64,000 nucleotides of DNA from Fidelibacterota bacterium. GTDB taxonomy: Bacteria; Fidelibacterota; Marinisomatia; Marinisomatales; TCS55. The stretch is taken from the NCBI GenBank assembly GCA_004124385.1, contig SCKN01000004.1, positions 1 through 64,000 on the forward strand. Direction: 5' to 3'. The position numbers and the translations under genes are program-made. How positions within the stretch are numbered: position 1 is the first letter of the stretch; the number at the start of each line of letters is the position of its first letter. Under the pieces are notes generated by a model, which did not search any database, was not told the origin of the DNA, and saw nothing but the letters and a program-made list of their open reading frames with translations. Below, one piece after another: positions 1-64,000 of this stretch.

Positions 1-7
1 ACTCCTA

Positions 8-916
8 CTATTGTACCAATCCAATAGCAATTATCCTCATACCTTCTGTAAGTAATTGACCGATATTACCTGTATGGTCATATACTTCTGTTTTTTCAAT
101 CTCACCTGTTTCAACATTTACTATCCTCGATGAAACAGAATAAATATTTCCAACTTTACTGATACTTCCACCTATAATCTTCTGTACCCCAATCAATCTC
201 CCAATTTGAACCATACATTCATCGGTGGTACAACCTGATTGTTGAAACCCTTGTTCTTTAAGAACTTCTTCCATCATTTCTCGTTCTATAACTTTGAAAT
301 ATTTGGTTTTGAATAATTCAACTCTTAATCTGTCTGTAAGGGCATTTACTTCACCGTCAGAGATATTATTTCCTTTAAAATTAACTACAGCGATATTGGT
401 AAGAGTTTCGGGTGGTGGTGGTAAATAAACTTCATTTCTTTGTAAAGATACACTTGTGATTGGTGTTGAATAGTTTAATCCTGTGAATTGGGGGTATTTG
501 TTTCTTAAAAAATTATCTACTGCTTCAATAGTCCAATTCTTTTGAAATATATCATTAGAGAAAGTCCCAGATTTTATTTCACCATTTACCTTAAACAATA
601 CACCTTTACCAGTATATTTACCATCTTTGAACTCACCGACATACTTTTCACCAGAAGAATAGGTTAATGTCCCCTGACCATTTCGTAAATTAGATTTGTA
701 CTCACCTACATACTTTCTACCATTTGGATAAGTGTGTGTCCCCTGACCATCTCTTTTACCATCTTTGAACTCTCCTACATACTTTGAACCATTTGGATAA
801 GTGATTACACCTTTTCCGTGATATAGACCATCATCATTTAATTCTCCCTCATAATTGATTTTGGGAGCAGTAGTACAACTGATAAAAAACAATAATATTA
901 GAGCAATACGCTTCAT
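8..916 (-). CDS. MORN-repeat lipoprotein with CsgG-like C-terminal domain
   Basis: Probable outer-membrane or periplasmic lipoprotein of 302 residues. The start was placed at the internal ATG (914-916) because it opens directly into a lipoprotein signal peptide ending in FFISC (Cys14). About four MORN-type repeats follow (YxGEFKDGKxxGxGxxxYxxG, roughly residues 19-120), then a linker. The C-terminal third (from TNIAVVNF, about residue 173) resembles the CsgG/FlgO-like nucleotide-binding-like fold, with alternating beta/alpha segments and a two-cysteine segment CTTDEC. MORN repeats usually bind lipids or act as scaffolds; CsgG-like domains occur in secretion and envelope proteins. The exact function is unknown. 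It lies downstream of tRNA-Val on the same strand, with no close partner. Confidence 0.75.
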   Translation of the reverse strand: MKRIALILLFFISCTTAPKINYEGELNDDGLYHGKGVITYPNGSKYVGEFKDGKRDGQGTHTYPNGRKYVGEYKSNLRNGQGTLTYSSGEKYVGEFKDGKYTGKGVLFKVNGEIKSGTFSNDIFQKNWTIEAVDNFLRNKYPQFTGLNYSTPITSVSLQRNEVYLPPPPETLTNIAVVNFKGNNISDGEVNALTDRLRVELFKTKYFKVIEREMMEEVLKEQGFQQSGCTTDECMVQIGRLIGVQKIIGGSISKVGNIYSVSSRIVNVETGEIEKTEVYDHTGNIGQLLTEGMRIIAIGLVQ

Positions 917-1067
917 ACCGAAAATTACAAAAAAATAACGCAACAATGTGGGTGTATCTTTTATTTTAAGGGTACTACCCCCCATTTGGTTTTTACAGGT
1001 TGGAACTTTGGTTGAAATTTTAAGAGGCTGTTACCATAACAGAGACGTTACGTGCTTGGTGTATGGG

Positions 1068-1094
1068 TGTTCACATTATTTTGTTCACATTATT
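1068..1094. repeat. Short tandem direct repeat, 13 bp twice
   Basis: The 13-base word tgttcacattatt occurs at 1068-1080 and again at 1082-1094 in the non-coding stretch between the MORN lipoprotein and tRNA-Val (917-1189). It could be a regulator-binding pair or chance in AT-rich DNA. Apart from a terminator hairpin nearer the tRNA, nothing else is visible in this spacer. Confidence 0.35.
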
Positions 1095-1139
1095 ACTATA
1101 TATTAGACATTAATTGAATCAATCTGACACATCCCATAA

Positions 1140-1172
1140 ATAATAAAGCCCTCGTCGTTTAACGAAGGCTTT
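1140..1172 (-). terminator. Rho-independent terminator after tRNA-Val
   Basis: Inverted repeat AAAGCC-C-TCGT (1145-1155) pairs with ACGA-A-GGCTTT (1162-1172) around a 6-base loop with one mismatch. Read on the minus strand it is followed by a T-rich run. It lies just past the 3' end of tRNA-Val on that strand. Confidence 0.65.
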
Positions 1173-1189
1173 TATGCTTTATTGAGGGG

Positions 1190-1263
1190 TGGGCGATGAG
1201 GGATTTGAACCCCCGACTTCCTCCTTGTAAGGGAGGCACTCTGACCAGCTGAGTTAATCGCCC
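1190..1263 (-). tRNA. tRNA-Val (anticodon TAC)
   Basis: Read on the minus strand, the 7-bp acceptor stem GGGCGAT/ATCGCCC, a D-arm, the anticodon stem CCTCC/GGAGG with loop CTTACAA (anticodon TAC, reads GUA), and a T-arm with GGTTCAAAT are all intact. The discriminator base is A. CCA is not encoded, so it must be added by the CCA-adding enzyme. Confidence 0.95.
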
Positions 1264-1278
1264 TTTAAATATTTAAAG
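1263..1278. promoter_or_regulatory. Perfect 16-bp AT-rich palindrome at the 5' edge of tRNA-Val
   Basis: CTTTAAATATTTAAAG is a perfect palindrome that starts at the first tRNA base and extends upstream. It may overlap the tRNA -10 region or be an operator. A -35 box was not identified. Confidence 0.3.
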
Positions 1279-1342
1279 TTTTATCCAGCGTATTTGCATT
1301 TTGGCAAAGCAGATGGATAATCGCCCAAAAACGGTTGCAAAA

Positions 1343-3742
1343 TTAAGATGCTTTCTTTATTTTTGAAGCTTCTTTCTTTTTTTGTTTTTTCTTTCGGCCA
1401 TTTAAACCAGGAAGAGCCACATCTATTACATCCATCATTTCTTTAGCAAAATGAAATGTTAGGTCTTTCTTGATATGATCCGGTATATCTTCTAAATCTT
1501 TTTTATTATGATCTGGGAGTATGATCGTTTTTATTCCTGATCGGTGCGCAGCAGTCACTTTTTCTTTCACACCACCGATGGGTAAAACATTACCGCGGAG
1601 TGTAATCTCCCCCGTCATAGCTACCTTGTCCTCCACAGCTTGTCCAGTCAATAATGATAAAATAGACGTGAACATACTCACGCCTGCTGAAGGCCCATCT
1701 TTTGGAATTGCACCTGCAGGAACATGAACATGAATATCTGTCTTTTCATGAAAATCATCTTCAATGCCAAGTATATCTGTATGTGAACGAATATAGGTTA
1801 GAGCTGCAGTTGCAGATTCTTTCATTACATCACCCAATTGACCTGTCAGGGTTAGAATCCCTTTTCCTTTCATTTTAGATGACTCTATAAACAGTATATC
1901 GCCTCCCGCAGCTGTCCATGCTAACCCCGTCACAACTCCTGGTTTAGTTGTGCGTTCAGCTAATTCAGAATAAAAACGAGGCGCTCCTAAATAGTTAAGC
2001 ACTTTCTTTTTATTTAAATTCACTTTCCGGCTTTTCTTTTCAACATATTTACGGGCTATTTTTCTAAGCACATTGGCAATTTCACGTTCCAGATTACGTA
2101 CGCCTGCTTCCCGAGTATATGAACTAATCAATTCTTTGATTGCGGAATCATCAAATCCAACTTCCTTTGAAGTAAGGCCATTCTCTTCAATTTGTTTAGG
2201 AATCAAATGTTGTTTGGCAATCTTCAATTTTTCATCTTCAATATAACCGCTAAATTCTAATATTTCCATTCTATCCCTTAGTGCCGGAGGAATGGGGTCC
2301 CGATAATTAGCTGTAGCAATAAACATGACTTTGCTTAAATCAAAATTCACTTCCAGGTAATGGTCGCTGAAAGTATAATTTTGTTCCGGATCCAACACTT
2401 CCAATAATGCCGATGATGGATCCCCTCGAAAATCCATTCCCAGTTTATCAATCTCATCCAGCATAAATACAGGATTGTTCGTCCCCGCTTTTTTCAGCGA
2501 TTGAATAATTCTGCCTGGCAAAGCACCAATATATGTTCTGCGATGACCGCGTATTTCAGCTTCATCCCGAACACCGCCAAGAGAAATACGAATAAACTCT
2601 CGCCCCATTGAACGGGCAATTGATTTACCCAATGAAGTCTTACCCACCCCAGGAGGTCCGGCAAAACACAAAATAGGTCCTCGAATGGTTCCATTAGGAT
2701 CTTTTTTCTGTTTCAAGGATCGTACAGCTAAATATTCCAGAATTCGTTCTTTGACCTTTTCCAAACCATAATGATCTTCATCCAATATATCCTTGGCTTG
2801 CTTTATATCAACTGAATCATCTGAAGAATTAGACCAAGGTAAGTCAGTCAGCCATTCAATATAGGTTCGGGCAACAGAATATTCTGGAGATTGCGTAGGA
2901 ATACGTGATAATCGGTCCAGTTCCTTCAATGCAACTTTTTCCGCTTCTTCCGACATTTTAACTTCTTTGACTTTCTCTTCCAACTCGTTGAGTTCGACTG
3001 ATCCTTCATCCTCACCCAATTCTTTCTTGATGGCTTTCATTTGTTCACGGAGATAATATTCCCGTTGTGTTTTAGAAATTTCATCATGTACCTCGCTTTG
3101 GATTTCCTCACCTAACTTGATTCGTTGGATTTCTCTGGATAAAACAGCAATTGCTTTTTCTACACGTGCTTTTACATCAAGTTCTTCCAATATATCTTGT
3201 TTTTCAGAATTGGAAACAGTTAAGAGAGAAATTGCACGGTCAGCAAGGCGTGCTGGCTTTTGAATATTGGAAAGCATACCGGAGTGTTCTTCCGTTAGAT
3301 TGGGTGCAACTTGAATTAGTTCTGAAAACACTTTTCGAAGATTTTTGACCAATGCATCCAGTTCAATATCAGTTTCTTCAACATCCTTTACACGAGTTAC
3401 TTTAGCGATATAGTATGGATCATCATTAATATATTTCAGCATTTTCACTCGTTCAACCCCTTGGACAATGGCAGATTTACTGTTATCTGGCATGTCAAAA
3501 ACCTTAAGCACGACAGCCAACGTACCATATGAATACAAATCTTCAGGCTTCGGGTCTTCAATAGACCCATCTTCTTGGGCAACAACAACTATATGTTTAT
3601 CCTTTGGCGATAGGTCATTAATCAGTTTCAGAGATTTTTCCCGACCAACATAAATGGGTATAACTTGTTGTGGAAATAGAACAGTATTGCGTAAAGGCAT
3701 TACTGGATATTCTTCCGTTTTTTGCTTCAGTTCTTCAGCCAT
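1343..3742 (-). CDS. lon: ATP-dependent protease Lon
   Basis: Cytoplasmic AAA+ serine protease of 799 residues that degrades misfolded and regulatory proteins as a homohexamer. It shows the N-terminal LAN substrate-binding domain (starting near EYPVMPLRNTVLFP), a coiled region (about 190-300), Walker A GPPGVGKT, Walker B FMLDEIDK, and the C-terminal peptidase with catalytic Ser685 (KDGPSAG) and Lys728 (GGVKEK). The size is normal for LonA. The last 15 or so residues form an unusual lysine-rich tail. An AAGGAAT ribosome-binding site precedes the ATG. It is separated from the upstream lipA operon by a terminator hairpin, so it should have its own promoter; no CIRCE element was seen. Confidence 0.98.
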   Translation of the reverse strand: MAEELKQKTEEYPVMPLRNTVLFPQQVIPIYVGREKSLKLINDLSPKDKHIVVVAQEDGSIEDPKPEDLYSYGTLAVVLKVFDMPDNSKSAIVQGVERVKMLKYINDDPYYIAKVTRVKDVEETDIELDALVKNLRKVFSELIQVAPNLTEEHSGMLSNIQKPARLADRAISLLTVSNSEKQDILEELDVKARVEKAIAVLSREIQRIKLGEEIQSEVHDEISKTQREYYLREQMKAIKKELGEDEGSVELNELEEKVKEVKMSEEAEKVALKELDRLSRIPTQSPEYSVARTYIEWLTDLPWSNSSDDSVDIKQAKDILDEDHYGLEKVKERILEYLAVRSLKQKKDPNGTIRGPILCFAGPPGVGKTSLGKSIARSMGREFIRISLGGVRDEAEIRGHRRTYIGALPGRIIQSLKKAGTNNPVFMLDEIDKLGMDFRGDPSSALLEVLDPEQNYTFSDHYLEVNFDLSKVMFIATANYRDPIPPALRDRMEILEFSGYIEDEKLKIAKQHLIPKQIEENGLTSKEVGFDDSAIKELISSYTREAGVRNLEREIANVLRKIARKYVEKKSRKVNLNKKKVLNYLGAPRFYSELAERTTKPGVVTGLAWTAAGGDILFIESSKMKGKGILTLTGQLGDVMKESATAALTYIRSHTDILGIEDDFHEKTDIHVHVPAGAIPKDGPSAGVSMFTSILSLLTGQAVEDKVAMTGEITLRGNVLPIGGVKEKVTAAHRSGIKTIILPDHNKKDLEDIPDHIKKDLTFHFAKEMMDVIDVALPGLNGRKKKQKKKEASKIKKAS

Positions 3743-3777
3743 TGATATTCCTTTTAAATTTTTGTATTAAATCACTC

Positions 3778-3815
3778 AAAAAATATGCCATTGTACTCTT
3801 TATGCACATATGGCA
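3778..3815 (-). terminator. Terminator between the lipA/cytochrome operon and lon
   Basis: TGCCAT-TGT (3786-3794) pairs with ACA-T-ATGGCA (3806-3815) with a one-base bulge and 11-base loop. Read on the minus strand it is followed by TATTTTTT (A run at 3778-3783 on plus). It begins about 20 bases past the cytochrome stop codon and precedes lon. Confidence 0.7.
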
Positions 3816-3834
3816 GATATAATCAGCCCCATCG

Positions 3835-4161
3835 TCACATTATCCTCGAAGGTAAAAAATGGCAAGAAACACAATCTGGACGGAATTCATGGGGAATTTT
3901 GGGAACTAATCCAACTCCGGGTATCGTTATTTCCAGTTTGTGACATGCCAAACACGATTTTTCATCTATATATTTTTGATGAGGACCTTGCTCTCGATCC
4001 GCAAAAAGATCAGAAAGTTGTGGAGGTATTTTTCCATCAACCATGATAGGTTTTTTAACATTTGAATCAACTTGATCATGTGTGTTTTGTTTCAATATCA
4101 CTGCCCCAGCTAAAATAATTCCAGCTACTGCAACCAAACTATATACAATATTTTTATTCAA
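3835..4161 (-). CDS. Small membrane-anchored dihaem c-type cytochrome, NapB-like
   Basis: A protein of 108 residues with an N-terminal hydrophobic signal anchor (residues 5-23) and two haem-binding CxxCH motifs, CLACH and CVSCH, in the C-terminal half. The arrangement CLACH...IPHEF...CVSCHFLPSR recalls the small periplasmic nitrate reductase subunit NapB, but the protein is shorter and no napA is in the window. It probably faces the periplasm and carries electrons for an unidentified partner. Its start overlaps the lipA stop by 4 bases (ATGA), so it is translationally coupled to the lipoate operon, an unexpected setting for a haem protein. Confidence 0.75.
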   Translation of the reverse strand: MNKNIVYSLVAVAGIILAGAVILKQNTHDQVDSNVKKPIMVDGKIPPQLSDLFADREQGPHQKYIDEKSCLACHKLEITIPGVGLVPKIPHEFRPDCVSCHFLPSRIM

Positions 4162-5033
4162 TTTAAGACTTCGATTAAACGAGCTTGCTCATCAGCTCGA
4201 TATGAACTACGTACCAATGGACCTGATTCTACAACACTAAAACCCATGTTTGTTCCTATTTCTTTAAATTCTGAAAATTCGTTATCTTCAAGATATCTCT
4301 CCACCGGTAAATGATTTTGTGTCGGTTGCAAATATTGACCAATGGTGAAAATTTTTACACCAATTTCAACGACCTCTTGCATAGTAGCAATGACTTCATC
4401 CCTTGTTTCCCCCAAGCCAACCATAATACTGGTTTTTGTCAGAAGTCCAAAATCTACAGAATGCCTCAATACAGCCAAACTACGTTGCCAATTGGCTTGT
4501 GAACGTATTTGTTTGCTGATACGTTCTACACATTCAACGTTATGGGAAAAAATCTCCGGTTGGGCCGCAAATACTTTTTCTAATGCAGGATAAAATCCCT
4601 GGAAATCCGGTGTTAAAACTTCAACTGTGCAGGTAGGAACGTGCTTATGAATTTGCTTGATCGTTTCAGCCCAAATTGCTGCTCCAAAGTCATTTTTCAA
4701 ATCATCCCTATCTACGGAAGTAATTACAATATGACGCAAATTCATTTTTTTTACAGCTAGTGCAGTTCGTGTTGGTTCTAAAGGATCATTCCAGGTTGGG
4801 CGTCCAGTTTTCACAGAACAGAATTTGCATGCACGGGTACATGTATCACCCAATATCATAATAGTTGCCGTTCCGCGATTCCAGCATTCATATATATTCG
4901 GACAACGCGCTTCTTCGCAAACTGTATGGAGAGTATTCGCTTGCACAACCTTATCTACAAATTTATATCCCTCTCCAATGTGCATACGGATTTTGGGTTT
5001 TTTAATTCTTGGTACTGAAATAGCTTCTATCAA
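4158..5033 (-). CDS. lipA: Lipoyl synthase
   Basis: Radical SAM enzyme of 291 residues that inserts two sulfur atoms into protein-bound octanoyl groups to make lipoyl. It has both iron-sulfur cluster motifs: the auxiliary cluster motif CEEARCPNIYEC and the radical-SAM motif CTRACKFC. The conserved C-terminal RSSYRAD segment, which ligates the auxiliary cluster, is also present. The start overlaps the upstream E2 gene by four bases (ATGA). With lipB four genes upstream, it supplies the cofactor for the E2 encoded beside it. Confidence 0.98.
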   Translation of the reverse strand: MIEAISVPRIKKPKIRMHIGEGYKFVDKVVQANTLHTVCEEARCPNIYECWNRGTATIMILGDTCTRACKFCSVKTGRPTWNDPLEPTRTALAVKKMNLRHIVITSVDRDDLKNDFGAAIWAETIKQIHKHVPTCTVEVLTPDFQGFYPALEKVFAAQPEIFSHNVECVERISKQIRSQANWQRSLAVLRHSVDFGLLTKTSIMVGLGETRDEVIATMQEVVEIGVKIFTIGQYLQPTQNHLPVERYLEDNEFSEFKEIGTNMGFSVVESGPLVRSSYRADEQARLIEVLN

Positions 5034-6322
5034 AAGAGGTGCTCCAAATCCATATTCTCAAGGTTTTTCTGTACAGTTTCAACAAACTTTGCTCCTCCAG
5101 CACCATCGACCAAACGATGATCAAATCCGATGGATAAAAACATCATACTTCGAATCCCAATCGTATCACCTTGCTTTGTTTCAATTACAACAGGTTTCTT
5201 TTTAATTGTACCTACTCCTAAAATACCAACGTTTGGCTGATTAATAATGGGCGTTCCGGTCGTAACATTAAACATTCCAAAATTAGAGATTGAAAAAGTT
5301 GAGCCAGAAAGTTCATCTGGTCTAATTTGTTTATTTCGTGTACGAATTGCTAAATCACGAACTTTTCTACATAAACCCAAAAAATTTAATTCTTCACATT
5401 GGGGAATAACTGGAACCATTAAACCAGCATCCACAGCAACAGCCAATCCAATATTGACGTTTTTCTTGCGGATGATGGACGTTCCATCTAAAGAACTATT
5501 CATATCAGGGAATGTTTGCAAAGCTCTAACACATGCAGATACAATAAATGGCGTATAAGTTAATGGGAATCCTTCACGCATTTTAAAACTTGAACTATTT
5601 TCGTCTACATAGTTTACAATTCGCGTCATATCCACTTCATTCATCAAATGAACATGGGCAGATGTATCCAGGCTGTGCCGCATATGCTCGGCAATTGATC
5701 TACGCATTTTATCCATTTCTATTCGCTCATCTGCAAGTGGCGATATCACTGGGGCTGAAACTGAAACTTCAGGCTGTTCCATAGCTGCAGGAGCCTCTTT
5801 TGCCGGAGCAGTGGCTGACGATCGTTGTTCAAGATAAGCAAGGAGATCTTTTTTTGTTACTCGGTTATTATTCCCTGATCCAGATATAGACGCAAGTTCA
5901 TCTTGACTCACACCTTCTTTACGAGCGATAGATTTGACTATGGGTGTATAATATTTTTTCTCGCCACTAGTTGAAATTACTTTTTCAGATTCAATTTGAG
6001 ATGATTTAATCGATGCAACTTCAGTAGATGGTGGAGGAGATTCTTCTTCTTCAATCTTCGATTGTATTTTTACTGAAGCACTCCCTTCCGTTTCAATACG
6101 AGCAATAACAACACCAATATCTATAACATCATTGGGTTCGGCAAGTAATTCAGTTATAATTCCAGCATTGGGAGATGGGATTTCGGAGTCAACCTTATCA
6201 GTGCCGATTTCCAATAGTATTTCATCCACTTCAATGCTATCTCCAACACTTTTGCGCCACTCAATAATTGTGCCTTCCACAATGGATTCACCCATTTTGG
6301 GCATGATAATATCTATAACCAT
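5030..6322 (-). CDS. 2-oxo acid dehydrogenase E2 (dihydrolipoyl acyltransferase), probably branched-chain
   Basis: Acyltransferase core of a 2-oxo acid dehydrogenase complex, 430 residues. Domains in order: one lipoyl domain with the lipoyl-lysine motif GTDKVDSE (about residue 43); an acidic/proline-rich linker; a peripheral subunit-binding domain (about 120-165); a second linker rich in Ala and Pro; and the catalytic domain ending with the active-site motif DHRLVDG. It lies 1 base after the fused E1 gene. Gene order and the E1 type favour a branched-chain 2-oxoacid dehydrogenase (bkdB/bkdC type), but pyruvate or 2-oxoglutarate cannot be excluded from sequence alone. Confidence 0.93.
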   Translation of the reverse strand: MVIDIIMPKMGESIVEGTIIEWRKSVGDSIEVDEILLEIGTDKVDSEIPSPNAGIITELLAEPNDVIDIGVVIARIETEGSASVKIQSKIEEEESPPPSTEVASIKSSQIESEKVISTSGEKKYYTPIVKSIARKEGVSQDELASISGSGNNNRVTKKDLLAYLEQRSSATAPAKEAPAAMEQPEVSVSAPVISPLADERIEMDKMRRSIAEHMRHSLDTSAHVHLMNEVDMTRIVNYVDENSSSFKMREGFPLTYTPFIVSACVRALQTFPDMNSSLDGTSIIRKKNVNIGLAVAVDAGLMVPVIPQCEELNFLGLCRKVRDLAIRTRNKQIRPDELSGSTFSISNFGMFNVTTGTPIINQPNVGILGVGTIKKKPVVIETKQGDTIGIRSMMFLSIGFDHRLVDGAGGAKFVETVQKNLENMDLEHLF

Positions 6323-6323
6323 T

Positions 6324-8330
6324 TTAATACTCCAATAAATCTGTTAATGCTGATTCAATATCAGCTGTTTGTGGTAAAATCTGTTCTTCTAATACCCAAC
6401 TGTAAGGTATATGACAATCCTTTGCTGCAACACGAGCAATAGGCCCATCCAAGTATTCGAATAACTCATTTACAATCCTTGCTGCAATTTCTGCCCCAGG
6501 GCCACCAGTCATCGTGTCTTCATGGACGATTAAAACTTTACCCGTTTTTTGAACCGATTTTTGTATAGCTTCCATGTCAATTGGATTCAAGGTACGCAAA
6601 TCAATAATTTCTACTTCGCCATTATTTAAACCACTGGATTTAACCGCTTCTATTGATTTTTGAACCATAGCTCCCCATGTGATGATCGTTATCTCCTCGC
6701 CAAGCCGGACAATTTTTGCTTTTCCGAAGGGAAGGATATAGTTTTCATCTGGTTCAGGAGTTGCGGAATATCCTTGACGATATAAACCTTTATGTTCAAA
6801 AAATAATACCGGATCATTCATTTTACATGCAGCTTTTAATAAGCCTTTAGCATCAGCTGCATTCGATGGGTATGCTATCCTGATTCCATGCAATTTTAAA
6901 AATAATCCATCTATAGATTGGCTGTGATATGGACCGCCGTGAATATATCCGCCAACGGGTACTCGAATTACCATTGGACAAGACCATTCTCCTGCTGACC
7001 TATATCTTATCATGGAAATTTCATCTTTTAAATGCATCATTGCTGTCCAGATATAATCACCAAACTGTATTTCTATAACCGGTTTAAAACCAGCCACAGC
7101 CATGCCGACAGCTGCACCAGCAATTGATGATTCTGCAAGTTGGGAATTAAAAACTCTATTTAAACCAAATTTTGTTGATAAACCTTTTGTAGCTGTGAAA
7201 ACTCCGCCTTTTGGATCTGCAACATCTTGACCAAAAATAACCATTTTAGGATTACGTTCCATTTCTTCATCTAAAGCATGATTGATCGCATCCACCAAAA
7301 CAATTTTCTCACTTATTGTATTTAATTCCGTTTCTTTCAAGGGCGGGTCATCCGCATACAAGTGATCCAATGCGGTTGATGGGTCTGGATGATCTTCCCC
7401 TTCTGCCCATGCCGCATCAACATCTACTTGTTCTTTTATTAATTTGTGGGTGGTTTCAATCGTTTGTTCAGTTAATATTTTAGCTGCAAGACAAGCAGAT
7501 TCAAATTTTATAATTGGATCATTTTTCTCAAGTTCATCTAATTCTTTTTCCGATCTATATTTTCGTTGGTCATCAGAGGAAGAATGAGGCAATAAACGTA
7601 CAACATGACTAACAATAACTGAAGGCCCCTTCCCTTTTCTTGCTCGGTCAGCAGCTTTTTTGAAAGCCAGATTGGTTTCAAAAAAATCAGTACCATCAAC
7701 ATCAAACCTCGCCAAATTTTTGTATCCGGCTACCATAGCATAGGTCGAACTTCCTGCTGTCTGTTCTGATACATGGACGCTGATTGCATATTCATTATCT
7801 TGAATATGAAAAATAACAGGTAACTTTTCACGACTGGACCAATTTAAGGCTTCATGAAAGTCTCCTTGGCTTGTTGTTCCTTCACCGCTGGAAACATAAA
7901 CAATTTCTTTTGATTTTTTCCTATGGATGGCTAAACCAGTCCCCACAGCATGTAAAAATTGCATTCCTGTTGCACTTGAAGGTGTAACAATTCGTAAATC
8001 TTTCCTGCTAAAATGATATGGAAATTGCCTGCCACCAGAGTCAGGATCATTTTTTCGCGATAAAAATGATAACAAATGATCTCTAGATGTAGTTCCTAAA
8101 CCAAGGGCGAATGCCGAATCGCGATAATATGTATATGCCCAGTCTTTTCCCGGCTGCATAACGGAAGCTGCTGCAAGCTGTGCAGATTCATGCCCCGCAC
8201 ATGCTGTGAGAAAAAATGCTTTTCCCTGTCGAATCATTATCATCATTTTTTCATCTAATTTCCTGGATAAAACCATTTTATGGTAAATATCTAATAATTC
8301 CTTTTTTTGAAATCCATGAAGCCTTGGCAT
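6324..8330 (-). CDS. 2-oxo acid dehydrogenase E1, alpha and beta subunits fused
   Basis: Thiamine-diphosphate-dependent decarboxylating component, 668 residues. The N-terminal half (about 1-330) is the E1-alpha domain with the TPP motif starting GEGTTSQGDFHEALN and ending near DNEYAIS. The C-terminal half (from about 345) is the E1-beta transketolase-like domain with FGQDVADPKGGVF, FGDYIW and GGYIHGGPYHSQS, then the transketolase C-terminal domain. In most bacteria these are two genes; single-chain forms occur in FCB-group bacteria. The E1-alpha type resembles 2-oxoisovalerate dehydrogenase, so branched-chain amino acid catabolism is the likely role. The start shares one base with the lipB stop (TAATG). 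Confidence 0.92.
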   Translation of the reverse strand: MPRLHGFQKKELLDIYHKMVLSRKLDEKMMIMIRQGKAFFLTACAGHESAQLAAASVMQPGKDWAYTYYRDSAFALGLGTTSRDHLLSFLSRKNDPDSGGRQFPYHFSRKDLRIVTPSSATGMQFLHAVGTGLAIHRKKSKEIVYVSSGEGTTSQGDFHEALNWSSREKLPVIFHIQDNEYAISVHVSEQTAGSSTYAMVAGYKNLARFDVDGTDFFETNLAFKKAADRARKGKGPSVIVSHVVRLLPHSSSDDQRKYRSEKELDELEKNDPIIKFESACLAAKILTEQTIETTHKLIKEQVDVDAAWAEGEDHPDPSTALDHLYADDPPLKETELNTISEKIVLVDAINHALDEEMERNPKMVIFGQDVADPKGGVFTATKGLSTKFGLNRVFNSQLAESSIAGAAVGMAVAGFKPVIEIQFGDYIWTAMMHLKDEISMIRYRSAGEWSCPMVIRVPVGGYIHGGPYHSQSIDGLFLKLHGIRIAYPSNAADAKGLLKAACKMNDPVLFFEHKGLYRQGYSATPEPDENYILPFGKAKIVRLGEEITIITWGAMVQKSIEAVKSSGLNNGEVEIIDLRTLNPIDMEAIQKSVQKTGKVLIVHEDTMTGGPGAEIAARIVNELFEYLDGPIARVAAKDCHIPYSWVLEEQILPQTADIESALTDLLEY

Positions 8331-8968
8331 TAGTTCACATCATTTATTTTAGTTAAAGAAAAAATATTTTTAAAACAACCCGTTAAAATTTCTTTGACTT
8401 TATTCATATTAATTTCATCACCCAGTATTTTTTGTATAGAGGTCACGCCATATTCAAAAATTCCACACGGAATAATTCCATCGTAATAATGAAGTTTAGT
8501 GTTCACATTTAATGCAAATCCATGCATAGTCACCCAACGTGAAACCCGTACACCCAGAGCAGCTATTTTTTCATCCTTGACCCACACACCCGTAAGACCT
8601 TCCTTTCGGGTTCCTTCAATATTATAGTATTTTAATGAATGGATAATAACATCTTCTAGAGAACGCATATACCAACTAATGCTCATATTATAATTATGGA
8701 GATCTATGATTGGATAGCCCACGAGCTGTCCCGGACCGTGAAAAGTAATATCACCTCCACGCTCAATACGAAACACTTTTACATCATCAGGATAATGTTG
8801 CAGCAAATGATTTTCATCCGTATTCTTACCAAACGTGTAAACAGGCTCGTGCTCGACCAATAGAACTGTATCTTCAATTTCATTTTTAATTCGTTTGGAC
8901 TGCATTTTTTTCTGCAATTCCCATGTATCCTGGTAGGACGAGTAACCTAAATCTTGAAATTTTAACAT
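8330..8968 (-). CDS. lipB: Octanoyl-[acyl-carrier-protein]:protein N-octanoyltransferase
   Basis: Transfers octanoate from ACP to the lipoyl lysine of E2-type domains, the step before LipA. It has 212 residues. Signature segments are RGGDITFHGPGQLVGYP, TGVWVKDEKIAALGVRV and the catalytic Cys/Lys region with IIPCGI. It lies between lpd (2-base gap) and the E1 gene (1-base overlap), so the operon carries E1, E2, E3 and both lipoylation enzymes. Confidence 0.97.
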   Translation of the reverse strand: MLKFQDLGYSSYQDTWELQKKMQSKRIKNEIEDTVLLVEHEPVYTFGKNTDENHLLQHYPDDVKVFRIERGGDITFHGPGQLVGYPIIDLHNYNMSISWYMRSLEDVIIHSLKYYNIEGTRKEGLTGVWVKDEKIAALGVRVSRWVTMHGFALNVNTKLHYYDGIIPCGIFEYGVTSIQKILGDEINMNKVKEILTGCFKNIFSLTKINDVN

Positions 8969-8970
8969 TA

Positions 8971-10356
8971 TTAATGGATTCCCTGTCCCATGGCATCCAA
9001 CGCTGCTTCCATAACCGCTTCCGATAACGTTGGGTGAGCATGAACAGTTGTGGCTATCTCATGCCAAGTGGATTCCAGTGCTTTGGCCATGCCCAATTCA
9101 GCAATCATTTCCGTCGCTTCTAAACCTATGATATGAGCACCGAGTAATTCACCATATTTATTATCAAATACAAGTTTGACAAATCCGGCTGTCGATCCTG
9201 TGGCCATGGCCTTTCCGCTCCCTTTAAAATCAAATTTTCCTACAATAACATCAAACCCATTTTCTTTTGCTGCTGATTCTGTTAAACCAATCGAAGCAAT
9301 TTGCGGTTGACAATATGTACAACTGGGAATATTTGAATAATCAACAGGTGTGGTATCGTGCCCGGCAGCATGTTCAGCGGTAACACGACCCTGAGCAGAA
9401 GCAACGTGAGCCAACCATGGCGGTCCTGTAACATCACCTATAGCATAAATATTGGGTACCGATGTCTGATTATACTCATTAATAGTAATTGCACCGCGAT
9501 CCGTAGCTACACCGACATCTTTGAGACCTAAATTTTCAATATTTCCTGTAACTCCAACAGCAACCAAAGCAATTTCACCTTCTAAAGTTTCTTCTTTACC
9601 TTTACGCTCCAAATGAACTTTGACTTTGGATTTAAGCACATCAATTTTTGAAACTTTTGTTTCGGTATAAATCTTGATTCCCGCTTTTTTGAAATTACGG
9701 GCTAATTCCTTGGAAACAGCTTCGTCCTCCACAGGAACAATACGGGGCATCATTTCGATAAGATGAACTTCCGTCCCGTATTCATTATAAAAATATGCAA
9801 ATTCAACACCAATCGCTCCTGATCCAATAATGATCAATATTTTAGGGATTTTTTTAAGAATCATTGCTTCCTTGGATGAAATAATTTGGTCGCCATCTAA
9901 TTCCATTCCAGGCAAAGAGCGGGATCTGGCTCCCGTAGCCAAAATGATTTTTTCAGCAGTAACCGTTTCCTTATTTTTTCCATTTATTACTTCAATGGTA
10001 GTGGCTGAAGTCAACTTTCCTGCTCCTTCATAATGGGTTATATTATTTTTTTTCATCAAAAATGCAATCCCCTTCGAGAGTTGATCTGCCACAGTTCGAC
10101 TTCTGGAAATGGAGGCAGAGAAGTCCACAGTATATTTAGGAATGTTCACACCATACGTATCGGCATTCTTGATATAATGCAGAACTTCAGCATTTTTGAG
10201 TAAAACTTTTGTAGGAATACACCCCCAATTCAGGCAGATGCCGCCTAAACGATCTTTATCAATTATGGCAACCTTTTTACCTAATTGCGCAGCTCGAATA
10301 GCGCCCACATATCCACCCGGGCCACCACCCAAAACTGCTATATCAAATTTTGCCAT
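8971..10356 (-). CDS. lpdA: Dihydrolipoyl dehydrogenase (E3)
   Basis: FAD flavoprotein that reoxidises dihydrolipoyl groups on E2 with NAD+. About 461 residues from the ATG at 10354-10356, chosen because MAKFDIAVLGGGPGGYVG is the normal N-terminus; 14 more codons are open upstream. Motifs: FAD-binding GGGPGGY, redox-active disulfide CLNWGCIPTK, NAD-binding GSGAIGVEFA, and the C-terminal HAHPTLSE with the catalytic His-Glu pair. First gene of the complex operon, directly after a frameshifted ABM-like gene. Confidence 0.97.
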   Translation of the reverse strand: MAKFDIAVLGGGPGGYVGAIRAAQLGKKVAIIDKDRLGGICLNWGCIPTKVLLKNAEVLHYIKNADTYGVNIPKYTVDFSASISRSRTVADQLSKGIAFLMKKNNITHYEGAGKLTSATTIEVINGKNKETVTAEKIILATGARSRSLPGMELDGDQIISSKEAMILKKIPKILIIIGSGAIGVEFAYFYNEYGTEVHLIEMMPRIVPVEDEAVSKELARNFKKAGIKIYTETKVSKIDVLKSKVKVHLERKGKEETLEGEIALVAVGVTGNIENLGLKDVGVATDRGAITINEYNQTSVPNIYAIGDVTGPPWLAHVASAQGRVTAEHAAGHDTTPVDYSNIPSCTYCQPQIASIGLTESAAKENGFDVIVGKFDFKGSGKAMATGSTAGFVKLVFDNKYGELLGAHIIGLEATEMIAELGMAKALESTWHEIATTVHAHPTLSEAVMEAALDAMGQGIH

Positions 10357-10378
10357 AATTATTTTTAACCTTTGCAAT

Positions 10379-10670
10379 TCATAAAAAATATTTTTCATAC
10401 CAGATGGCGCGCGCGTGTTTTTTAACTTTTTTATGTTTTTTATGATTACGCCATGCTTTTATTGACTCTTTATCTTTCCAATAAACGGTTGTGTTACCAA
10501 ATCCGTTTTCATTTCGAACTGATTCAACGCCCAGAAATCCGGGAATTTTTTGGGCTATCTCAACCATTTTTGCAGATGTTTCTTTATATTTCTTTCTATT
10601 CGTTCTTTGTATGCTGGGATGTAAAAATAACAGCATAATAGGTCGGTTTTGGTGTTTTTACTATTGCCAT
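10379..10670 (-). pseudogene. Frameshifted antibiotic-biosynthesis-monooxygenase (ABM)-like small protein
   Basis: The downstream frame contains the ABM-family core (KMVEIAQKIPGFLGVES, then VYWKDKESIKAWRNH and IWYEKYFL). The normal N-terminus of this family, here MAIVKTPKPTYYAVIFTSQH, lies in another frame starting at the ATG 10668-10670, one base after the folE stop. That frame ends at a TAG (10596-10598). A one-base insertion near 10595-10605 explains the break; dropping one base joins the two parts. Intact relatives are dimeric ferredoxin-like-fold proteins of about 100 residues. It is either a recent pseudogene or a sequencing error. An ATG at 10636 gives an 85-residue open frame, but that start looks artificial. 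Confidence 0.75.
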
Positions 10671-10671
10671 T

Positions 10672-11241
10672 TTAAAATTGCCTCATTCTGATTATACTTA
10701 AAAATTCAGCTCGTGTTTCTGCAGATTCACGGAACTGGCCCAACATAGCTGATGTTGTTGCAAAGCTGTTTTGCTTTTCCACGCCACGCATCTGCATGCA
10801 TAAATGCCGACCTTCCATCACTACTCCAACGCCAATTGGATCCAATATTTCTTTAAGTGTTTCCGCCACTTGACTTGTTAATCGTTCCTGCACTTGGAGT
10901 CGTTGTGAAAAAGCATCAATAATTCGAGGTATTTTTGAAAGACCAATAATCTTTTTATTTGGTAAATACCCCACATGACAGCGACCAAAAAAAGGTATCA
11001 TATGATGTTCGCACATACTAAAAAATTCTATATCCCGTACCACAACCATTTCACTGCAATCTTCTTCAAAAATAGCTTCATTGACTATACTATCAATTTT
11101 GGCTGAATATCCCTGTGAAAAGAATTCCCATGCTTTGGCGACACGTTGAGGTGTCTTGATTAAACCTTCTCTGGTGGGATCTTCACCAATTTCACTTATC
11201 AATGCCTTTGTTAATTCTTCCAGTTTTTTATTATGCTTCAT
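10672..11241 (-). CDS. folE: GTP cyclohydrolase I
   Basis: Converts GTP to 7,8-dihydroneopterin triphosphate, the entry to folate, tetrahydropterin and 7-deazapurine (queuosine) synthesis. 189 residues from the ATG at 11239-11241, which has an AAGGA ribosome-binding site 7 bases upstream; nine further upstream codons are open. Zinc and active-site motif [18 protein letters not shown] and the signature [20 protein letters not shown] are intact. The start overlaps the upstream transporter gene by 11 bases. Next to a queuosine-precursor transporter and a QueD-like gene, the likely outlet is a pterin or queuosine pathway. Confidence 0.97.
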
Positions 11242-11911
11242 ATGAAATTCCTTCTTGATATGGTGCAATGTCGATCTTCCCTTTCAATAAATGGATTATA
11301 CCATAAATCACAGGTGTATCTAAAAGAGCCATTAGAACTTTAAATAAAAACCCATTTTCTAATAGGGACATGAAACGACTCCATTCGATAACACCGGCCA
11401 AACAAAGTAAAGATAATACAGCCGCAGTGTCTACAAACTGGCTGATAATTGTCGATCCATTATTTCTTAACCAGAGATGCTTTCCCTTTGTAAGACGTTT
11501 CCAAAAATGAAATAACCTTATATCAATTAATTGTGCAATTAAATACGCCACCATAGAAGCAAATACTGCAGGGCCAAAAAGTCCAAACACACGGCTAAAC
11601 GTTTCTGAATCAATAGGTGACCAACTAGTTTGTGGTAAGGCATCTGCTAACATAATCATTCCCATTACAAAAAATGAAGCAATCAGTCCTACGACAACTA
11701 CATGATTAGCCTTTTTTCTTCCATATAATTCTGATATTAAATCTGTAACTAAAAAAGTAACAGGGTACGGTAAAATACCAACAGAAATTTCAAATGTATA
11801 TATCCCGAAAGGAGACCAAGTAAAAAATTTCTGGAAAATGAGATTTGAACTCACAAGGGAAGCTATAAATATACCCGTTAATATGAGGTATAATCTGTTT
11901 TTGAAATCCAT
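11231..11911 (-). CDS. Queuosine precursor transporter (YhhQ/QPTR family)
   Basis: Integral inner-membrane protein of about 226 residues with some six hydrophobic segments. The family signature [20 protein letters not shown] and the later segment with DTAAV near [10 protein letters not shown] match YhhQ/VUT proteins that import preQ0/preQ1. The start was set at the ATG 11909-11911, which shares a base with the queD-like stop (TAATG). Placement between folE and a QueD-like gene supports a 7-deazapurine role, although having both import and synthesis genes is redundant. Confidence 0.9.
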
Positions 11912-12321
11912 TAACAGCAATCAGGTCCGTAATAATCTGTTTTTATTGTTGGAGTTTCAATTAAGCGAATACGATGAAGCGTACAATCAATTAGTTTTGA
12001 AGCGATCATTTCCCAAATAAAAACAACCATATTTTCAGTGGAAGGCTGTTTGTCTTTAAACCAAGGAATATCTTTTTCAATTTGAGAATGGTCCATTATA
12101 TCAAGAATATTATTTTTTACTATCTTCTTTAATTCAACCAAATCCACTATAAAACCGGTTTCAGGGTTAATTGATCCCTTCACAGTAACCTCTAATGTAT
12201 AATTATGCCCATGAATTTTCGCATCATCCCCAAAAACTTCTGTATTCTTTTCAGCTGTCCAATCTTCATGACCATACAGGTGTGCAGCGCAAAAATAAAA
12301 TAATTTTGTTAAATATTGCAT
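11911..12321 (-). CDS. queD: QueD/6-pyruvoyltetrahydropterin synthase-like protein lacking the catalytic Cys
   Basis: Member of the tunnelling-fold PTPS/QueD family, 136 residues. The zinc ligands His14 (CAAH), His37 and His39 (IHGHNY) are present, as are the Asp77-His78 pair (MDHSQ) and the STEN segment at 94-97. Relatives have a catalytic Cys shortly before the HGH motif (GKCxNPNGHGH or CGRLHGH). Here the segment is GDDAKIHGH with no Cys and a two-residue shortening. Cys11 is the only nearby cysteine. The reaction could be altered, as in PTPS-III proteins where Cys is replaced by Glu and dihydroneopterin triphosphate is diverted to folate. Product assignment is therefore uncertain. Confidence 0.8.
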   Translation of the reverse strand: MQYLTKLFYFCAAHLYGHEDWTAEKNTEVFGDDAKIHGHNYTLEVTVKGSINPETGFIVDLVELKKIVKNNILDIMDHSQIEKDIPWFKDKQPSTENMVVFIWEMIASKLIDCTLHRIRLIETPTIKTDYYGPDCC

Positions 12322-12394
12322 ATTTTTTAATTGTATGATACAAACATAATAACTCTTATAAATTAAATACTAATTATGGGCGTGCAAACGAGTA

Positions 12395-13042
12395 TTATTT
12401 ATTATTTACAGAGGGACACAGCGGGGATAATGTACACTCACTACATTGAGGTCTTCTGGCAATGCACACTGCCCTGCCATGATCAATAATCATATGGGTT
12501 AACTTGACCCAATCTTTTTTATCAAAAATATCCATTAATTCTAATTCAATTTTTTTAGGATCATTACATTTAGTAAAATTCAGCAAATTCATTATCCGAA
12601 TCATATGCGTATCAATCACAACTGATGGCTGATTATAGAATTCGCCTAAAATACAATTTGCTGTTTTACGGCCAACTCCCGGAAGTTTAATTAACTCTTC
12701 CATCGAATTAGGGACTAACCCTTTATACTCTTCTACAATACTTAAACTGGACCCCTGAATACTTTTTGCTTTCTGATTATAATATCCACAGGAATGAATA
12801 TCTCTCGATAGGGCGCTTATATTACTATAAGCAAAATCCGCTGGCTTTTTATATTTTAAGAAAAGGTCTTTTGTAACAATATTGACACGATGATCCGTGC
12901 ATTGTGCAGATAAAATCGTTGCCACCAAAAGTTCATGTGCGGATTTATAATTTAGGGAGCATTTTGAATTTGGATATTCTTTAAAAAGTATTTGAACAAT
13001 CTTTGCAGCGCGTTCAATTTTTTGAGATTTACTTTCACGCAT
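12395..13042 (-). CDS. nth: Endonuclease III
   Basis: DNA glycosylase/AP lyase that removes oxidised pyrimidines in base-excision repair. 215 residues. The helix-hairpin-helix LPGVGRKTANCIL holds the catalytic Lys, the catalytic Asp lies in VIDTHM, and the C-terminal 4Fe-4S cluster motif C-x6-C-x2-C-x5-C (CIARRPQCSECTLSPLC) is complete. Its start shares a base with the stop of the preceding small gene (TAATG). Confidence 0.97.
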   Translation of the reverse strand: MRESKSQKIERAAKIVQILFKEYPNSKCSLNYKSAHELLVATILSAQCTDHRVNIVTKDLFLKYKKPADFAYSNISALSRDIHSCGYYNQKAKSIQGSSLSIVEEYKGLVPNSMEELIKLPGVGRKTANCILGEFYNQPSVVIDTHMIRIMNLLNFTKCNDPKKIELELMDIFDKKDWVKLTHMIIDHGRAVCIARRPQCSECTLSPLCPSVNNK

Positions 13043-13371
13043 TATTTTTCAATAAATGTTTTAATATTTTTTACGAGTGAAGAGCGTGGTAAAATTACAC
13101 TACAACCGGCTGTTTTGAATTTTTCATGATGTTCTTTTAGCACTCTTTTCATATAACCCACAATACGAAGACCTTTTCGATCTGTTGCTATTTGATGTAT
13201 GAAAAACTCATTTCCTGTTTCATTGTTATCAAGATCAATAATTACCAATTTTGTATTTTCAGAAATATCTGTATTCTTTTCACAGAATTCAAAAGTGGAA
13301 TCCAATTCAGTTAATTTAGAAGACACTTTAGTTCCCAACTCAAAATCTTTAATAAATAAACCTACATTCAT
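13042..13371 (-). CDS. Small receiver-like protein of unknown function
   Basis: About 109 residues from the ATG 13369-13371, two bases after the DUF309 stop. The pattern of hydrophobic strands (NVGLFIK, KLVIIDLD, LRIVGYM, CSVILP) alternating with helices and ending in a helix resembles a degenerate response-regulator receiver domain. The Asp pair of LVIIDLD is in the right place for a phosphoacceptor region, but the acidic pocket and conserved Lys are not clear. No output domain. It is coupled to nth downstream. Function not recognised. Confidence 0.65.
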   Translation of the reverse strand: MNVGLFIKDFELGTKVSSKLTELDSTFEFCEKNTDISENTKLVIIDLDNNETGNEFFIHQIATDRKGLRIVGYMKRVLKEHHEKFKTAGCSVILPRSSLVKNIKTFIEK

Positions 13372-13373
13372 CG

Positions 13374-13739
13374 TTAAATCAACTCCGGGATTAAGTCCCA
13401 ATTAAATTCAGTGGTATTTTCCAACTTACCATATTCAATTTGAATTTTAAGTAAGTGCGTCTTTAACTTAGTTACATCAATGTTTCTTTGGACCCCTGAA
13501 AATTCATCAAATTTTTCCAGACATTTTCGCATTAATCCTTTAGCGCCATTAAGATTTTTATTTTGGAGATGAAAAAAACTCACTGACATTTGGATCAAGC
13601 CCTGAATAAATCGTCTGTCTTCAAAATGATAATCGGACCATAGATCTTCCCAATGTTCATGGGCATCAAAATATTTACCACTGTGGTAAGCTTCCATACC
13701 CCGTAAAAACAGATCTTCCATCCTTGCTTCATCATGCAC
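13374..13739 (-). CDS. DUF309 family protein
   Basis: Small all-helical protein, 121 residues. It carries the DUF309 signature: FDAHEHWEDLW near residue 25 followed by RRFIQGLIQMSVSFFHLQ, with conserved His, Glu, Trp and Arg that may form a metal or ligand site. The family's biochemical function is unknown. It overlaps the upstream metallo-beta-lactamase-fold gene by 8 bases, so it is co-translated. A second ATG six codons in could also be used. Confidence 0.85.
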   Translation of the reverse strand: MHDEARMEDLFLRGMEAYHSGKYFDAHEHWEDLWSDYHFEDRRFIQGLIQMSVSFFHLQNKNLNGAKGLMRKCLEKFDEFSGVQRNIDVTKLKTHLLKIQIEYGKLENTTEFNWDLIPELI

Positions 13740-14580
13740 TGATAATCACCGAATCTTTTAATCTATAATGTTTGCCATCGAATTGAACTGTTGCCGCTTG
13801 ATGAACGGGATCGTGTTCAAAAAAGATGATCCAGTCTTCATCCACAATCGTTGGCAAAATTTCACCCTTTTCCTGAACAGTCAGTGCCGGATGGATATCA
13901 TAGGCCATCACCCAGGGTAATGGAATGTGCGCCGCCATGGGGATGAGATCTGCCATATATATAAGTTTATTCGTTGAATCACCAATAATGGGATGCATCA
14001 AACCTATAGTGTGACCATAGGTTAAATGATTATCTATTTCAGGAAGAAATGACTCCTTACCATCAACAAAATGTATCATATTATTTTCTAACAAGACTGA
14101 CCAATCAGCACTCATAAAACTGCCTGCATCCTTTTCACTGGGTGAATTGGCCAAGTCCCAATTTTCTGTTTGGACCCAATACGTCGCATTTGGGAAAACG
14201 GGTTCAAGTTTACCATTTACAATTTTAGTATTTCCTCCTACATGATCAAAATGTAGGTGAGTACAATAAACATCAGTGATATCTTCAGGAGTAAATCCAT
14301 ATATACCTAGTGATCTTTCCAGGTTCAAATTTTCCAAATCTATCTTATAAATATCCTTGAATTTTTCCTGCCATTTTGAGCCATTACCAGTATCTATAAT
14401 AATTTTATTTTCTTCGCTAACTAAAAGAAGCGATCGCGTTACCATTTGTATTCGGTTTTTATCATCGGCTGGTACTTCTTTTTCCCATAATGGTTTAGGA
14501 ATAATCCCAAACATGGCGCCGCCATCAAGAGCAAATTCACTGGTTTCAATACTGTAGAGTTTATAGGGGCCGATTTGCAT
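13732..14580 (-). CDS. Metallo-beta-lactamase-fold hydrolase
   Basis: 282 residues from the ATG at 14578-14580; a TTG two codons upstream overlaps the preceding gene. The binuclear zinc motif HLHFDHVGG (HxHxDH) lies near residue 107. Further candidate ligands are the His in YGHTIG, the Asp in YMADLIP and the His in FFEHDP. This matches the lactonase/N-acyl hydrolase branch of the superfamily. Substrate unknown. No signal peptide, so cytoplasmic. Confidence 0.85.
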   Translation of the reverse strand: MQIGPYKLYSIETSEFALDGGAMFGIIPKPLWEKEVPADDKNRIQMVTRSLLLVSEENKIIIDTGNGSKWQEKFKDIYKIDLENLNLERSLGIYGFTPEDITDVYCTHLHFDHVGGNTKIVNGKLEPVFPNATYWVQTENWDLANSPSEKDAGSFMSADWSVLLENNMIHFVDGKESFLPEIDNHLTYGHTIGLMHPIIGDSTNKLIYMADLIPMAAHIPLPWVMAYDIHPALTVQEKGEILPTIVDEDWIIFFEHDPVHQAATVQFDGKHYRLKDSVIISA

Positions 14581-14582
14581 AA

Positions 14583-15530
14583 TCAATCAACTGTTAAATT
14601 AATACATTGTGCGATGCGAGAAAAAGATTCAGATGTCGCTTTTTTAACAAGACCACGTAATCCTTCCAGTTCGATAATTTTATTAACTGAAATATTAATG
14701 TCATTTTTATCGTAAATATTCTCTGCTAATTCAATGAAATATCTGCCGCCGTTTTTGGTATAATTATTTAATTCTTTAACATCCATTTCTGAATTTACAA
14801 TATGTTCATGTGTCCATTTTTCCAACCAGGATGAAATTAGCGTTTGGAAATGAAAAGTACGTACATAATCATCAGACCATAGTCTGTTCATTGACGAAAA
14901 TGTGGATACATTTCCTTGACTGCATTTATTCAAAAATGTGCTTATAAGATCTTGATATTTTGAAGATTTAAATTCTGTATGAAATTGTAAATTTGCCTTA
15001 AATATTTCATTAATCATTGACCTTGTATAGGCCCATAATAATTCTTTATCGTGATGGAATTGATAACTGCGCAGCCAGTGGTATGTAAATAAGCCCATTA
15101 CCTCAATATCATGAAGTGCCAACTCTGCCAGGCACTCCAGTATAGCTTCAGATTTATCTGAAGCCAGTAGTTGTTTGGCTGCTTCCAACTCAGCTTCTTC
15201 TTTAATACCGGACATAATTGCTGCTTCCACGTCTTCAACAAATACAGCCAGGCCGATCCCCTCTTTTATGACGTTTTTTATTATTTGATCATCTTTATCT
15301 CTATATGAAAATTGATTTATATATTTGTCAGATAAGTTTAAAAGTTTTATAGAGGGATTTTCCCTATCATCACCTATAATATTCTTAACAGCATTCACAA
15401 ACAATAGTGGATGTCTACTGGGATTGCCATCAAATTTGGATTTTACAGCTTTGGCTATTAGGGAATTAATTTTACTAATTAAATCCTGACCATCCCGTTG
15501 GAAGGATTTAGGAATTTTTGTGGATGGCAT
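14583..15530 (-). CDS. Hypothetical alpha-helical protein
   Basis: 315 residues, soluble, predicted mostly helical from amphipathic patterning, with no recognisable catalytic motif, signal peptide or membrane segment. Several conserved-looking Trp/His/Tyr clusters occur in the centre (FTYHWLRSYQFHHDKELLW, about residues 168-186). It ends 2 bases before the MBL-fold gene's ATG and probably belongs to the same unit as the MBL, DUF309 and nth genes. Function not recognised. Confidence 0.7.
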   Translation of the reverse strand: MPSTKIPKSFQRDGQDLISKINSLIAKAVKSKFDGNPSRHPLLFVNAVKNIIGDDRENPSIKLLNLSDKYINQFSYRDKDDQIIKNVIKEGIGLAVFVEDVEAAIMSGIKEEAELEAAKQLLASDKSEAILECLAELALHDIEVMGLFTYHWLRSYQFHHDKELLWAYTRSMINEIFKANLQFHTEFKSSKYQDLISTFLNKCSQGNVSTFSSMNRLWSDDYVRTFHFQTLISSWLEKWTHEHIVNSEMDVKELNNYTKNGGRYFIELAENIYDKNDINISVNKIIELEGLRGLVKKATSESFSRIAQCINLTVD

Positions 15531-15550
15531 ACATTATTATATAAAATGCG

Positions 15551-16246
15551 CTAGTCTTTGCCGGCAGATGGAGTCATATCAAGATTCATATAAACTCGAA
15601 ACGAAACACCCGTAAGACGGGAATATTCTGTAGGCAATCCAGACGCTGGATCCGTGTGGGGTGTATCACCATAACGCCTGTTAAGAGCCGCATCTTTTTT
15701 GACAGTGTCATTCCAATTGAAATCAAACAAATTGGTTATGGGCATAGAACTAAAATCATGATTATAGCCGATTTCATAACCCCATTTGTCATTGGGTTGG
15801 CCGCCGAGAAGAAAGCCAATTCGTGTACTCGTACCGCCGGTTATTCCTTTTGAAATATACATCATACGCAGGCCCCACCAAGAAATCGCCCCAGGAGTAT
15901 CATCTTTATTCATGCGCTGATTGAATTTGTAATACGTAAAATCAGTATTATAATTTGGGTTTAAGCTCCAAGCCAAATTCATCACATCCCACTTATTACC
16001 TTTTGCGTATAATATACGACTGTAATCAATGCCCGTACCATAGACAGCCGGTCCGAGTCGAAGTCCTATGTCGTCCTTGTTGGTTAACCCATACCGGTAC
16101 CAAAGGTAAGGAAATACGTTTTCAGCCGACCAACTCCAGCCGTAACGCTTTTCTCCTTTTTCCATGGGAGTTGTACTCACTGTGGGATGTGTAGCACAAC
16201 CACCCAACATAATTAAAGTAAAAATAATGAGCAGATGATGTTTCAT
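15551..16246 (-). CDS. Outer-membrane lipoprotein, possibly beta-rich
   Basis: 231 residues from the ATG at 16244-16246, which forms TGATG with the CBS-protein stop. Lipoprotein signal peptide with lipobox LGGC (Cys17). The mature part is rich in Trp, Tyr and Gly and has alternating short strands (for example DIGLRLGPAVYGTGIDYSR), suggesting a small beta-barrel or beta-sandwich. No family was recognised. Likely anchored in the outer membrane facing the periplasm. Confidence 0.75.
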   Translation of the reverse strand: MKHHLLIIFTLIMLGGCATHPTVSTTPMEKGEKRYGWSWSAENVFPYLWYRYGLTNKDDIGLRLGPAVYGTGIDYSRILYAKGNKWDVMNLAWSLNPNYNTDFTYYKFNQRMNKDDTPGAISWWGLRMMYISKGITGGTSTRIGFLLGGQPNDKWGYEIGYNHDFSSMPITNLFDFNWNDTVKKDAALNRRYGDTPHTDPASGLPTEYSRLTGVSFRVYMNLDMTPSAGKD

Positions 16247-16785
16247 CAACCGCCTTCGGGTCTGGTAAAACCTTTTCGCTGATGTATCGGCGGTAAATTA
16301 AGAATCTCATCCCCCAAGGAAGCCGCCACTTGCTGAACGATATCCACAAGGGAAACAACTCCGACAGATTTTTTATTGTCATCAACAATAGGGACATGTC
16401 GATATCCGCTGACCACCATCCTATTCAACGCATATGCAACTGCATCTTCCATTTTTAAATATTCTGGATTAGGTGTCATGAAATCATCCACAACTTCTTT
16501 TTTAAAATCCATGCCTTTGCCGGTAATCTTCAACAAAATATCCCGTTCGGTCATGATACCTGCTAATGTGTTGTCACGTTCAATTAGTAAACAACCTAGA
16601 GAGCGTTCCTGTAATTTTTGAATAGCATCACTTAAAGGCGTTCTGGCGTTTACTACAATAGGATTTGGTAAATCTAAACTGGATATTGGATCATCCAACG
16701 ATACGCCTTCTTCGATACCAGACGATGTATCATATTCCAACTCATCCATGCGTTTCATTTCATCATCAAATTGATTTTCCTGCAT
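16246..16785 (-). CDS. CBS-domain pair protein
   Basis: 179 residues, soluble. After a 45-residue acidic N-terminal tail there are two CBS domains: about 48-100 (RTPLSDAIQKL...GIMTERDIL) and about 110-165 (DAVAYALNRM...GVVSLVDIVQ). Such pairs bind adenine nucleotides or S-adenosylmethionine and usually regulate a partner. There is no fused effector domain, so it would act as a stand-alone sensor. GAGGT precedes the ATG by 6 bases. Coupled to the downstream lipoprotein gene. Confidence 0.88.
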   Translation of the reverse strand: MQENQFDDEMKRMDELEYDTSSGIEEGVSLDDPISSLDLPNPIVVNARTPLSDAIQKLQERSLGCLLIERDNTLAGIMTERDILLKITGKGMDFKKEVVDDFMTPNPEYLKMEDAVAYALNRMVVSGYRHVPIVDDNKKSVGVVSLVDIVQQVAASLGDEILNLPPIHQRKGFTRPEGG

Positions 16786-16803
16786 TTTTATACCTCGTAT
16801 TTA

Positions 16804-18600
16804 CTATTTCAAATAGACCATTTTTCTACTCATAATTACAGGCAAGTGTTCATCTGACTGTGCTTGAAGAGTAATAAAATATATTCCGCTTGACTGATAT
16901 TCTGCTGACCAGTCAAAAGAGTAAAATCCTTTTTCTAAAAATATTTCTTCCAGAAATACCTGCAGTTTTCTTCCACGAGCATCAGCCACAAATAAAGTAA
17001 CATTTGCTTCTTTCAAAAGATCAAAGGTGATATTAGTACTTGAATTAAATGGATTGGGATAATTTTGGTAAAGAGCAAACATTTCAGGAATAAGCAATTT
17101 ATTTTGATGCCCCTTGGTAATGTCGTTTGATTCACCAAAGGTTGAAAAAGATAAAGTCGTCCATAAACCGAAATCAGGAACCTTGCTTTCATGAAACGAG
17201 GCATTTAAAAATAACGGGCGGCTTTCTATTATATCCCATTCATTATTTTCATTTACTCTGCACAGATGGAGCCAACTGTATCCTTTAGCCGTTTGGATAA
17301 CCCAGTTTGAATCAACAAAATTTACTTCAAATCCCGGTAAGGAATTCCATTCCCATAATAAGGAGTCATTAATAAATAAGCCTAATGGAGTTGTCCAATC
17401 AGTATTCCCGGCAACTTCAACTTGGAGTTTTTTATCCATATTATTATATGCAATTTCATTTAATTGGAAATCCTGTTTAGGGATAGACCGCATAACCTGT
17501 AAATCAGTTATTTCATCTGAAAAAATATATTGATCGTTTAAGGTAATAGAAAGCAATCCAGATTCATTAACGATCGGAAGTGATTGAACAACGTCTCCAG
17601 CAATCATAAGATCAACATATACCCAATCGTCTGGAATTGTAATCATTTGTGGATCATCATTTTCAAACCATACCGGTAGAAATTCATCATCCATTCGTAA
17701 TTCGATTGTATTATTGATATTATGTAATTGATGCATTCCTATTTTAATTCCAATAGAATCTTTCAGAAGGTTTGTCATCCTTACCGGCGGAAGTGTTTCC
17801 AGAAAGTCCGAATCATTATCATAAATATCTACTGATTCGGACAATTTTATATCAAGCAACTTTATCAAATTTATTTTTTCATTATTCCATTCTTCAGGAG
17901 TAAATAAGATATGTTGACGGATCAGTGGTTCAAATACAGTAAAACCATTTTCAACATATTCTAGCATAGATGATGGATTTTCAGATGTAAATAAAAATGC
18001 AATTGCCCTAAAATCTTTAATAGATACCATATTCAAAAATGAGTCCATTCTTATTTTTTCCATCAACAAGTACATTTGGAGCATGTCCATTTGATTTATT
18101 ACAAATGGTGAATATCTCAATAAATAATCATGGATTAATAAACTTTTAAACTCATGGATATTTGTTATTTCACTAATAGTCAAAATGGTAACGGGATAAT
18201 TTTCCTTTAATTCTGAAATGATATTATCACGGTAATATAAATCTTTAGATTTCGCAAAAGCAGGCGTTTCATGAGAACTGGAAAATATTCTTCCATCAAT
18301 CGTTTCCAATTCTACTTTATAAAATAACAAATCATCTGTTAACAAATTCACGTCTAGATAACGATCATTAATTACCCCTCCTAGATCAATTATTTCATAC
18401 GTTGACATCATGTTTATACTGCGAAATATCCGTATGGAATTAATGATCTCATGCTCTGGCATATCCCACGTTAAAAGAATAGAACCATGTCCACTAAACG
18501 CATTGAGCTTTATGGACATATTTTCCCGGTTTTCCGCTCCAAAAAGCAGAAAAGGGAATATGATACCCAGGACCATTATTTTTAACTTATGTCTATCCAT
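16804..18600 (-). CDS. Large secreted protein with type IX-style C-terminal sorting domain
   Basis: 598 residues. N-terminal signal peptide, then an FN3-like segment (about 28-110) and a long region without recognised domains. The C-terminal domain of about 80 residues is typical of type IX secretion substrates: ALYQNYPNPFNSSTNITF, then DARGRKLQ, GFYSFDWSAEYQSSGIYF and a basic MSRKMVYLK tail. It is probably exported across the outer membrane and processed at the surface. Its function is unknown; the adjacent subtilase and carboxypeptidase genes suggest a secreted-peptidase neighbourhood. Confidence 0.8.
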   Translation of the reverse strand: MDRHKLKIMVLGIIFPFLLFGAENRENMSIKLNAFSGHGSILLTWDMPEHEIINSIRIFRSINMMSTYEIIDLGGVINDRYLDVNLLTDDLLFYKVELETIDGRIFSSSHETPAFAKSKDLYYRDNIISELKENYPVTILTISEITNIHEFKSLLIHDYLLRYSPFVINQMDMLQMYLLMEKIRMDSFLNMVSIKDFRAIAFLFTSENPSSMLEYVENGFTVFEPLIRQHILFTPEEWNNEKINLIKLLDIKLSESVDIYDNDSDFLETLPPVRMTNLLKDSIGIKIGMHQLHNINNTIELRMDDEFLPVWFENDDPQMITIPDDWVYVDLMIAGDVVQSLPIVNESGLLSITLNDQYIFSDEITDLQVMRSIPKQDFQLNEIAYNNMDKKLQVEVAGNTDWTTPLGLFINDSLLWEWNSLPGFEVNFVDSNWVIQTAKGYSWLHLCRVNENNEWDIIESRPLFLNASFHESKVPDFGLWTTLSFSTFGESNDITKGHQNKLLIPEMFALYQNYPNPFNSSTNITFDLLKEANVTLFVADARGRKLQVFLEEIFLEKGFYSFDWSAEYQSSGIYFITLQAQSDEHLPVIMSRKMVYLK

Positions 18601-18676
18601 GTGAAAAGATTCTCGGCGAGACTAAATTTCTGATATTATTCAGCCTTACGCAAGAATAATCTTTATTTGAACTGGT

Positions 18677-20314
18677 TTATTTAAGGTAGGTAATTTTCTG
18701 TGTTATACTGCCAGATGGGGTCTTTAACTGCACGAAATAAATTCCGCTGGATAAGCCCGAGGCGTCCCATGTATAGGCATGCTCCCCCGGTAAAAGTTTA
18801 TCATTTTCAATCGTTTCAACCAACCTCCCTGTTATATCAAAAACTTGTAGGAGCGAGGCATGCCTCGCCTCTAAGGAAAACCGGATGGTTGTAGTAGGAT
18901 TAAACGGATTAGGATAAACATTCAAAATTAAAAACTCATCTGGAATATTATTATGATTAATAGATGAAGTTTCATAATCAATTGCTGCCATCACATCAAT
19001 AACACCATAACCATAATTATTGTCCGGATTGTCGACTCTATCAGCAGTCATCATCATGGCTTCGCGAACTTGCATAGGTGTCCAATCTGAATGGGCGCTC
19101 AATATAACAGCTGCTGCTCCGCTGACCAATGGTGCGGATAAAGATGTTCCACTGGCAGTACGATATGAATCACTATTGGCATTCACACCCCATGTAGACA
19201 CACCCCGAGCACACACTTCCGGCTTTATACGGCCGTCATAGGTGGGCCCATGTGAACTGAAAAACGCTATTTCACCATTGCTGTTAACAGCACCGACAGA
19301 TATTACAGAATCAGCATCTGCCGGAGCAGAAATATAATAATACAGTGTATCGCATGGATTAGGTGGCGGGGATGATGTGCCCCAATTTCCTGCAGATGTA
19401 ATACAAAGCATTCCAAGTGATGTTGCAATATCCACTGCAATGGTGGTCACCCCGGTATTACCATCCATGTCACAATAGGAATACCAATCCAAATATCCCA
19501 AAGATGAAGACATAATATCGGCACCCAATTGTTCGCCCCATTCCAACGCAGCAACATAATTATCTTCTTCTACTTGGCTTTCATTGGTAACGTCTTCTGT
19601 TTTTGCCAGCAAAAATTCTGCTCCAAAAGCCGGGCCGATTAAATTGCCGGGATCATAGCCAGCTAATGTAGAAAAAACCATCGTGCCATGATTATGTTGA
19701 CTACTATAATCATTGGCTTCATTTTCAGTATTACCATCATTATTTATAAAATCCCATTCATCAATTATTGTAAGTGAATCAAATACAGACCGTTCTGTGT
19801 TGAAGCCCGTATCCAAAATCAAAACGCGGACTCCCTGACCAGTATATCCTGCTTGATGAGCAGTATGACAGTTTATCTGCTCAATTTGTTCCTGGGCATA
19901 ACCGTAATCCAATGAATCAATAACTGATAATTTTCTTGAAGATTGTAATTGTGAAAATTCACGTTTATTTTTCTTATAAACAGCAACAGGTACAGTTTTT
20001 TTAACAAAAGGCAATAAAGAAATTTCATTTATAATGTTTATATCAGATGTTATAGAAACAGCATTAAGCCATCGGCTTTTATTATGAATGACTGCACCCA
20101 ATTCTTCCATAACTGCAATATATGATTGCGCAACAGGACGGTCATACCATGTATCTTTGATATCCACCTTCAGCCTGCGCTGTATTGCTTTATCATCTAA
20201 AGTGATATTCTGACCTGAATTATCTTTATCTGTGAAATAAATCCACATTTTTTCTGATGCAGAAGCTTTATTAAGTAGAAAAATAATTGTTACGAATAGA
20301 AAATATTTTTTCAT
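18677..20314 (-). CDS. Secreted subtilisin-like serine protease with C-terminal sorting domain
   Basis: S8 peptidase, 545 residues. Signal peptide ends near residue 20, and an inhibitor-like propeptide follows (about 25-120). The catalytic triad is Asp168 (LILDTGF), His209 (NHGTMVF) and Ser391 (SGTSLSAP), with the oxyanion Asn in SAGNWG. The last 80 residues form a type IX-type sorting domain (LNVYPNPFNPTTTIRFSL...SSGIYFVQL...KITYLK). Within it, EARHAS (about residues 482-487) is encoded by a perfect 16-bp palindrome. The start shares a base with the M14 peptidase stop (TGATG), so the two peptidases are co-expressed. Confidence 0.95.
   Translation of the reverse strand: MKKYFLFVTIIFLLNKASASEKMWIYFTDKDNSGQNITLDDKAIQRRLKVDIKDTWYDRPVAQSYIAVMEELGAVIHNKSRWLNAVSITSDINIINEISLLPFVKKTVPVAVYKKNKREFSQLQSSRKLSVIDSLDYGYAQEQIEQINCHTAHQAGYTGQGVRVLILDTGFNTERSVFDSLTIIDEWDFINNDGNTENEANDYSSQHNHGTMVFSTLAGYDPGNLIGPAFGAEFLLAKTEDVTNESQVEEDNYVAALEWGEQLGADIMSSSLGYLDWYSYCDMDGNTGVTTIAVDIATSLGMLCITSAGNWGTSSPPPNPCDTLYYYISAPADADSVISVGAVNSNGEIAFFSSHGPTYDGRIKPEVCARGVSTWGVNANSDSYRTASGTSLSAPLVSGAAAVILSAHSDWTPMQVREAMMMTADRVDNPDNNYGYGVIDVMAAIDYETSSINHNNIPDEFLILNVYPNPFNPTTTIRFSLEARHASLLQVFDITGRLVETIENDKLLPGEHAYTWDASGLSSGIYFVQLKTPSGSITQKITYLK
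18853..18868. repeat. Perfect 16-bp GC-rich palindrome inside a coding region
   Basis: GCGAGGCATGCCTCGC lies in the part of the subtilase gene that encodes the C-terminal sorting domain. It is much more GC-rich than the surrounding sequence and stays in frame. It looks like a small repetitive palindromic element that inserted into or was fixed in the gene. A single copy was seen in this window. Confidence 0.6.
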
Positions 20315-22542
20315 CAGTTTGAAAGTATTATATCAACCATTGCTAATATATCATATATATTGACTTCGCCATCAAAATTCACATCTGCTCTGGTTTGTTG
20401 AAATTCATTTAATTCAACATTACTCAAAATTAATTCAACAATATTCAATACATCAAAAATATCCAATTCACCGTTTTCATCCAAATCTCCCGGTAAATAG
20501 TTCAAATAACCTTGAATGGAAAAGTCGTCAAAATAAAAACCATCCCTCGTAACACCACCATCTGATTTTAAGATAAATCGGAAGTACACTGCTGACTCAT
20601 CTGCATAGGCAGATAGATCTACTGTTTCCTCAACCCAATCAGACTGACCATCGTACCCCACTTCACCGGTATTTTGAGTTCCTGATCCTGATCCGTGCTC
20701 TGTGTAAATCCCAGGTAATGATGTCCAGTGGGTGCCATCCAATGATACTTGAAATTGAACAAAATCATAATTGCTCTCTATGTTCCATTTAGCTGCGAAT
20801 CGTGCGGTAGGATAATTCAATCCGTCAAGATTGATTTGGTTAGACGTCCTAATTGCTGTTATTGAATTATTACTGTAATTACCTTGAGGACTATCCGTAA
20901 TGGAATAATTTCCGTTATAAGAACTTGTTGATGTGAGGCCCCAATCATTTGTATCCCAATCAGAAAGGCCTGATTCAGCCTCTTCGCTAAAAATGGATGT
21001 TGGAATACCCACAATTGTAGTAAGTGTATCTGTTCGCACAAAACTGCTATTATCACTTATTGTTACTAGAATTCCCATTTCCACACCATTTTCTGATGAG
21101 CCAGATACTAACATAGAAATATTCACTTGATCTATTTCTCTGGCAGCTATCGAACCTAAATTATCCATATAGTCAAGAATATAGTTCGTATTGTTTAATG
21201 GCTGAACAACAAGGACTACATCTCCATCTGAATCCTGCAAGCCTCTGTTTTGAATTGTTACATTAAATTGCAGTGTATCGCCTTGTTGCTCATCAATATC
21301 GATTGAAAAAACAATATGATCAGCTCCACTTACAAAACCAAATATCTGGTTAGAATAAAGCTGGTCTTCGCACAAGGGTATAACCCTGTTTTCGGGGGGC
21401 CAGAAATAATCCTGGTAGGATCCAACCTCAGGAGTATACGAGATCAACCCCGCAGTTCCATAAGACCAATCCACTGCATCGCCGTTTACACCATAGCCAA
21501 TTGTTTCGTATCCTGTACCAACCTGGTAACCATTATATTTTGACATTTCCCATCCGATTTCTCGAATAGTAGTTAAGTCTGGTTCATCTGGTAAAGTGCT
21601 ATTACCCCAAGAATGAATCAGAACATTGGAGTACGAATGGTAATGGAGAACATTCGAAAATTCGTGATCTAATATGAAATCTCTAACTGCTTGAGTTTCG
21701 GGTTCTGAAAATGCTGAATCACCCCTAAAAACATTTGAACATGGATTTGGAGAAGAACCTGAATTGTCGGTACCCCATTCATATCCATAGTTTCGATTTA
21801 AATCTATTCCACGCTGGGTGCCGTTACCACAATTAGTATCTCTTCTATTTTTACGATGCATCCCGCCGCCATTGGGCGCTATGGATTCATTGTATACATA
21901 TCCATCAGGGTTGATAACCGGAATGAACCATAATTCGCGATTATTAACTAAATACTCTGCTACATTATTTGTTGAATAATTTTCACATAACCATTGTACA
22001 AAATAAAACTGATTCATCATCCCCAGTGGTTCCCTGGCGTGGGTAAGCCCCGTATATAATACTTCTGGTTCATCTTCATCTTGATCTGGATTATCCGATA
22101 CTTTAAACGCCCAGATTGTTCGACCTTCAATTGAAGTGCCAATTGAATCTTTTGTAGAAACCAAATTGGGATATAATACAGCCAACGTATCCATTTTTTC
22201 TTCGACTTCGCTGAATGTATAATTGCCCAGCATTGAACCTAGTTCAAAATCTCGACTGACTTCCGGTACATTGCGATCGGCAAAATATTGTTCCATATCA
22301 AAAATTAATATATCATAAGAAATGCCCATTTCAGATAATCCGATCACCTGATTTTCATTGGCAATAATATCAATAAACACCCCTTGTTTAATTTGAACAT
22401 GATCAAGTGGTATCCCTAGTGAGTGAAGTTGTTGAAAAACAGATTGATCTGTACTCAAAACACGTACAGAATGGTATATTTCATTTGCGGTTAATTGAAT
22501 TGCGAAGACCAAATATATAATGGCCAATACAGTTTTCTTCAT
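20314..22542 (-). CDS. Secreted M14 zinc carboxypeptidase with dockerin-like C-terminus
   Basis: 742 residues. Signal peptide (1-20), then a propeptide-like region. The M14 domain (about 105-395) has the zinc ligands His168/Glu171 (THARE) and His302 (HYHSY), substrate-binding GIDLNRNYGYEWG, and the catalytic Glu372 (TPEVGS). A CARDB-like adhesion segment and a jelly-roll segment (about 540-680, LSDWDTNDWG...DGFYFDDFSI) follow. The C-terminus holds two calcium-loop repeats of dockerin type I (GDLDENGELDIFDVL and ADVNFDGEVNIYDIL). It digests peptides outside the cell and may be retained through the dockerin pair, unlike the neighbouring protease with its sorting domain. Confidence 0.93.
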   Translation of the reverse strand: MKKTVLAIIYLVFAIQLTANEIYHSVRVLSTDQSVFQQLHSLGIPLDHVQIKQGVFIDIIANENQVIGLSEMGISYDILIFDMEQYFADRNVPEVSRDFELGSMLGNYTFSEVEEKMDTLAVLYPNLVSTKDSIGTSIEGRTIWAFKVSDNPDQDEDEPEVLYTGLTHAREPLGMMNQFYFVQWLCENYSTNNVAEYLVNNRELWFIPVINPDGYVYNESIAPNGGGMHRKNRRDTNCGNGTQRGIDLNRNYGYEWGTDNSGSSPNPCSNVFRGDSAFSEPETQAVRDFILDHEFSNVLHYHSYSNVLIHSWGNSTLPDEPDLTTIREIGWEMSKYNGYQVGTGYETIGYGVNGDAVDWSYGTAGLISYTPEVGSYQDYFWPPENRVIPLCEDQLYSNQIFGFVSGADHIVFSIDIDEQQGDTLQFNVTIQNRGLQDSDGDVVLVVQPLNNTNYILDYMDNLGSIAAREIDQVNISMLVSGSSENGVEMGILVTISDNSSFVRTDTLTTIVGIPTSIFSEEAESGLSDWDTNDWGLTSTSSYNGNYSITDSPQGNYSNNSITAIRTSNQINLDGLNYPTARFAAKWNIESNYDFVQFQVSLDGTHWTSLPGIYTEHGSGSGTQNTGEVGYDGQSDWVEETVDLSAYADESAVYFRFILKSDGGVTRDGFYFDDFSIQGYLNYLPGDLDENGELDIFDVLNIVELILSNVELNEFQQTRADVNFDGEVNIYDILAMVDIILSN

Positions 22543-22550
22543 TTCTAAGA

Positions 22551-23822
22551 CTATGTATTATTTTTGAGCCAATCTGTAGTAACAGATTTGGGACGAGTAA
22601 TGGGGATCCCTAATGCACGATTGATAACCATTTGGGCGATCATTCCCATAGTGCGAGATACACTGAACAACACCGTATAGAATTTGAATTCCTTTAATCC
22701 ATAATAATACAATAATGATCCCGAAGCTGCATCTACATTAGGCCAAGGGTTTTTAGCTTTACCTTGTTCTTGTAAAACAGGAGGTACAACATCATACAAA
22801 TTCTTTACAATATCAAAAATATCATCATTTTTGATGTGTTTTTTTCCAAAATCCACAAAGGCAACAAATCGAGGATCTGGGCAACGTAAAACGGCGTGGC
22901 CATAACCGGGAATAACTCTCCCATTATTCAAACGATCCCAACAAAATTGTTTTAATTCTTCCTTGGATGGAGAAGAGTTAAAATGATTATAAATCTCCAA
23001 AACAAACTTTAAACATTCCTGATTAGCTAAACCGTGGAGTGGTCCAGCAAGGCCATTTAATCCTGCTGCTACTGAATAATAGGGATCAGACAAAGCGGAG
23101 GCAACTGTATGGGCAGCAAAAGCACTCACATTTCCTCCTTCATGATCACAATGAAGCATGAAATATAACTGCATAAGCTTTTTAAATTCACCATTGGGGT
23201 CATCAATCCCTGTCATATGAACAAAATTTCCTGACCAATCGAATTCAGGATTATAATCAATCAAGGCACCTTTATTAAAATGAATTCTATAAATGCCCGC
23301 AGCCAATCCTGGTAATTTTGCTAAAAGGTTTATACCATCTTCTAAACAATATTCCCAATATGTATCTTTCGCCACTCCTTCATCATATTTCCTTCGAAAT
23401 ACACTGTCTCGTTGCATAACCATTATTGCAGTATTAAACATGGACATTGGATGAGAATCTGCAGGCATCTTGTACATCACATCCCAAATGTAATCTGGGA
23501 CTGCAGATTTTTCTGAAAACTGATTTTGCAAATCAGTTAATTCATCTTTCCTCGGTAATTCACCGGTAATTAATAAATAAAATACTTCTTCTGGAAGAAT
23601 ATGTGTTATATCCAAAAGCGGATGGTCACGAATGATTAATCCCGTTTCTGCAGAAACAGATGATGTATCACACACAAACACCTTTACACCACGCATTCCG
23701 CCATAAGCCTGTGAAACGGTTACGTCACTTATTTTTTTATCGCCACTATTCCTTAAAAGATTTTGTGCTTCATCTTGCCATTGGGGAATTTTTTCCATCA
23801 ATTTCTGTTTTAATAATTTCAT
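22551..23822 (-). CDS. gltA: Citrate synthase, mitochondrial type
   Basis: Condenses acetyl-CoA and oxaloacetate at the entry to the TCA cycle; 423 residues. Catalytic residues are visible as His in HCDHEGGNVSAF, His in NGLAGPLHGLANQE and Asp in NPWPNVDAASG. These blocks, GRVIPGYGHAVLR and the final RPKSVTTDWL match eukaryotic mitochondrial citrate synthases far better than the hexameric enzyme of E. coli, so it is probably a non-allosteric dimer. It lies 8 bases after the DUF1015-type gene's operon position and just upstream of the secreted peptidase genes on the same strand. Confidence 0.96.
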   Translation of the reverse strand: MKLLKQKLMEKIPQWQDEAQNLLRNSGDKKISDVTVSQAYGGMRGVKVFVCDTSSVSAETGLIIRDHPLLDITHILPEEVFYLLITGELPRKDELTDLQNQFSEKSAVPDYIWDVMYKMPADSHPMSMFNTAIMVMQRDSVFRRKYDEGVAKDTYWEYCLEDGINLLAKLPGLAAGIYRIHFNKGALIDYNPEFDWSGNFVHMTGIDDPNGEFKKLMQLYFMLHCDHEGGNVSAFAAHTVASALSDPYYSVAAGLNGLAGPLHGLANQECLKFVLEIYNHFNSSPSKEELKQFCWDRLNNGRVIPGYGHAVLRCPDPRFVAFVDFGKKHIKNDDIFDIVKNLYDVVPPVLQEQGKAKNPWPNVDAASGSLLYYYGLKEFKFYTVLFSVSRTMGMIAQMVINRALGIPITRPKSVTTDWLKNNT

Positions 23823-23835
23823 TCTAATCCTTTAA

Positions 23836-25104
23836 TTACTTTTCATTGCCAAAACAGCGTGTCACTAATCCTGAATATACCTTGGGAAAGAAAAATGTTG
23901 ATTTTTGAGGCATTGTTTCACCTGCTTTTGCGATTGTGAAAATTTCATCTAATGATGGCGGCCGGACAAAACAGGCGACATCAAAATGTCTTTCTTCTTT
24001 TAATAGATTTATAGTGGGTTTGTTTCCGCGCATGTATGATAATTTTTTCAAATCTTGCTGGTGTGATGTGTCCACACCAAACACATCTTTCATTACAAAT
24101 GAATGCAAAATATTTGTATCCAATTCCTGTGCAGCCTGACATTGATCATTAAATACATTAATTAATTCTTTCCAACTATGAAAATTTAACAATAAACCCG
24201 TATTACTTTCCCGATGGTAAATGCCCATTTGACCTTTACCGTTATTTTCATCTTCTACTATTTTGATGACTTTTTCAGGTCCGCTAAACCATTCTACATC
24301 AAAATGCGTTTGTAGGCTAGTCATTATCTCATCAATACCGATTTTAACATTTTTAATTAACCGATGTGTCGGGAGGACATTCATGCCCGGATTATTACTG
24401 TTCACAAGCGTTACCATCACATTTTCTGCTCCGGATATATCTGGATTATTTTGATAATAACGCAGTGCTGTTTTATAGCGATGATGCCCATCTGCAATCA
24501 CTACATCTTTTGTAGAAATACACGTTTTAAATTTGGATATAGAGTCTGCATCTGTTACAACAAAAAGTGTATATCGTATTTCATCCAGTTCACAATCGAT
24601 AACTGGAGCATGTGGCAATGTTTCATAAATGCCTTCGAGGACAAGGTCATCATCTTGATAGCACATAAATATTTGGCCGGGGTTAGCATTTGTTGTTTCC
24701 ATTAGTTTATACCGGTCTTGTAAATGTTTTTCGTTCGTTTGCTCATGAGGTAAAACAGACATTCCTAATTCTGTTAATTCCAATGAACAAATACATCCGA
24801 CTCGATCTATGCGCTTACCTTCGTTTTCAAATGATTGCGATAAAATGTATAACGCTTCTTTTTCTTCTTCGATCAGAATACCTTCATTTTTCCATAAAGC
24901 CAGTGTGTTAGCTGCATCAAAATATCGATCCTCGCCCGCCGATCGATTTAAATTAATTCGAATATAATTATGGGGAGATTTCTTGTAATAAGTATTTTGC
25001 TCTGAAGGTGATATGACGTCGTATGGCGGCACGATTACATTGGCAAAGTCATTAACTAGTTTGCTGTTATATCGCCACCCTTTAAATGGATAAATGTTTG
25101 CCAT
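23836..25104 (-). CDS. DUF1015 family protein
   Basis: 422 residues, soluble. N-terminus MANIYPFKGWRYN and the internal segments VIVPPYDVISPSEQ, SVLPHEQT and VIADGHHRYKTALRYYQ are the family hallmarks; the DGHHRYKTA core recalls ParB/SerK-like catalytic folds. The family is widespread and poorly characterised, and some annotate it near serine metabolism, which nothing here supports. Lies 13 bases upstream of citrate synthase and 8 bases after the phosphotransferase gene. Confidence 0.88.
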   Translation of the reverse strand: MANIYPFKGWRYNSKLVNDFANVIVPPYDVISPSEQNTYYKKSPHNYIRINLNRSAGEDRYFDAANTLALWKNEGILIEEEKEALYILSQSFENEGKRIDRVGCICSLELTELGMSVLPHEQTNEKHLQDRYKLMETTNANPGQIFMCYQDDDLVLEGIYETLPHAPVIDCELDEIRYTLFVVTDADSISKFKTCISTKDVVIADGHHRYKTALRYYQNNPDISGAENVMVTLVNSNNPGMNVLPTHRLIKNVKIGIDEIMTSLQTHFDVEWFSGPEKVIKIVEDENNGKGQMGIYHRESNTGLLLNFHSWKELINVFNDQCQAAQELDTNILHSFVMKDVFGVDTSHQQDLKKLSYMRGNKPTINLLKEERHFDVACFVRPPSLDEIFTIAKAGETMPQKSTFFFPKVYSGLVTRCFGNEK

Positions 25105-25112
25105 ATCAAAAC

Positions 25113-26216
25113 TTACACTTTTATACTATCTGAATACAATTTCTCAACTATTTGTTTTACTCTAATTGACGCATTTCCATCTAATTTATAGAATATTTTT
25201 TCTATGTCCGTTTTTTGTGCTTTTTTCATTTCATCTGTTGGATTTAATGCTAACTTGATTCCCGCCGGCAAATCCTCTGGAGTGTTAATATGCACGAAAG
25301 AATCTTTTAAATATTTTCGATTATCAAATCCCAAAAGGGACTCGCCATCAGAATGTTTTAAACTCTCTTGATTTAAATTATAAATAATGCCTGTTTTTCC
25401 GGTTGCTAAAAATTCAGTGATAGATCCAGATGCTTCAGATACTAATGTATCGGCAACAAATAATAATGGCAGAATATTATAATCATCTTTTGGTATGATA
25501 ATTGCGTGAGGGTACTTCTCAATTTGATCTTCAAATAGTGTATGTTGTTTATGGGAAGCATATTTTCCCATCCAAGAATAATGATGAAGTTTTATAATTA
25601 AGTTATACTCTTTGGTCGCATTAAATATCTCATCTTTTAAATCGTACAGACAAGTTGGTTTATACGTAGGCGCGAACAAGATAACAAGTTTATCTGGATC
25701 AAGACCTAATGATTTTAATATCTCACTTCTATCAAAAACCCCGCTAGCAAAATATGGATCCATTTTAGGATAACCTACTGTATGCAATTCAGAATTTCCC
25801 ATACAACCTGAATTTATTAATGATTTTTCAGATTGCTCACCTTCAGCAAAAATAATATAGCGATGGTCAGAATGTTTTTTAAGCTCGCGATATGTGACTG
25901 TTTTTGTAAATGTAATTCCATGATAAATCAAACAAAGTAGAGCATCGCCATACTTTTTTTCATCTACAACGTCAGGAGCAAATACAATATCAAAGTGTTC
26001 ATTTTCATCACTGACCCGATGACCCTCTTGCTCAAATTGTTTTAAATATTTTTTTGTTTCATCTTTATCATAAAAACCAAATGATCGCTCAACTTCATGA
26101 GTCAGAGATAAAGCAACATCATAATTTAAATCATTCCCAAACAACTCAATTAGGGGATCATAGGCTGCCTTATGATACAGGTAAAACATTTTAAATAAAA
26201 CTTTAGTCTTTCTCAT
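25113..26216 (-). CDS. CDP-glycerol glycerophosphotransferase-like protein (copy 2)
   Basis: About 367 residues from the ATG at 26214-26216 (a GTG one codon upstream is also possible). GT-B-like fold with the TagB/TagF signatures: LIYHGITFTKT (catalytic-type His), GYPKMDPYF, ILFAPTYKPT, IIKLHHYSWM and TLVSEASGSITEFLATGK. Family members transfer glycerol- or ribitol-phosphate from CDP-alditols to surface polymers. Within this locus a CMP-phosphonate donor is the more likely substrate (inference). Last gene of the phosphonate run, overlapping the paralogue upstream at TGATG. Confidence 0.85.
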   Translation of the reverse strand: MRKTKVLFKMFYLYHKAAYDPLIELFGNDLNYDVALSLTHEVERSFGFYDKDETKKYLKQFEQEGHRVSDENEHFDIVFAPDVVDEKKYGDALLCLIYHGITFTKTVTYRELKKHSDHRYIIFAEGEQSEKSLINSGCMGNSELHTVGYPKMDPYFASGVFDRSEILKSLGLDPDKLVILFAPTYKPTCLYDLKDEIFNATKEYNLIIKLHHYSWMGKYASHKQHTLFEDQIEKYPHAIIIPKDDYNILPLLFVADTLVSEASGSITEFLATGKTGIIYNLNQESLKHSDGESLLGFDNRKYLKDSFVHINTPEDLPAGIKLALNPTDEMKKAQKTDIEKIFYKLDGNASIRVKQIVEKLYSDSIKV

Positions 26217-27286
26217 CACCCTTTAGCTTGACTCCTGTCAATCATTTTTCTAATCTGATATTTACGGATAATATTTAAGGGTTTTTGTTTTAATTCTTTA
26301 TGCAGACCATCATTTAGAATGCGAGCTATTGCTTGCAGCATACGATCAGAAGAAGATCCATCTGAATATGGGTGAATTTCTCGAAGACAACTTGCTCTAT
26401 TAATTGAAAATTCATCAGGCTTCATCAGGCTTTGTTCGATAGCAGTTGATAGTTCTGTTGGCTTTTGAATATTTATACCTTTGTCTTTACGAGCCAATGC
26501 TTGATACGTAATTAAAGGTCGATCAAAAGATAAAAATTCGTAGGCAACAGATGATGTGTCGGTAATCATTAAATCAGAGCCTGCCATAATGGGTAAAATA
26601 TTTAGCTCATCAACGACCCGAAGATATTTATTCTCCAATTGCTTGTATTGTTCTTGAGTCGTTTTATCCATTAATGGATGGAATTTTATAATCCAGTTGT
26701 ACTTTCCATTATTCACGTTTTTGATAGCGCCCAGCAAGTCCGGAGCTGATGTGTATTTGGCTGGGAAGGTAGGGGCATAAAGCAAAACGGGTAATTCAGG
26801 ATTTAAACCATATTGTTTGATTAATTGATTTTTTTGATCGGTAAAATTCCCTTTATTTTTGAAAATATAATCAAGTTTTGGCCAACCAGTTTCCTCAACT
26901 AAAAAATGCTTTTTCCGTTTTGCAATTTTTGAAAACGTTTCTGTCATAACGGGTCCTGTTGTACAATACAAATCAAAGAATCCAGTTATAGTATAAAAGC
27001 CTTTCACTTCTTCATCCAGCCCATGAAAAATCTGCACTTTTAAACCAGGCCAATAATGTGGGACAACATTGCCAGGGACAAGAACAACATCAGGGTTGTA
27101 ATCGTGTACTTCCCTATTGGATTTTAATTGATTACCAGGGACCAAATAATGACTAGCGGAACTGGCTGTAAACCATTTTACCGTACCACTATTCGATTTT
27201 TGAATTGCGTTTTGAACCGGCTCGAGAATTGAAAAGGAATATGGTTTTGTAACAAAAAATAAATACTTTAGATGAGCGTTGATCAT
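26216..27286 (-). CDS. CDP-glycerol glycerophosphotransferase-like protein (copy 1)
   Basis: 356 residues and paralogous to the next gene. It has the same landmarks: VQIFHGLDEE with the catalytic-type His, TGWPKLDYIF, LLYAPTFPAKYTS, IIKFHPLMD, and LMITDTSSVAYEFLSFDRP. The C-terminus is basic (RKYQIRKMIDRSQAKG), perhaps for membrane contact. Members act at the cytoplasmic face on lipid-linked or sugar acceptors. It overlaps the alcohol dehydrogenase gene by four bases (ATGA), placing it firmly in the phosphonate operon. The true donor is unknown; CMP-hydroxyethylphosphonate is proposed from context. Confidence 0.87.
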   Translation of the reverse strand: MINAHLKYLFFVTKPYSFSILEPVQNAIQKSNSGTVKWFTASSASHYLVPGNQLKSNREVHDYNPDVVLVPGNVVPHYWPGLKVQIFHGLDEEVKGFYTITGFFDLYCTTGPVMTETFSKIAKRKKHFLVEETGWPKLDYIFKNKGNFTDQKNQLIKQYGLNPELPVLLYAPTFPAKYTSAPDLLGAIKNVNNGKYNWIIKFHPLMDKTTQEQYKQLENKYLRVVDELNILPIMAGSDLMITDTSSVAYEFLSFDRPLITYQALARKDKGINIQKPTELSTAIEQSLMKPDEFSINRASCLREIHPYSDGSSSDRMLQAIARILNDGLHKELKQKPLNIIRKYQIRKMIDRSQAKG

Positions 27287-28389
27287 TGTTCACTAAGTAA
27301 TTCTTTCAAAATACCCAATACATCATCCGTTGATAAATCCACAATATTATTATCCATTCTACCTTTCGTAAATGATTCTTCAGCTAATTTTGGCAGTTGG
27401 TCTTCAGAGATGCCCCATTTGTCCAATGTATATGGTACTTCACCTTGGGGGATTTCTTTTATGGTTTGTTTTAATTCATCATAAGTCAATTCATTATTTT
27501 TACAAATTCTATCTAAAGACTTCTTGATTAAGGGACCATTGATGTCCAATAAAGGTAATAAACTGATAGAAGATGCAACTCCATGGGGAATTCCATGATG
27601 GATTGTTAACGGATAACTTATTGAATGAGCAGCTGCAGTTGTAGTATTCGAGAATGCTAATCCAGCAACTGTAGATGCTTTTAACAGATTATTTCGAACT
27701 TCTAAATTCTTGGGGTTTTCTTTCAAAGCTGAACCATTTTTAAGAATCGAACAAATAGCTGAAATAGCTAAATCAGTTGAAGTATCATTTGCTTTCTTGT
27801 TCCAAATAGACTCAAAACTGTGGCTTAATGCATCCATTGTAGTTGTGATTGAAATGTCCATAGGAAGAGACAATGTTAAACGTCCATCCAAAATCGCAAC
27901 TGTCGGATAAAGATTTGGATGAGATATTGAATATTTCTTTTCTTCCTTCATATTCCATATGGTTCCCCACATGGTTACTTCACTCGCAGTTCCGTGAGTA
28001 GTGGGTAAAAATATGGAAGGAATCGTTTGCGGATATTTCTCTTTAAATTCTATTAATTCAAAAATATCTGATTTTTCCAAGCACAGGTGAGCCATAACAA
28101 CTTTTGCTAAATCCATTGCAGAACCACCACCAATAACTACAACACCATCTATCATTATTTTCTGGCAAAATTTTAGTGCATTGTTACACTCTTCAAAAGT
28201 TGGATTACTACCCACTTCACTAAAAATAGAATCAGAATCAAATTTTGAATCAAGTTTTAACCGTTTCCTGTTCCCAAGGGTAGTAATAATAATCGGGGAT
28301 GAAATTTTTAAATCATATATTCTAAAATTTAACTCACGCAACCAATCTTCAGTTTTAATAATTCTTACAGGATTATAATAATTAGACAT
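27283..28389 (-). CDS. Iron-type alcohol dehydrogenase, probable phosphonoacetaldehyde reductase
   Basis: Group III metal-dependent alcohol dehydrogenase, 368 residues. The Rossmann-like motif VVVIGGGSAMDLAK binds NAD(P). The metal-ligand region includes MDALSHSFES, HSISYPLTIHHGIPHG and the conserved PTTHGTASEVT. Relatives beside phosphonopyruvate decarboxylase reduce phosphonoacetaldehyde to 2-hydroxyethylphosphonate (as PhpC/FomC do). Here it is immediately downstream of the decarboxylase gene (15-base gap) and no 2-aminoethylphosphonate aminotransferase is present, so hydroxyethylphosphonate rather than aminoethylphosphonate is the expected product. Confidence 0.87.
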   Translation of the reverse strand: MSNYYNPVRIIKTEDWLRELNFRIYDLKISSPIIITTLGNRKRLKLDSKFDSDSIFSEVGSNPTFEECNNALKFCQKIMIDGVVVIGGGSAMDLAKVVMAHLCLEKSDIFELIEFKEKYPQTIPSIFLPTTHGTASEVTMWGTIWNMKEEKKYSISHPNLYPTVAILDGRLTLSLPMDISITTTMDALSHSFESIWNKKANDTSTDLAISAICSILKNGSALKENPKNLEVRNNLLKASTVAGLAFSNTTTAAAHSISYPLTIHHGIPHGVASSISLLPLLDINGPLIKKSLDRICKNNELTYDELKQTIKEIPQGEVPYTLDKWGISEDQLPKLAEESFTKGRMDNNIVDLSTDDVLGILKELLSEQ

Positions 28390-28404
28390 ATATCAACGGA
28401 GAAA

Positions 28405-29535
28405 CTAATTCTCCAGAAATTTCATAAAATTTTCTTTATTATCAACTGGTTTGATTGTTGGTCTGCCTAAATCTTCTCTTGACCCCGGTCGAATTTTTAC
28501 TTCAAGAAATGAAGGTCCGGTGCATGATATAAAATCATTGAAATTTGATTCTAAATCATCTGACGTTTCTGCTTTAAATATTTTGCTTGATCCAACAGCT
28601 TCAACTATTGCTGATAAATCTAATTTCTTTGCCGCAGTTTCTTGTCCGCCCACAGATTCATGCACTTCGTTATTCATTAAAATATGTCGAAAATTTTTCG
28701 GTTTCAATATCGCTATTGATGTAAGGCTGCCCAAATGCATTAACATTGCTCCATCTCCATCGATACACACTACTTGTCGATGAGGTTTAGCTAATGCAAT
28801 ACCTAAAGCAATAGACGAGCAATGACCCATGGATCCCACAGTTAGAAAGTCCTTTTCATGTGATTGACAATTCTTTTCGCGAATCTCAAAAATTTCTCTG
28901 GATGTTTTCCCTGTAGTCGAAACCACAATAGCATTATCATCAAGATTGCCCAATATGATTTCCAATGCTTCTTCCCGGTTCATACGTTGATCATCAGAGC
29001 ATTGAGTATCATTACTATATTTTTCGAATGTCCCTTTTTTGATCAGAAGAACCACCGGCCTGTTTTCGGTTTTTGCAATTTCAATTGCATTTGAAATTTT
29101 CTTGGCAAATTGATCATCATCTTTTGAAATAATTTCATAGGGAATATCCATTGCATCCAACAATTCTAATTGTACTTTACCCTGTTTAGCATGCTGTGGT
29201 TCATCTTTTACGCCAGGCACACCTCGCCAACCAACCATTACGAGTAAAGGAATGGAATACACATCCGGATCGCAAAGAGATAAAAGAGGGTTTATTGCAT
29301 TACCCAAACCCGAATTCTGCATATAAACTAAAGGTAATGATTTTTGTGCTAGATAATAACCGGTGGCCAATGCAACAGCATTGCCTTCATTGGCTGCAAT
29401 AATATGTTTATTTCCGGGTATACGATCATCAATACATAAACAAAATTCTTTCAGTAAAGAGTCTGGAATACCCGTAAAAAATTCAACACCGTGACTCGCT
29501 AACTGATCGTAAAATTCAGCCGGTTTAATGGCCAT
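28405..29535 (-). CDS. aepY: Phosphonopyruvate decarboxylase
   Basis: Thiamine-diphosphate enzyme that decarboxylates phosphonopyruvate to phosphonoacetaldehyde, pulling the unfavourable PEP mutase equilibrium forward. 376 residues from the ATG at 29533-29535, which forms TGATG with the PEP mutase stop. Family landmarks: VEFFTGIPDSLLKEFC, IIAANEGNAVALATGYYLA (with the TPP-activating Glu), MQNSGLGNAINPL, WRGVPGVKDEPQH, and the TPP motif GDGAMLMHLGSLTSIA with NNEVHESVGGQ. Placed between the mutase and the reductase in pathway order. Confidence 0.96.
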   Translation of the reverse strand: MAIKPAEFYDQLASHGVEFFTGIPDSLLKEFCLCIDDRIPGNKHIIAANEGNAVALATGYYLAQKSLPLVYMQNSGLGNAINPLLSLCDPDVYSIPLLVMVGWRGVPGVKDEPQHAKQGKVQLELLDAMDIPYEIISKDDDQFAKKISNAIEIAKTENRPVVLLIKKGTFEKYSNDTQCSDDQRMNREEALEIILGNLDDNAIVVSTTGKTSREIFEIREKNCQSHEKDFLTVGSMGHCSSIALGIALAKPHRQVVCIDGDGAMLMHLGSLTSIAILKPKNFRHILMNNEVHESVGGQETAAKKLDLSAIVEAVGSSKIFKAETSDDLESNFNDFISCTGPSFLEVKIRPGSREDLGRPTIKPVDNKENFMKFLEN

Positions 29536-30854
29536 CAATTAACCTCGGGAATCAGGGTAATAATATCTTTAATGGACATGCAGTATTCTTCTGATGCTTC
29601 TTTAGCGCGTCTATTTTCCAAAATAGATTGAGCTGCCTTTATCATTGATGGGTAAGCAGAACGTAATAAATGGTTGGCGTAGATTATCACATTAATGCCT
29701 AAATCTTGTAATTCTGATTCAGTCATATGGGCATAAGTTGAAGGCACTACAATAAGAGGAACTTTTGTTTCAAATTTTTGGAATTTTTCACAGAATTCGA
29801 TGATTTCTTTTCCATCTTTTTCCTTACTATGAATCATAATTCCATCTGCCCCGGCGGCTATATATGCTTCAGTTCTTTTTAGGGCATCCGCCATTCCTTT
29901 TTTCAATATCAAACTTTCCACACGGGCAATAATCATAAAATCTGTTGTAATCTGGGATTGTTTTCCTTCATGAATTTTTTGGGAAAAATGCTCAATTGAA
30001 TCTTGTTCTTGGGGGACGGTCGTTCCAAAAAGAGAATTGCGTTTATCCCCAATTTTATCTTCAATAATAATAGCCGAAACGCCCAACCTTTCCAGTGTTT
30101 TAACTCTGAATTTGAAATGGTCTATCCGACCGCCTGTATCACCATCCACAATAATGGGTTTAGTCGTTACCTCCAATATTTCTTCAATGGTCGAGAACCG
30201 GGATGAAAAGTCAACCAGTTCAGTATCCGGTTTCCCTTTTGCAGTTGAATCTGTTAGACTACTTTCCCAAATACCGTCAAATTCTAATTTTCGACCATCT
30301 TTTTCAATACTGGTTTTTTCTACAATTAGTCCCGTTAATCCATTATGCGCTTCCAAAATACGAACGATTGGTTTTACAGCAATCAACCGTCGCAGTGTTT
30401 TCATCCGCTTCCCGGGTGTAATGCCTTGTGCTTTAACAGCAGCAATCAAATCAGTTGATGAAACACCTTCAGTGTATCTTGGCTCTACAAGTTCCCCACC
30501 CCATTCAGCGAGCGTATCTAATACGCGTTGCCGAACTTCTTTTTGAACACCTGTTTTCCAATCATCACCATGGACAACATAATCTGGTTTTAATTCTTTT
30601 AGATTAGGTACATAATCTAAAGTTGTTTGGGGTACGACTTTATCTACACCCTTTAGATTCTCAACAATTATTTTGCGTTCATTAAAGGCAATTAAAGGTA
30701 GACGCTTATAACTGGCTATCGCTTCATCTGTAAGCAATCCAATAATCACTTTGCCCAGCTTGTGGCCCTCAGCAATAATATTCACGTGGCCTTGGTGAAC
30801 CAGATCGGCAGACATAGCTATATATACTTTTTTTGATTTTTTATTTTCTGACAT
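29535..30854 (-). CDS. aepX: Cytidylyltransferase-phosphoenolpyruvate mutase fusion
   Basis: 439 residues, two catalytic domains. Residues about 8-140 are a nucleotidyltransferase with the HxGH motif H20-Q-G-H23 and the later SSTDLI variant of the second motif. Residues about 155-430 are PEP mutase with VDGDTGG (236-242) and the diagnostic [10 protein letters not shown] (265-274). The mutase makes the carbon-phosphorus bond by converting PEP to phosphonopyruvate. The same architecture occurs in Fom1 of fosfomycin synthesis, where the N-terminal domain attaches CMP to 2-hydroxyethylphosphonate. By analogy this one protein would start the pathway and activate its end product. Confidence 0.94.
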
Positions 30855-30879
30855 AATTATTCTTGTTTAGAGTCTTGAA

Positions 30880-32073
30880 TTAAAATCCTTTTTCGGCAAT
30901 AGAACCATCGTGTAGTCCGGCGTTATAATTTGGCTCCGGAACTTGCCAATTTCCATAACGTAGGGAAAGATATTCTTCTGCATAATTTGGAATATTAATC
31001 GTGCGTCCTTCCCACTGAATTGTACTTAACGTATCATAATATTTTCTATCAACATGCTTCAATGCGTTACTATCTACCCAGCGATATTTATCTTTTACCG
31101 GATATACACAAAATAGATCGATGTGAAAATTTATTTGTCTTATTTTTTCCCAGGGTGTTTTTACTTTTATTACTCTCATATCTCCCGGAAGCCAATTAGA
31201 ATTAATTTTACCTCTTTTAATCAAGTAGTTTGGTAAAAAATCCATACGCAAATTCATTATATCATCTGCAGAATCAGCAGGAATTCCAATGTCAGCATCG
31301 TAGTCCCAAGGGATTAAATCACCATCACGGAAAATGCCCAAAAGAGTTCCGGCTTCCAACCAATATTTAAATCCTTTTTCATTCAATATGTCTATTGTTT
31401 TCAATAGCATTTTTTTCATACGTCGATGGTAGTTTCCCTTTTGAAGCTGGATTTTTTCTAAAGGGGAAGCATTAATTACTTTTTTAAATGGAATTTTTTC
31501 TAACAAAGAATTATTTACAATCGTATTGTCATCAATACTAGCAATCCAATTTAAGTTTGGATTTTTCCAGTCATTTCCAAATCGCACACGTAAATAGTCT
31601 TCTTCATTATGTGGGATCGGGAATGAATTCCCGCCAATATTGATTTCATCTAATTTATCATAATACGTGCTTTCAATTTCTTTGCAGCTGCGTTTATCAA
31701 CCCATCGGTATTTGTTTTCCACTTTATACTTGGGTGTAATAAAAATTTTAAACGCTTTTTGTTTATGTTGCCATCGACTCAATACAGCAATGCGACAATA
31801 TCCGCTTTCTGTCCACTCACGGCCAGATTGATCTGGCACTAATTGAAAACGATATGATAAACCCAATTTGTTTTCAAGTGTCAATAAATTAGAAAAATGC
31901 TCTCCTGGAATACTCAATCTTACATTCCTGTCTTGAGATAACGATAGTCCATGCTTTTTTCCAATTACAGTTAATAATGACTTTGTATCCAGCCAAAAAG
32001 GGATGGCATTATTTTTCAATAATTTTACTGTAGACGTAAAAAGATGTGTATTTAGTTGGTTGTCAATATTCAT
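30880..32073 (-). CDS. LicD-family phosphotransferase with duplicated domains
   Basis: 397 residues built from two related halves. The C-terminal half (about 212-397) is a complete LicD-type nucleotidyltransferase-fold domain with EAGTLLGIFRDG and the metal-binding WDYDADIG (Asp257, 259, 261). The N-terminal half (about 15-190) aligns with it, including a repeated KYRWVD segment (121-126 and 329-334) and IPxxxEEYL, but the acidic triad is degraded to D48-N50-R52. LicD proteins move phosphocholine and similar groups from CDP/CMP donors to glycans. Here a CMP-phosphonate donor is likely. The inactive half may hold the acceptor. Confidence 0.85.
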   Translation of the reverse strand: MNIDNQLNTHLFTSTVKLLKNNAIPFWLDTKSLLTVIGKKHGLSLSQDRNVRLSIPGEHFSNLLTLENKLGLSYRFQLVPDQSGREWTESGYCRIAVLSRWQHKQKAFKIFITPKYKVENKYRWVDKRSCKEIESTYYDKLDEINIGGNSFPIPHNEEDYLRVRFGNDWKNPNLNWIASIDDNTIVNNSLLEKIPFKKVINASPLEKIQLQKGNYHRRMKKMLLKTIDILNEKGFKYWLEAGTLLGIFRDGDLIPWDYDADIGIPADSADDIMNLRMDFLPNYLIKRGKINSNWLPGDMRVIKVKTPWEKIRQINFHIDLFCVYPVKDKYRWVDSNALKHVDRKYYDTLSTIQWEGRTINIPNYAEEYLSLRYGNWQVPEPNYNAGLHDGSIAEKGF

Positions 32074-32099
32074 TTATATACTATAATAAAATTTCAAAT

Positions 32100-33929
32100 T
32101 TAATTGAACTGAATATTATAAAGATTACTGTAAAGACCCTTTTTTTCCATGAGCTCATTATGGGTTCCCATTTCTTTAATTTCACCTTTATCTAATAAAA
32201 TAATTTTATCAGCATTTGTAACTGTTGATAATCGATGGGCGATCACTAATACCGTTCGATCAACCATAAGTGTTTCCAATGCTTTATGCACCAATCGCTC
32301 AGATTCAGTATCCAAGGCGGACGTTGCTTCATCAAGTATAAGTATCGGTGGGTTTTTCATGATGGCTCGAGCGATAGCTAAACGCTGACGCTGCCCGCCG
32401 GAAAGTTTGACGCCCTTTTCACCAATCACTGTATCAAAACCCTCGGATAGCTCATTGATGAATTCTAATGCATTGGCGGCTTTGGCCGCTGGGATAACCT
32501 GTTCGTCATTTACATCTATTTGGCCGTAAGCAATATTAGCTCTGACTGTATCATTAAAGAGCATCGTCTCCTGCGTTACGATGCCCATCAGCCTACGTAA
32601 CGAATTTAAAGAAAGATCCCGAATATCGTGGCCATCAATAGTAATTCCACCTTTATCTACATCATAAAATCGAGGAATTAGATCTGCCAACGTGGATTTT
32701 CCCGCACCACTGGATCCAACTAATGCAACTACAGATCCCTTTTCAATTTCAAATGAAATATCCTTTAAAACTGTATCATTAAATTCATATTTAAAACTCA
32801 CATTATTAAACATAATCTGCTTTTCAAAAGAATTGATTTTCACAGAATCTGTTTTGTCCACTATATTTGGTTCAGTATCCAAAATTGAAAATATACGCTC
32901 TGCAGAGGCTGCTCCTGCTTGTAATGAAACATTTACTTTACTCAATTTTCTTAATGGGTCCATCATGGCGAAAAGTAGTAGAATAAAACGGAGAAAATCT
33001 TCAGGCGTTAATCCTTCACCGCTTAAAACTTCGACACCCCCAACCCAAAGTAATAAAACACCTATCATTACACCGAGAGTTTCTGTAATGGGTGATGCCA
33101 ACAAACGCAATTTTGCTCTGCGGAGAATTAATTGAAAATAATGATGTGTTTCCTTGAAAAATCGCTGTACTTCATATCCTTCCATAGCAAACGCTTTAAC
33201 CACACGAATAGAGGATAATGTTTCTGTAATAATGTTGGTGATCCCGGCAATCATGGCAGCGGTGCGTTTAGATTTACGTCGGATACTTCTTCCAATCGAT
33301 AAAATCGTTAATCCGGCAACAGGAAGTATGACAATGGATAATAAAGCTAGTTTCCAGCTGATAATAAACAAAAGTATTATAAAGGCCAGCAAATTGATGG
33401 GTTCAACTAGTAATTGATGAAAACTAGTTCCTAATGCACGGCGCAAGTTGGCAACATCATTAATGATAATTGATGTTAATTCTCCTGATTTTTTCTGATC
33501 AAAATATGAAAGTGATAATGCATTGAAATGTTTATAAAGACGATTACGCATTTCAGTTATCAAATGGAATTGAACCACAGTCATGAAATAATTCTTCATG
33601 TAAAGAAATATATTTTTCGTCAGGAATACGACCATAATGATTAAACACAATACTTTCAACGTTTCCTGAGGTGTTCCCCGAAGGATGAACCCATCGGTCC
33701 AAAACTTCAATTTTTCATTCAGAGTGAGCGAGTTTTCACCTGTCAACTGAGAATGGTCAGCCACTAGCTGTTGAAAATCCATCAAAATGTTATTGATCAA
33801 AGAAGCTGTTAACCAAATTGAGGCACTGTTTAATACAACATATATTAACGATGCCAATGTAGATAACAGCAGATACGGCCAATGCTGAATGACCAATTTG
33901 AACATGCGCTTATAGAGGGATTCTTGCAT
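32100..33929 (-). CDS. MsbA-type lipid/glycolipid exporter ABC half-transporter
   Basis: 609 residues: an exporter-type membrane domain of six helices (about 15-330) followed by an ATPase domain with Walker A GSSGAGKST, signature LSGGQRQRLAIARAI, Walker B ILILDEATSALD and H-loop AHRLST. It works as a homodimer in the inner membrane. MsbA-like proteins flip lipid A or lipid-linked oligosaccharides. As the first gene of the phosphonate run, 26 bases before the LicD gene, it may flip the decorated lipid carrier, though general lipid A export is possible. Upstream 33930-34005 may hold the operon promoter; no clear box was identified. Confidence 0.93.
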   Translation of the reverse strand: MQESLYKRMFKLVIQHWPYLLLSTLASLIYVVLNSASIWLTASLINNILMDFQQLVADHSQLTGENSLTLNEKLKFWTDGFILRGTPQETLKVLCLIIMVVFLTKNIFLYMKNYFMTVVQFHLITEMRNRLYKHFNALSLSYFDQKKSGELTSIIINDVANLRRALGTSFHQLLVEPINLLAFIILLFIISWKLALLSIVILPVAGLTILSIGRSIRRKSKRTAAMIAGITNIITETLSSIRVVKAFAMEGYEVQRFFKETHHYFQLILRRAKLRLLASPITETLGVMIGVLLLWVGGVEVLSGEGLTPEDFLRFILLLFAMMDPLRKLSKVNVSLQAGAASAERIFSILDTEPNIVDKTDSVKINSFEKQIMFNNVSFKYEFNDTVLKDISFEIEKGSVVALVGSSGAGKSTLADLIPRFYDVDKGGITIDGHDIRDLSLNSLRRLMGIVTQETMLFNDTVRANIAYGQIDVNDEQVIPAAKAANALEFINELSEGFDTVIGEKGVKLSGGQRQRLAIARAIMKNPPILILDEATSALDTESERLVHKALETLMVDRTVLVIAHRLSTVTNADKIILLDKGEIKEMGTHNELMEKKGLYSNLYNIQFN

Positions 33930-34005
33930 AAATATATTTGTCGTGCAGTTTGACTATTGAGAATTTACACTTCTTTATAAAGACTGATTAAGTTTATAGA
34001 TGATT

Positions 34006-34443
34006 TCATAATGTCTTTTTAAACTCTTTTTTGTAAATCATTTTCTGATGAGGAATACCCGCTTCATAAAATATATCGCCAATTCCCTCAAAATTTAATT
34101 TTTGATAAAACGAAATCACATATTCCTGGGCATTTAAATATATCATGTTTTTTTCTCTTAATTCGTTTATTGCAAATTCCACAAGCGCAACTCCTACGCC
34201 CTTTCCTCGATAAGGTTCCGGTACAGCAAAGCGCTCAAGCTTCACTCCTTCATCCGTACATCGCCAGCGCGCTGTACCGACGGCAAGTTCGTTTTCCACA
34301 GCAATGATATGAGTGGCAGTATCTTCATATTCATCCAATTCAATTTCTCGAGGAACGTTCTGTCCAAGAATAAACACCTCTTCGCGAATAGCACGAGCAG
34401 ATTGATACTCGCCTTCTGTTTCTATATATTTAACTGTTAACAT
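34006..34443 (-). CDS. GNAT-family N-acetyltransferase
   Basis: 145 residues, single GNAT domain. The acetyl-CoA loop RGKGVGVALV (about residue 78) and the strands before it (TARWRCTDEGVKLERFAVPEPYR contains the usual beta4 pattern) are clear. The N-terminal REEVFILGQNVP resembles ElaA-like proteins. Substrate unknown. It reads away from the GroES-like gene with only 37 bases between start codons, so divergent promoters must lie in or next to that gap. Confidence 0.9.
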   Translation of the reverse strand: MLTVKYIETEGEYQSARAIREEVFILGQNVPREIELDEYEDTATHIIAVENELAVGTARWRCTDEGVKLERFAVPEPYRGKGVGVALVEFAINELREKNMIYLNAQEYVISFYQKLNFEGIGDIFYEAGIPHQKMIYKKEFKKTL

Positions 34444-34480
34444 TTGTTTCGTAATGATTCAAATTTCGTAATATTACCCT

Positions 34481-34861
34481 ATGCGGCATAAGAAAAAACA
34501 GATAATTGTTGTAGGCGACAGAGTCCTGATTCAACCGGACAAAGGAGAAAGTAAATCCGCAGCAGGACTTTACCTCCCTCCAAGCGTGTTGGAAAAGCAG
34601 GAAATTTGCGGTGGAATCATTGTGGAAGTTGGGCCGGGTATTCCCGTTGGGAATCCTGATAAAGGCGGTGATGAGCCGTGGAAGACAGAAATACATGGTG
34701 GTATTAAATATATTCCAACTCAAGCGGAGTTAGGTGATTATGCATTATTCCTGAATAAAGCTGCTATTGAAATTAAAGTTGAAAAGGATAATTACTTGAT
34801 TGTGCCCCAGTCTGCGATTTTGGTTTTAATCCGTGACGACCTAAACAGCCTTACAGAGTAA
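34481..34861 (+). CDS. Solitary GroES-like co-chaperonin family protein
   Basis: 126 residues with the cpn10 fold: VVGDRVLIQPDKGESKSAAG at the start, a mobile-loop-like segment (LYLPPSVLEKQEI), GGIIVEVGPG, a longer insert than in GroES (GNPDKGGDEPWK, about residues 61-80), and LIVPQSAILVLI at the end. Ordinary GroES is about 95 residues and sits beside groEL; no groEL is here. The insert and charged C-terminus suggest a specialised variant. Its 3' end overlaps the convergent porin gene by 11 bases. Confidence 0.82.
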   Translation: MRHKKKQIIVVGDRVLIQPDKGESKSAAGLYLPPSVLEKQEICGGIIVEVGPGIPVGNPDKGGDEPWKTEIHGGIKYIPTQAELGDYALFLNKAAIEIKVEKDNYLIVPQSAILVLIRDDLNSLTE

Positions 34862-36074
34862 AGGTCAGCATGAGCCAACTGTAATCCAGTTGGTCGCCGT
34901 TCTCTTCCCAATAACGTGCAAACCCCTGTTGGAGCACACCATCAAATCCCAGTTTTTTGGAAAAAACAATATCCAATTCGGTCCCAAGCGGATCAAACCT
35001 CACACCATCTTTAAAATTGTGGTAATGAATATTGAGCTTCAAATCTCCCGGAAGGGAAAACACAGTTTTAACATTCCACTCATCTAGTCCAGATCTGTAA
35101 TTATCACCAAATCGAGTGTGTCTGTCAAAATAACCATGGTATTTATGTCCGGCTCCCCAAGGATTTGCAAATCCATCCAATGCTACTGTTGCAGTATCAT
35201 TTCCTGAAAAATGCTCTTTACCAAATGATAGCTTTTCAATAATCGGAATAGTGTTAACATTTATATGTAGATTTAACACATTAAAAAACGCATCAATATC
35301 ACCTGAAAGATAATCAAAATCCTGATCAGTTATTTTTCCACTTTGTATTCCTTGTTCCCATTCTATTATATGTGAAAAAATATTAAAATTTATTCGAGCG
35401 CCAAGAGTTCTTCTATCAAATCTTGAATTTTTGTCGTTCCAAAAACTCTTATAATCAAAATTATTTGTATAATAATACAAATCAAAATTGGGGATATTGA
35501 TATTTTTAGAAAGTTGAAATACCGTGCTAAAATATAATCCAGATAGTTTTTGGTCGAAGCCATCATTTAAATTTTGGTCACTAAAATGATCAGTAATAAA
35601 TAATTGGAAAACATTTAATTCACCAAATCTTATGGAAGTTGTAGTGTGGATTCCATCAAAAGACCTTCCATAGTTACTCCAATTATTTCTGCTAAATAAT
35701 CGTTCTGACCCCAATGGCATTTCAAACCTACCAATTTTGATGGACCAGTTTCGTTTCAATAAATGATCTACTTGAAAGTATAGTTGATGAAAATAAAAAG
35801 TGTTATAGTATGGTTGTTGATAGGCATATCCTGAATGATTAAATAGATCTCCTAAATATCTTGAATCCTGTAATTGAGCCTGTGCAGACACAGGTCCATT
35901 GATGAATTTTAGGCTAATGCGACTGCGCATATAATTAATTGTGGATGCTTTACTGGAATAGAGTGAATCACTCTTATTTCCCTCCAAGCGATAACGAAAT
36001 TCGGCTTTCCATTCCAATTCAGATGCAGACAAAAAACTGAATAGCAAAATAAAAGATGAAAATTTAATCTTCAC
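34851..36074 (-). CDS. Outer-membrane porin, alginate-export-like
   Basis: About 407 residues. A GTG start at 36072-36074 was chosen: it has AAGGA a few bases upstream, overlaps the phosphatase stop by 11 bases, and begins a signal peptide (KIKFSSFILLFSFLSAS). The rest is a beta-barrel pattern with many aromatic-flanked amphipathic strands and a final LDYSWLMLTFTL strand ending in Leu after aromatics. The RIGRFEMPLGSERLFSR-like segment (WSIKIGRFEMPLG) resembles alginate_exp/DUF1302-type porins. Substrate unknown. An open frame extends 13 codons further upstream. Confidence 0.75.
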   Translation of the reverse strand: MKIKFSSFILLFSFLSASELEWKAEFRYRLEGNKSDSLYSSKASTINYMRSRISLKFINGPVSAQAQLQDSRYLGDLFNHSGYAYQQPYYNTFYFHQLYFQVDHLLKRNWSIKIGRFEMPLGSERLFSRNNWSNYGRSFDGIHTTTSIRFGELNVFQLFITDHFSDQNLNDGFDQKLSGLYFSTVFQLSKNINIPNFDLYYYTNNFDYKSFWNDKNSRFDRRTLGARINFNIFSHIIEWEQGIQSGKITDQDFDYLSGDIDAFFNVLNLHINVNTIPIIEKLSFGKEHFSGNDTATVALDGFANPWGAGHKYHGYFDRHTRFGDNYRSGLDEWNVKTVFSLPGDLKLNIHYHNFKDGVRFDPLGTELDIVFSKKLGFDGVLQQGFARYWEENGDQLDYSWLMLTFTL

Positions 36075-36732
36075 TTGGTCCTTCCCAAATGATGGGATAA
36101 ATGGATTCGCCAAATACGCCTACTGATTTATTATAAAAGACGTTTAAGTCTTCTCTTTTAAAAGGGTGCTTTTTGGAATCGTCTTTTATTGTATTACCAA
36201 AATAATTAGCGCCGTATTGATCTATAGATTTTTGGTTTCGCACAACACGCACAGGATGAATCCCGGCTTTTAATGCAGCAACGATATCTGTATCAGAATC
36301 ACCATAGAACACATCTAAACCCAATTCATGCATTTTACGATGTTTGGATGTATATTTAATTCCATTCAAAGTATCCTTAGGCATAAAAAATAAATCCACA
36401 TTTTTTTGTACTTTATATTCCAAAACTTCAGATAAATACGTGGCAAGTATTTCTCCGTTTTTCCCAGGACGGGCAGTAATGAAATAAACCTCATGACCAT
36501 TTGACCTAAAATAGTGTATTAGATCAATGGTTGGAGAAATGGGAATGGAAAAATTACTGTCGTTGGAATTTATCCAGCCAAAATCAATAGGAAAACCATG
36601 CTCTTCAATATGGTGCTGAAACATGGGTTCACTGAATAAAACAGTATCATCAATATCAAATCCCACTTTTAGGATTCCAGGCTGGGAAAATATTGAACTT
36701 GCAGAAAATAGGACTGCTATAAATAATCGCAT
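36064..36732 (-). CDS. Class B acid phosphatase (HAD superfamily), exported
   Basis: 222 residues with an N-terminal signal peptide (MRLFIAVLFSASSIFSQ). The HAD nucleophile motif FDIDDTVLFSEP (Asp26, Asp28) and the late GDSDTDI motif match AphA-type periplasmic nonspecific phosphatases that release phosphate or dephosphorylate nucleotides. FITARPGKNG is the expected motif II. Size is typical of AphA. Located with AMP nucleosidase, it could take part in nucleotide scavenging. Confidence 0.9.
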   Translation of the reverse strand: MRLFIAVLFSASSIFSQPGILKVGFDIDDTVLFSEPMFQHHIEEHGFPIDFGWINSNDSNFSIPISPTIDLIHYFRSNGHEVYFITARPGKNGEILATYLSEVLEYKVQKNVDLFFMPKDTLNGIKYTSKHRKMHELGLDVFYGDSDTDIVAALKAGIHPVRVVRNQKSIDQYGANYFGNTIKDDSKKHPFKREDLNVFYNKSVGVFGESIYPIIWEGPSED

Positions 36733-36737
36733 ACTAT

Positions 36738-37511
36738 TTAATATGTAAAATGTTTTATCTGCTCGCCATCTTTTCCAATATGACCCATGGCATCTATTCC
36801 AATTTCCAAATGCAGATCAACAAATTTTTGTGTGACTTTTGAATCAGATTCAGATGTTTTGATTCCTTCGGGTGTCATAGGTGTATCTGAAACAAGAAGC
36901 AACGCACCACGCTCAATGCCGTTAGCAAAGCCTACAACAAAAATTGTCGCCGTCTCCATATCAATCCCAAGAACGCGGACCTTTCGTAAATATTCTTTAA
37001 ATTCTTCATCATATTCCCAGACTCGGCGGTTGGTAGTATAAATAACACCTGTCCGATATTCTAGATCATTTTCACATAATTTATCTGAAACATATTTATG
37101 AATTTTGAATGAAGGTAACGCAGGTACTTCTTTGGGGAAATAATCATCGCCTGTTCCTTCACCGCGAATGGCAGCACTGGGTAAAATAAAATGACCTATT
37201 TCCGTCGAATGTTTTAATCCGCCGCACTTCCCTAAAAATAACACACCTTTTGGATTTACGGCTGAAAGTAAATCCATAATTGTTGCGGCGTTGGAACTAC
37301 CAATACCAAAATTAACAATACTCAATCCATCTTTGTTAGTCGTTGAAGTCATGGGACCACCACGGCCATTAACCTGTGTGTCAAAACGTTCGGCAAACTT
37401 ATCTACATAATTCTGAAAATTTGTCAACAATATCCAATCACCAAAGTTTTCGGGTGATGAACCGGTGTAACGCTTAATCCAATCTTGTACTATGTCTGCT
37501 TTTGATTTCAA
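36738..37511 (-). CDS. amn: AMP nucleosidase
   Basis: Cleaves AMP to adenine and ribose 5-phosphate. About 257 residues from a TTG at 37509-37511: homologues begin near KSKADIVQDWIKRYTG, an AAAGG lies 7 bases upstream, and the TTG overlaps the xth stop (TTGA). A longer TTG-started frame reaches 37538. The purine phosphorylase fold shows VNFGIGSSNAATIMDLL, FLGKCGGL, GEGTGDDYFP and the active-site GIDMETATIF. This is the short bacterial form without the regulatory N-terminal domain of the E. coli enzyme. Confidence 0.9.
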   Translation of the reverse strand: MKSKADIVQDWIKRYTGSSPENFGDWILLTNFQNYVDKFAERFDTQVNGRGGPMTSTTNKDGLSIVNFGIGSSNAATIMDLLSAVNPKGVLFLGKCGGLKHSTEIGHFILPSAAIRGEGTGDDYFPKEVPALPSFKIHKYVSDKLCENDLEYRTGVIYTTNRRVWEYDEEFKEYLRKVRVLGIDMETATIFVVGFANGIERGALLLVSDTPMTPEGIKTSESDSKVTQKFVDLHLEIGIDAMGHIGKDGEQIKHFTY

Positions 37512-38272
37512 TTTTCTACCTTTAATGATATTGGGCAATGATCGGAGCCCATAATTTCTGAATGTATATCTCCATCTAGAACTTGGTTAGTAAATCCTTC
37601 ATTTACAAAGAAATAATCAATACGCCAACCTACATTTCTGGACCGTGCTCCAAAGCGATATGTCCACCAAGAGTACCGATCTCCTTCAGGGTGGAAAAGG
37701 CGAAATGTATCCACCCAACCATTTTCTTCGTAGGAATCCAAACGCTCTCTTTCGATAGGCATAAACCCGCTTGTCTTAACATTATCTTTTGGCCGTGCAA
37801 GATCTATGGGGTGGTGCGCTGTATTCCAATCGCCGGTTACGATAACGTTATTTCCGGATTCTACTTGCTCATTAATAATGGGCAAAAGTTCATCATAAAA
37901 ATCTAATTTATATTGCAGGCGGCCATGGTCTCGTTGCCCATTCGGAAAATAAATATTATAGAGTAAAAATTTTGGATGTTCAGTAATTAATACTCTACCC
38001 TCACAATCAAATTTATCTATACCCAAACCTTCCTGAACATAAAGCGCTTCTTCTTTGCAATAAGTTGCCACTCCGCTATACCCTTTTTTCACTCCGGAGT
38101 GCCAATATGTATAATAGCCATGTTCCTCTAACAATTCTTTTGGTAATTGCTCTACATGAGCCTTTGTTTCCTGTAGACAAACAATGTCTGGGTCTGTTTC
38201 TTCCAACCATTGCAGAAACCCTTTTTTATTTGCGGCCCTAATGCCGTTAACATTCCAAGAAATCAGTTTCAT
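37508..38272 (-). CDS. xth: Exodeoxyribonuclease III
   Basis: AP endonuclease and 3'-5' exonuclease of base-excision repair, 254 residues. Endonuclease/exonuclease/phosphatase fold with SWNVNGIRAA, catalytic Glu in CLQETKAH, Tyr in HSGVKKGYSGVA, TGDWNTAHHPIDLA and the terminal GSDHCPISL. Diverges from the bolA-grxD operon across 38273-38363, which presumably holds both promoters; no clear boxes could be called. Confidence 0.96.
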   Translation of the reverse strand: MKLISWNVNGIRAANKKGFLQWLEETDPDIVCLQETKAHVEQLPKELLEEHGYYTYWHSGVKKGYSGVATYCKEEALYVQEGLGIDKFDCEGRVLITEHPKFLLYNIYFPNGQRDHGRLQYKLDFYDELLPIINEQVESGNNVIVTGDWNTAHHPIDLARPKDNVKTSGFMPIERERLDSYEENGWVDTFRLFHPEGDRYSWWTYRFGARSRNVGWRIDYFFVNEGFTNQVLDGDIHSEIMGSDHCPISLKVEN

Positions 38273-38363
38273 AATAGCACAAGATTAAAACAATGTAACA
38301 ACTATATGCAAAATGATTCATAATTTTGTATTGTATTTAGTTAGGAAATTTTTCTATTTGATT

Positions 38364-38612
38364 ATGGATCCTGAAAAAGTAAAAGATTTAATATTAAATG
38401 AAATCCCCGATGCCCACGTGGAAGTCATTGACACCACCGGGAAAAAGGATCATTTTAGTGCCATTGTTATTAGTGATTTATTTATTGGAAAAACAATGGT
38501 CCAGCAACATCAAATAGTATATAAAGCGTTGGGGCGCTTTTTGACTAACGAAATTCATGCATTACAATTAAAAACACTACCCAAAGATCAATGGGCAAAA
38601 GAAAATAGTTAG
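38364..38612 (+). CDS. BolA family protein
   Basis: 82 residues from the ATG at 38364-38366 (MDPEKVKDLIL); an in-frame ATG 17 codons upstream would add a hydrophobic stretch not expected in the family. The core HFSAIVISDLFIGKTMVQQHQIVYKAL has the BolA class II-fold pattern. BolA proteins pair with monothiol glutaredoxins to hold 2Fe-2S clusters. The next gene, 9 bases later, is such a glutaredoxin, so the two almost certainly act together in iron-sulfur trafficking. The ribosome-binding site is weak. Confidence 0.92.
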   Translation: MDPEKVKDLILNEIPDAHVEVIDTTGKKDHFSAIVISDLFIGKTMVQQHQIVYKALGRFLTNEIHALQLKTLPKDQWAKENS

Positions 38613-38621
38613 GAGATTATA

Positions 38622-38945
38622 ATGAGTCTAAAAAAAGAAATCATTAACGATATCAATTCAAACCAGATTATGTTATTTATGAAGGGGACACCAGACATGC
38701 CTCAATGTGGTTTTTCAAATGCTGTTGTGCAGGTATTGAACCATTACGGAGTGGAATACAATTCAACGAATGTATTAGCCGATCCTGATATAAGAATCAA
38801 ATTGTCAGAATTTTCCAATTGGCCTACAATTCCTCAATTATTCGTAAATGGTAAATTGATCGGGGGTGCTGATATTACTATGGAATTACACAATAACGGG
38901 CAATTATTGGATATACTAGATTCCGCTGGCGAAAAAACAGAATAA
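38622..38945 (+). CDS. grxD: Monothiol glutaredoxin (Grx4 type)
   Basis: 107 residues with the monothiol active site CGFS at Cys29 (MPQCGFS), the glutathione-binding WPTIPQLFVNG and GGADI. Binds a bridging 2Fe-2S cluster with glutathione and delivers it to apoproteins, often together with BolA, its upstream neighbour. AGGAG lies at a good distance before the ATG. Normal length for the single-domain class. Confidence 0.97.
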   Translation: MSLKKEIINDINSNQIMLFMKGTPDMPQCGFSNAVVQVLNHYGVEYNSTNVLADPDIRIKLSEFSNWPTIPQLFVNGKLIGGADITMELHNNGQLLDILDSAGEKTE

Positions 38946-39004
38946 TATTTTTGTTCTGACACATAATAAAATATAAATTTGCGCCCTACTTTTATAAAAA
39001 ATAC

Positions 39005-39076
39005 GGCTCGTTCGTCTAGTGGTTAGGACTCCAGGTTTTCATCCTGGCAACAGGAGTTCGATTCTCCTACGGGCTA
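39005..39076 (+). tRNA. tRNA-Glu (anticodon TTC)
   Basis: Acceptor GGCTCGT/ACGGGCT (G1-U72 wobble, as in related tRNA-Glu), D-arm GTCTAGTGGTTAGGAC, anticodon stem CCAGG/CCTGG with loop TTTTCAT (anticodon TTC) and T-arm GGAGTTCGATTCTCC. The discriminator is A. CCA is not encoded. Confidence 0.95.
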
Positions 39077-39079
39077 CAA

Positions 39080-39110
39080 AATAAACCCCTCGAAAGAGGA
39101 GATTTTATTT
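39080..39110 (+). terminator. Terminator after tRNA-Glu
   Basis: A GAAA-tetraloop hairpin CCTC-GAAA-GAGG (39088-39099), extended by weaker A/T pairing, is followed by ATTTTATTT. It lies directly downstream of tRNA-Glu and before the DUF2231 gene. Confidence 0.6.
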
Positions 39111-39122
39111 ATAATTTCACAC

Positions 39123-39560
39123 ATGAATTTGCCCCTCCATCCGGCGATAGTCCATTTTCCCATCGCTTTAATCACAACTGCGTTCATTTTTCAAGCGTTG
39201 CACATTTGGAAACATAATTGGATCTGTCGCACAACTAGTATGTGGCTTTTAGGGTTTGCAGCTATTATGTCCATTGCAGCAACAATGACAGGGCAAAATG
39301 ATGCTACACAAGCAGGTCAAATTGGTTATGATGCTCTTGTGATGGACACCATTCAACGCCATGAATTGATTGGCAATCTCACTGCTTGGGGAAGTATTAC
39401 AATTCTGATTTTATGGGTGTATTTCTTTTTGAAAGATATGGATGATCATCGAGTCGATATTCTGGCGTTAGCTTTTTTAGGGCTTCTTACCGGGATGGTA
39501 ATGTTTACCAGCTATCTTGGTGGAACACTTACGTTTATCTATGGCGTAGGTAAATTTTAA
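39123..39560 (+). CDS. DUF2231-type membrane protein
   Basis: 145 residues with four predicted transmembrane helices. The N-terminal LHPAIVHFPIALI with its two His residues is the DUF2231 hallmark; a further RHELIGNLTAW carries another conserved His. These histidines suggest haem or metal binding in the inner membrane, but the function is unknown. Convergent with the DUF4249 gene, leaving a 13-base gap. Confidence 0.85.
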   Translation: MNLPLHPAIVHFPIALITTAFIFQALHIWKHNWICRTTSMWLLGFAAIMSIAATMTGQNDATQAGQIGYDALVMDTIQRHELIGNLTAWGSITILILWVYFFLKDMDDHRVDILALAFLGLLTGMVMFTSYLGGTLTFIYGVGKF

Positions 39561-39573
39561 TAAATACAGATTT

Positions 39574-40680
39574 TTAAATTCCAGAAGCAATATTGACTAA
39601 AAATGCTTTCGCATTTGTGGATGAAAACAATCCATACCCATCTACAATATTCGATTCAGGTAATAAATATTGATTCTGACCCGCTGGATCGCCGCTATAA
39701 TAATTGTAATACGCATCATCTGTCGCTTCCAAGATAACAAGTGTTAAACCATAATAATTAAAGAAAAGCCAGCTCAAAGGAACAGGAGGAGTCGACACTT
39801 GCCAGGTAAAAGGATTAACTCTGTAAGGATCACCATTCTCATCGCGTAAATAATCCTCCTTCCATATCTTATACACCAAGGATGTATCATAAATTAAATT
39901 AACGAATGTGGAATCATGGATTCCATTACGGTTAAAATCTGCAAAGGATTCGCTGTCTTCATTATATAAATAATCTCCATTTAAATCTTCAAATGGTTCC
40001 AATCCTCTTGTGTAAGCTTCCAGAGCAACAGTTGTTACTTTGATTGTAGCATAATTCCCTGCTTCAAAATCCAGCATGAATAAAGGAAATGATGCAAAAC
40101 TTTCCGTATAGCAACTGCCATGGTTATAAAATGCAGTTGAAATTGTAGAGAAGTCTATCAGCTGGTTTAGCGTATCTGGGTTTTCCATATAATTGATCCA
40201 CTGCAGTTCAAAATTTTCTGTATTTACTGTTGGTACGAACTGTTCTTCGCCCTCACATTTTTGGGTTTGATTATCTGGGCTGAAAAAATCCATTCCACTG
40301 GGAATAGTGGTTTCTGCATTAATAGAAAAAGTTCCATAAACTGCATTTAATATATATGTTTCACCAGGTTGAAAAATAAGTGTATCAGCAGTTAAATAGC
40401 GACCTTTACGATTTGGAACAGGAACAACAGGATACACTTTATTCGTACTTACTCTAGTAATTGTTACTTTAGCATTTTCAATATATAATTCATCTACATC
40501 CGCTTCATCGTCTATTGAAGATGATAGGGATATGTAGCACGTATCACCATTTGCACCCAAAGGTAAATTGGCTGATAAGTTGCAGAAAACAACCAGTTTA
40601 TCTTCATAAGCAGCCACTGTATCATCAAATTCACAGGAGAGCATCATTATAACAAATATGGTTATTAAAAACTTCTGCAT
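39574..40680 (-). CDS. DUF4249-like lipoprotein partner of a TonB receptor
   Basis: About 368 residues from the ATG at 40678-40680 (TGATG junction with the receptor stop). Lipoprotein signal peptide with lipobox MLSC (Cys16). The first part has the DUF4249 pattern: EDKLVVFCNLSANLPL, then ENAKVTITRVSTNKVYPV and FQPGETYILNAVY, Ig-like strands. Such lipoproteins sit on the outer membrane beside TonB-dependent receptors and may help bind the ligand. Ligand unknown. Confidence 0.82.
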   Translation of the reverse strand: MQKFLITIFVIMMLSCEFDDTVAAYEDKLVVFCNLSANLPLGANGDTCYISLSSSIDDEADVDELYIENAKVTITRVSTNKVYPVVPVPNRKGRYLTADTLIFQPGETYILNAVYGTFSINAETTIPSGMDFFSPDNQTQKCEGEEQFVPTVNTENFELQWINYMENPDTLNQLIDFSTISTAFYNHGSCYTESFASFPLFMLDFEAGNYATIKVTTVALEAYTRGLEPFEDLNGDYLYNEDSESFADFNRNGIHDSTFVNLIYDTSLVYKIWKEDYLRDENGDPYRVNPFTWQVSTPPVPLSWLFFNYYGLTLVILEATDDAYYNYYSGDPAGQNQYLLPESNIVDGYGLFSSTNAKAFLVNIASGI

Positions 40681-43043
40681 CAAAAATCTATATTTATACC
40701 AATGGAAGGAATAATGGGGAAAATAGAAATATCCTGCTTGGTAACGCGTCCTTCATCTGCTTCATCCACATTGGGTTCCCCCGGGTCCGGGTAGCCATTG
40801 CCGTTCAAATCATCCTCTTTTACGTTCCAATCACCATCATCATCCAATCCATTATGCGTATTGCCCATATGGTAGATATAACGAAAAATATTATCCCTAT
40901 TATAGCTGTTGATAACCTGAATGTAAAAATCCATATCAAATTTTTTGAATTTATAATGACGAACTGCTCCTATGTCGAGGCGATGAAATGGAGGATAACG
41001 TCCTGAATTTCTTGATCCGGGAATTGTACCAAAATCACTATGTGACGTATCAAACGTATAATCAAGATTTTCGATGTAATAACCTAAAATAGGAGTAAAC
41101 GCTTGCCCGGATTGATACGTCCACTGCCAATTAAATTCCCATTTTTTATTAATATTATAATTCCCAATTACTGTAAAAGCATGGCGACGATCCCAATTCG
41201 TAAAATATTCGTAGTTATTTATACTTTTTCTGGAAATAGAATACGTATATGATATCCACCCGTTAATTTTACCATACATTTTTTGAGCAAAAATTTCCAA
41301 TCCATAGGCATAACCATCAGCAATATCAAACATGTCAGTCAGCTTTTCATCAGACATAACTTCATCTGTAGATGCACGTGTTTCAACAAATGTGAGCATA
41401 TTTTTCAGGTCTTTATAATATGTTTCTACTTGGAGTTTATAAATCTCTCCGAAATATTCTTCATATCCTAAAACAACCTGTTTGGATTTACCCGGTTCAA
41501 CGGATTCATCGATCGCCATCCAAAAATCCAATAACACTGGATTATAATCATCCTGAATCGTCATAATGAACTGGTGGTAATTCCCAACTGCAAAATTGAT
41601 ATACCTATCTTCAGTTAATAGATATTTTAAACCCAGTCGAAAATCAGGAAAATATGTATCAGGATGAGCGGTATACATATTCATTCTGAAACCCGGTTCG
41701 ATTACCAATCGCTTGTTTGGAATCCATTTTAATTTTGTATATGCTGCTGATTCTAATGGTGCTTTTTTAATTGTGAAAAGTGCTGAATCAGCAAATGAAT
41801 TGTCATAGTTAAAGCCTAGTTCCTTTATTTGTCCGCCGAATTTCCATGTCATTTTCTTATTTTGAAAATAAGTGAGGTTCGCGGATGCCGTAAAATCTTG
41901 TATAGTATTATCCTGTATTAAACCGGATTCTCCTCCCAAATTGAAAAAAGTAAAAAAACGACTGCTTGCTACGAGGAAATTACCAACCAGTAAATCATTA
42001 AATATTTTCCGATAGGCTAGGCTAAATGTTTCGTTCCCCCAATAGGTATTAATTCCAATATCATCAAAACTGAAATCATCAAGTCCTTTATAGAAACTGA
42101 AACTCAAACGATCCTTTGCTGAAAAATCCGTAAAAATGTGTCCTTGTAAATCATAAAAATAATAAGGAGGTACATTCAAATCTGTATTCTCCAGAATTTT
42201 ATCAAAATATGTTCGACGACCAGAAATAAGCCAAGCTCCGTTTGGTATAGGACCTTCAAACGTGGCTTGGGCTGATAATATAGAAACATTCACTTTTGCG
42301 TCAAAGTGGTTGCGGTTTCCTTCCCGGCTCGTAACATTTAACACCGCAGAAAGACGTCCACCGTATTCAGCATTATATCCACCTTTTATTAATTCAGCAT
42401 TTTTCACCGCATCCACTATAAAATTAGAAAATACACCCCCAAGGTGAGAGGGATTATAAACAGTGATTCCATCAAGTAGGATTAAGTTTTGATCGGTATT
42501 GCCGCCACGGATAATTAAACCGGTACTGAATTCTGATTGTGTTAGCACTCCCGGTAATGCTTGTATTGTCCGAAAAATATCTGGTTCCAGAATTGACGGC
42601 ATAGCCTTAATCTGGCGCATACTTAAATTAACTCTTCCCGGCTGAATATTAAATTGGCGAGTGGTTTTTTCAGCCGAAACATTTATTTCATCCAGTTCAA
42701 TTACAGCATAATTTAAAGCAATATCAATTTTTTGCGAACTACCAAATACAAATACAATTTCTTTTTTAACCTGTTCAAAACCAAGGAATGAAACGATGAG
42801 CGTTTTTGATTCCGGCCCTAAATTATCCAACACATAATAGCCATTTATATCGGTGGCCATGCCTTGGCCTGTTTCTCGGATAAATACGTTAGCTCCAATC
42901 AGAGTTTCACCGGTTTCAGCATCCGTAATGATACCGTTAATTCGGTAGGATTGTCCGAACGAAATGGACGATATAAGTAAAAATATAAGGGTGATGGAAA
43001 GCTTATTTGCTTTCCGCGAATGAACGCAAAATATCCTCGGCAT
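40680..43043 (-). CDS. TonB-dependent receptor with carboxypeptidase-regulatory-like N-terminal domain
   Basis: 787 residues. Signal peptide (hydrophobic LSITLIFLLISSISFG after a basic 15-residue leader), then a CarboxypepD_reg-like domain (about 32-115: GIITDAETGETLIGANVFI). A plug domain follows (about 140-240, with TGLIIRGGNTDQNLILLDG), then a 22-strand-type barrel. The family imports large nutrients across the outer membrane with TonB energy. The ATG at 43041-43043 lies 41 bases inside the preceding peroxiredoxin gene; no later plausible start exists before the signal core. The ligand is not indicated. Confidence 0.92.
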   Translation of the reverse strand: MPRIFCVHSRKANKLSITLIFLLISSISFGQSYRINGIITDAETGETLIGANVFIRETGQGMATDINGYYVLDNLGPESKTLIVSFLGFEQVKKEIVFVFGSSQKIDIALNYAVIELDEINVSAEKTTRQFNIQPGRVNLSMRQIKAMPSILEPDIFRTIQALPGVLTQSEFSTGLIIRGGNTDQNLILLDGITVYNPSHLGGVFSNFIVDAVKNAELIKGGYNAEYGGRLSAVLNVTSREGNRNHFDAKVNVSILSAQATFEGPIPNGAWLISGRRTYFDKILENTDLNVPPYYFYDLQGHIFTDFSAKDRLSFSFYKGLDDFSFDDIGINTYWGNETFSLAYRKIFNDLLVGNFLVASSRFFTFFNLGGESGLIQDNTIQDFTASANLTYFQNKKMTWKFGGQIKELGFNYDNSFADSALFTIKKAPLESAAYTKLKWIPNKRLVIEPGFRMNMYTAHPDTYFPDFRLGLKYLLTEDRYINFAVGNYHQFIMTIQDDYNPVLLDFWMAIDESVEPGKSKQVVLGYEEYFGEIYKLQVETYYKDLKNMLTFVETRASTDEVMSDEKLTDMFDIADGYAYGLEIFAQKMYGKINGWISYTYSISRKSINNYEYFTNWDRRHAFTVIGNYNINKKWEFNWQWTYQSGQAFTPILGYYIENLDYTFDTSHSDFGTIPGSRNSGRYPPFHRLDIGAVRHYKFKKFDMDFYIQVINSYNRDNIFRYIYHMGNTHNGLDDDGDWNVKEDDLNGNGYPDPGEPNVDEADEGRVTKQDISIFPIIPSIGINIDF

Positions 43044-43503
43044 GATTTAATACATTAACCTTATCATAAATTTTAAGAAGTAATCCATTCTCATCAATTA
43101 AATATGTTTTTCGGCTGGGGAAAAACATTCCATTGGTGCCGTAAAGCTTGGACACGGATTTATCTTTATCTGTTAGTAAGTGAAATGGGATATCAAATTT
43201 CTTTTTGAATTTTCTATGGCTGGATGCATTGTCATAACTAATCCCAAATACAATAATTTGGTTGTCTTCAAATGAACTGTAATCATCACGAATTCCACAG
43301 GCTTCCTTTATACAACCAGGAGTGTCATCTTTCGGATAAAAATAAACTACTACTTTTTGTCCGCGGTATTGGGAAAGAGAATGAATTTTACCATTTTCAT
43401 CAGGTAATGAAAATTCCGGAGCTTGATCTCCAATCGCAATGGGCATACTTTTGCCCCAGAGGAAACCAAAAGCAAATACTGTAAGTATAATGAATTTTAA
43501 CAT
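43003..43503 (-). CDS. bcp: Exported peroxiredoxin (PrxQ/BCP type)
   Basis: 166 residues. An N-terminal hydrophobic signal (MLKFIILTVFAFGFLWG) precedes the thioredoxin-fold domain. Peroxidatic Cys64 (DDTPGC) and resolving Cys69 (IKEAC) are five residues apart, as in atypical 2-Cys PrxQ enzymes that reduce hydroperoxides. The export signal is unusual because most BCP proteins are cytoplasmic. Its 3' end overlaps the TonB receptor start by 41 bases. Confidence 0.92.
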   Translation of the reverse strand: MLKFIILTVFAFGFLWGKSMPIAIGDQAPEFSLPDENGKIHSLSQYRGQKVVVYFYPKDDTPGCIKEACGIRDDYSSFEDNQIIVFGISYDNASSHRKFKKKFDIPFHLLTDKDKSVSKLYGTNGMFFPSRKTYLIDENGLLLKIYDKVNVLNHAEDILRSFAESK

Positions 43504-43544
43504 GAGATTAATTTAGTACAAAAATTACAATGTTTGATAGCATT

Positions 43545-44465
43545 CTACTCATTTAAAAACTGCAAGCTTTCTATATTAAATTCTATAGGTTTTACATCAA
43601 GTTCTTCGAACACATCTGAAGAACACGTATTTCCTTCCGTGAGCATGGTTAATTGATCAGCACTTATGGGAAACCATGAAAATCTATCTAATAATTTTGC
43701 TAATATTTTTACAGGAAATACAGGTGCCGGTATTGTCCATTTATTTTTTCCATACGCTGATGTGATCGTTTTGATCAGTTCTTTCCACATTACTGTTCTA
43801 TCACCACCCACTTCATAGGTTTTTCCAATTGCAGACTCTTTTTCCAAAACTCGGACAAAACATTTTGCTACATCGGTTACATGGACAGGATTGAATGAAA
43901 ATGATCCTGCATTTTTTGGAATCAGTCCATTAAAAAAGAGTGGTGCAGGCATGGGTAAACCCAGCATATCCTTTTTCAATTGGGTACAAAATTCTATAGC
44001 ACTCCGAGGATCACCAAAAATAAGTGAAGGGCGGAATATGGTCCAATCCAGTGAAGAATTTTTTAGCAATTGTTCGGCAAGGTATTTTGTTGTTTGATAG
44101 GGTGTACCGTTCATTTTCACACCATTAGCACTCATTAATATATAGCGCTTCACCCCTGCTGTTTCTGCCAGCTTTACGGTTCGCTTTACACCTTCATAAT
44201 GCAATTTTTCAAAGGTGATACCTTTTTTCGGAAATTGGCGTATGAGTCCAATATTATAAATCACTGCATCAGAATTTTTCATCATATCAATAATCACAGC
44301 ATCATTTTCAATATCCCCGGAATACATAATGCATTTATCAGACTGAATTAGTTTTGAAACATTTTGAGGCCGAACCAACACATGGGGTTCGTGACTGGCA
44401 TTCAATAATTCATCGACAATATAATTGCCAACGAATCCTGTCCCGCCAAAGAAGGCAACTTTCAT
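43545..44465 (-). CDS. NAD(P)-binding epimerase-like protein (NDUFA9/SDR-a5 type)
   Basis: 306 residues, extended/atypical short-chain dehydrogenase fold. The NAD(P) motif GGTGFVGNYIVDELL is at the N-terminus. ILMSANGV and YQTTKYLAEQLL replace the classical Ser-Tyr-Lys triad region with a YxxxK-like element. The SLIFGDP and EVGGDRTVMWKEL segments resemble NDUFA9-like and complex I assembly or quinone-related relatives. The substrate is unknown. Overlaps the preceding lipoprotein gene at ATGA. Confidence 0.83.
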   Translation of the reverse strand: MKVAFFGGTGFVGNYIVDELLNASHEPHVLVRPQNVSKLIQSDKCIMYSGDIENDAVIIDMMKNSDAVIYNIGLIRQFPKKGITFEKLHYEGVKRTVKLAETAGVKRYILMSANGVKMNGTPYQTTKYLAEQLLKNSSLDWTIFRPSLIFGDPRSAIEFCTQLKKDMLGLPMPAPLFFNGLIPKNAGSFSFNPVHVTDVAKCFVRVLEKESAIGKTYEVGGDRTVMWKELIKTITSAYGKNKWTIPAPVFPVKILAKLLDRFSWFPISADQLTMLTEGNTCSSDVFEELDVKPIEFNIESLQFLNE

Positions 44466-44935
44466 TGATTAATTAAGGTGAGTGTCGATAGAATTTTTTC
44501 TTCCACTGGACCAATTTCAAACGTTCTAAATTCGACTCCCAGGTTCTTTTTTTTATAAGGGATCACATATGATCGAGTATGGATACCAGATGGCCCATCG
44601 AAATGGTAGTAATCATAATACTCGCCAGAAATTCCGGCTAACTCAATTTGCTTGATGGGCTCGTGGTTATACCAGATACCACGGTGCTTGTCTTCTGCTT
44701 CTGTTCCAAGCCTTATTAACATCATAGGCTGGTTGCCATTAAGCCGAAACATGACACCGCTCCCATCTTCCCATTCTTGTACCGTATACACTTCAGGAAT
44801 TGAAACAGAATAACCGATCTTCTCATTTGAATACTCTTTCCACTCCACTTCACTAATAGACAAATTTGGATGGCCTTCCTTACGACAGCTAGCAACAAAT
44901 AAAATGATAATAATGAGGAGTATTGTCTTATTCAC
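44462..44935 (-). CDS. Small lipoprotein of unknown function
   Basis: About 157 residues from a GTG at 44933-44935, chosen because it opens directly into a lipoprotein signal (NKTILLIIIILFVASC, lipobox VASC, Cys17) and lies after the thiI stop. An open frame to an ATG at 45007 would overlap thiI by 53 bases and place charged residues ahead of the signal. The mature part begins with an Ile/Ser/Glu-rich segment and a YSVSIPEVYTV strand, as in surfactant-like PsbP-type folds, but no family is assigned. Confidence 0.65.
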   Translation of the reverse strand: MNKTILLIIIILFVASCRKEGHPNLSISEVEWKEYSNEKIGYSVSIPEVYTVQEWEDGSGVMFRLNGNQPMMLIRLGTEAEDKHRGIWYNHEPIKQIELAGISGEYYDYYHFDGPSGIHTRSYVIPYKKKNLGVEFRTFEIGPVEEKILSTLTLINQ

Positions 44936-44954
44936 TATTGATTTATAGTACCTT

Positions 44955-46130
44955 TCAGTCAAATTGTTCAATTTTAATATTTGCAACTGCCTGCTGAACC
45001 ATTTCATCGACTTTTAATTTTTTCTCTTCAGATAATATATCCTTTAGTCTTGCTTTGGTTGCAGGATGTTTAGGGACAAATAGCGCACAACAATCCTGAT
45101 CGGGTAAAATGGAAATATCATAGGTATCTATAGCCCTCGCTTTATTGATTATTTCCAGTTTATCAAAACCAATTAACGGTCGCAGTAGTGGCATACTTAT
45201 GGCTTCTTCAATTACGCTCATGTTTTCCAATGTCTGTGAAGCAACTTGCCCCAGAGAATCGCCGGTTAACAACGCCACAGCTCGCTGTTTTTTCGCCAAC
45301 TTTTCCGCAATGCGCACCATGAAACGACGATATAAAATTATACGATATTTTTCAGATGTTAAAACCATGACTTCTTTTTGGATGGGCGCCAATTCAACTA
45401 AATGCAGAGAAATTCTTTGTTGGAATACCTGCAGTTTTTCAATCATTTCCCTTACTTTTTCTATAGATGCTTCATTGGTAAAAGGAACTGAATGAAAATG
45501 GATAAAGGAAACAGCTGCTCCGCGCTTCATTATATAATATGATGCTACAGGTGAATCAATTCCACCCGATAACATAGACATCACTTTTCCACTCACTCCA
45601 ACAGGAAGCCCCCCCTGCCCTTGTATGCGTTCTGTATAAAGAAACGCTTTACCATCTACTATATCAATGTAACAGGTTTTATCCGGTTGTTTAAGATTTA
45701 CCTTTTTACCGGTTGCCTCTAATATCGCAGCGCCTACATCTTCGTTCATTTTTAGTTTACTTACAGGAAAAATTTTATCCGTTCGTCGGGTAGTTACACG
45801 AAAAGAATCATAACCGCCAACTGACATTAGCTCAACAGATAATTTGATAATTGTTTCTTTATCTTGTTTCGCGGAGATAGCTGGTGCACAATACACCATT
45901 CCACAAACATTTTTTAAAGCAGACTTAACTGATGCAAGTTCATTTTGCCCATTTTCATTCAATCGAATAATGAGCCGACCAAACATTCGGCCGATGGATG
46001 AAAATGTTTCTGGAGAAAATCGCTGAAGCGTAGAACGCAGATTCTCCTGTAGTTTTTTTTCAAAATAACCACGGTTCTTCCCTTTTAAGCCTATTTCACC
46101 GTAATGACAAAGAATAACGTCTGGTTTCAT
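44955..46130 (-). CDS. thiI: tRNA 4-thiouridine synthase / thiamine sulfur transfer protein
   Basis: 391 residues. N-terminal ferredoxin-like and THUMP domains (about 1-165) bind tRNA. The PP-loop ATPase SGGIDSPVASYYIMKRG (SGGIDS at 188-193) adenylates U8 of tRNA. The C-terminal rhodanese domain of the E. coli protein is absent, as in many bacteria, so sulfur must come directly from a cysteine desulfurase. Lies upstream of a small lipoprotein gene with which it overlaps or abuts. Confidence 0.95.
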   Translation of the reverse strand: MKPDVILCHYGEIGLKGKNRGYFEKKLQENLRSTLQRFSPETFSSIGRMFGRLIIRLNENGQNELASVKSALKNVCGMVYCAPAISAKQDKETIIKLSVELMSVGGYDSFRVTTRRTDKIFPVSKLKMNEDVGAAILEATGKKVNLKQPDKTCYIDIVDGKAFLYTERIQGQGGLPVGVSGKVMSMLSGGIDSPVASYYIMKRGAAVSFIHFHSVPFTNEASIEKVREMIEKLQVFQQRISLHLVELAPIQKEVMVLTSEKYRIILYRRFMVRIAEKLAKKQRAVALLTGDSLGQVASQTLENMSVIEEAISMPLLRPLIGFDKLEIINKARAIDTYDISILPDQDCCALFVPKHPATKARLKDILSEEKKLKVDEMVQQAVANIKIEQFD

Positions 46131-46164
46131 AAGCTAAATTTACTAATAAGGGGATAAGAATGAA

Positions 46165-48429
46165 TTAGGTTTGAATAAGGTATTGAAATTTCAAAAAGAT
46201 CTGACGAGAATTATGAAACATATCAAAAGAGTCATAGCCATTTGGACCTTCATCAAAATCGTGGGAAGAACCAATATAAAAAATAGTAAATGGATTTGGT
46301 TGGTAACTTAAGAGTGGATGTAGATCAAAACTTTTATATACATCACCATAAACAAAATCTTCCTGATAAAAATATTGTCCTATCAATCTAAACGAAAGAT
46401 ATTTATTGAATTGATATGTTATAAATAAACGTAATCTTTGTCCTTTGTAATAATAATCATCGTTATCCAGATATTGTGCAGAGTTAAAATTAAAAGATGG
46501 CATTATCTTAATTTTGGCAGTTGGTTTAAAACTTAACCAAACACTTATTGATTTTGATCGACCTTTTTCAGGTGGATTTATATAACGTATAATTGAAATA
46601 TTATTTGAGCCATATAATCCTAATGATACTTTTTCACTAAAACTCTTACGAGCATTAAACATGAAGTTTCTTAACCCTGTAAACATACTGTCTAAATAAC
46701 TTTCACTGGTTGGTAAAAAGGATAATTCTGTACTCATTCGTCCTTTGAATTGAAAATTGAGAGATGAATAAAGCCAACGTTCCTTTATATCCCAATCATA
46801 ATTCCAAACTCTTCCGGTAGCAATCGTAAATGAATAACTCTCAATTAGATCTGTTTCGGGATATTGAATAATAGAATAGTTTCCTCCAAAATTACGCTGA
46901 TGGTTTTGACGAAGGAAACCCGTGTCTAATCTGAAGGATGGCGATTTTTCAGCATAAAATAAATTGGAAAAATTATTTCGAGTCTTTCGAGATAATTTAG
47001 CAAAAATCTGATGGCCTTTATATGATTCGCCATCAAAATCTGCTGTTAAATTATTTCCGTTAAATTTAATTCCATTGATTGATTCTGATAATGTGGTATC
47101 ATTCGGTTCAAAAGTGATACTTGTAAAAGCCTGCCAGATAAAGGCCAAATTTTGATTTAAATAGTATAAACCGTCCGTCCCGATTGTGGTACCGCTGCCG
47201 CCTGCGTAACGTTTATCTGTAATCACTCCACCAATATACGAACTGTTATTCAACGCATGTTTCAGACGAATAATATTCACATTACTTTTACCAACTGATA
47301 CGAGTGAACTCCAATCTTCAAACGGAATAATTATGCCTGTTTCTTCATCAACAGCACTAATAATGCCATAATCCGTACTTCCAATTCTTCCTAATACTTT
47401 CAAAGCCAGGCTGGGATCATTTATTGAGCGAGTATAAACAGGTTTAATATTGGGTTGCCATTCGTGACCTCCAGTGCTAAATAAATCGCTTCCCTCATTA
47501 AAAAAAGGCCTCCGTTCCGGATAGGATAATGCAAAAGGTGAATTCACATCAAATTGAGTTACATCCGCCTCAATCTGACTGAAATCAGGATTAATAGCAA
47601 CTTCAATAGTCGTTGTCTGACCTATTGGAATCTTTATACCTAGTGCTAAATCACTATTAAAATCATTTTCTTGAAAAACATTATTACTATCCAATTCTCC
47701 ACTTTGTGTACCGACTATACTTGGTAAGAATTCCATGGATCGTTTTGATTTTATTCCTTTAATTCCATTCAAGTACCCAAGCTGGCAAAGTATGCAGGGA
47801 TTATTACGATCAACAGGACTCCATAACATTTGTCGTTTAAAATCATCTCGGGGTAAGGATCTGAAAAAAGTGATGCGCCAGTGCTGTTCATCTTCGTTGG
47901 GAAATCGGATACTACTGAATGGAAGTGCAATTTCCACTTGGTATCCTTCATCTGTGATGATTCCGGCAGATGCAAAAATCATGTCAAATGATTCATCTTC
48001 ATTTTGACCTATTTTTTGTCCATCACCCTGAATTCCGATGGGATTAACCATAATTTGATAGGCTCTGTTAGCTTGTCCATAAGTATCCAGAAGAATACCC
48101 ACAAAATCATCCCTGTACATATTGTCTCTTTTCGAAATATTTGCACGGATATTTTTTGGATTATCATACGCTTTGAAACTGACATATACATTTTCATCAT
48201 CGTATGTGACAAACGCTTCTGTATTGACGATCGCTGGAGTATTATCACCAGGTTGAACTTCAACAAATCCATCAGCCATAGCCGCACCAATCCAGCCGTC
48301 ATCATCCAAACGGCCATCAACAGTTATTGTGCCAAGTGTTCTGGTCACATTTAACGTAGGCGGTTCATCAGCAAACAAGCTAGAAACACCTATAAATAAT
48401 AGTAGGATTGCGATTTTATTCTGAAACAT
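46165..48429 (-). CDS. Outer-membrane DUF5916 protein with CBM9-like N-terminal domain
   Basis: 754 residues with a signal peptide (ends near LFADEPP). Residues about 25-200 form a carbohydrate-binding-module-9-like sandwich (ITVDGRLDDDGWIGA...AFVTYDDENVYVSFKAYD). The remainder is a large barrel-like DUF5916 region containing NPDFSQIEADVTQFDVNSPF and YPERRPFFNEGSDLF, and ends in an aromatic strand. This combination is common in Bacteroidetes and relatives; its role, perhaps ligand uptake or polysaccharide handling, is unknown. Confidence 0.9.
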   Translation of the reverse strand: MFQNKIAILLLFIGVSSLFADEPPTLNVTRTLGTITVDGRLDDDGWIGAAMADGFVEVQPGDNTPAIVNTEAFVTYDDENVYVSFKAYDNPKNIRANISKRDNMYRDDFVGILLDTYGQANRAYQIMVNPIGIQGDGQKIGQNEDESFDMIFASAGIITDEGYQVEIALPFSSIRFPNEDEQHWRITFFRSLPRDDFKRQMLWSPVDRNNPCILCQLGYLNGIKGIKSKRSMEFLPSIVGTQSGELDSNNVFQENDFNSDLALGIKIPIGQTTTIEVAINPDFSQIEADVTQFDVNSPFALSYPERRPFFNEGSDLFSTGGHEWQPNIKPVYTRSINDPSLALKVLGRIGSTDYGIISAVDEETGIIIPFEDWSSLVSVGKSNVNIIRLKHALNNSSYIGGVITDKRYAGGSGTTIGTDGLYYLNQNLAFIWQAFTSITFEPNDTTLSESINGIKFNGNNLTADFDGESYKGHQIFAKLSRKTRNNFSNLFYAEKSPSFRLDTGFLRQNHQRNFGGNYSIIQYPETDLIESYSFTIATGRVWNYDWDIKERWLYSSLNFQFKGRMSTELSFLPTSESYLDSMFTGLRNFMFNARKSFSEKVSLGLYGSNNISIIRYINPPEKGRSKSISVWLSFKPTAKIKIMPSFNFNSAQYLDNDDYYYKGQRLRLFITYQFNKYLSFRLIGQYFYQEDFVYGDVYKSFDLHPLLSYQPNPFTIFYIGSSHDFDEGPNGYDSFDMFHNSRQIFLKFQYLIQT

Positions 48430-48448
48430 TTTTATTGGGATTTGGTAA

Positions 48449-48919
48449 TTATTCAGTTTTGTTGAAATCGAGTGAAACTGAATTTACGCAATAACGTTTA
48501 CCTGTAGGATTTGGGCCGTCATCAAATATATGCCCTAAATGGGAATCACATTTAGCACACACTATTTCAACTCGGTTCATGCCAAGGGTCTTATCTTCAA
48601 TATATTTTATTTTCTCACCAGAAATTGCTTCATAAAAACTTGGCCATCCGCTTCCAGAATCATATTTTGTTTTTGAACTGAAAAGTTCATTATCACAGGC
48701 TGCGCAAACATACGTCCCGTTTTCTTTATGGCGATAATACTTGCCAGTAAATGCAGCTTCAGTTCCTTTGTTTCTAAGCACACGGTATTCATCTGGCGTT
48801 AAGCATGTTTGCCATTCTGTTTCAGATTTATTGACTTTTTCAGTCATAATTTTTTTTCCTTCAATTATTTGAGAAAATAAAATGCCTAAGGCAAAAATGA
48901 TTATAAGTATCTGCTTCAT
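48449..48919 (-). CDS. msrB: Exported peptide-methionine (R)-S-oxide reductase MsrB
   Basis: 156 residues: N-terminal signal peptide or anchor (MKQILIIIFALGILFSQII) and one MsrB domain. Two structural-zinc CxxC pairs (CAACD and CAKCD), GSGWPSFYEAI, HLGHIFDDGP and the catalytic Cys144 (RYCVNSVSL) are intact. It repairs oxidised methionine, here in the envelope, which matches the exported peroxiredoxin a few genes away. An internal ATG (MTEKVNK) could yield a cytoplasmic form. Head of the minus-strand block; the divergent region 48920-49008 probably contains its promoter. Confidence 0.94.
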   Translation of the reverse strand: MKQILIIIFALGILFSQIIEGKKIMTEKVNKSETEWQTCLTPDEYRVLRNKGTEAAFTGKYYRHKENGTYVCAACDNELFSSKTKYDSGSGWPSFYEAISGEKIKYIEDKTLGMNRVEIVCAKCDSHLGHIFDDGPNPTGKRYCVNSVSLDFNKTE

Positions 48920-49008
48920 ATAAATTCTTTAAAAGAATATGGTGTTTCAAAAAGAAGTTTCCAACTACTCTGTTCATATTTACATTCTATCATAGTAAGA
49001 AAGTTCCC

Positions 49009-49995
49009 ATGAAGTATTTACTGCCAATCTTGATATTAAATGTTTTTATCTTCGCTGGTGAAGTAGATCAATATCTTGCCTGGAATCAACTTCCCAATGA
49101 CGAGTCTCATTATTTAAATAAATTATTCAATGAAGAAATTCAGGAGGCTTTAGACGATATCAATAAAAAACATAGTGATTGTTCGTGCGAAGAAGCGGCA
49201 GGACGAATATTAAAACATTTTGGTATTGGCTTGAATACGCCACTGGAAAAACAATTAAAAAGTTCAACTCAATTAGATAAATACCCACCTAATGAAATCC
49301 ATATTAGTGAACGCTATAAGAAGAGCATCTTCCGTAGAGAATTACCGTTTAAGAATCTTGAGAAATACCAAGATTACAGTTTAGAGATACAAATTGATGA
49401 AGTCGTCAATGTGGGCGGTATTTACATCGGATTGGATAAACTAACTCATTTTACTGCATCTGGATTTCTATATTATAAAATCTATCGATTAGCATTGGAG
49501 TTTGTAGAATCAAAAGAAGCAGCTATGCAAATGGCAATTGCAATGGGTATTTATGGTGAAAAATATATATTGGGGAAAATATCCTCAGGGGTATTCTCAT
49601 TCGCCGATTTAGAAAGTAATTATCAAGGATTTCTATTTGCCTTAGATCTATGCAATTCTGGCTCAACACGATTGAAGAGATCTGGAAAAGGATGGGAACT
49701 GTCAAGCAGTTTTGACTTGCGAGATTATGTAAATCCATTTTGGGATGAATCTTATAACCCCTCTTATTATTACGAAAACCAGAACTTAAGCCTTATGCCA
49801 AAATCCCAAGCGGTGTTGCAAAATATTCCCCACTATTGTTTAATGTTTCAATCGGATCGCATTCAAGGTGTTTTCGATTATTATGACAGCATGGCTAAAC
49901 CAAGTTATTCCGTTAAATATTTACAACAACTCATTGATAAAGGAGAACTGCCGGATCCAAGTCCTTTTTATATTCGAACGATCTGCGAAGAGTAA
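49009..49995 (+). CDS. Secreted or periplasmic protein of unknown function
   Basis: 328 residues with a signal peptide (MKYLLPILILNVFIFAG, cleavage near Ala16-Gly17). A CSCEEA motif near residue 58 and a histidine motif GLDKLTHFTASGFLYY (about residues 145-160) are conspicuous; similar DKxxHF segments occur in DUF2279-type envelope proteins, but the match is weak. Its stop lies three bases before the acyltransferase gene, so the two are likely coexpressed. No catalytic assignment is possible. Confidence 0.7.
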   Translation: MKYLLPILILNVFIFAGEVDQYLAWNQLPNDESHYLNKLFNEEIQEALDDINKKHSDCSCEEAAGRILKHFGIGLNTPLEKQLKSSTQLDKYPPNEIHISERYKKSIFRRELPFKNLEKYQDYSLEIQIDEVVNVGGIYIGLDKLTHFTASGFLYYKIYRLALEFVESKEAAMQMAIAMGIYGEKYILGKISSGVFSFADLESNYQGFLFALDLCNSGSTRLKRSGKGWELSSSFDLRDYVNPFWDESYNPSYYYENQNLSLMPKSQAVLQNIPHYCLMFQSDRIQGVFDYYDSMAKPSYSVKYLQQLIDKGELPDPSPFYIRTICEE

Positions 49996-49998
49996 AAC

Positions 49999-51363
49999 AT
50001 GCTGTATTTTTTGATCAAATTAATGGCTATTACGGCCATTAGAACTTTTTTCAATAAAATTTCTGCAGAGAATGTGGATTATATTGCAAAAGATGTACCC
50101 ATCATCTTCACTGCCAATCATCCCAACACAATGATGGATCCAATGATCATTGGGTATACATGTAAAAGAAAACTGCATTTTTTTGCTAAAAGCACCCTTT
50201 TCAATAATCTGATCGCAGGATGGTTTTTACGCCAGATCCAAATTGTACCTGTTTATCGTAAGGTGGATGATCCCAGTAAAATGGATAAAAATAAAGAGAC
50301 GTTTTCTAAAGGGTATGAGATCCTTAAACAGAATAAAGCTTTCCTTATTTTTCCTGAAGGCATTTCCACTGGTGACCGCATATTGAGTCAGATCAAAACA
50401 GGAGCCGCGCGCATTGGGTTCGGTGCAGAAGCTGAAAATGATTGGCAGTTAGGTGTGCAGATCATCCCCGTAGGATTAAATTATGCAAACGCTATAAAAT
50501 TTCGCAGCGATGTTTCTACACGGTTTGGTCAACCAATACAATTAACTGATTTTCGGGACGTATATGAGCAGAATGAAAAAGAAGGTGTGCATCTAGTAAC
50601 TGAACAGATTGAAACAGCATTATCAAAACTCACCATCAATCTTAAAGACTTGGAAATGCAGGAGATCGTTGAAGCACTGGAAAGAATTTACAAACAAGAA
50701 TTGGCTGTTGATCTGGGTTTAGAGACTGATAACAAGGCAGATGATTTTTCTGTGACCAAAGGGCTTATCAATGCGGTGGAATGGTATTATGAAAATGAAC
50801 CGTCGAAAGTAAATGAATTTAAAGGGATGCTGAACCTCTACCAGCGGCTTCTCAATCGTTTGCAGATCAAGGATGAATTTTTGGACCCTGCAAGTAGCGG
50901 GGTTACTTTTTGGGAAAGAATAAAAGCAATTCTATACATAATAATTATGTTCCCTATTTACCTCTATGGACTGATCAATAATGTGATTCCCTACAAATTC
51001 CCCCGCTGGTATGCCCGTCATTTTGTACAACACAAAGCAGAAGTTGCCCCATGGAAAATGTTGTCTGGGACCATTATTTTTTTAATTTATTATTCCATTG
51101 AAATCATCATTTTTGCATCTCTCACTGGTAGTTTCATTTGGACCTTCATTTATGCACTATCGTTGATCCCCAGCGGCAATTTTGTTCTTCAGTACATCAA
51201 TCGTGTTCGTGATTATCGCCAACATCTGCGCTTTATTTCTGTTTTTTATAAGAAACGAACTTTGATATATGAATTGATCAAGCAGCGAACAGAGATAATA
51301 GATTTATTAAATTCGTATAAAATTGAATACATGGATACTATGGGATTAAATCCTGAAAAATAA
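49999..51363 (+). CDS. PlsC-family glycerolipid acyltransferase
   Basis: 454 residues. The catalytic block NHPNTMMDPMIIG (His-x5-Asp variant, near residue 40) and the substrate-binding FPEGIST match the NHPN(S/T) class of acyltransferases found in FCB-group bacteria, rather than the shorter E. coli PlsC. The domain spans about 30-215, followed by a helical region and two hydrophobic segments near residues 315-335 and 358-395, so it is bound to the inner membrane. It probably acylates glycerol-3-phosphate or lysophosphatidate in phospholipid synthesis. Confidence 0.85.
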   Translation: MLYFLIKLMAITAIRTFFNKISAENVDYIAKDVPIIFTANHPNTMMDPMIIGYTCKRKLHFFAKSTLFNNLIAGWFLRQIQIVPVYRKVDDPSKMDKNKETFSKGYEILKQNKAFLIFPEGISTGDRILSQIKTGAARIGFGAEAENDWQLGVQIIPVGLNYANAIKFRSDVSTRFGQPIQLTDFRDVYEQNEKEGVHLVTEQIETALSKLTINLKDLEMQEIVEALERIYKQELAVDLGLETDNKADDFSVTKGLINAVEWYYENEPSKVNEFKGMLNLYQRLLNRLQIKDEFLDPASSGVTFWERIKAILYIIIMFPIYLYGLINNVIPYKFPRWYARHFVQHKAEVAPWKMLSGTIIFLIYYSIEIIIFASLTGSFIWTFIYALSLIPSGNFVLQYINRVRDYRQHLRFISVFYKKRTLIYELIKQRTEIIDLLNSYKIEYMDTMGLNPEK

Positions 51364-51518
51364 ATCTCCTCATATTAAATAGTTTTTTATAGTTTAACTG
51401 CGCTTTAGAGAATCAGATGCTGAACAAATCTCCATTTTCAGATATCCTTTCTAGCCTTATTGCTGGTTCAGTTAACTATCGGTTAAAAAGCCACAACTCC
51501 CCGATGAGAAATGGGAAA

Positions 51519-51552
51519 TAAAAAACGCCCCTGGAGTTATGATCCAAGGGCG
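51519..51552 (-). terminator. Terminator after tRNA-Asn
   Basis: GCCCCTGG (51527-51534) pairs with CCAAGGGC (51544-51551) with one mismatch. Read on the minus strand it ends in GTTTTTTATT, a textbook rho-independent terminator. Between it and the tRNA lies a second inverted repeat, GAGTTG...CAACTC (about 51561-51592). The rest of the 51364-51597 spacer shows nothing else. Confidence 0.8.
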
Positions 51553-51597
51553 AATGCTCTTGAGTTGTTAACCGGTTCGTGTTACCAACTCAGTATG

Positions 51598-51670
51598 CTC
51601 CGGAGGAGGGACTCGAACCCCCGACCTGGTGGTTAACAGCCACTCGCTCTACCAACTGAGCTACTCCGGA
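51598..51670 (-). tRNA. tRNA-Asn (anticodon GTT)
   Basis: On the minus strand: acceptor TCCGGAG/CTCCGGA, D-arm GCTCAGTTGGTAGAGC, anticodon stem around loop CTGTTAA (anticodon GTT), T-arm GGGGGTTCGAGTCCCTC. The discriminator is G. CCA is not encoded. The top pair of the anticodon stem is mismatched (A-C). Confidence 0.95.
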
Positions 51671-51716
51671 TCGTTTTGTTAAATTATTTCTTGAAAAAAG
51701 CTGGCGAATTTATTGC

Positions 51717-51737
51717 ACTTTGAGTTGCTCTCAAAGT
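51717..51737 (-). terminator. Stable hairpin just after the symporter stop codon
   Basis: A perfect 8-bp inverted repeat ACTTTGAG (51717-51724) and CTCAAAGT (51730-51737) flanks a 5-base loop. It begins at the stop codon of the symporter gene on the minus strand. No long T run follows, so it may stabilise the mRNA end or be a weak terminator ahead of tRNA-Asn. Confidence 0.45.
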
Positions 51738-53836
51738 TACATTTCCTTTTCAGCTATTAAAATTCTTCCCTTATCAAATAAACCTGTTTCAATATTTCGA
51801 GTGCCCATATAAACAACACCGTCTTCGTTGTGTATTTCTCCATAAGTGGAATGAATAGATTTTAACCCGCCGAGCCATTTGCGCTTATCAGATAAATAAA
51901 CAAGATCTCCGACATTTGCTGACATTCTTTCCATATCATTTTTAGAAAAACGAATAATATTTTCACGTTCATCTTCTTGTTTAAATACCACTTCTACCTT
52001 TTCTCCAACTTGATCATTGATATCAGATCCTTTAAACATGATTTTTGCTTTATCTAATGACCAACTTGTTAATCCTTCCGTTGCTTTTTGTTCATCATAA
52101 GAGACAAAATAACCAACAATACCCGGAACCAGAATAACAACAAAAACTGCAGACAACACTTGAGTGTTCATTGTTGAATTACCAAACAATGCCAACGCAA
52201 ATGCCAAACCGACTACTGCTGTCAATCCAACCATTTCTGAACGGCCGGATTGTCTGGATTTGAAAATATCCACAAAGCGATTATAATTATTCCCCATCGC
52301 CGTTACATAAACACCTACGCCAATACATACGATTGTATTATATAATGCCCGAATATAGGAATAAGGTCTTGCCGGATTCATCTCGATTCCATGATCAAAT
52401 GGCGCAATAAATATTCCTGGAAATCTGGCACCAATAATCATCAAAAGGACTCCACCAAGAAATGTAGTAATGACACCTGCCGGTGTAAATCGTTTCCAAA
52501 ATACACCCATAAAAATGGCAACAACCAATGGCGGAGTTAACGTAGAATGAAAATACCCATGAGCTTCATATACGGTGGGGAAATTCTTAAACGCCAAGAC
52601 CGCAAGCACTCCCAAAGCTGTAATTCCGATGGAAGCAAGTCGTGCCACAAAAAGTTCTCTGCGATCTTTTTCAGATTCAATTTCTTGTCTATCAGGTTTC
52701 AAATAAGTAACAATCGGTCGATAAATATCATTCACGCAAATAGCAGCTGTTGCATTAATCAATGTATCTACTGTCGACATTAAGGCAGCTGTTAGAGCAG
52801 CCATAACAAACCCAAAAACGCCAGGGCTAGTAATAATACTTGCTACAACAACAAATATTTCATCCGGTGAAGTATTGGGACTAATGATATCAGGTGATAC
52901 AACTGAAATGGCTTTTCCAAGCCATCCGGCGCTTCCCACAACAACCGCAGATAGAGGTAAAATAAACATAATATTTATTGCTGCTGCTTTTCGACCTTCA
53001 TTCACACTTTTACACGCCATAAAACGCATAAGCAATCCTTGATTCATAAAAAGAAAACCTATGGATCCAGCAACAGCATCTTGCCAAAATATTCCTACAA
53101 AATTAAAACTAGAAGGTTTGTTAAACTCCGCCAGAGGTAATTTCCATGTTGTTGGAAGTAAATCCCAAAATGTAGAAAATCCTCCCAAATAGGAAATACC
53201 AATAAAAAATAACATAAACCCGGCAAATAATAAAATAAATCCCTGTAGTAAATCAGTAAAAATCACTGCAGTTTGCCCGCCAAATGTGATATAAATCCCC
53301 GTAATGATTGCGATAACTACAATGGCACGCATCAGAGTAATATCGATCGCTGTACCCATTACATTTACTGCTTCCGGAAGCATGGGTAGAAGAGCTTTTC
53401 CTAAAGTTAAAAACCCAATGCCGATATACCCGACCATATATAATAATAATAATATCGTAGCTAAAAACCGTGCTGATGGACTGAATCGTTTTTCAAAATA
53501 TTCAGGTATGGAACGTACTTTTGAATACACAATAATCGGTAACCAGCCAAACATGAAAAACGGTACAAAAAACCAGTCGTTCAAATATGTCATAGATGAA
53601 CTTATGCCATGTTCAAATCCCTTTGCGGAATATTTTACAAAACTATGACTGCCAACTCCCGTTGCTACGATAGACATTGTAATCAGCCACCAACTAAACC
53701 GTCGACCTCCAAAAAAGAAATCCGATGTGCTTTTAGTATAACGACCAAAGTAACTTCCAAAAAGCATCACAACTAAAAAATAAACGACCATGACGATCCA
53801 GTCTGTAGTCGTACCTATATTATGAAATGTTTCCAT
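51737..53836 (-). CDS. Sodium:solute symporter with C-terminal soluble extension
   Basis: Inner-membrane SSS-family transporter of 699 residues. About 13-14 transmembrane helices occupy residues 10-590, with the family segments FFFGGRRFSWWLITMSIVAT, GFVMAALTAALMSTVDTLIN and a sodium-site-like GVGSHSF. Most members are near 500-600 residues. Here an extra cytosolic tail of about 100 residues (from KIMFKGSDINDQVG) contains GDLVYLSDKR and YMGTRN, like a small beta-barrel domain. The substrate cannot be told. A 69-codon membrane-protein gene ends 3 bases before its start. Confidence 0.92.
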   Translation of the reverse strand: METFHNIGTTTDWIVMVVYFLVVMLFGSYFGRYTKSTSDFFFGGRRFSWWLITMSIVATGVGSHSFVKYSAKGFEHGISSSMTYLNDWFFVPFFMFGWLPIIVYSKVRSIPEYFEKRFSPSARFLATILLLLYMVGYIGIGFLTLGKALLPMLPEAVNVMGTAIDITLMRAIVVIAIITGIYITFGGQTAVIFTDLLQGFILLFAGFMLFFIGISYLGGFSTFWDLLPTTWKLPLAEFNKPSSFNFVGIFWQDAVAGSIGFLFMNQGLLMRFMACKSVNEGRKAAAINIMFILPLSAVVVGSAGWLGKAISVVSPDIISPNTSPDEIFVVVASIITSPGVFGFVMAALTAALMSTVDTLINATAAICVNDIYRPIVTYLKPDRQEIESEKDRRELFVARLASIGITALGVLAVLAFKNFPTVYEAHGYFHSTLTPPLVVAIFMGVFWKRFTPAGVITTFLGGVLLMIIGARFPGIFIAPFDHGIEMNPARPYSYIRALYNTIVCIGVGVYVTAMGNNYNRFVDIFKSRQSGRSEMVGLTAVVGLAFALALFGNSTMNTQVLSAVFVVILVPGIVGYFVSYDEQKATEGLTSWSLDKAKIMFKGSDINDQVGEKVEVVFKQEDERENIIRFSKNDMERMSANVGDLVYLSDKRKWLGGLKSIHSTYGEIHNEDGVVYMGTRNIETGLFDKGRILIAEKEM

Positions 53837-53839
53837 TTT

Positions 53840-54049
53840 TTACTTCAACGCTAAAGTAATTAAAATACCATGAAGAGCCATGAACCAAACATAGCCGAAC
53901 AATAAGATTTTCATCCATTTACGATGCTGTGGTTTATTCATATCCAAAGATTTAGTCTTCGTTATCAAATATAAACCCGGAAAAAAGAAAAGAGCACCCA
54001 TACCGTATAAATAGAAAAAAGGAAGCCAAGAGTGTGTAAAAAGGTCCAT
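53840..54049 (-). CDS. Small two-helix membrane protein, candidate symporter accessory subunit
   Basis: 69 residues with two hydrophobic segments (about 10-30 and 47-67) separated by a basic loop (TKTKSLDMNKPQHRKWMK). It starts immediately after the HIT gene stop (TAG-ATG) and ends 3 bases before the symporter start, strongly suggesting coupled expression. Small partner proteins precede some SSS genes (for example YhdT with PanF), but this sequence is not recognisably that family. Confidence 0.72.
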   Translation of the reverse strand: MDLFTHSWLPFFYLYGMGALFFFPGLYLITKTKSLDMNKPQHRKWMKILLFGYVWFMALHGILITLALK

Positions 54050-54562
54050 CTATAAATTGTCGAAATATGGCTTCAGATTATCGTATGTTTCTAACAAGCC
54101 TTCTACCTGTACTTTTATATGACTTATTATCGGCATAAAATTGGTATCCCCCTGCCATCGAGGAACCACATGAAAATGTATGTGCTCTTCTATTCCAGCG
54201 CCTCCAGATTTACCTACATTTGCTCCAAAATTAAAGCCCTCTGCATTCATTGATTTTTTGATGATCTCCATAGAAGCATTAGCAAGTTCCATAATCTCAC
54301 CACGGTCTTCAATAGTCAATTCATTTGAATTATCCGCATGAGTATACGGAGCAATTAACAAATGTCCATTATTATAAGGGTATAAATTCATCATAACAAA
54401 TACGTTTTTCCCACGGTGCAATATAAGCATATTACGGTCATTATCTTTTTTAGGTTTATTACAAAAAATGCACCCATTTTCTTTTTCAGATAAAATATAA
54501 TCCATTCGCCATGGAGCCCAGAGTCTGGTAAGAGGTAACTGGTGAGGGGTCTTTGGTTTCAT
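54050..54562 (-). CDS. HIT-family nucleotide hydrolase/phosphorylase
   Basis: 170 residues. The histidine triad HIHFHVVPR (HxHxH) is near residue 120. The N-terminal zinc-type CIFCNKPK and the LHRGKNVFVMMNLYPYNNGHLLI segment match the Ap4A phosphorylase-like HIT branch. It should cleave dinucleoside polyphosphates or related adenylates in the cytoplasm. First gene of the small operon with the membrane peptide and symporter; the upstream spacer (54563-54697) shows no clear signal. Confidence 0.92.
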   Translation of the reverse strand: MKPKTPHQLPLTRLWAPWRMDYILSEKENGCIFCNKPKKDNDRNMLILHRGKNVFVMMNLYPYNNGHLLIAPYTHADNSNELTIEDRGEIMELANASMEIIKKSMNAEGFNFGANVGKSGGAGIEEHIHFHVVPRWQGDTNFMPIISHIKVQVEGLLETYDNLKPYFDNL

Positions 54563-54697
54563 TGATCAAATTTGTACGGAATTGTGAGAGGTCATGTGCT
54601 ATTAATTAAATTTATTTCTTGGTCTATTGAAGATAAGCAATGTGTCCATTATTTCATTATCAATTATTAACCAGTTACCACTTTACCAATCACCCAT

Positions 54698-56776
54698 TTA
54701 TTCCTCATCAGATTTTGAATTAGCAATCACCTTTCTTTCCATATCTTTAGGCATTTGTTCATAATGACTGAATTCTTCAGTATGCAATGCCCTACCACCA
54801 GTTAATGATCTCAAAGTTATGGAATAATTGTACAGATGACTTTGAGGAACTTGAGCCTTAATAATCTGAAATGTACCTTCTGATTCCATTCCCATGATTT
54901 TCCCCCGACGGCCGGAAATATCGCCCATAACATCGCCCATATGATCTTCCGGGGTCTTCACCTCAATATTCATAATCGGTTCTAGCAAACTTGGTTGTGC
55001 CTGCAAAAATGCTTCACGAAATGCATGTTTACCAGCAATCTGAAACGCAATATCTTTTGAATCAACCGGATGTTGTTTACCATCATAAAAATCTACTTTT
55101 AAATCCACCACTTTGTACCCAGCTAAAATACCATCAACACAGGCGGACTTAACACCTTTTTCGACAGAAGGAACAAACACTCGATCAACATTCTGTCCAA
55201 CCAGTGAATTAGTAAATTCAACACCTTCCCCCCGTAGTTTAGGTTCGACACGCATCCAAACTTCTGCAAACTGGCCCGCTCCGCCACTTTGTTTTTTATG
55301 GCGGTATTTTGACTGTCCATTGCCTTGGATAGTTTCACGATAGGGTATTTTGGGTTCTTTTAAATGGATATCTACATTGAAACGTCTTTTTAAACGATCA
55401 TGGATAACTTGCAAATGCAATTCTCCTTGACCAGATATAATGGTTTGTTTTACTTCTGAATCTACTCTGTAAATAAACGTTGGATCTTCTTCATGCAAAG
55501 TAGATAATCCAACCGCCACCTTTTCCTCATCTCCTTTTGAATGGATTTCAATCGCAGCATGAATGTTAGGCTTCGGATAAACGACTTTTTTTAGTTTTAC
55601 TCTCAAAGAGGCACCACAAAGAGTATTCCCATTATGTGTATCCTTTAACTTTACCACTGCTCCAAGGTCGCCAGCAGCTAATTCACCAATATTGCTTCTA
55701 TCTTTACCATTCATGATAAATAACTGGCCAAATCGTTCATTTTGGCTTCTGGACGTATTGTAGAGATCGATACCCGTACTTACTCTTCCGGAATACACTC
55801 GAAAAAATGATAATTCACCTACATGCCCCTCTGAAATTGATTTATATACAAAAATGACTGGATCACTACCCGAAAGGTCTACAATTTTTTCTTCGCCACT
55901 GTTCGCATCCAAAGCAGTGATTTGTGCCCTGTCTACAGGCGAAGATCCAAACTTGGAAATAAAGTCCATTAATCTTGCTACGCCGATATTCGATGTAGAT
56001 GATGTGCAGAATAAAGGAACAAATGTTTGGTTCTGTACTGCAGCATGAATACCATCGCGCATTTCTTCTTCACTCAAATTCCCTTGATCAAAAAATTTCT
56101 CCAAAAGTGAATCATCAGATTCAGCTACATATTCAATTAAACTTTGGTGAAGATCATCTACTTGTAATTGCAAATCATCCGGCAATTCAGATTCGGTGAA
56201 TTTCCCTGATCCATCCATATTGTACTCGATAAGTTCACTACGCAAAACATCAACAGCTTTATTAAAACCAGGGCCGGTATTAACAGGTAATTGCATTGGA
56301 AACACATTACTGCCAAACCGTTTCTTACATTGCTTTAGAACTTTATTAAAATTGACGTGCTCACGATCCAACCCATTGATAACAATTATTTTAGGAATAT
56401 CATTTCTGGTCGCGTGGTCCCACACTTGTTCAGTTCCAATTTCAACTCCATTCACAGCGCTCACTACTACAACAGCCATATCCACTACAGCTAAAGAACT
56501 GAGTGCATCACCAATAAAATCAGAATATCCAGGAGTATCAATCAGATTAAATTTTTTCTCTTTCCACTCTGTCACCATTGGAGTTGAGTGAATAGAAATT
56601 TGGCGATTTTGTTCTCCAGGATGATAATCGGAAACAGTACTACCAGCATCAATCGTGCCCATTCGATTAATGTGCCCACTACAATAAAGCATCGCTTCGC
56701 TCAAGCATGTTTTTCCGCTAGCGCCATGACCAACTAATGCAAAATTTCGGATATCAGAAGTTGAATATTGTTTCAT
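54698..56776 (-). CDS. Divergent elongation factor G-like GTPase
   Basis: 692 residues with all EF-G domains. P-loop GHGASGKT (16-23) and DTPGYSD (80-86) are intact, but the guanine-specificity motif reads NGLD (134-137) instead of NKxD. Domain II, the II/III junction with SGQGELHLQV, domain IV (GQNVDRVFVPSVEKGV) and domain V follow. GHGASGKT is the signature of the secondary EF-G class rather than the main translocase, so this is probably not the principal fusA. Substituting Gly for Lys in the specificity motif could weaken or alter nucleotide selection. Confidence 0.92.
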   Translation of the reverse strand: MKQYSTSDIRNFALVGHGASGKTCLSEAMLYCSGHINRMGTIDAGSTVSDYHPGEQNRQISIHSTPMVTEWKEKKFNLIDTPGYSDFIGDALSSLAVVDMAVVVVSAVNGVEIGTEQVWDHATRNDIPKIIVINGLDREHVNFNKVLKQCKKRFGSNVFPMQLPVNTGPGFNKAVDVLRSELIEYNMDGSGKFTESELPDDLQLQVDDLHQSLIEYVAESDDSLLEKFFDQGNLSEEEMRDGIHAAVQNQTFVPLFCTSSTSNIGVARLMDFISKFGSSPVDRAQITALDANSGEEKIVDLSGSDPVIFVYKSISEGHVGELSFFRVYSGRVSTGIDLYNTSRSQNERFGQLFIMNGKDRSNIGELAAGDLGAVVKLKDTHNGNTLCGASLRVKLKKVVYPKPNIHAAIEIHSKGDEEKVAVGLSTLHEEDPTFIYRVDSEVKQTIISGQGELHLQVIHDRLKRRFNVDIHLKEPKIPYRETIQGNGQSKYRHKKQSGGAGQFAEVWMRVEPKLRGEGVEFTNSLVGQNVDRVFVPSVEKGVKSACVDGILAGYKVVDLKVDFYDGKQHPVDSKDIAFQIAGKHAFREAFLQAQPSLLEPIMNIEVKTPEDHMGDVMGDISGRRGKIMGMESEGTFQIIKAQVPQSHLYNYSITLRSLTGGRALHTEEFSHYEQMPKDMERKVIANSKSDEE

Positions 56777-56891
56777 GAGTATTTTCCAGGTTTATTATCT
56801 AACATTAATGATTCTATCCGCATTCCCTAATAATAAAGAGCCCAAGTGTACTGACCTTGTTGTCAGAAAATCAAGTTATTCTATTAAAATT

Positions 56892-57152
56892 CTACCCGTT
56901 TGTAACTTCTTCTATATATGATCTTAATGCAGGTATAAGATATGTGTCTGATAATTTTTTAGTTTTAAATGAGTTCGCTAGAATTTTTAAACGCTGCTCA
57001 ATAGGTTTTGATTTATTAAGTACGATATAATTTTCATCATTAATAGTGCACATGCCACCGTTAAAATTCCCTTTATCCTTCACAATACTTATATCCAATT
57101 TTTCAGCGAGTTCTTCAAACATTCTCATCAATTTATCTGGATTAAGGCTCAC
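56892..57152 (-). CDS. Small conserved hypothetical protein
   Basis: 86 residues, soluble. The pattern KGNFNGGMCTINDENYIVLNKSKP then RLKILANSF and a C-terminal ALRSYIEEV looks like a conserved FCB-group family, with a hairpin-forming Gly-Gly-x-Cys segment and a helix. No function known. It is joined to manC by a 4-base ATGA overlap. Confidence 0.72.
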   Translation of the reverse strand: MSLNPDKLMRMFEELAEKLDISIVKDKGNFNGGMCTINDENYIVLNKSKPIEQRLKILANSFKTKKLSDTYLIPALRSYIEEVTNG

Positions 57153-58207
57153 AATAAATCCTGTCTGTCTTTTTTATTTAAATATTCTACAACTTTTCGA
57201 ACATCTTCAACATTGTCTTTATTGACAACCAATGTTGCATCATCCGTTGATATTACCACCACATTATCCAAACCAATGACAACTGTAAATCGATCATCGT
57301 TTTGTATAAAATTATTACTGCCATCAATCACAAGTCCACTACCTCTAACTAAATTACCGTCTATTCGCTTGGGTAATACATCATATACAGCATTCCATGA
57401 CCCCAAGTCATTCCAGCGAAAAGATGACTTAACTACATAAATATTTTTTGCTTTTTCCATCAGACCATAATCGATTGATTCGGGTTCAATTTCAGACCAA
57501 ATATCTGTATATGTTTTACTGGATTTAATGCGTTTACCAATTTTCCACAATTGGTTACTCAATTCCGGCATATGGCGACCTAATTCATCCAGAAAGACAT
57601 TCACCTTCCAAATAAATATGCCTGCATTCCATAGGAAATCCTCGCTTTTCAAAAATCGTTTTGCAGTATTTATATGTGGCTTTTCTGCAAATGTACGAAC
57701 AGGATATGCATCAAGGTTATCCACTCGACTGTCTGGATCGAATTGGATATAACCGTAAGCAGTTGAAGGGAACGTTGGTTGAATACCGATTGTAACCAAT
57801 GCATCTTTTTCAATAGCCGTTTTGGTGGCATGGTTCAATGCTTTTTCGAAAGATCGATGACCAACAATTAAATGATCGGCAGGGAATATTCCCATAACAG
57901 CTTCACCGTCTACTTTTGAAATATACATTGCTGAAAGGCCTATACAGGGAGCTGTATTTTTGCCACTGGGTTCAGCTATAATATTATTTGATTTTACCCC
58001 CATTATTACCTTTTTAATTACATCTGATAAATCTTTTCGCGTAGAAATATAAATCTCATCCGTTTTTTTACACTTGCTCAAACGGTCAACCGTCATCTGC
58101 AGCATTGTTTGATCACCAATTATCTTCAATAGCTGCTTTGGTTTATTTTTCCTGCTCATTGGCCAAAAGCGTGTTCCGCTTCCCCCTGCCATAATTACGC
58201 TATGCAT
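57149..58207 (-). CDS. manC: Mannose-1-phosphate guanylyltransferase
   Basis: 352 residues. Nucleotidyltransferase signature VIMAGGSGTRFWPMSRKNKPKQLL, then FPADHLI (Mg-binding), YGYIQF, FAEKPH and the WNAGIFIW active-site motif. It makes GDP-mannose from mannose-1-phosphate and GTP for glycan synthesis. It is the monofunctional form without a fused phosphomannose isomerase domain. It lies 3 bases after the Ig-like lipoprotein gene. It may feed surface polysaccharide synthesis, but is 23 kb from the phosphonate locus. Confidence 0.95.
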   Translation of the reverse strand: MHSVIMAGGSGTRFWPMSRKNKPKQLLKIIGDQTMLQMTVDRLSKCKKTDEIYISTRKDLSDVIKKVIMGVKSNNIIAEPSGKNTAPCIGLSAMYISKVDGEAVMGIFPADHLIVGHRSFEKALNHATKTAIEKDALVTIGIQPTFPSTAYGYIQFDPDSRVDNLDAYPVRTFAEKPHINTAKRFLKSEDFLWNAGIFIWKVNVFLDELGRHMPELSNQLWKIGKRIKSSKTYTDIWSEIEPESIDYGLMEKAKNIYVVKSSFRWNDLGSWNAVYDVLPKRIDGNLVRGSGLVIDGSNNFIQNDDRFTVVIGLDNVVVISTDDATLVVNKDNVEDVRKVVEYLNKKDRQDLL

Positions 58208-58210
58208 AGA

Positions 58211-59836
58211 TTAGTTTCCCATAAAGATTGGTTGTAATTCAATATCCCAATTGGCTCGAACTTCAATCGTATCCGGCGAAATAAAGAACCATTCGCTTGT
58301 ATGAAATGGAAATGCTTTTCCATAAGAATATACCTTATTTTGATCTCTATCATCAAAAACGTGAAATATGTATGAGCTTTCTGGTATGTCTTTATATTCA
58401 AAACGACCTTCTGAATTTACAACACTCTTAAAATTCCATTCCTTATTTTCAACGCTTAATATTTCTGTAATCAATTGGGTTGATTCATATCCCTTAACCA
58501 TTCCAGATAACCCGCCATACCCTTGAAAATGCGTTGTTTCAATATGTATAATTGTAATGGAATCTTTAAATGTTGATTTACTACGTGTAGAATCTTGTCT
58601 GAACAATTTTATTTGATACGATTTTTTAGGCTCCCATCCATTTTCAGGAATGATGGACATTTTCATAGGTGAATCAATCTTACGAATGTATACAACTTGA
58701 ATTGTGTCATCCATTAATAAATCAATATTAATGTTTTCTAACCACTCTTCGGCTAACGGTCTGGAAAAAACAAGTTCAAAGGGAGGGCCTGATTTGTCTG
58801 GAGTAATGGATAGTTTAGTTTCAGGCGAAGTTAAGTATAAATAATGTGTATCAACTTCTGCAGGAATTGAAACATTTATAACTGAAGAATCCAGTAAAAC
58901 AGTATGCTCTAACTTTATATTCTTGAAACTGATTTGTTCTTTATTACTGTAAATTGAATCTTGCACTGTAACAATAATTGCCTTTTTATCATCAAAATGA
59001 TAAAACCAATCCATTTCCTGATTACCAATTTTTAATTCTTCGATAGTTATATCTTCATCTAAATCATTATTGAAATACAATTGTCCCCAATACCAATCGT
59101 TCCACTCGCCCCTTAATAAACGTAAGGGTTCCTGCTCTTTGAATAAACGAATACGAACTGCAGTGAAAATGGAATCCAATTCAATTCCAGAATCAAATGG
59201 GACGCCAAAAAACATGCGCTTTTGATCAAGTTTTAATCCGGCTACTCCACGTTCCACTGCCAATATTTTATATTTTCCCGAAGAAAGATAATTGAATTCA
59301 AATAAACCGTCATCTTCTGTTTCAGAAATATAATCCGGTTTAGACACCAATAATGAATCGCTGTTATCTTCATTAAATAAATAAACTGCTGCAGGTTGAG
59401 TTGAATATACTCTACCCTTAATAACGCCTGTATCAATGATATCGCCGGTACTATAAGCCAGTTGTATCGGTTTGGCGAGTTCCACACCATGCTCATCTTT
59501 GATTGACCTGCTCAAGGTTAGAACTACAGTCATATCATTTTTAATGCCGCCAGGTAATGTGACGATTACACGGTCTCCTTTAAATATTATAAGCGGCTCT
59601 CCTTCCAAAACTGGCACAATACGGATACCATCTGCAAAACTTTTCTCATCCATATATTCTGAAAATATCAATTCAATTACTTGCTCCAACAGGCGCACAG
59701 TTCCATTGGGTGGATTTGCAGATAATAGTTCTGGAGGTGTTGTATCTTTCTTCCCACCACTTGGCGGGGCAATAGCTGCACACTGCCAAGAAATAAAAAT
59801 GATACAGATTAAATACAGGAATAATTTACTATTCAT
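58211..59836 (-). CDS. Ig-like domain lipoprotein (Big_5 type)
   Basis: 541 residues. Signal sequence ends at Cys19 in FISWQC, a weak lipobox (Gln at -1). The mature start CAAIAPPSGGKKDTTPPE is typical of an FCB-group lipoprotein family. An Ig-like Big_5 domain (about 40-130, LLSANPPNGTVRLLEQVIELIF) follows, then a carboxypeptidase-regulatory-like domain and further beta-rich regions. It is likely attached to the outer membrane. Overlaps the sfsA stop by 8 bases. Function unknown. Confidence 0.82.
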   Translation of the reverse strand: MNSKLFLYLICIIFISWQCAAIAPPSGGKKDTTPPELLSANPPNGTVRLLEQVIELIFSEYMDEKSFADGIRIVPVLEGEPLIIFKGDRVIVTLPGGIKNDMTVVLTLSRSIKDEHGVELAKPIQLAYSTGDIIDTGVIKGRVYSTQPAAVYLFNEDNSDSLLVSKPDYISETEDDGLFEFNYLSSGKYKILAVERGVAGLKLDQKRMFFGVPFDSGIELDSIFTAVRIRLFKEQEPLRLLRGEWNDWYWGQLYFNNDLDEDITIEELKIGNQEMDWFYHFDDKKAIIVTVQDSIYSNKEQISFKNIKLEHTVLLDSSVINVSIPAEVDTHYLYLTSPETKLSITPDKSGPPFELVFSRPLAEEWLENINIDLLMDDTIQVVYIRKIDSPMKMSIIPENGWEPKKSYQIKLFRQDSTRSKSTFKDSITIIHIETTHFQGYGGLSGMVKGYESTQLITEILSVENKEWNFKSVVNSEGRFEYKDIPESSYIFHVFDDRDQNKVYSYGKAFPFHTSEWFFISPDTIEVRANWDIELQPIFMGN

Positions 59837-60554
59837 TTGGAGGTGTCAAATTTAATGGAATTTCACTGCAAAATGTCATTTCCTTTAATGAAACATTTGT
59901 TGTAAAACACTTTATGTCAACTCCTGCTTGCTGTGCATTAAATAAAGCATGGGAAAAAGCAGGATCACGATCCCACATGGGTTGAAAAATGTTTGCATCC
60001 GGTCTTTGACATATAAATATAATCATCGTTTTCTTTCCTTCATTTTTTAATGAAGTCAGTAGTTCAGCATGCTGTTTACCTCTAGCTGTTACTGCATCGG
60101 GGAATTGCGCAATTCCTTTCTCAACAAATGTAACTGATTTCACTTCAGTATATATTTCATTTCCTTGAGTATCTTTTAATATAAAATCAATACGATGGTT
60201 CCCAATCTTGTATTCTGACCGAACAAGACACCATCCTTTTAAAAATGGTATAAAATCAAAATCTTCCCGAATAAATCGATTAGGCAATGTTGTGTCCAAT
60301 GAAACCAACACACCCTCTTTTTCAACCATAAGTGTGGAATACCGTGTTTTTCTGTTAGAATCTTTAAGAGCAGGTCGCAGCCAAACAATGGCACCTGGGA
60401 TTAGTAATTCCTGTAATCGTCCAGGATCAGGTAAATGACTTATTACTTTCTCCCCATTTAAATCTATATGTGTAATAAAACGATTAGGTCGAGTAATAAA
60501 TTTGCCCTTTTTGAGCGGTCCGGCTATTTTCATAGCTCGGAGTTTAGTTCTCAT
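59829..60554 (-). CDS. sfsA: DNA/RNA nuclease SfsA
   Basis: 241 residues from the ATG at 60552-60554; an ATG seven codons later (MKIAGPL) matches the usual N-terminus and may be the real start. Recognised by HLPDPGRLQELLIPGA, VSLDTTLPNRFIRE, HRIDFILKD and the catalytic-like EVKSVTF (PD-(D/E)xK type). E. coli SfsA has weak nucleic-acid hydrolase activity and affects sugar fermentation; its real role is unclear. It diverges from hisC with only 18 bases between start codons, so promoters overlap coding sequence. Confidence 0.93.
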   Translation of the reverse strand: MRTKLRAMKIAGPLKKGKFITRPNRFITHIDLNGEKVISHLPDPGRLQELLIPGAIVWLRPALKDSNRKTRYSTLMVEKEGVLVSLDTTLPNRFIREDFDFIPFLKGWCLVRSEYKIGNHRIDFILKDTQGNEIYTEVKSVTFVEKGIAQFPDAVTARGKQHAELLTSLKNEGKKTMIIFICQRPDANIFQPMWDRDPAFSHALFNAQQAGVDIKCFTTNVSLKEMTFCSEIPLNLTPPNE

Positions 60555-60572
60555 CTATCGTAAATTCAATCT

Positions 60573-61658
60573 ATGCCTTTAGTGCCATCATATATTCAAA
60601 ACCTTGCAAATTATGTTCCAGGCAAGCCCATAGATGAAGTTCAGCGAGAAACGGGTATATCTGAAATTATCAAGCTGGCCTCAAATGAAAATTCACTCGG
60701 CCCATCACCTCGAGCCTTGGCTGCAATGAAGCAAGCAATGGGAAAAATTCATCGATATCCAGATGCCAACGGATATGTTTTACGGAAAAAACTTGCCAAA
60801 AAATATAATGTCAAGATTGACAATGTTGTGCTTGGAGCAGGATCTGAAGGCATCATGTCCACTATTATCCGGACCTTTTTATTAACCGATGATGAAATAA
60901 TAACTGCACAAAATTCCTTTATTGGCTTTCGAGTGCTGGCAAATACGTCTGGGAAAAAGATCCATTGGGTTCCTATGAACAATTACCGGTATGACCTCCA
61001 AGCTTTAGCAGAACAAATCAATGATTATACAAAATTGATATATATTGCTAATCCTGATAATCCCATGGGGACATATATAACACGCCAAGAATTTGATGCA
61101 TTTTATCAACATGTTCCTGAACGGGTATTGATTATTCTTGATGAGGCCTATTTTGAATTTGCACAGTCAACTCACAATTATCCAGACTCCATGACGTATC
61201 GATATGACAATGTGATTACATTGCGAACTTTTTCGAAAGCGTATGGTTTAGCTGGTGCGAGAATTGGTTATGGTTTTGCCCATGAAAAATTGATTGGTAA
61301 TTTGCTTAAAGTAAAAGTCCCTTTTGAACCTTCTTATTTAGCCCAAGTCGCCGGTTATGCAGCGTTGGATGATACTCCTTTTTTAAATAAAACGATTAAG
61401 CTAAACAAATCCGGCATGGACTATATGATGGAAGAAATGGAAAATTTGAATATTCATTTTGTACCTTCCATAACAAATTTTATTACAACTGTATGGGAAT
61501 CTGAAAATAAAGCGTTGTCGATTACAAAACGTCTGCTTGAAAAAGGAGTAATTGTTCGACATCTAACTCCTTTTGGATGGAATAATTGTATTAGAGTTTC
61601 CATTGGTCTTAAAGAAGAAAATAGACGATTTATTACAGCAATTTCGGAAATATTATAA
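60573..61658 (+). CDS. hisC: HisC-type aminotransferase, probably aromatic
   Basis: PLP-dependent class I/II aminotransferase of 361 residues. It has NENSLGPSP, GAGSEGIM, NPDNPMG, the aspartate of LDEAYFEF and the PLP lysine Lys222 (RTFSKAYGLAGARIGYG). By sequence it is a histidinol-phosphate aminotransferase, a class that often also transaminates tyrosine and phenylalanine. Its stop is followed immediately by the HPPD ATG. It therefore opens a tyrosine-degradation operon and may convert tyrosine to 4-hydroxyphenylpyruvate. No other his genes are in the window. No clear ribosome-binding site. Confidence 0.9.
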   Translation: MPLVPSYIQNLANYVPGKPIDEVQRETGISEIIKLASNENSLGPSPRALAAMKQAMGKIHRYPDANGYVLRKKLAKKYNVKIDNVVLGAGSEGIMSTIIRTFLLTDDEIITAQNSFIGFRVLANTSGKKIHWVPMNNYRYDLQALAEQINDYTKLIYIANPDNPMGTYITRQEFDAFYQHVPERVLIILDEAYFEFAQSTHNYPDSMTYRYDNVITLRTFSKAYGLAGARIGYGFAHEKLIGNLLKVKVPFEPSYLAQVAGYAALDDTPFLNKTIKLNKSGMDYMMEEMENLNIHFVPSITNFITTVWESENKALSITKRLLEKGVIVRHLTPFGWNNCIRVSIGLKEENRRFITAISEIL

Positions 61659-62747
61659 ATGTCTACTTATACTTTAAAAGCATTTGATCATTGTGAATTA
61701 TATGTTAGCAATGCGAAGCAAGCAGCTTATTATTATCGAACTGCATTTGGCTTTTTGCCTATTGCTTATAAAGGTTTGGAAACCGGTTCTCGAGATCGCG
61801 TCAGTTATGTGATGAAACAAAATAAAATTCGTTTTGTGTTAACATCACCATTAGAAAAAAACACTGCCATTGGCCACCATATTGATGTTCATGGAGATGG
61901 TGTGAAAGATGTATCCTTTACCGTTGATGATGCTGAAGCTGCATGGAAAGAAACCACCAGACGCGGAGCAGAAAGTATAGCAGAACCTAAAATGATTGAA
62001 GATGACTGCGGTGAAGTTGTCATTGCGACAATTAAAACATTCGGCGAAACAAACCATACATTTGTCCAAAGGAATAATTACGATGGCGTTTTTCTGCCGG
62101 GATATAAAGTATATGAAGAAGATATTATTGCTGATCCAACGGGGTTGGTCCATATCGATCATCTTGTGGGTAACCAGGCTGATGGAGATATGCAAACTGT
62201 GTGTGATTTTTATGAAAAAGTTTTTGGTTGGCACCGCTTCTGGTCTGTGGATGATAAGGATATCAATACTGAATTTTCTGCCTTACGTTCAATCGTCATG
62301 GCAAATAATAATGAAAAGATTAAAATGCCCATCAATGAACCAGCTGATGGCTTGAAAAAATCTCAAATCCAGGAATTTTTAGATTATTATGAAACAGCTG
62401 GTATTCAGCATATAGCGATGTCCACTCGTGATATTGTAAAAACAGTCACTAAAATGCGGGCGAATGGAGTTGATTTTCTACCCACGCCTAAATCGTATTA
62501 TACTGATTTGACTGAACGAATTGGTGAAATTGATGAAGATATTGAAACTCTGGCTAATTTGGGTATTTTAGTTGACAAGGATGAAAATGGGTACATGCTC
62601 CAAATTTTTACCCAACCGATTCAAGATCGCCCAACACTATTTTATGAAGTGATTCAGCGGAAAGGATCCCAGAGCTTCGGTAAAGGAAATTTTAAAGCGT
62701 TGTTTGAATCCATAGAACGTGAACAGGCACAACGCGGTAATTTGTGA
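61659..62747 (+). CDS. hppD: 4-hydroxyphenylpyruvate dioxygenase
   Basis: 362 residues, normal for the family. Non-haem iron enzyme that converts 4-hydroxyphenylpyruvate to homogentisate. The C-terminal vicinal-oxygen-chelate module carries the ligands His168 (HIDHLVGN), His251 (IQHIAM) and Glu330 (LFYEVIQRKG). The end FGKGNFKALFESIE matches known bacterial and eukaryotic enzymes. It begins with no gap after the aminotransferase stop and is 15 bases from FAH. Confidence 0.97.
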   Translation: MSTYTLKAFDHCELYVSNAKQAAYYYRTAFGFLPIAYKGLETGSRDRVSYVMKQNKIRFVLTSPLEKNTAIGHHIDVHGDGVKDVSFTVDDAEAAWKETTRRGAESIAEPKMIEDDCGEVVIATIKTFGETNHTFVQRNNYDGVFLPGYKVYEEDIIADPTGLVHIDHLVGNQADGDMQTVCDFYEKVFGWHRFWSVDDKDINTEFSALRSIVMANNNEKIKMPINEPADGLKKSQIQEFLDYYETAGIQHIAMSTRDIVKTVTKMRANGVDFLPTPKSYYTDLTERIGEIDEDIETLANLGILVDKDENGYMLQIFTQPIQDRPTLFYEVIQRKGSQSFGKGNFKALFESIEREQAQRGNL

Positions 62748-62762
62748 TAAATTGAGGAAAAG

Positions 62763-63749
62763 ATGAAATTTGTAACATATTTAAACAGTGGAAATAAATC
62801 GCAGCGTTTTGGTTTTATGATGGATGGATATGTAGTTGATGTGTTCCGGGCAGCCATTTTTATGAATGAAGAAAAACATGAACCTGACTATCTACAGATT
62901 CCATCTTCTCTTCATTCATGCCTGGAAGATTGGGAACCAAACCTAATAAAGCTACAAAGACTTCAAAATGAATTAGAAGTTGAACCTATAGCTAATCTCA
63001 TGGCAAATGGCCAGCATGTATCTCTTCAAGAATCGGATGTGCAATTGCTTCCACCCATCACCAATCCCAGCACATTTCGTGATTTTTATGCATTCGAGCA
63101 ACACGTTAAAGCTGCACGAAAATTGCGGGGTTTGGAAATGCACCCCGACTGGTTCAGAATACCCATTTTCTATTTTTCCAATCCCAATGCCCTTTATGGA
63201 CATGGCGCTGAAATTCCGTATCCAAAAAATACAGAAGAGCTGGATTTTGAACTGGAATTTGCTGTGATTATTGCCAATGGCGGACGCGATATAAAAGCCG
63301 ATGATGCCGATCGTTTGATTGCCGGTTATACAATCTGCAATGATTGGTCATCACGTAATTTACAGCGGGAAGAAATGCCCATGAGTTTGGGTCCGGCGAA
63401 AGGAAAAGATTTTGCGACAAGCTTCGGACCTTACATGGTTACGCCCGATGAATTAGCCGATGCTTGGGATAATGATGGAAAACTTCAACTGCGCATGACC
63501 TGTCATGTGAATGATACACTCATTTCCGATGGCAATACAAACGACCTGTATCATTCCTTCCCGACCATGATTGAGAGAGCCAGTATGAATGCGAATCTGG
63601 TGGCTGGCGATTATCTTGGTTCCGGTACAGTTGGAACGGGTTGCATCCTTGAACTTCGACCGGAGAATACCGGTGGATGGATACAAAAAGGTGACACTGT
63701 CCGTATGGAAGTAGAGCGGTTGGGTGTACTGGAAAACAAAATAATATAG
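62763..63749 (+). CDS. Fumarylacetoacetate hydrolase family protein
   Basis: 328 residues. Expected to cleave fumarylacetoacetate to fumarate and acetoacetate as the last step of the homogentisate pathway. FAH-domain landmarks: RDFYAFEQHV, metal-binding LDFELEFAVI (EF/ELE), NDWSSRNLQ, GPAKGKDFATSFGP and the GTVGTG segment with DYLGSG. It is the short bacterial form, about 100 residues smaller than mammalian FAH. An AGGAAA site precedes the ATG. Sits between HPPD and homogentisate dioxygenase. Confidence 0.93.
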   Translation: MKFVTYLNSGNKSQRFGFMMDGYVVDVFRAAIFMNEEKHEPDYLQIPSSLHSCLEDWEPNLIKLQRLQNELEVEPIANLMANGQHVSLQESDVQLLPPITNPSTFRDFYAFEQHVKAARKLRGLEMHPDWFRIPIFYFSNPNALYGHGAEIPYPKNTEELDFELEFAVIIANGGRDIKADDADRLIAGYTICNDWSSRNLQREEMPMSLGPAKGKDFATSFGPYMVTPDELADAWDNDGKLQLRMTCHVNDTLISDGNTNDLYHSFPTMIERASMNANLVAGDYLGSGTVGTGCILELRPENTGGWIQKGDTVRMEVERLGVLENKII

Positions 63750-63757
63750 GATGTAGC

Positions 63758-64000
63758 ATGCCTTTTTATCAAAAACGAGGGATTATCCCAAATAAACGAC
63801 ACATTCAATTTCGTGATGACAAGAACAATTTATATTGGGAAGAGTTGGTCAGCCGCGAGGGATTCAGTTCTATTTATTCCAATATCTATCATAAAAATCC
63901 GCCTACTGTTGTAAAAAAAGTAGGAGATTTTAATCCCTTGAAACTTGAAGCTTGGACTGGAACTCACAGACATCACCATTTGACGACTCACAAACTTAAT
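63758..64000 (+). CDS. hmgA: Homogentisate 1,2-dioxygenase, 5' part only
   Basis: The first 81 codons are in the window and the frame runs off the end. MPFYQKRGIIPNKRHIQFR and YWEELVSREGFSSIYSNIYH followed by HKNPPT match the N-terminal strands of bacterial homogentisate dioxygenases (around 370-390 residues). It opens the homogentisate ring to maleylacetoacetate. It starts 8 bases after the FAH stop, completing the tyrosine pathway apart from a maleylacetoacetate isomerase, which may follow beyond the edge. Confidence 0.9.
   Translation, partial: MPFYQKRGIIPNKRHIQFRDDKNNLYWEELVSREGFSSIYSNIYHKNPPTVVKKVGDFNPLKLEAWTGTHRHHHLTTHKLN

Follow-up and report, generated by a model that had tools for sequence, protein, structure and literature searches.

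Human FKRP, a ribitol-5-phosphate transferase of solved structure (PDB 6kaj-6kan), possesses an NTase-fold catalytic domain with four aspartates—D360, D362, D364 and D416—each of which is reported to be required for activity; its N-terminal domain lacks catalytic function, binding an acceptor phosphate and forming the oligomer instead (PMC6965139). In the capsule system of Actinobacillus pleuropneumoniae, Cps7C/CpsC carries its LicD domain C-terminally, after a non-catalytic N-terminal part, and the PF04464 protein CpsA and the LicD protein CpsC are described as transition transferases acting together in priming (PMC11666461). Mf1, the phosphocholine transferase of Mycoplasma fermentans, is a LicD enzyme that was assayed in vitro on glycolipid (PMC11982090). 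With respect to phosphonates, the CMP-activated form of 2-hydroxyethylphosphonate (HEP), CMP-HEP, is reported to be made by the fused domain of Fom1, and LicD-like genes have been noted near nucleotidyl-activated phosphonate clusters; that report leaves the transferase step open and calls later tailoring steps enigmatic (PMC6697681).

Tandem proteins with one inactive copy are found elsewhere in the same NTase fold superfamily, among them TUT4/7 and OAS2/OAS3. The N-terminal domains of OAS proteins are inactive. In TUT4/7, the N-terminal module serves the Lin28:substrate complex and the C-terminal module catalyses (PMC6488673).

Here we analysed a 64,000-nucleotide stretch of DNA (‘the window’) from a Fidelibacterota bacterium, which encodes on its minus strand a tandem LicD protein, LicDx2. 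Like FKRP, LicDx2 has an NTase-fold catalytic domain with four aspartates; unlike FKRP, which bears an inactive GT-A-like domain at its N-terminus and uses CDP-ribitol as donor, its N-terminal half (N-half) appears to be an inactive LicD copy homologous to the C-terminal half (C-half), and its donor would be CMP-HEP. With Cps7C/CpsC it shares the C-terminal LicD domain behind a non-catalytic part, from which it differs in that the capsule proteins bear N-terminal TPR and use CDP-glycerol, phosphonate genes finding no mention in the accessible text (PMC11666461). Mf1 (NF045866) is the best NCBIfam match of LicDx2 at 58.7 bits, far under the cut-off of 225, so LicDx2 does not fall within this Mf1-type equivalog, which covers one LicD domain (240 positions) and whose donor is CDP-choline or CDP-ethanolamine. 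TUT4/7 and OAS2/OAS3 belong to other, eukaryotic families with RNA substrates, and are likened to LicDx2 by fold and plan. As in the Fom1/PntC pathways, the LicDx2 operon contains a cytidylyltransferase fused to PepM. In fosfomycin biosynthesis, CMP-HEP feeds a small-molecule pathway. Our literature search, outside which most subscription journals lay, returned neither a LicD protein, tandem or duplicated, in which one half is inactive, nor a CMP-phosphonate transferase; within the same scope, no publication was found that describes a LicD joined to a dead LicD and linked to HEP genes.

Results

LicDx2 consists of two homologous halves

The earlier note had read LicDx2 as a tandem duplication followed by loss of catalysis in one half, pointing to repeated segments at a similar offset. 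The repeats are borne out: KYRWVD occurs twice (residues 121-126 and 329-334) and is the sole 6-mer to do so, IPxxxEEYL recurs as IPHNEEDYL (153-161) and IPNYAEEYL (361-369), and YY-D-L as YYDKL (137-141) and YYDTL (345-349), the offset being 208 residues for all three. The note would have been refuted by the lack of a significant structural alignment between the halves; compared by sequence and by profile, the halves did align significantly. Residues 1-205 aligned with residues 206-397 at 79.3 bits (BLASTP; E 3e-23, 27% identity, 176 columns), their Smith-Waterman score of 198 was reached by none of 2000 shuffles (mean 33, maximum 70), and the profiles of the two halves matched with a probability of 100% (E 1.8e-45).

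Against Pfam, LicDx2 matched LicD (PF04991) at 58.3 bits (cut-off 22.6) in two stretches, the best of which, residues 232-330, lies in the C-half. The host genome yielded no further LicD match. Scanned alone, the N-half from the window returned no family at E ≤ 1, so that a Pfam scan of that half by itself misses the dead domain; 10 of 16 N-halves scanned in this manner did match LicD.

An AlphaFold2 model built from 16 sequences (mean pLDDT 84.3, pTM 0.64) comprises two domains with like order of helices and strands, joined by a poorly predicted linker (residues 201-212). Residues 205-387 of the model superimpose on the catalytic domain of FKRP (VIA-align; Z 15.9, rmsd 3.0, 160 aligned). Among the matches listed for residues 1-197 is the NTase fold of cGAS (Z 7.0, rmsd 4.6, 149 aligned); a fold match with this Z is weak by itself, and the homology seen in the sequences carries more weight.

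Table 1 Features of the LicDx2 locus (window coordinates).
Feature	Position	Strand	Evidence or remark
ABC exporter (membrane + ATPase domain)	32100..33929	minus	Pfam; adjoins LicDx2 in relatives
LicDx2, tandem LicD protein, 397 aa	30880..32073 (stop codon included)	minus	ORF, Pfam, self-alignment
N-half, predicted catalytically dead LicD domain, residues 1-205	31459..32073	minus	homology to C-half, E 1.8e-45; D48, N50, R52, F111
DRNVR, N-half residues 48-52, degenerate DYDAD counterpart	31918..31932	minus	alignment of halves
N-half motif D-x-S-G-x-x-W, residues 81-87	31813..31833	minus	across 16 N-halves, S83, G84 and W87 never vary and D81 hardly does
KYRWVD copy 1, residues 121-126	31696..31713	minus	
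C-half, intact LicD/NTase domain, residues 206-397	30883..31458	minus	Pfam LicD; FKRP E 5.2e-16; FKRP Z 15.9
DYDAD motif, C-half residues 257-261, metal-binding Asp 1-3	31291..31305	minus	conserved in 16/16 C-halves
D319, C-half Asp 4, FKRP D416 equivalent	31117..31119	minus	alignment with FKRP
KYRWVD copy 2, residues 329-334	31072..31089	minus	
Cytidylyltransferase-PEP mutase fusion (CT-PepM), first domain closest to Fom1	29535..30854	minus	TIGR02320 399 bits, over cut-off; 5x3d E 1e-51
Phosphonopyruvate decarboxylase (Ppd)	28405..29538	minus	TIGR03297 492 bits, over cut-off
Fe-ADH, probable phosphonoacetaldehyde reductase	27283..28389	minus	TIGR03405 PsrA best NCBIfam, 235 bits, cut-off 423.7
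PF04464 (CDP-glycerol glycerophosphotransferase family) protein A	26216..27286	minus	Pfam
PF04464 protein B	25113..26219	minus	Pfam
DUF1015 gene	23836..25104	minus	follows the second PF04464 gene, in the window as in several relatives

The catalytic aspartates are retained in the C-half and degenerate in the N-half

Among proteins of solved structure, FKRP is the clear sequence relative of LicDx2 (E 5.2e-16 over residues 223-383), and its four essential aspartates align, in order, with D257, D259, D261 and D319 of the C-half. All four are present in 16/16 C-halves of the aligned tandem proteins. In the alignment of the halves, Asp257/259/261 share columns with D48/N50/R52, just as the earlier note had paired them; beyond that pairing, the fourth NTase position is D319 in the C-half and F111 in the N-half. 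Across the 16 N-halves, Asp 1 survives in seven and Asp 3 in three, while Asp 2 (Asn in 14, Lys in two) and Asp 4 survive in none; the loop Gly is retained in 6/16. A further set of residues conserved among C-halves (R300, K303, K305, F321, W354 and R357) is mostly altered in the N-halves. Judged by these columns, the N-half very probably binds no metals and, we infer, no nucleotide. Counting against our best explanation, the hG[GS] loop of FKRP reads A241-G242-T243 in the C-half, with Thr replacing Gly/Ser; the motif is reported to be missing from Mf1 relatives too (PMC11982090).

LicDx2 belongs to a conserved phosphonate operon

From position 33929 down to 23836, the minus strand encodes, in order, the ABC protein, LicDx2, CT-PepM, Ppd, Fe-ADH, two PF04464 proteins and a DUF1015 protein. 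This gene order is retained in relatives, where LicDx2 directly adjoins the CT-PepM gene. The cytidylyltransferase domain is closest to 5x3d (1e-51), as compared with 5.5e-18 for the ethanolamine-phosphate type and 6e-8 for the glycerol-3-phosphate type; 5x3d is named PEP phosphomutase in the match table, and we take it to be the cytidylyltransferase domain of Fom1. With PepM and Ppd over their NCBIfam cut-offs and a cytidylyltransferase fused to the former, the genes point to HEP biosynthesis with nucleotidyl activation; the alcohol dehydrogenase scores under its family cut-off, and it is therefore the entire set of genes that speaks for HEP as the product.

Elsewhere in the host genome there are other PF01467 and PF04464 genes, as well as a 459-aa fusion of a cytidylyltransferase with a 2-aminoethylphosphonate-aminotransferase-like part (locus L105, contig C9, 8714-10093; TIGR03301 83 bits, cut-off 360.8), which may be the source of another amino compound activated with CMP. 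On the opposite strand, the operon is adjoined by a 126-aa ORF (34481-34861, plus), presumably a Cpn10/GroES-like protein, which is found beside the operon in relatives with 64-97% identity.

Among 245 genomes of the phylum, 17 encode a tandem LicD of this family, 31 a PepM over cut-off and 13 both (Fisher p 2.7e-10, a value overstated by the relatedness of the genomes); put differently, PepM is present in 13/17 genomes with a tandem LicD as opposed to 18/228 without. As for the four exceptions, the contig stops just past LicDx2 in G158, the gene lies at a contig end in G220 and has a cellulase-like neighbour in G215, and G213 (94% complete) carries a second type of tandem LicD described below; we count this last case against the HEP reading. 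In G119 and G037, LicDx2 is found at the end of one contig and CT-PepM at the end of another, consistent with a break between adjacent genes. Two genomes (G038 and G051) possess PepM and a similar operon, and an HMM search of the regions examined returned no LicD, which counts against the link.

The N-half is under purifying selection

The 16 aligned members share 22 invariant N-half columns. The motif at residues 81-87 falls in the loop after strand 74-80 and adjoins the site at which the C-halves have their conserved P296-G297 and R300. Over 21 pairs among seven window-type genes, the median dN/dS came to 0.161 in the N-half as compared with 0.058 in the C-half, both rough values given a dS of ~1.1. 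The N-half is under purifying selection. Together with the N-half-specific conserved motif, this implies that the N-half does something, without telling what; retention of the dead copy suggests that it holds a substrate or a complex together. The earlier note had proposed acceptor binding or regulation, either of which would be a possible role.

The duplication is old

A tandem LicD of this family, with a dead-looking N-half, is carried by 17 of the 245 genomes of the phylum Marinimicrobia. Orthologues of LicDx2 share 73-82% identity within the genus, family and order, and 45-54% further off. The second tandem type (430-445 aa frames, 30-32% identity) follows the same plan, its N-half likewise degenerate; that N-half retains G-T-L-L and an R-D-G loop, which the window type has lost.

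Phylogenetic trees placed the N-halves in one clade, with support of 100/97 among 50 rows (56 rows minus six half-rows of the near-copies L003, L058 and L061) and of 100/98 in a second tree of 44 rows from which N-half rows of the U-type proteins (see below) had been left out. Tree rows exclude L056, which has an in-frame stop, and L047, with scores equal to those of L007, was left out of alignment A1. As judged from these trees, the duplication is old and predates the split between the window type and the 430-445 aa type. A recent duplication is rejected by the single N-half clade and its presence in both types. An independent duplication in the second type is disfavoured by a narrow margin, a tree joining its N- and C-halves being only just rejected (p-AU 0.046); the C-halves do not form a clade in the best tree, and such a clade was not rejected (p-AU 0.37). 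The identity of the two KYRWVD copies would accordingly reflect long-kept constraint, not recent copying. In the simplest history, one duplication occurred, Asp 2 and Asp 4 were soon lost, and the other catalytic columns went on changing at differing speeds. Taken together, the profile match between the halves (E 1.8e-45), the lost Asp columns and the single N-half clade uphold the proposal of tandem duplication followed by catalytic loss in the N-half.

A search of genome contigs outside the phylum returned three loci, all titled Marinimicrobia/Neomarinimicrobiota. Among plasmids (eight records) and phages (six), none covered 80% of the query and every match began at residue 197 or later. Viral contigs yielded 10 loci, eight of them apparently single-domain and two (L091/L092) of ~411-413 aa.

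Two further observations concern individual genomes. In G058 (L039, 16305-16565) and G046 (L043, ~4969-5103), C-terminal remnants of a window-type LicDx2 lie just upstream of CT-PepM, separating it from the upstream part of the operon, the one in G046 with an in-frame stop; both genomes carry the second type, which suggests that one tandem LicD was replaced by the other. Locus L063 (G158, same class as the window) and locus L035 (G044, same order) have equal identities to the ABC protein and LicDx2 of the window, 59.016 and 72.796, suggesting that the contig was misplaced in one bin.

A second architecture pairs an intact LicD domain with an inactive-looking partner

Across the phylum there are many further LicD loci, with frames of 352-396 aa, of which only the C-terminal part matches P0001. 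We examined 21 of these U-type loci (eight at first, then 13 including L070). A hidden Markov model of the N-halves of the first eight proteins matched all 13 further ones. The C-halves are complete in 20/21, the remaining one (L099) having one undetermined residue. In the N-halves, for which columns are approximate owing to low similarity, the loop Gly is absent from 21/21, the Asp 4 column holds Asp in 0/21 and the Asp 2 column holds Asn in 17 and Asp in four. In this more diverged architecture, too, an intact C-half is paired with an NTase-like N-half that looks inactive.

How these N-halves relate to the others is less clear-cut. Pairwise self-scores of eight U-type proteins were not above shuffles, and the U-type N-half profile matched that of its own C-half with 7.5% probability. 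Kinship of the U-type halves finds support in the HMM searches and in the model of L059, which has NTase-fold matches within residues 1-168 (Z up to 8.8) alongside a C-half resembling FKRP (Z 17.5). Between the N-half profiles of the T-type (window plus second type) and the U-type, E was 9e-5 (probability 59%), and a single clade of both had a p-AU of 0.054.

In genome G170, a U-type LicD gene (L070, 10825-11955) directly follows genes for CT-PepM, Ppd and ADH and is itself followed by a GT29 sialyltransferase-like gene (11927-12538), a different HEP-glycan cluster in the phylum.

Discussion

The homology of the two halves, the loss and retention of catalytic residues, the age of the duplication, the selection on the N-half and the gene content of the operon are all shown by the data above. 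They make LicDx2 a strong candidate for the enzyme that transfers HEP in a conserved phosphonate operon. We think it probable that its C-half transfers HEP from CMP-HEP to a surface glycan and that its N-half is a non-catalytic domain for acceptor binding or assembly; CMP-HEP as donor, the glycan as acceptor and acceptor binding by the N-half are each what we infer. Products of the neighbouring genes would convert PEP via phosphonopyruvate and phosphonoacetaldehyde to HEP, and HEP to CMP-HEP. With metal ions on D257/D259/D261/D319, the C-half would take HEP from CMP-HEP and form a phosphonate ester with a hydroxyl of a glycan, either lipid-linked or on the surface; the ABC protein would export the product. 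Drawing from the FKRP N-terminal domain and from TUT4/7, the N-half would most likely hold the acceptor chain or fix the assembly that presents it, as the FKRP stem domain does. The nearest tested logic for a LicDx2 working alongside PF04464 proteins would be that of the A. pleuropneumoniae capsule.

A possible, if somewhat unlikely, alternative is that the N-half never touches the acceptor and is merely a structural or dimerisation module—an intramolecular pseudo-dimer, or a contributor to stability or allostery. About half of its conserved columns are conserved in the C-half too (13 in both) and look like fold constraints, and the NTase-fold heterodimer NF45-NF90 is among the fold matches. 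The subunits of NF45-NF90 are inactive. Yet D81, S83, G84, C130, R123 and W176 are conserved specifically in the N-half, outside this shared column set, and in FKRP the non-catalytic domain is reported to serve both oligomerisation and acceptor binding (PMC6965139). We deem it very unlikely that the N-half has new or residual catalysis on other ligands, such as HEP removal or proof-reading: Asn at the Asp 2 position in 14/16 N-halves and the invariant Cys130 leave room for new chemistry, but Asp 2 and Asp 4 are lost in 16/16, and a newly conserved cluster of acidic residues is not apparent. Most improbable is a decaying relic devoid of function, which would suit an N-half whose dN/dS is roughly three times that of the C-half and whose catalytic columns are still changing between lineages; against it, the dN/dS of 0.161 is far below 1 and the half is retained in 17/17 loci from several families, with 22 columns unchanged in all 16 aligned members.

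The donor, too, might be another, although we regard this as unlikely: LicDx2 could use CDP-glycerol, CDP-ribitol or CMP-AEP, with HEP being added by the PF04464 proteins or serving another end. Characterised LicD enzymes are reported to use CDP-choline, CDP-ribitol or CDP-glycerol (PMC6965139, PMC11666461, PMC11982090), the additional PF01467 and PF04464 genes and the cytidylyltransferase-aminotransferase fusion in the host genome favour a different donor, which in the case of the fusion would resemble CMP-aminoethylphosphonate, and the second-type tandem LicD of G213 occurs where PepM is absent. Against this stand the direct adjacency of LicDx2 and a Fom1-like CT-PepM gene in relatives and the association with PepM in 13/17 genomes, two of the four exceptions lying at contig ends. 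It is quite doubtful whether the operon builds poly(hydroxyethylphosphonate) or an HEP-linked, teichoic-acid-like surface polymer, which LicDx2 would prime or elongate and for which the PF04464 pair would supply transition transferase and polymerase. Since CMP-HEP carries an activated phosphonyl group and, at its opposite end, a free hydroxyl, it could be polymerised head to tail, as with CDP-glycerol; the dead half would then grip the HEP-terminated chain as the live half appends a further unit.

Under our preferred reading, HEP transfer to a surface glycan, LicDx2 probably decorates the sugars of the cell surface with a carbon-phosphorus compound. A LicD protein linked to HEP genes through a conserved gene order provides a direct candidate, testable in vitro, for the phosphonate-to-glycan step. 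As the state of decay varies between lineages, its dead twin is a clean case for the role of a pseudo-transferase half. Seen alongside the inactive GT-A domain of FKRP and the TPR of CpsC, the dead LicD of LicDx2 suggests that known LicD enzymes carry a non-catalytic partner of varying origin.
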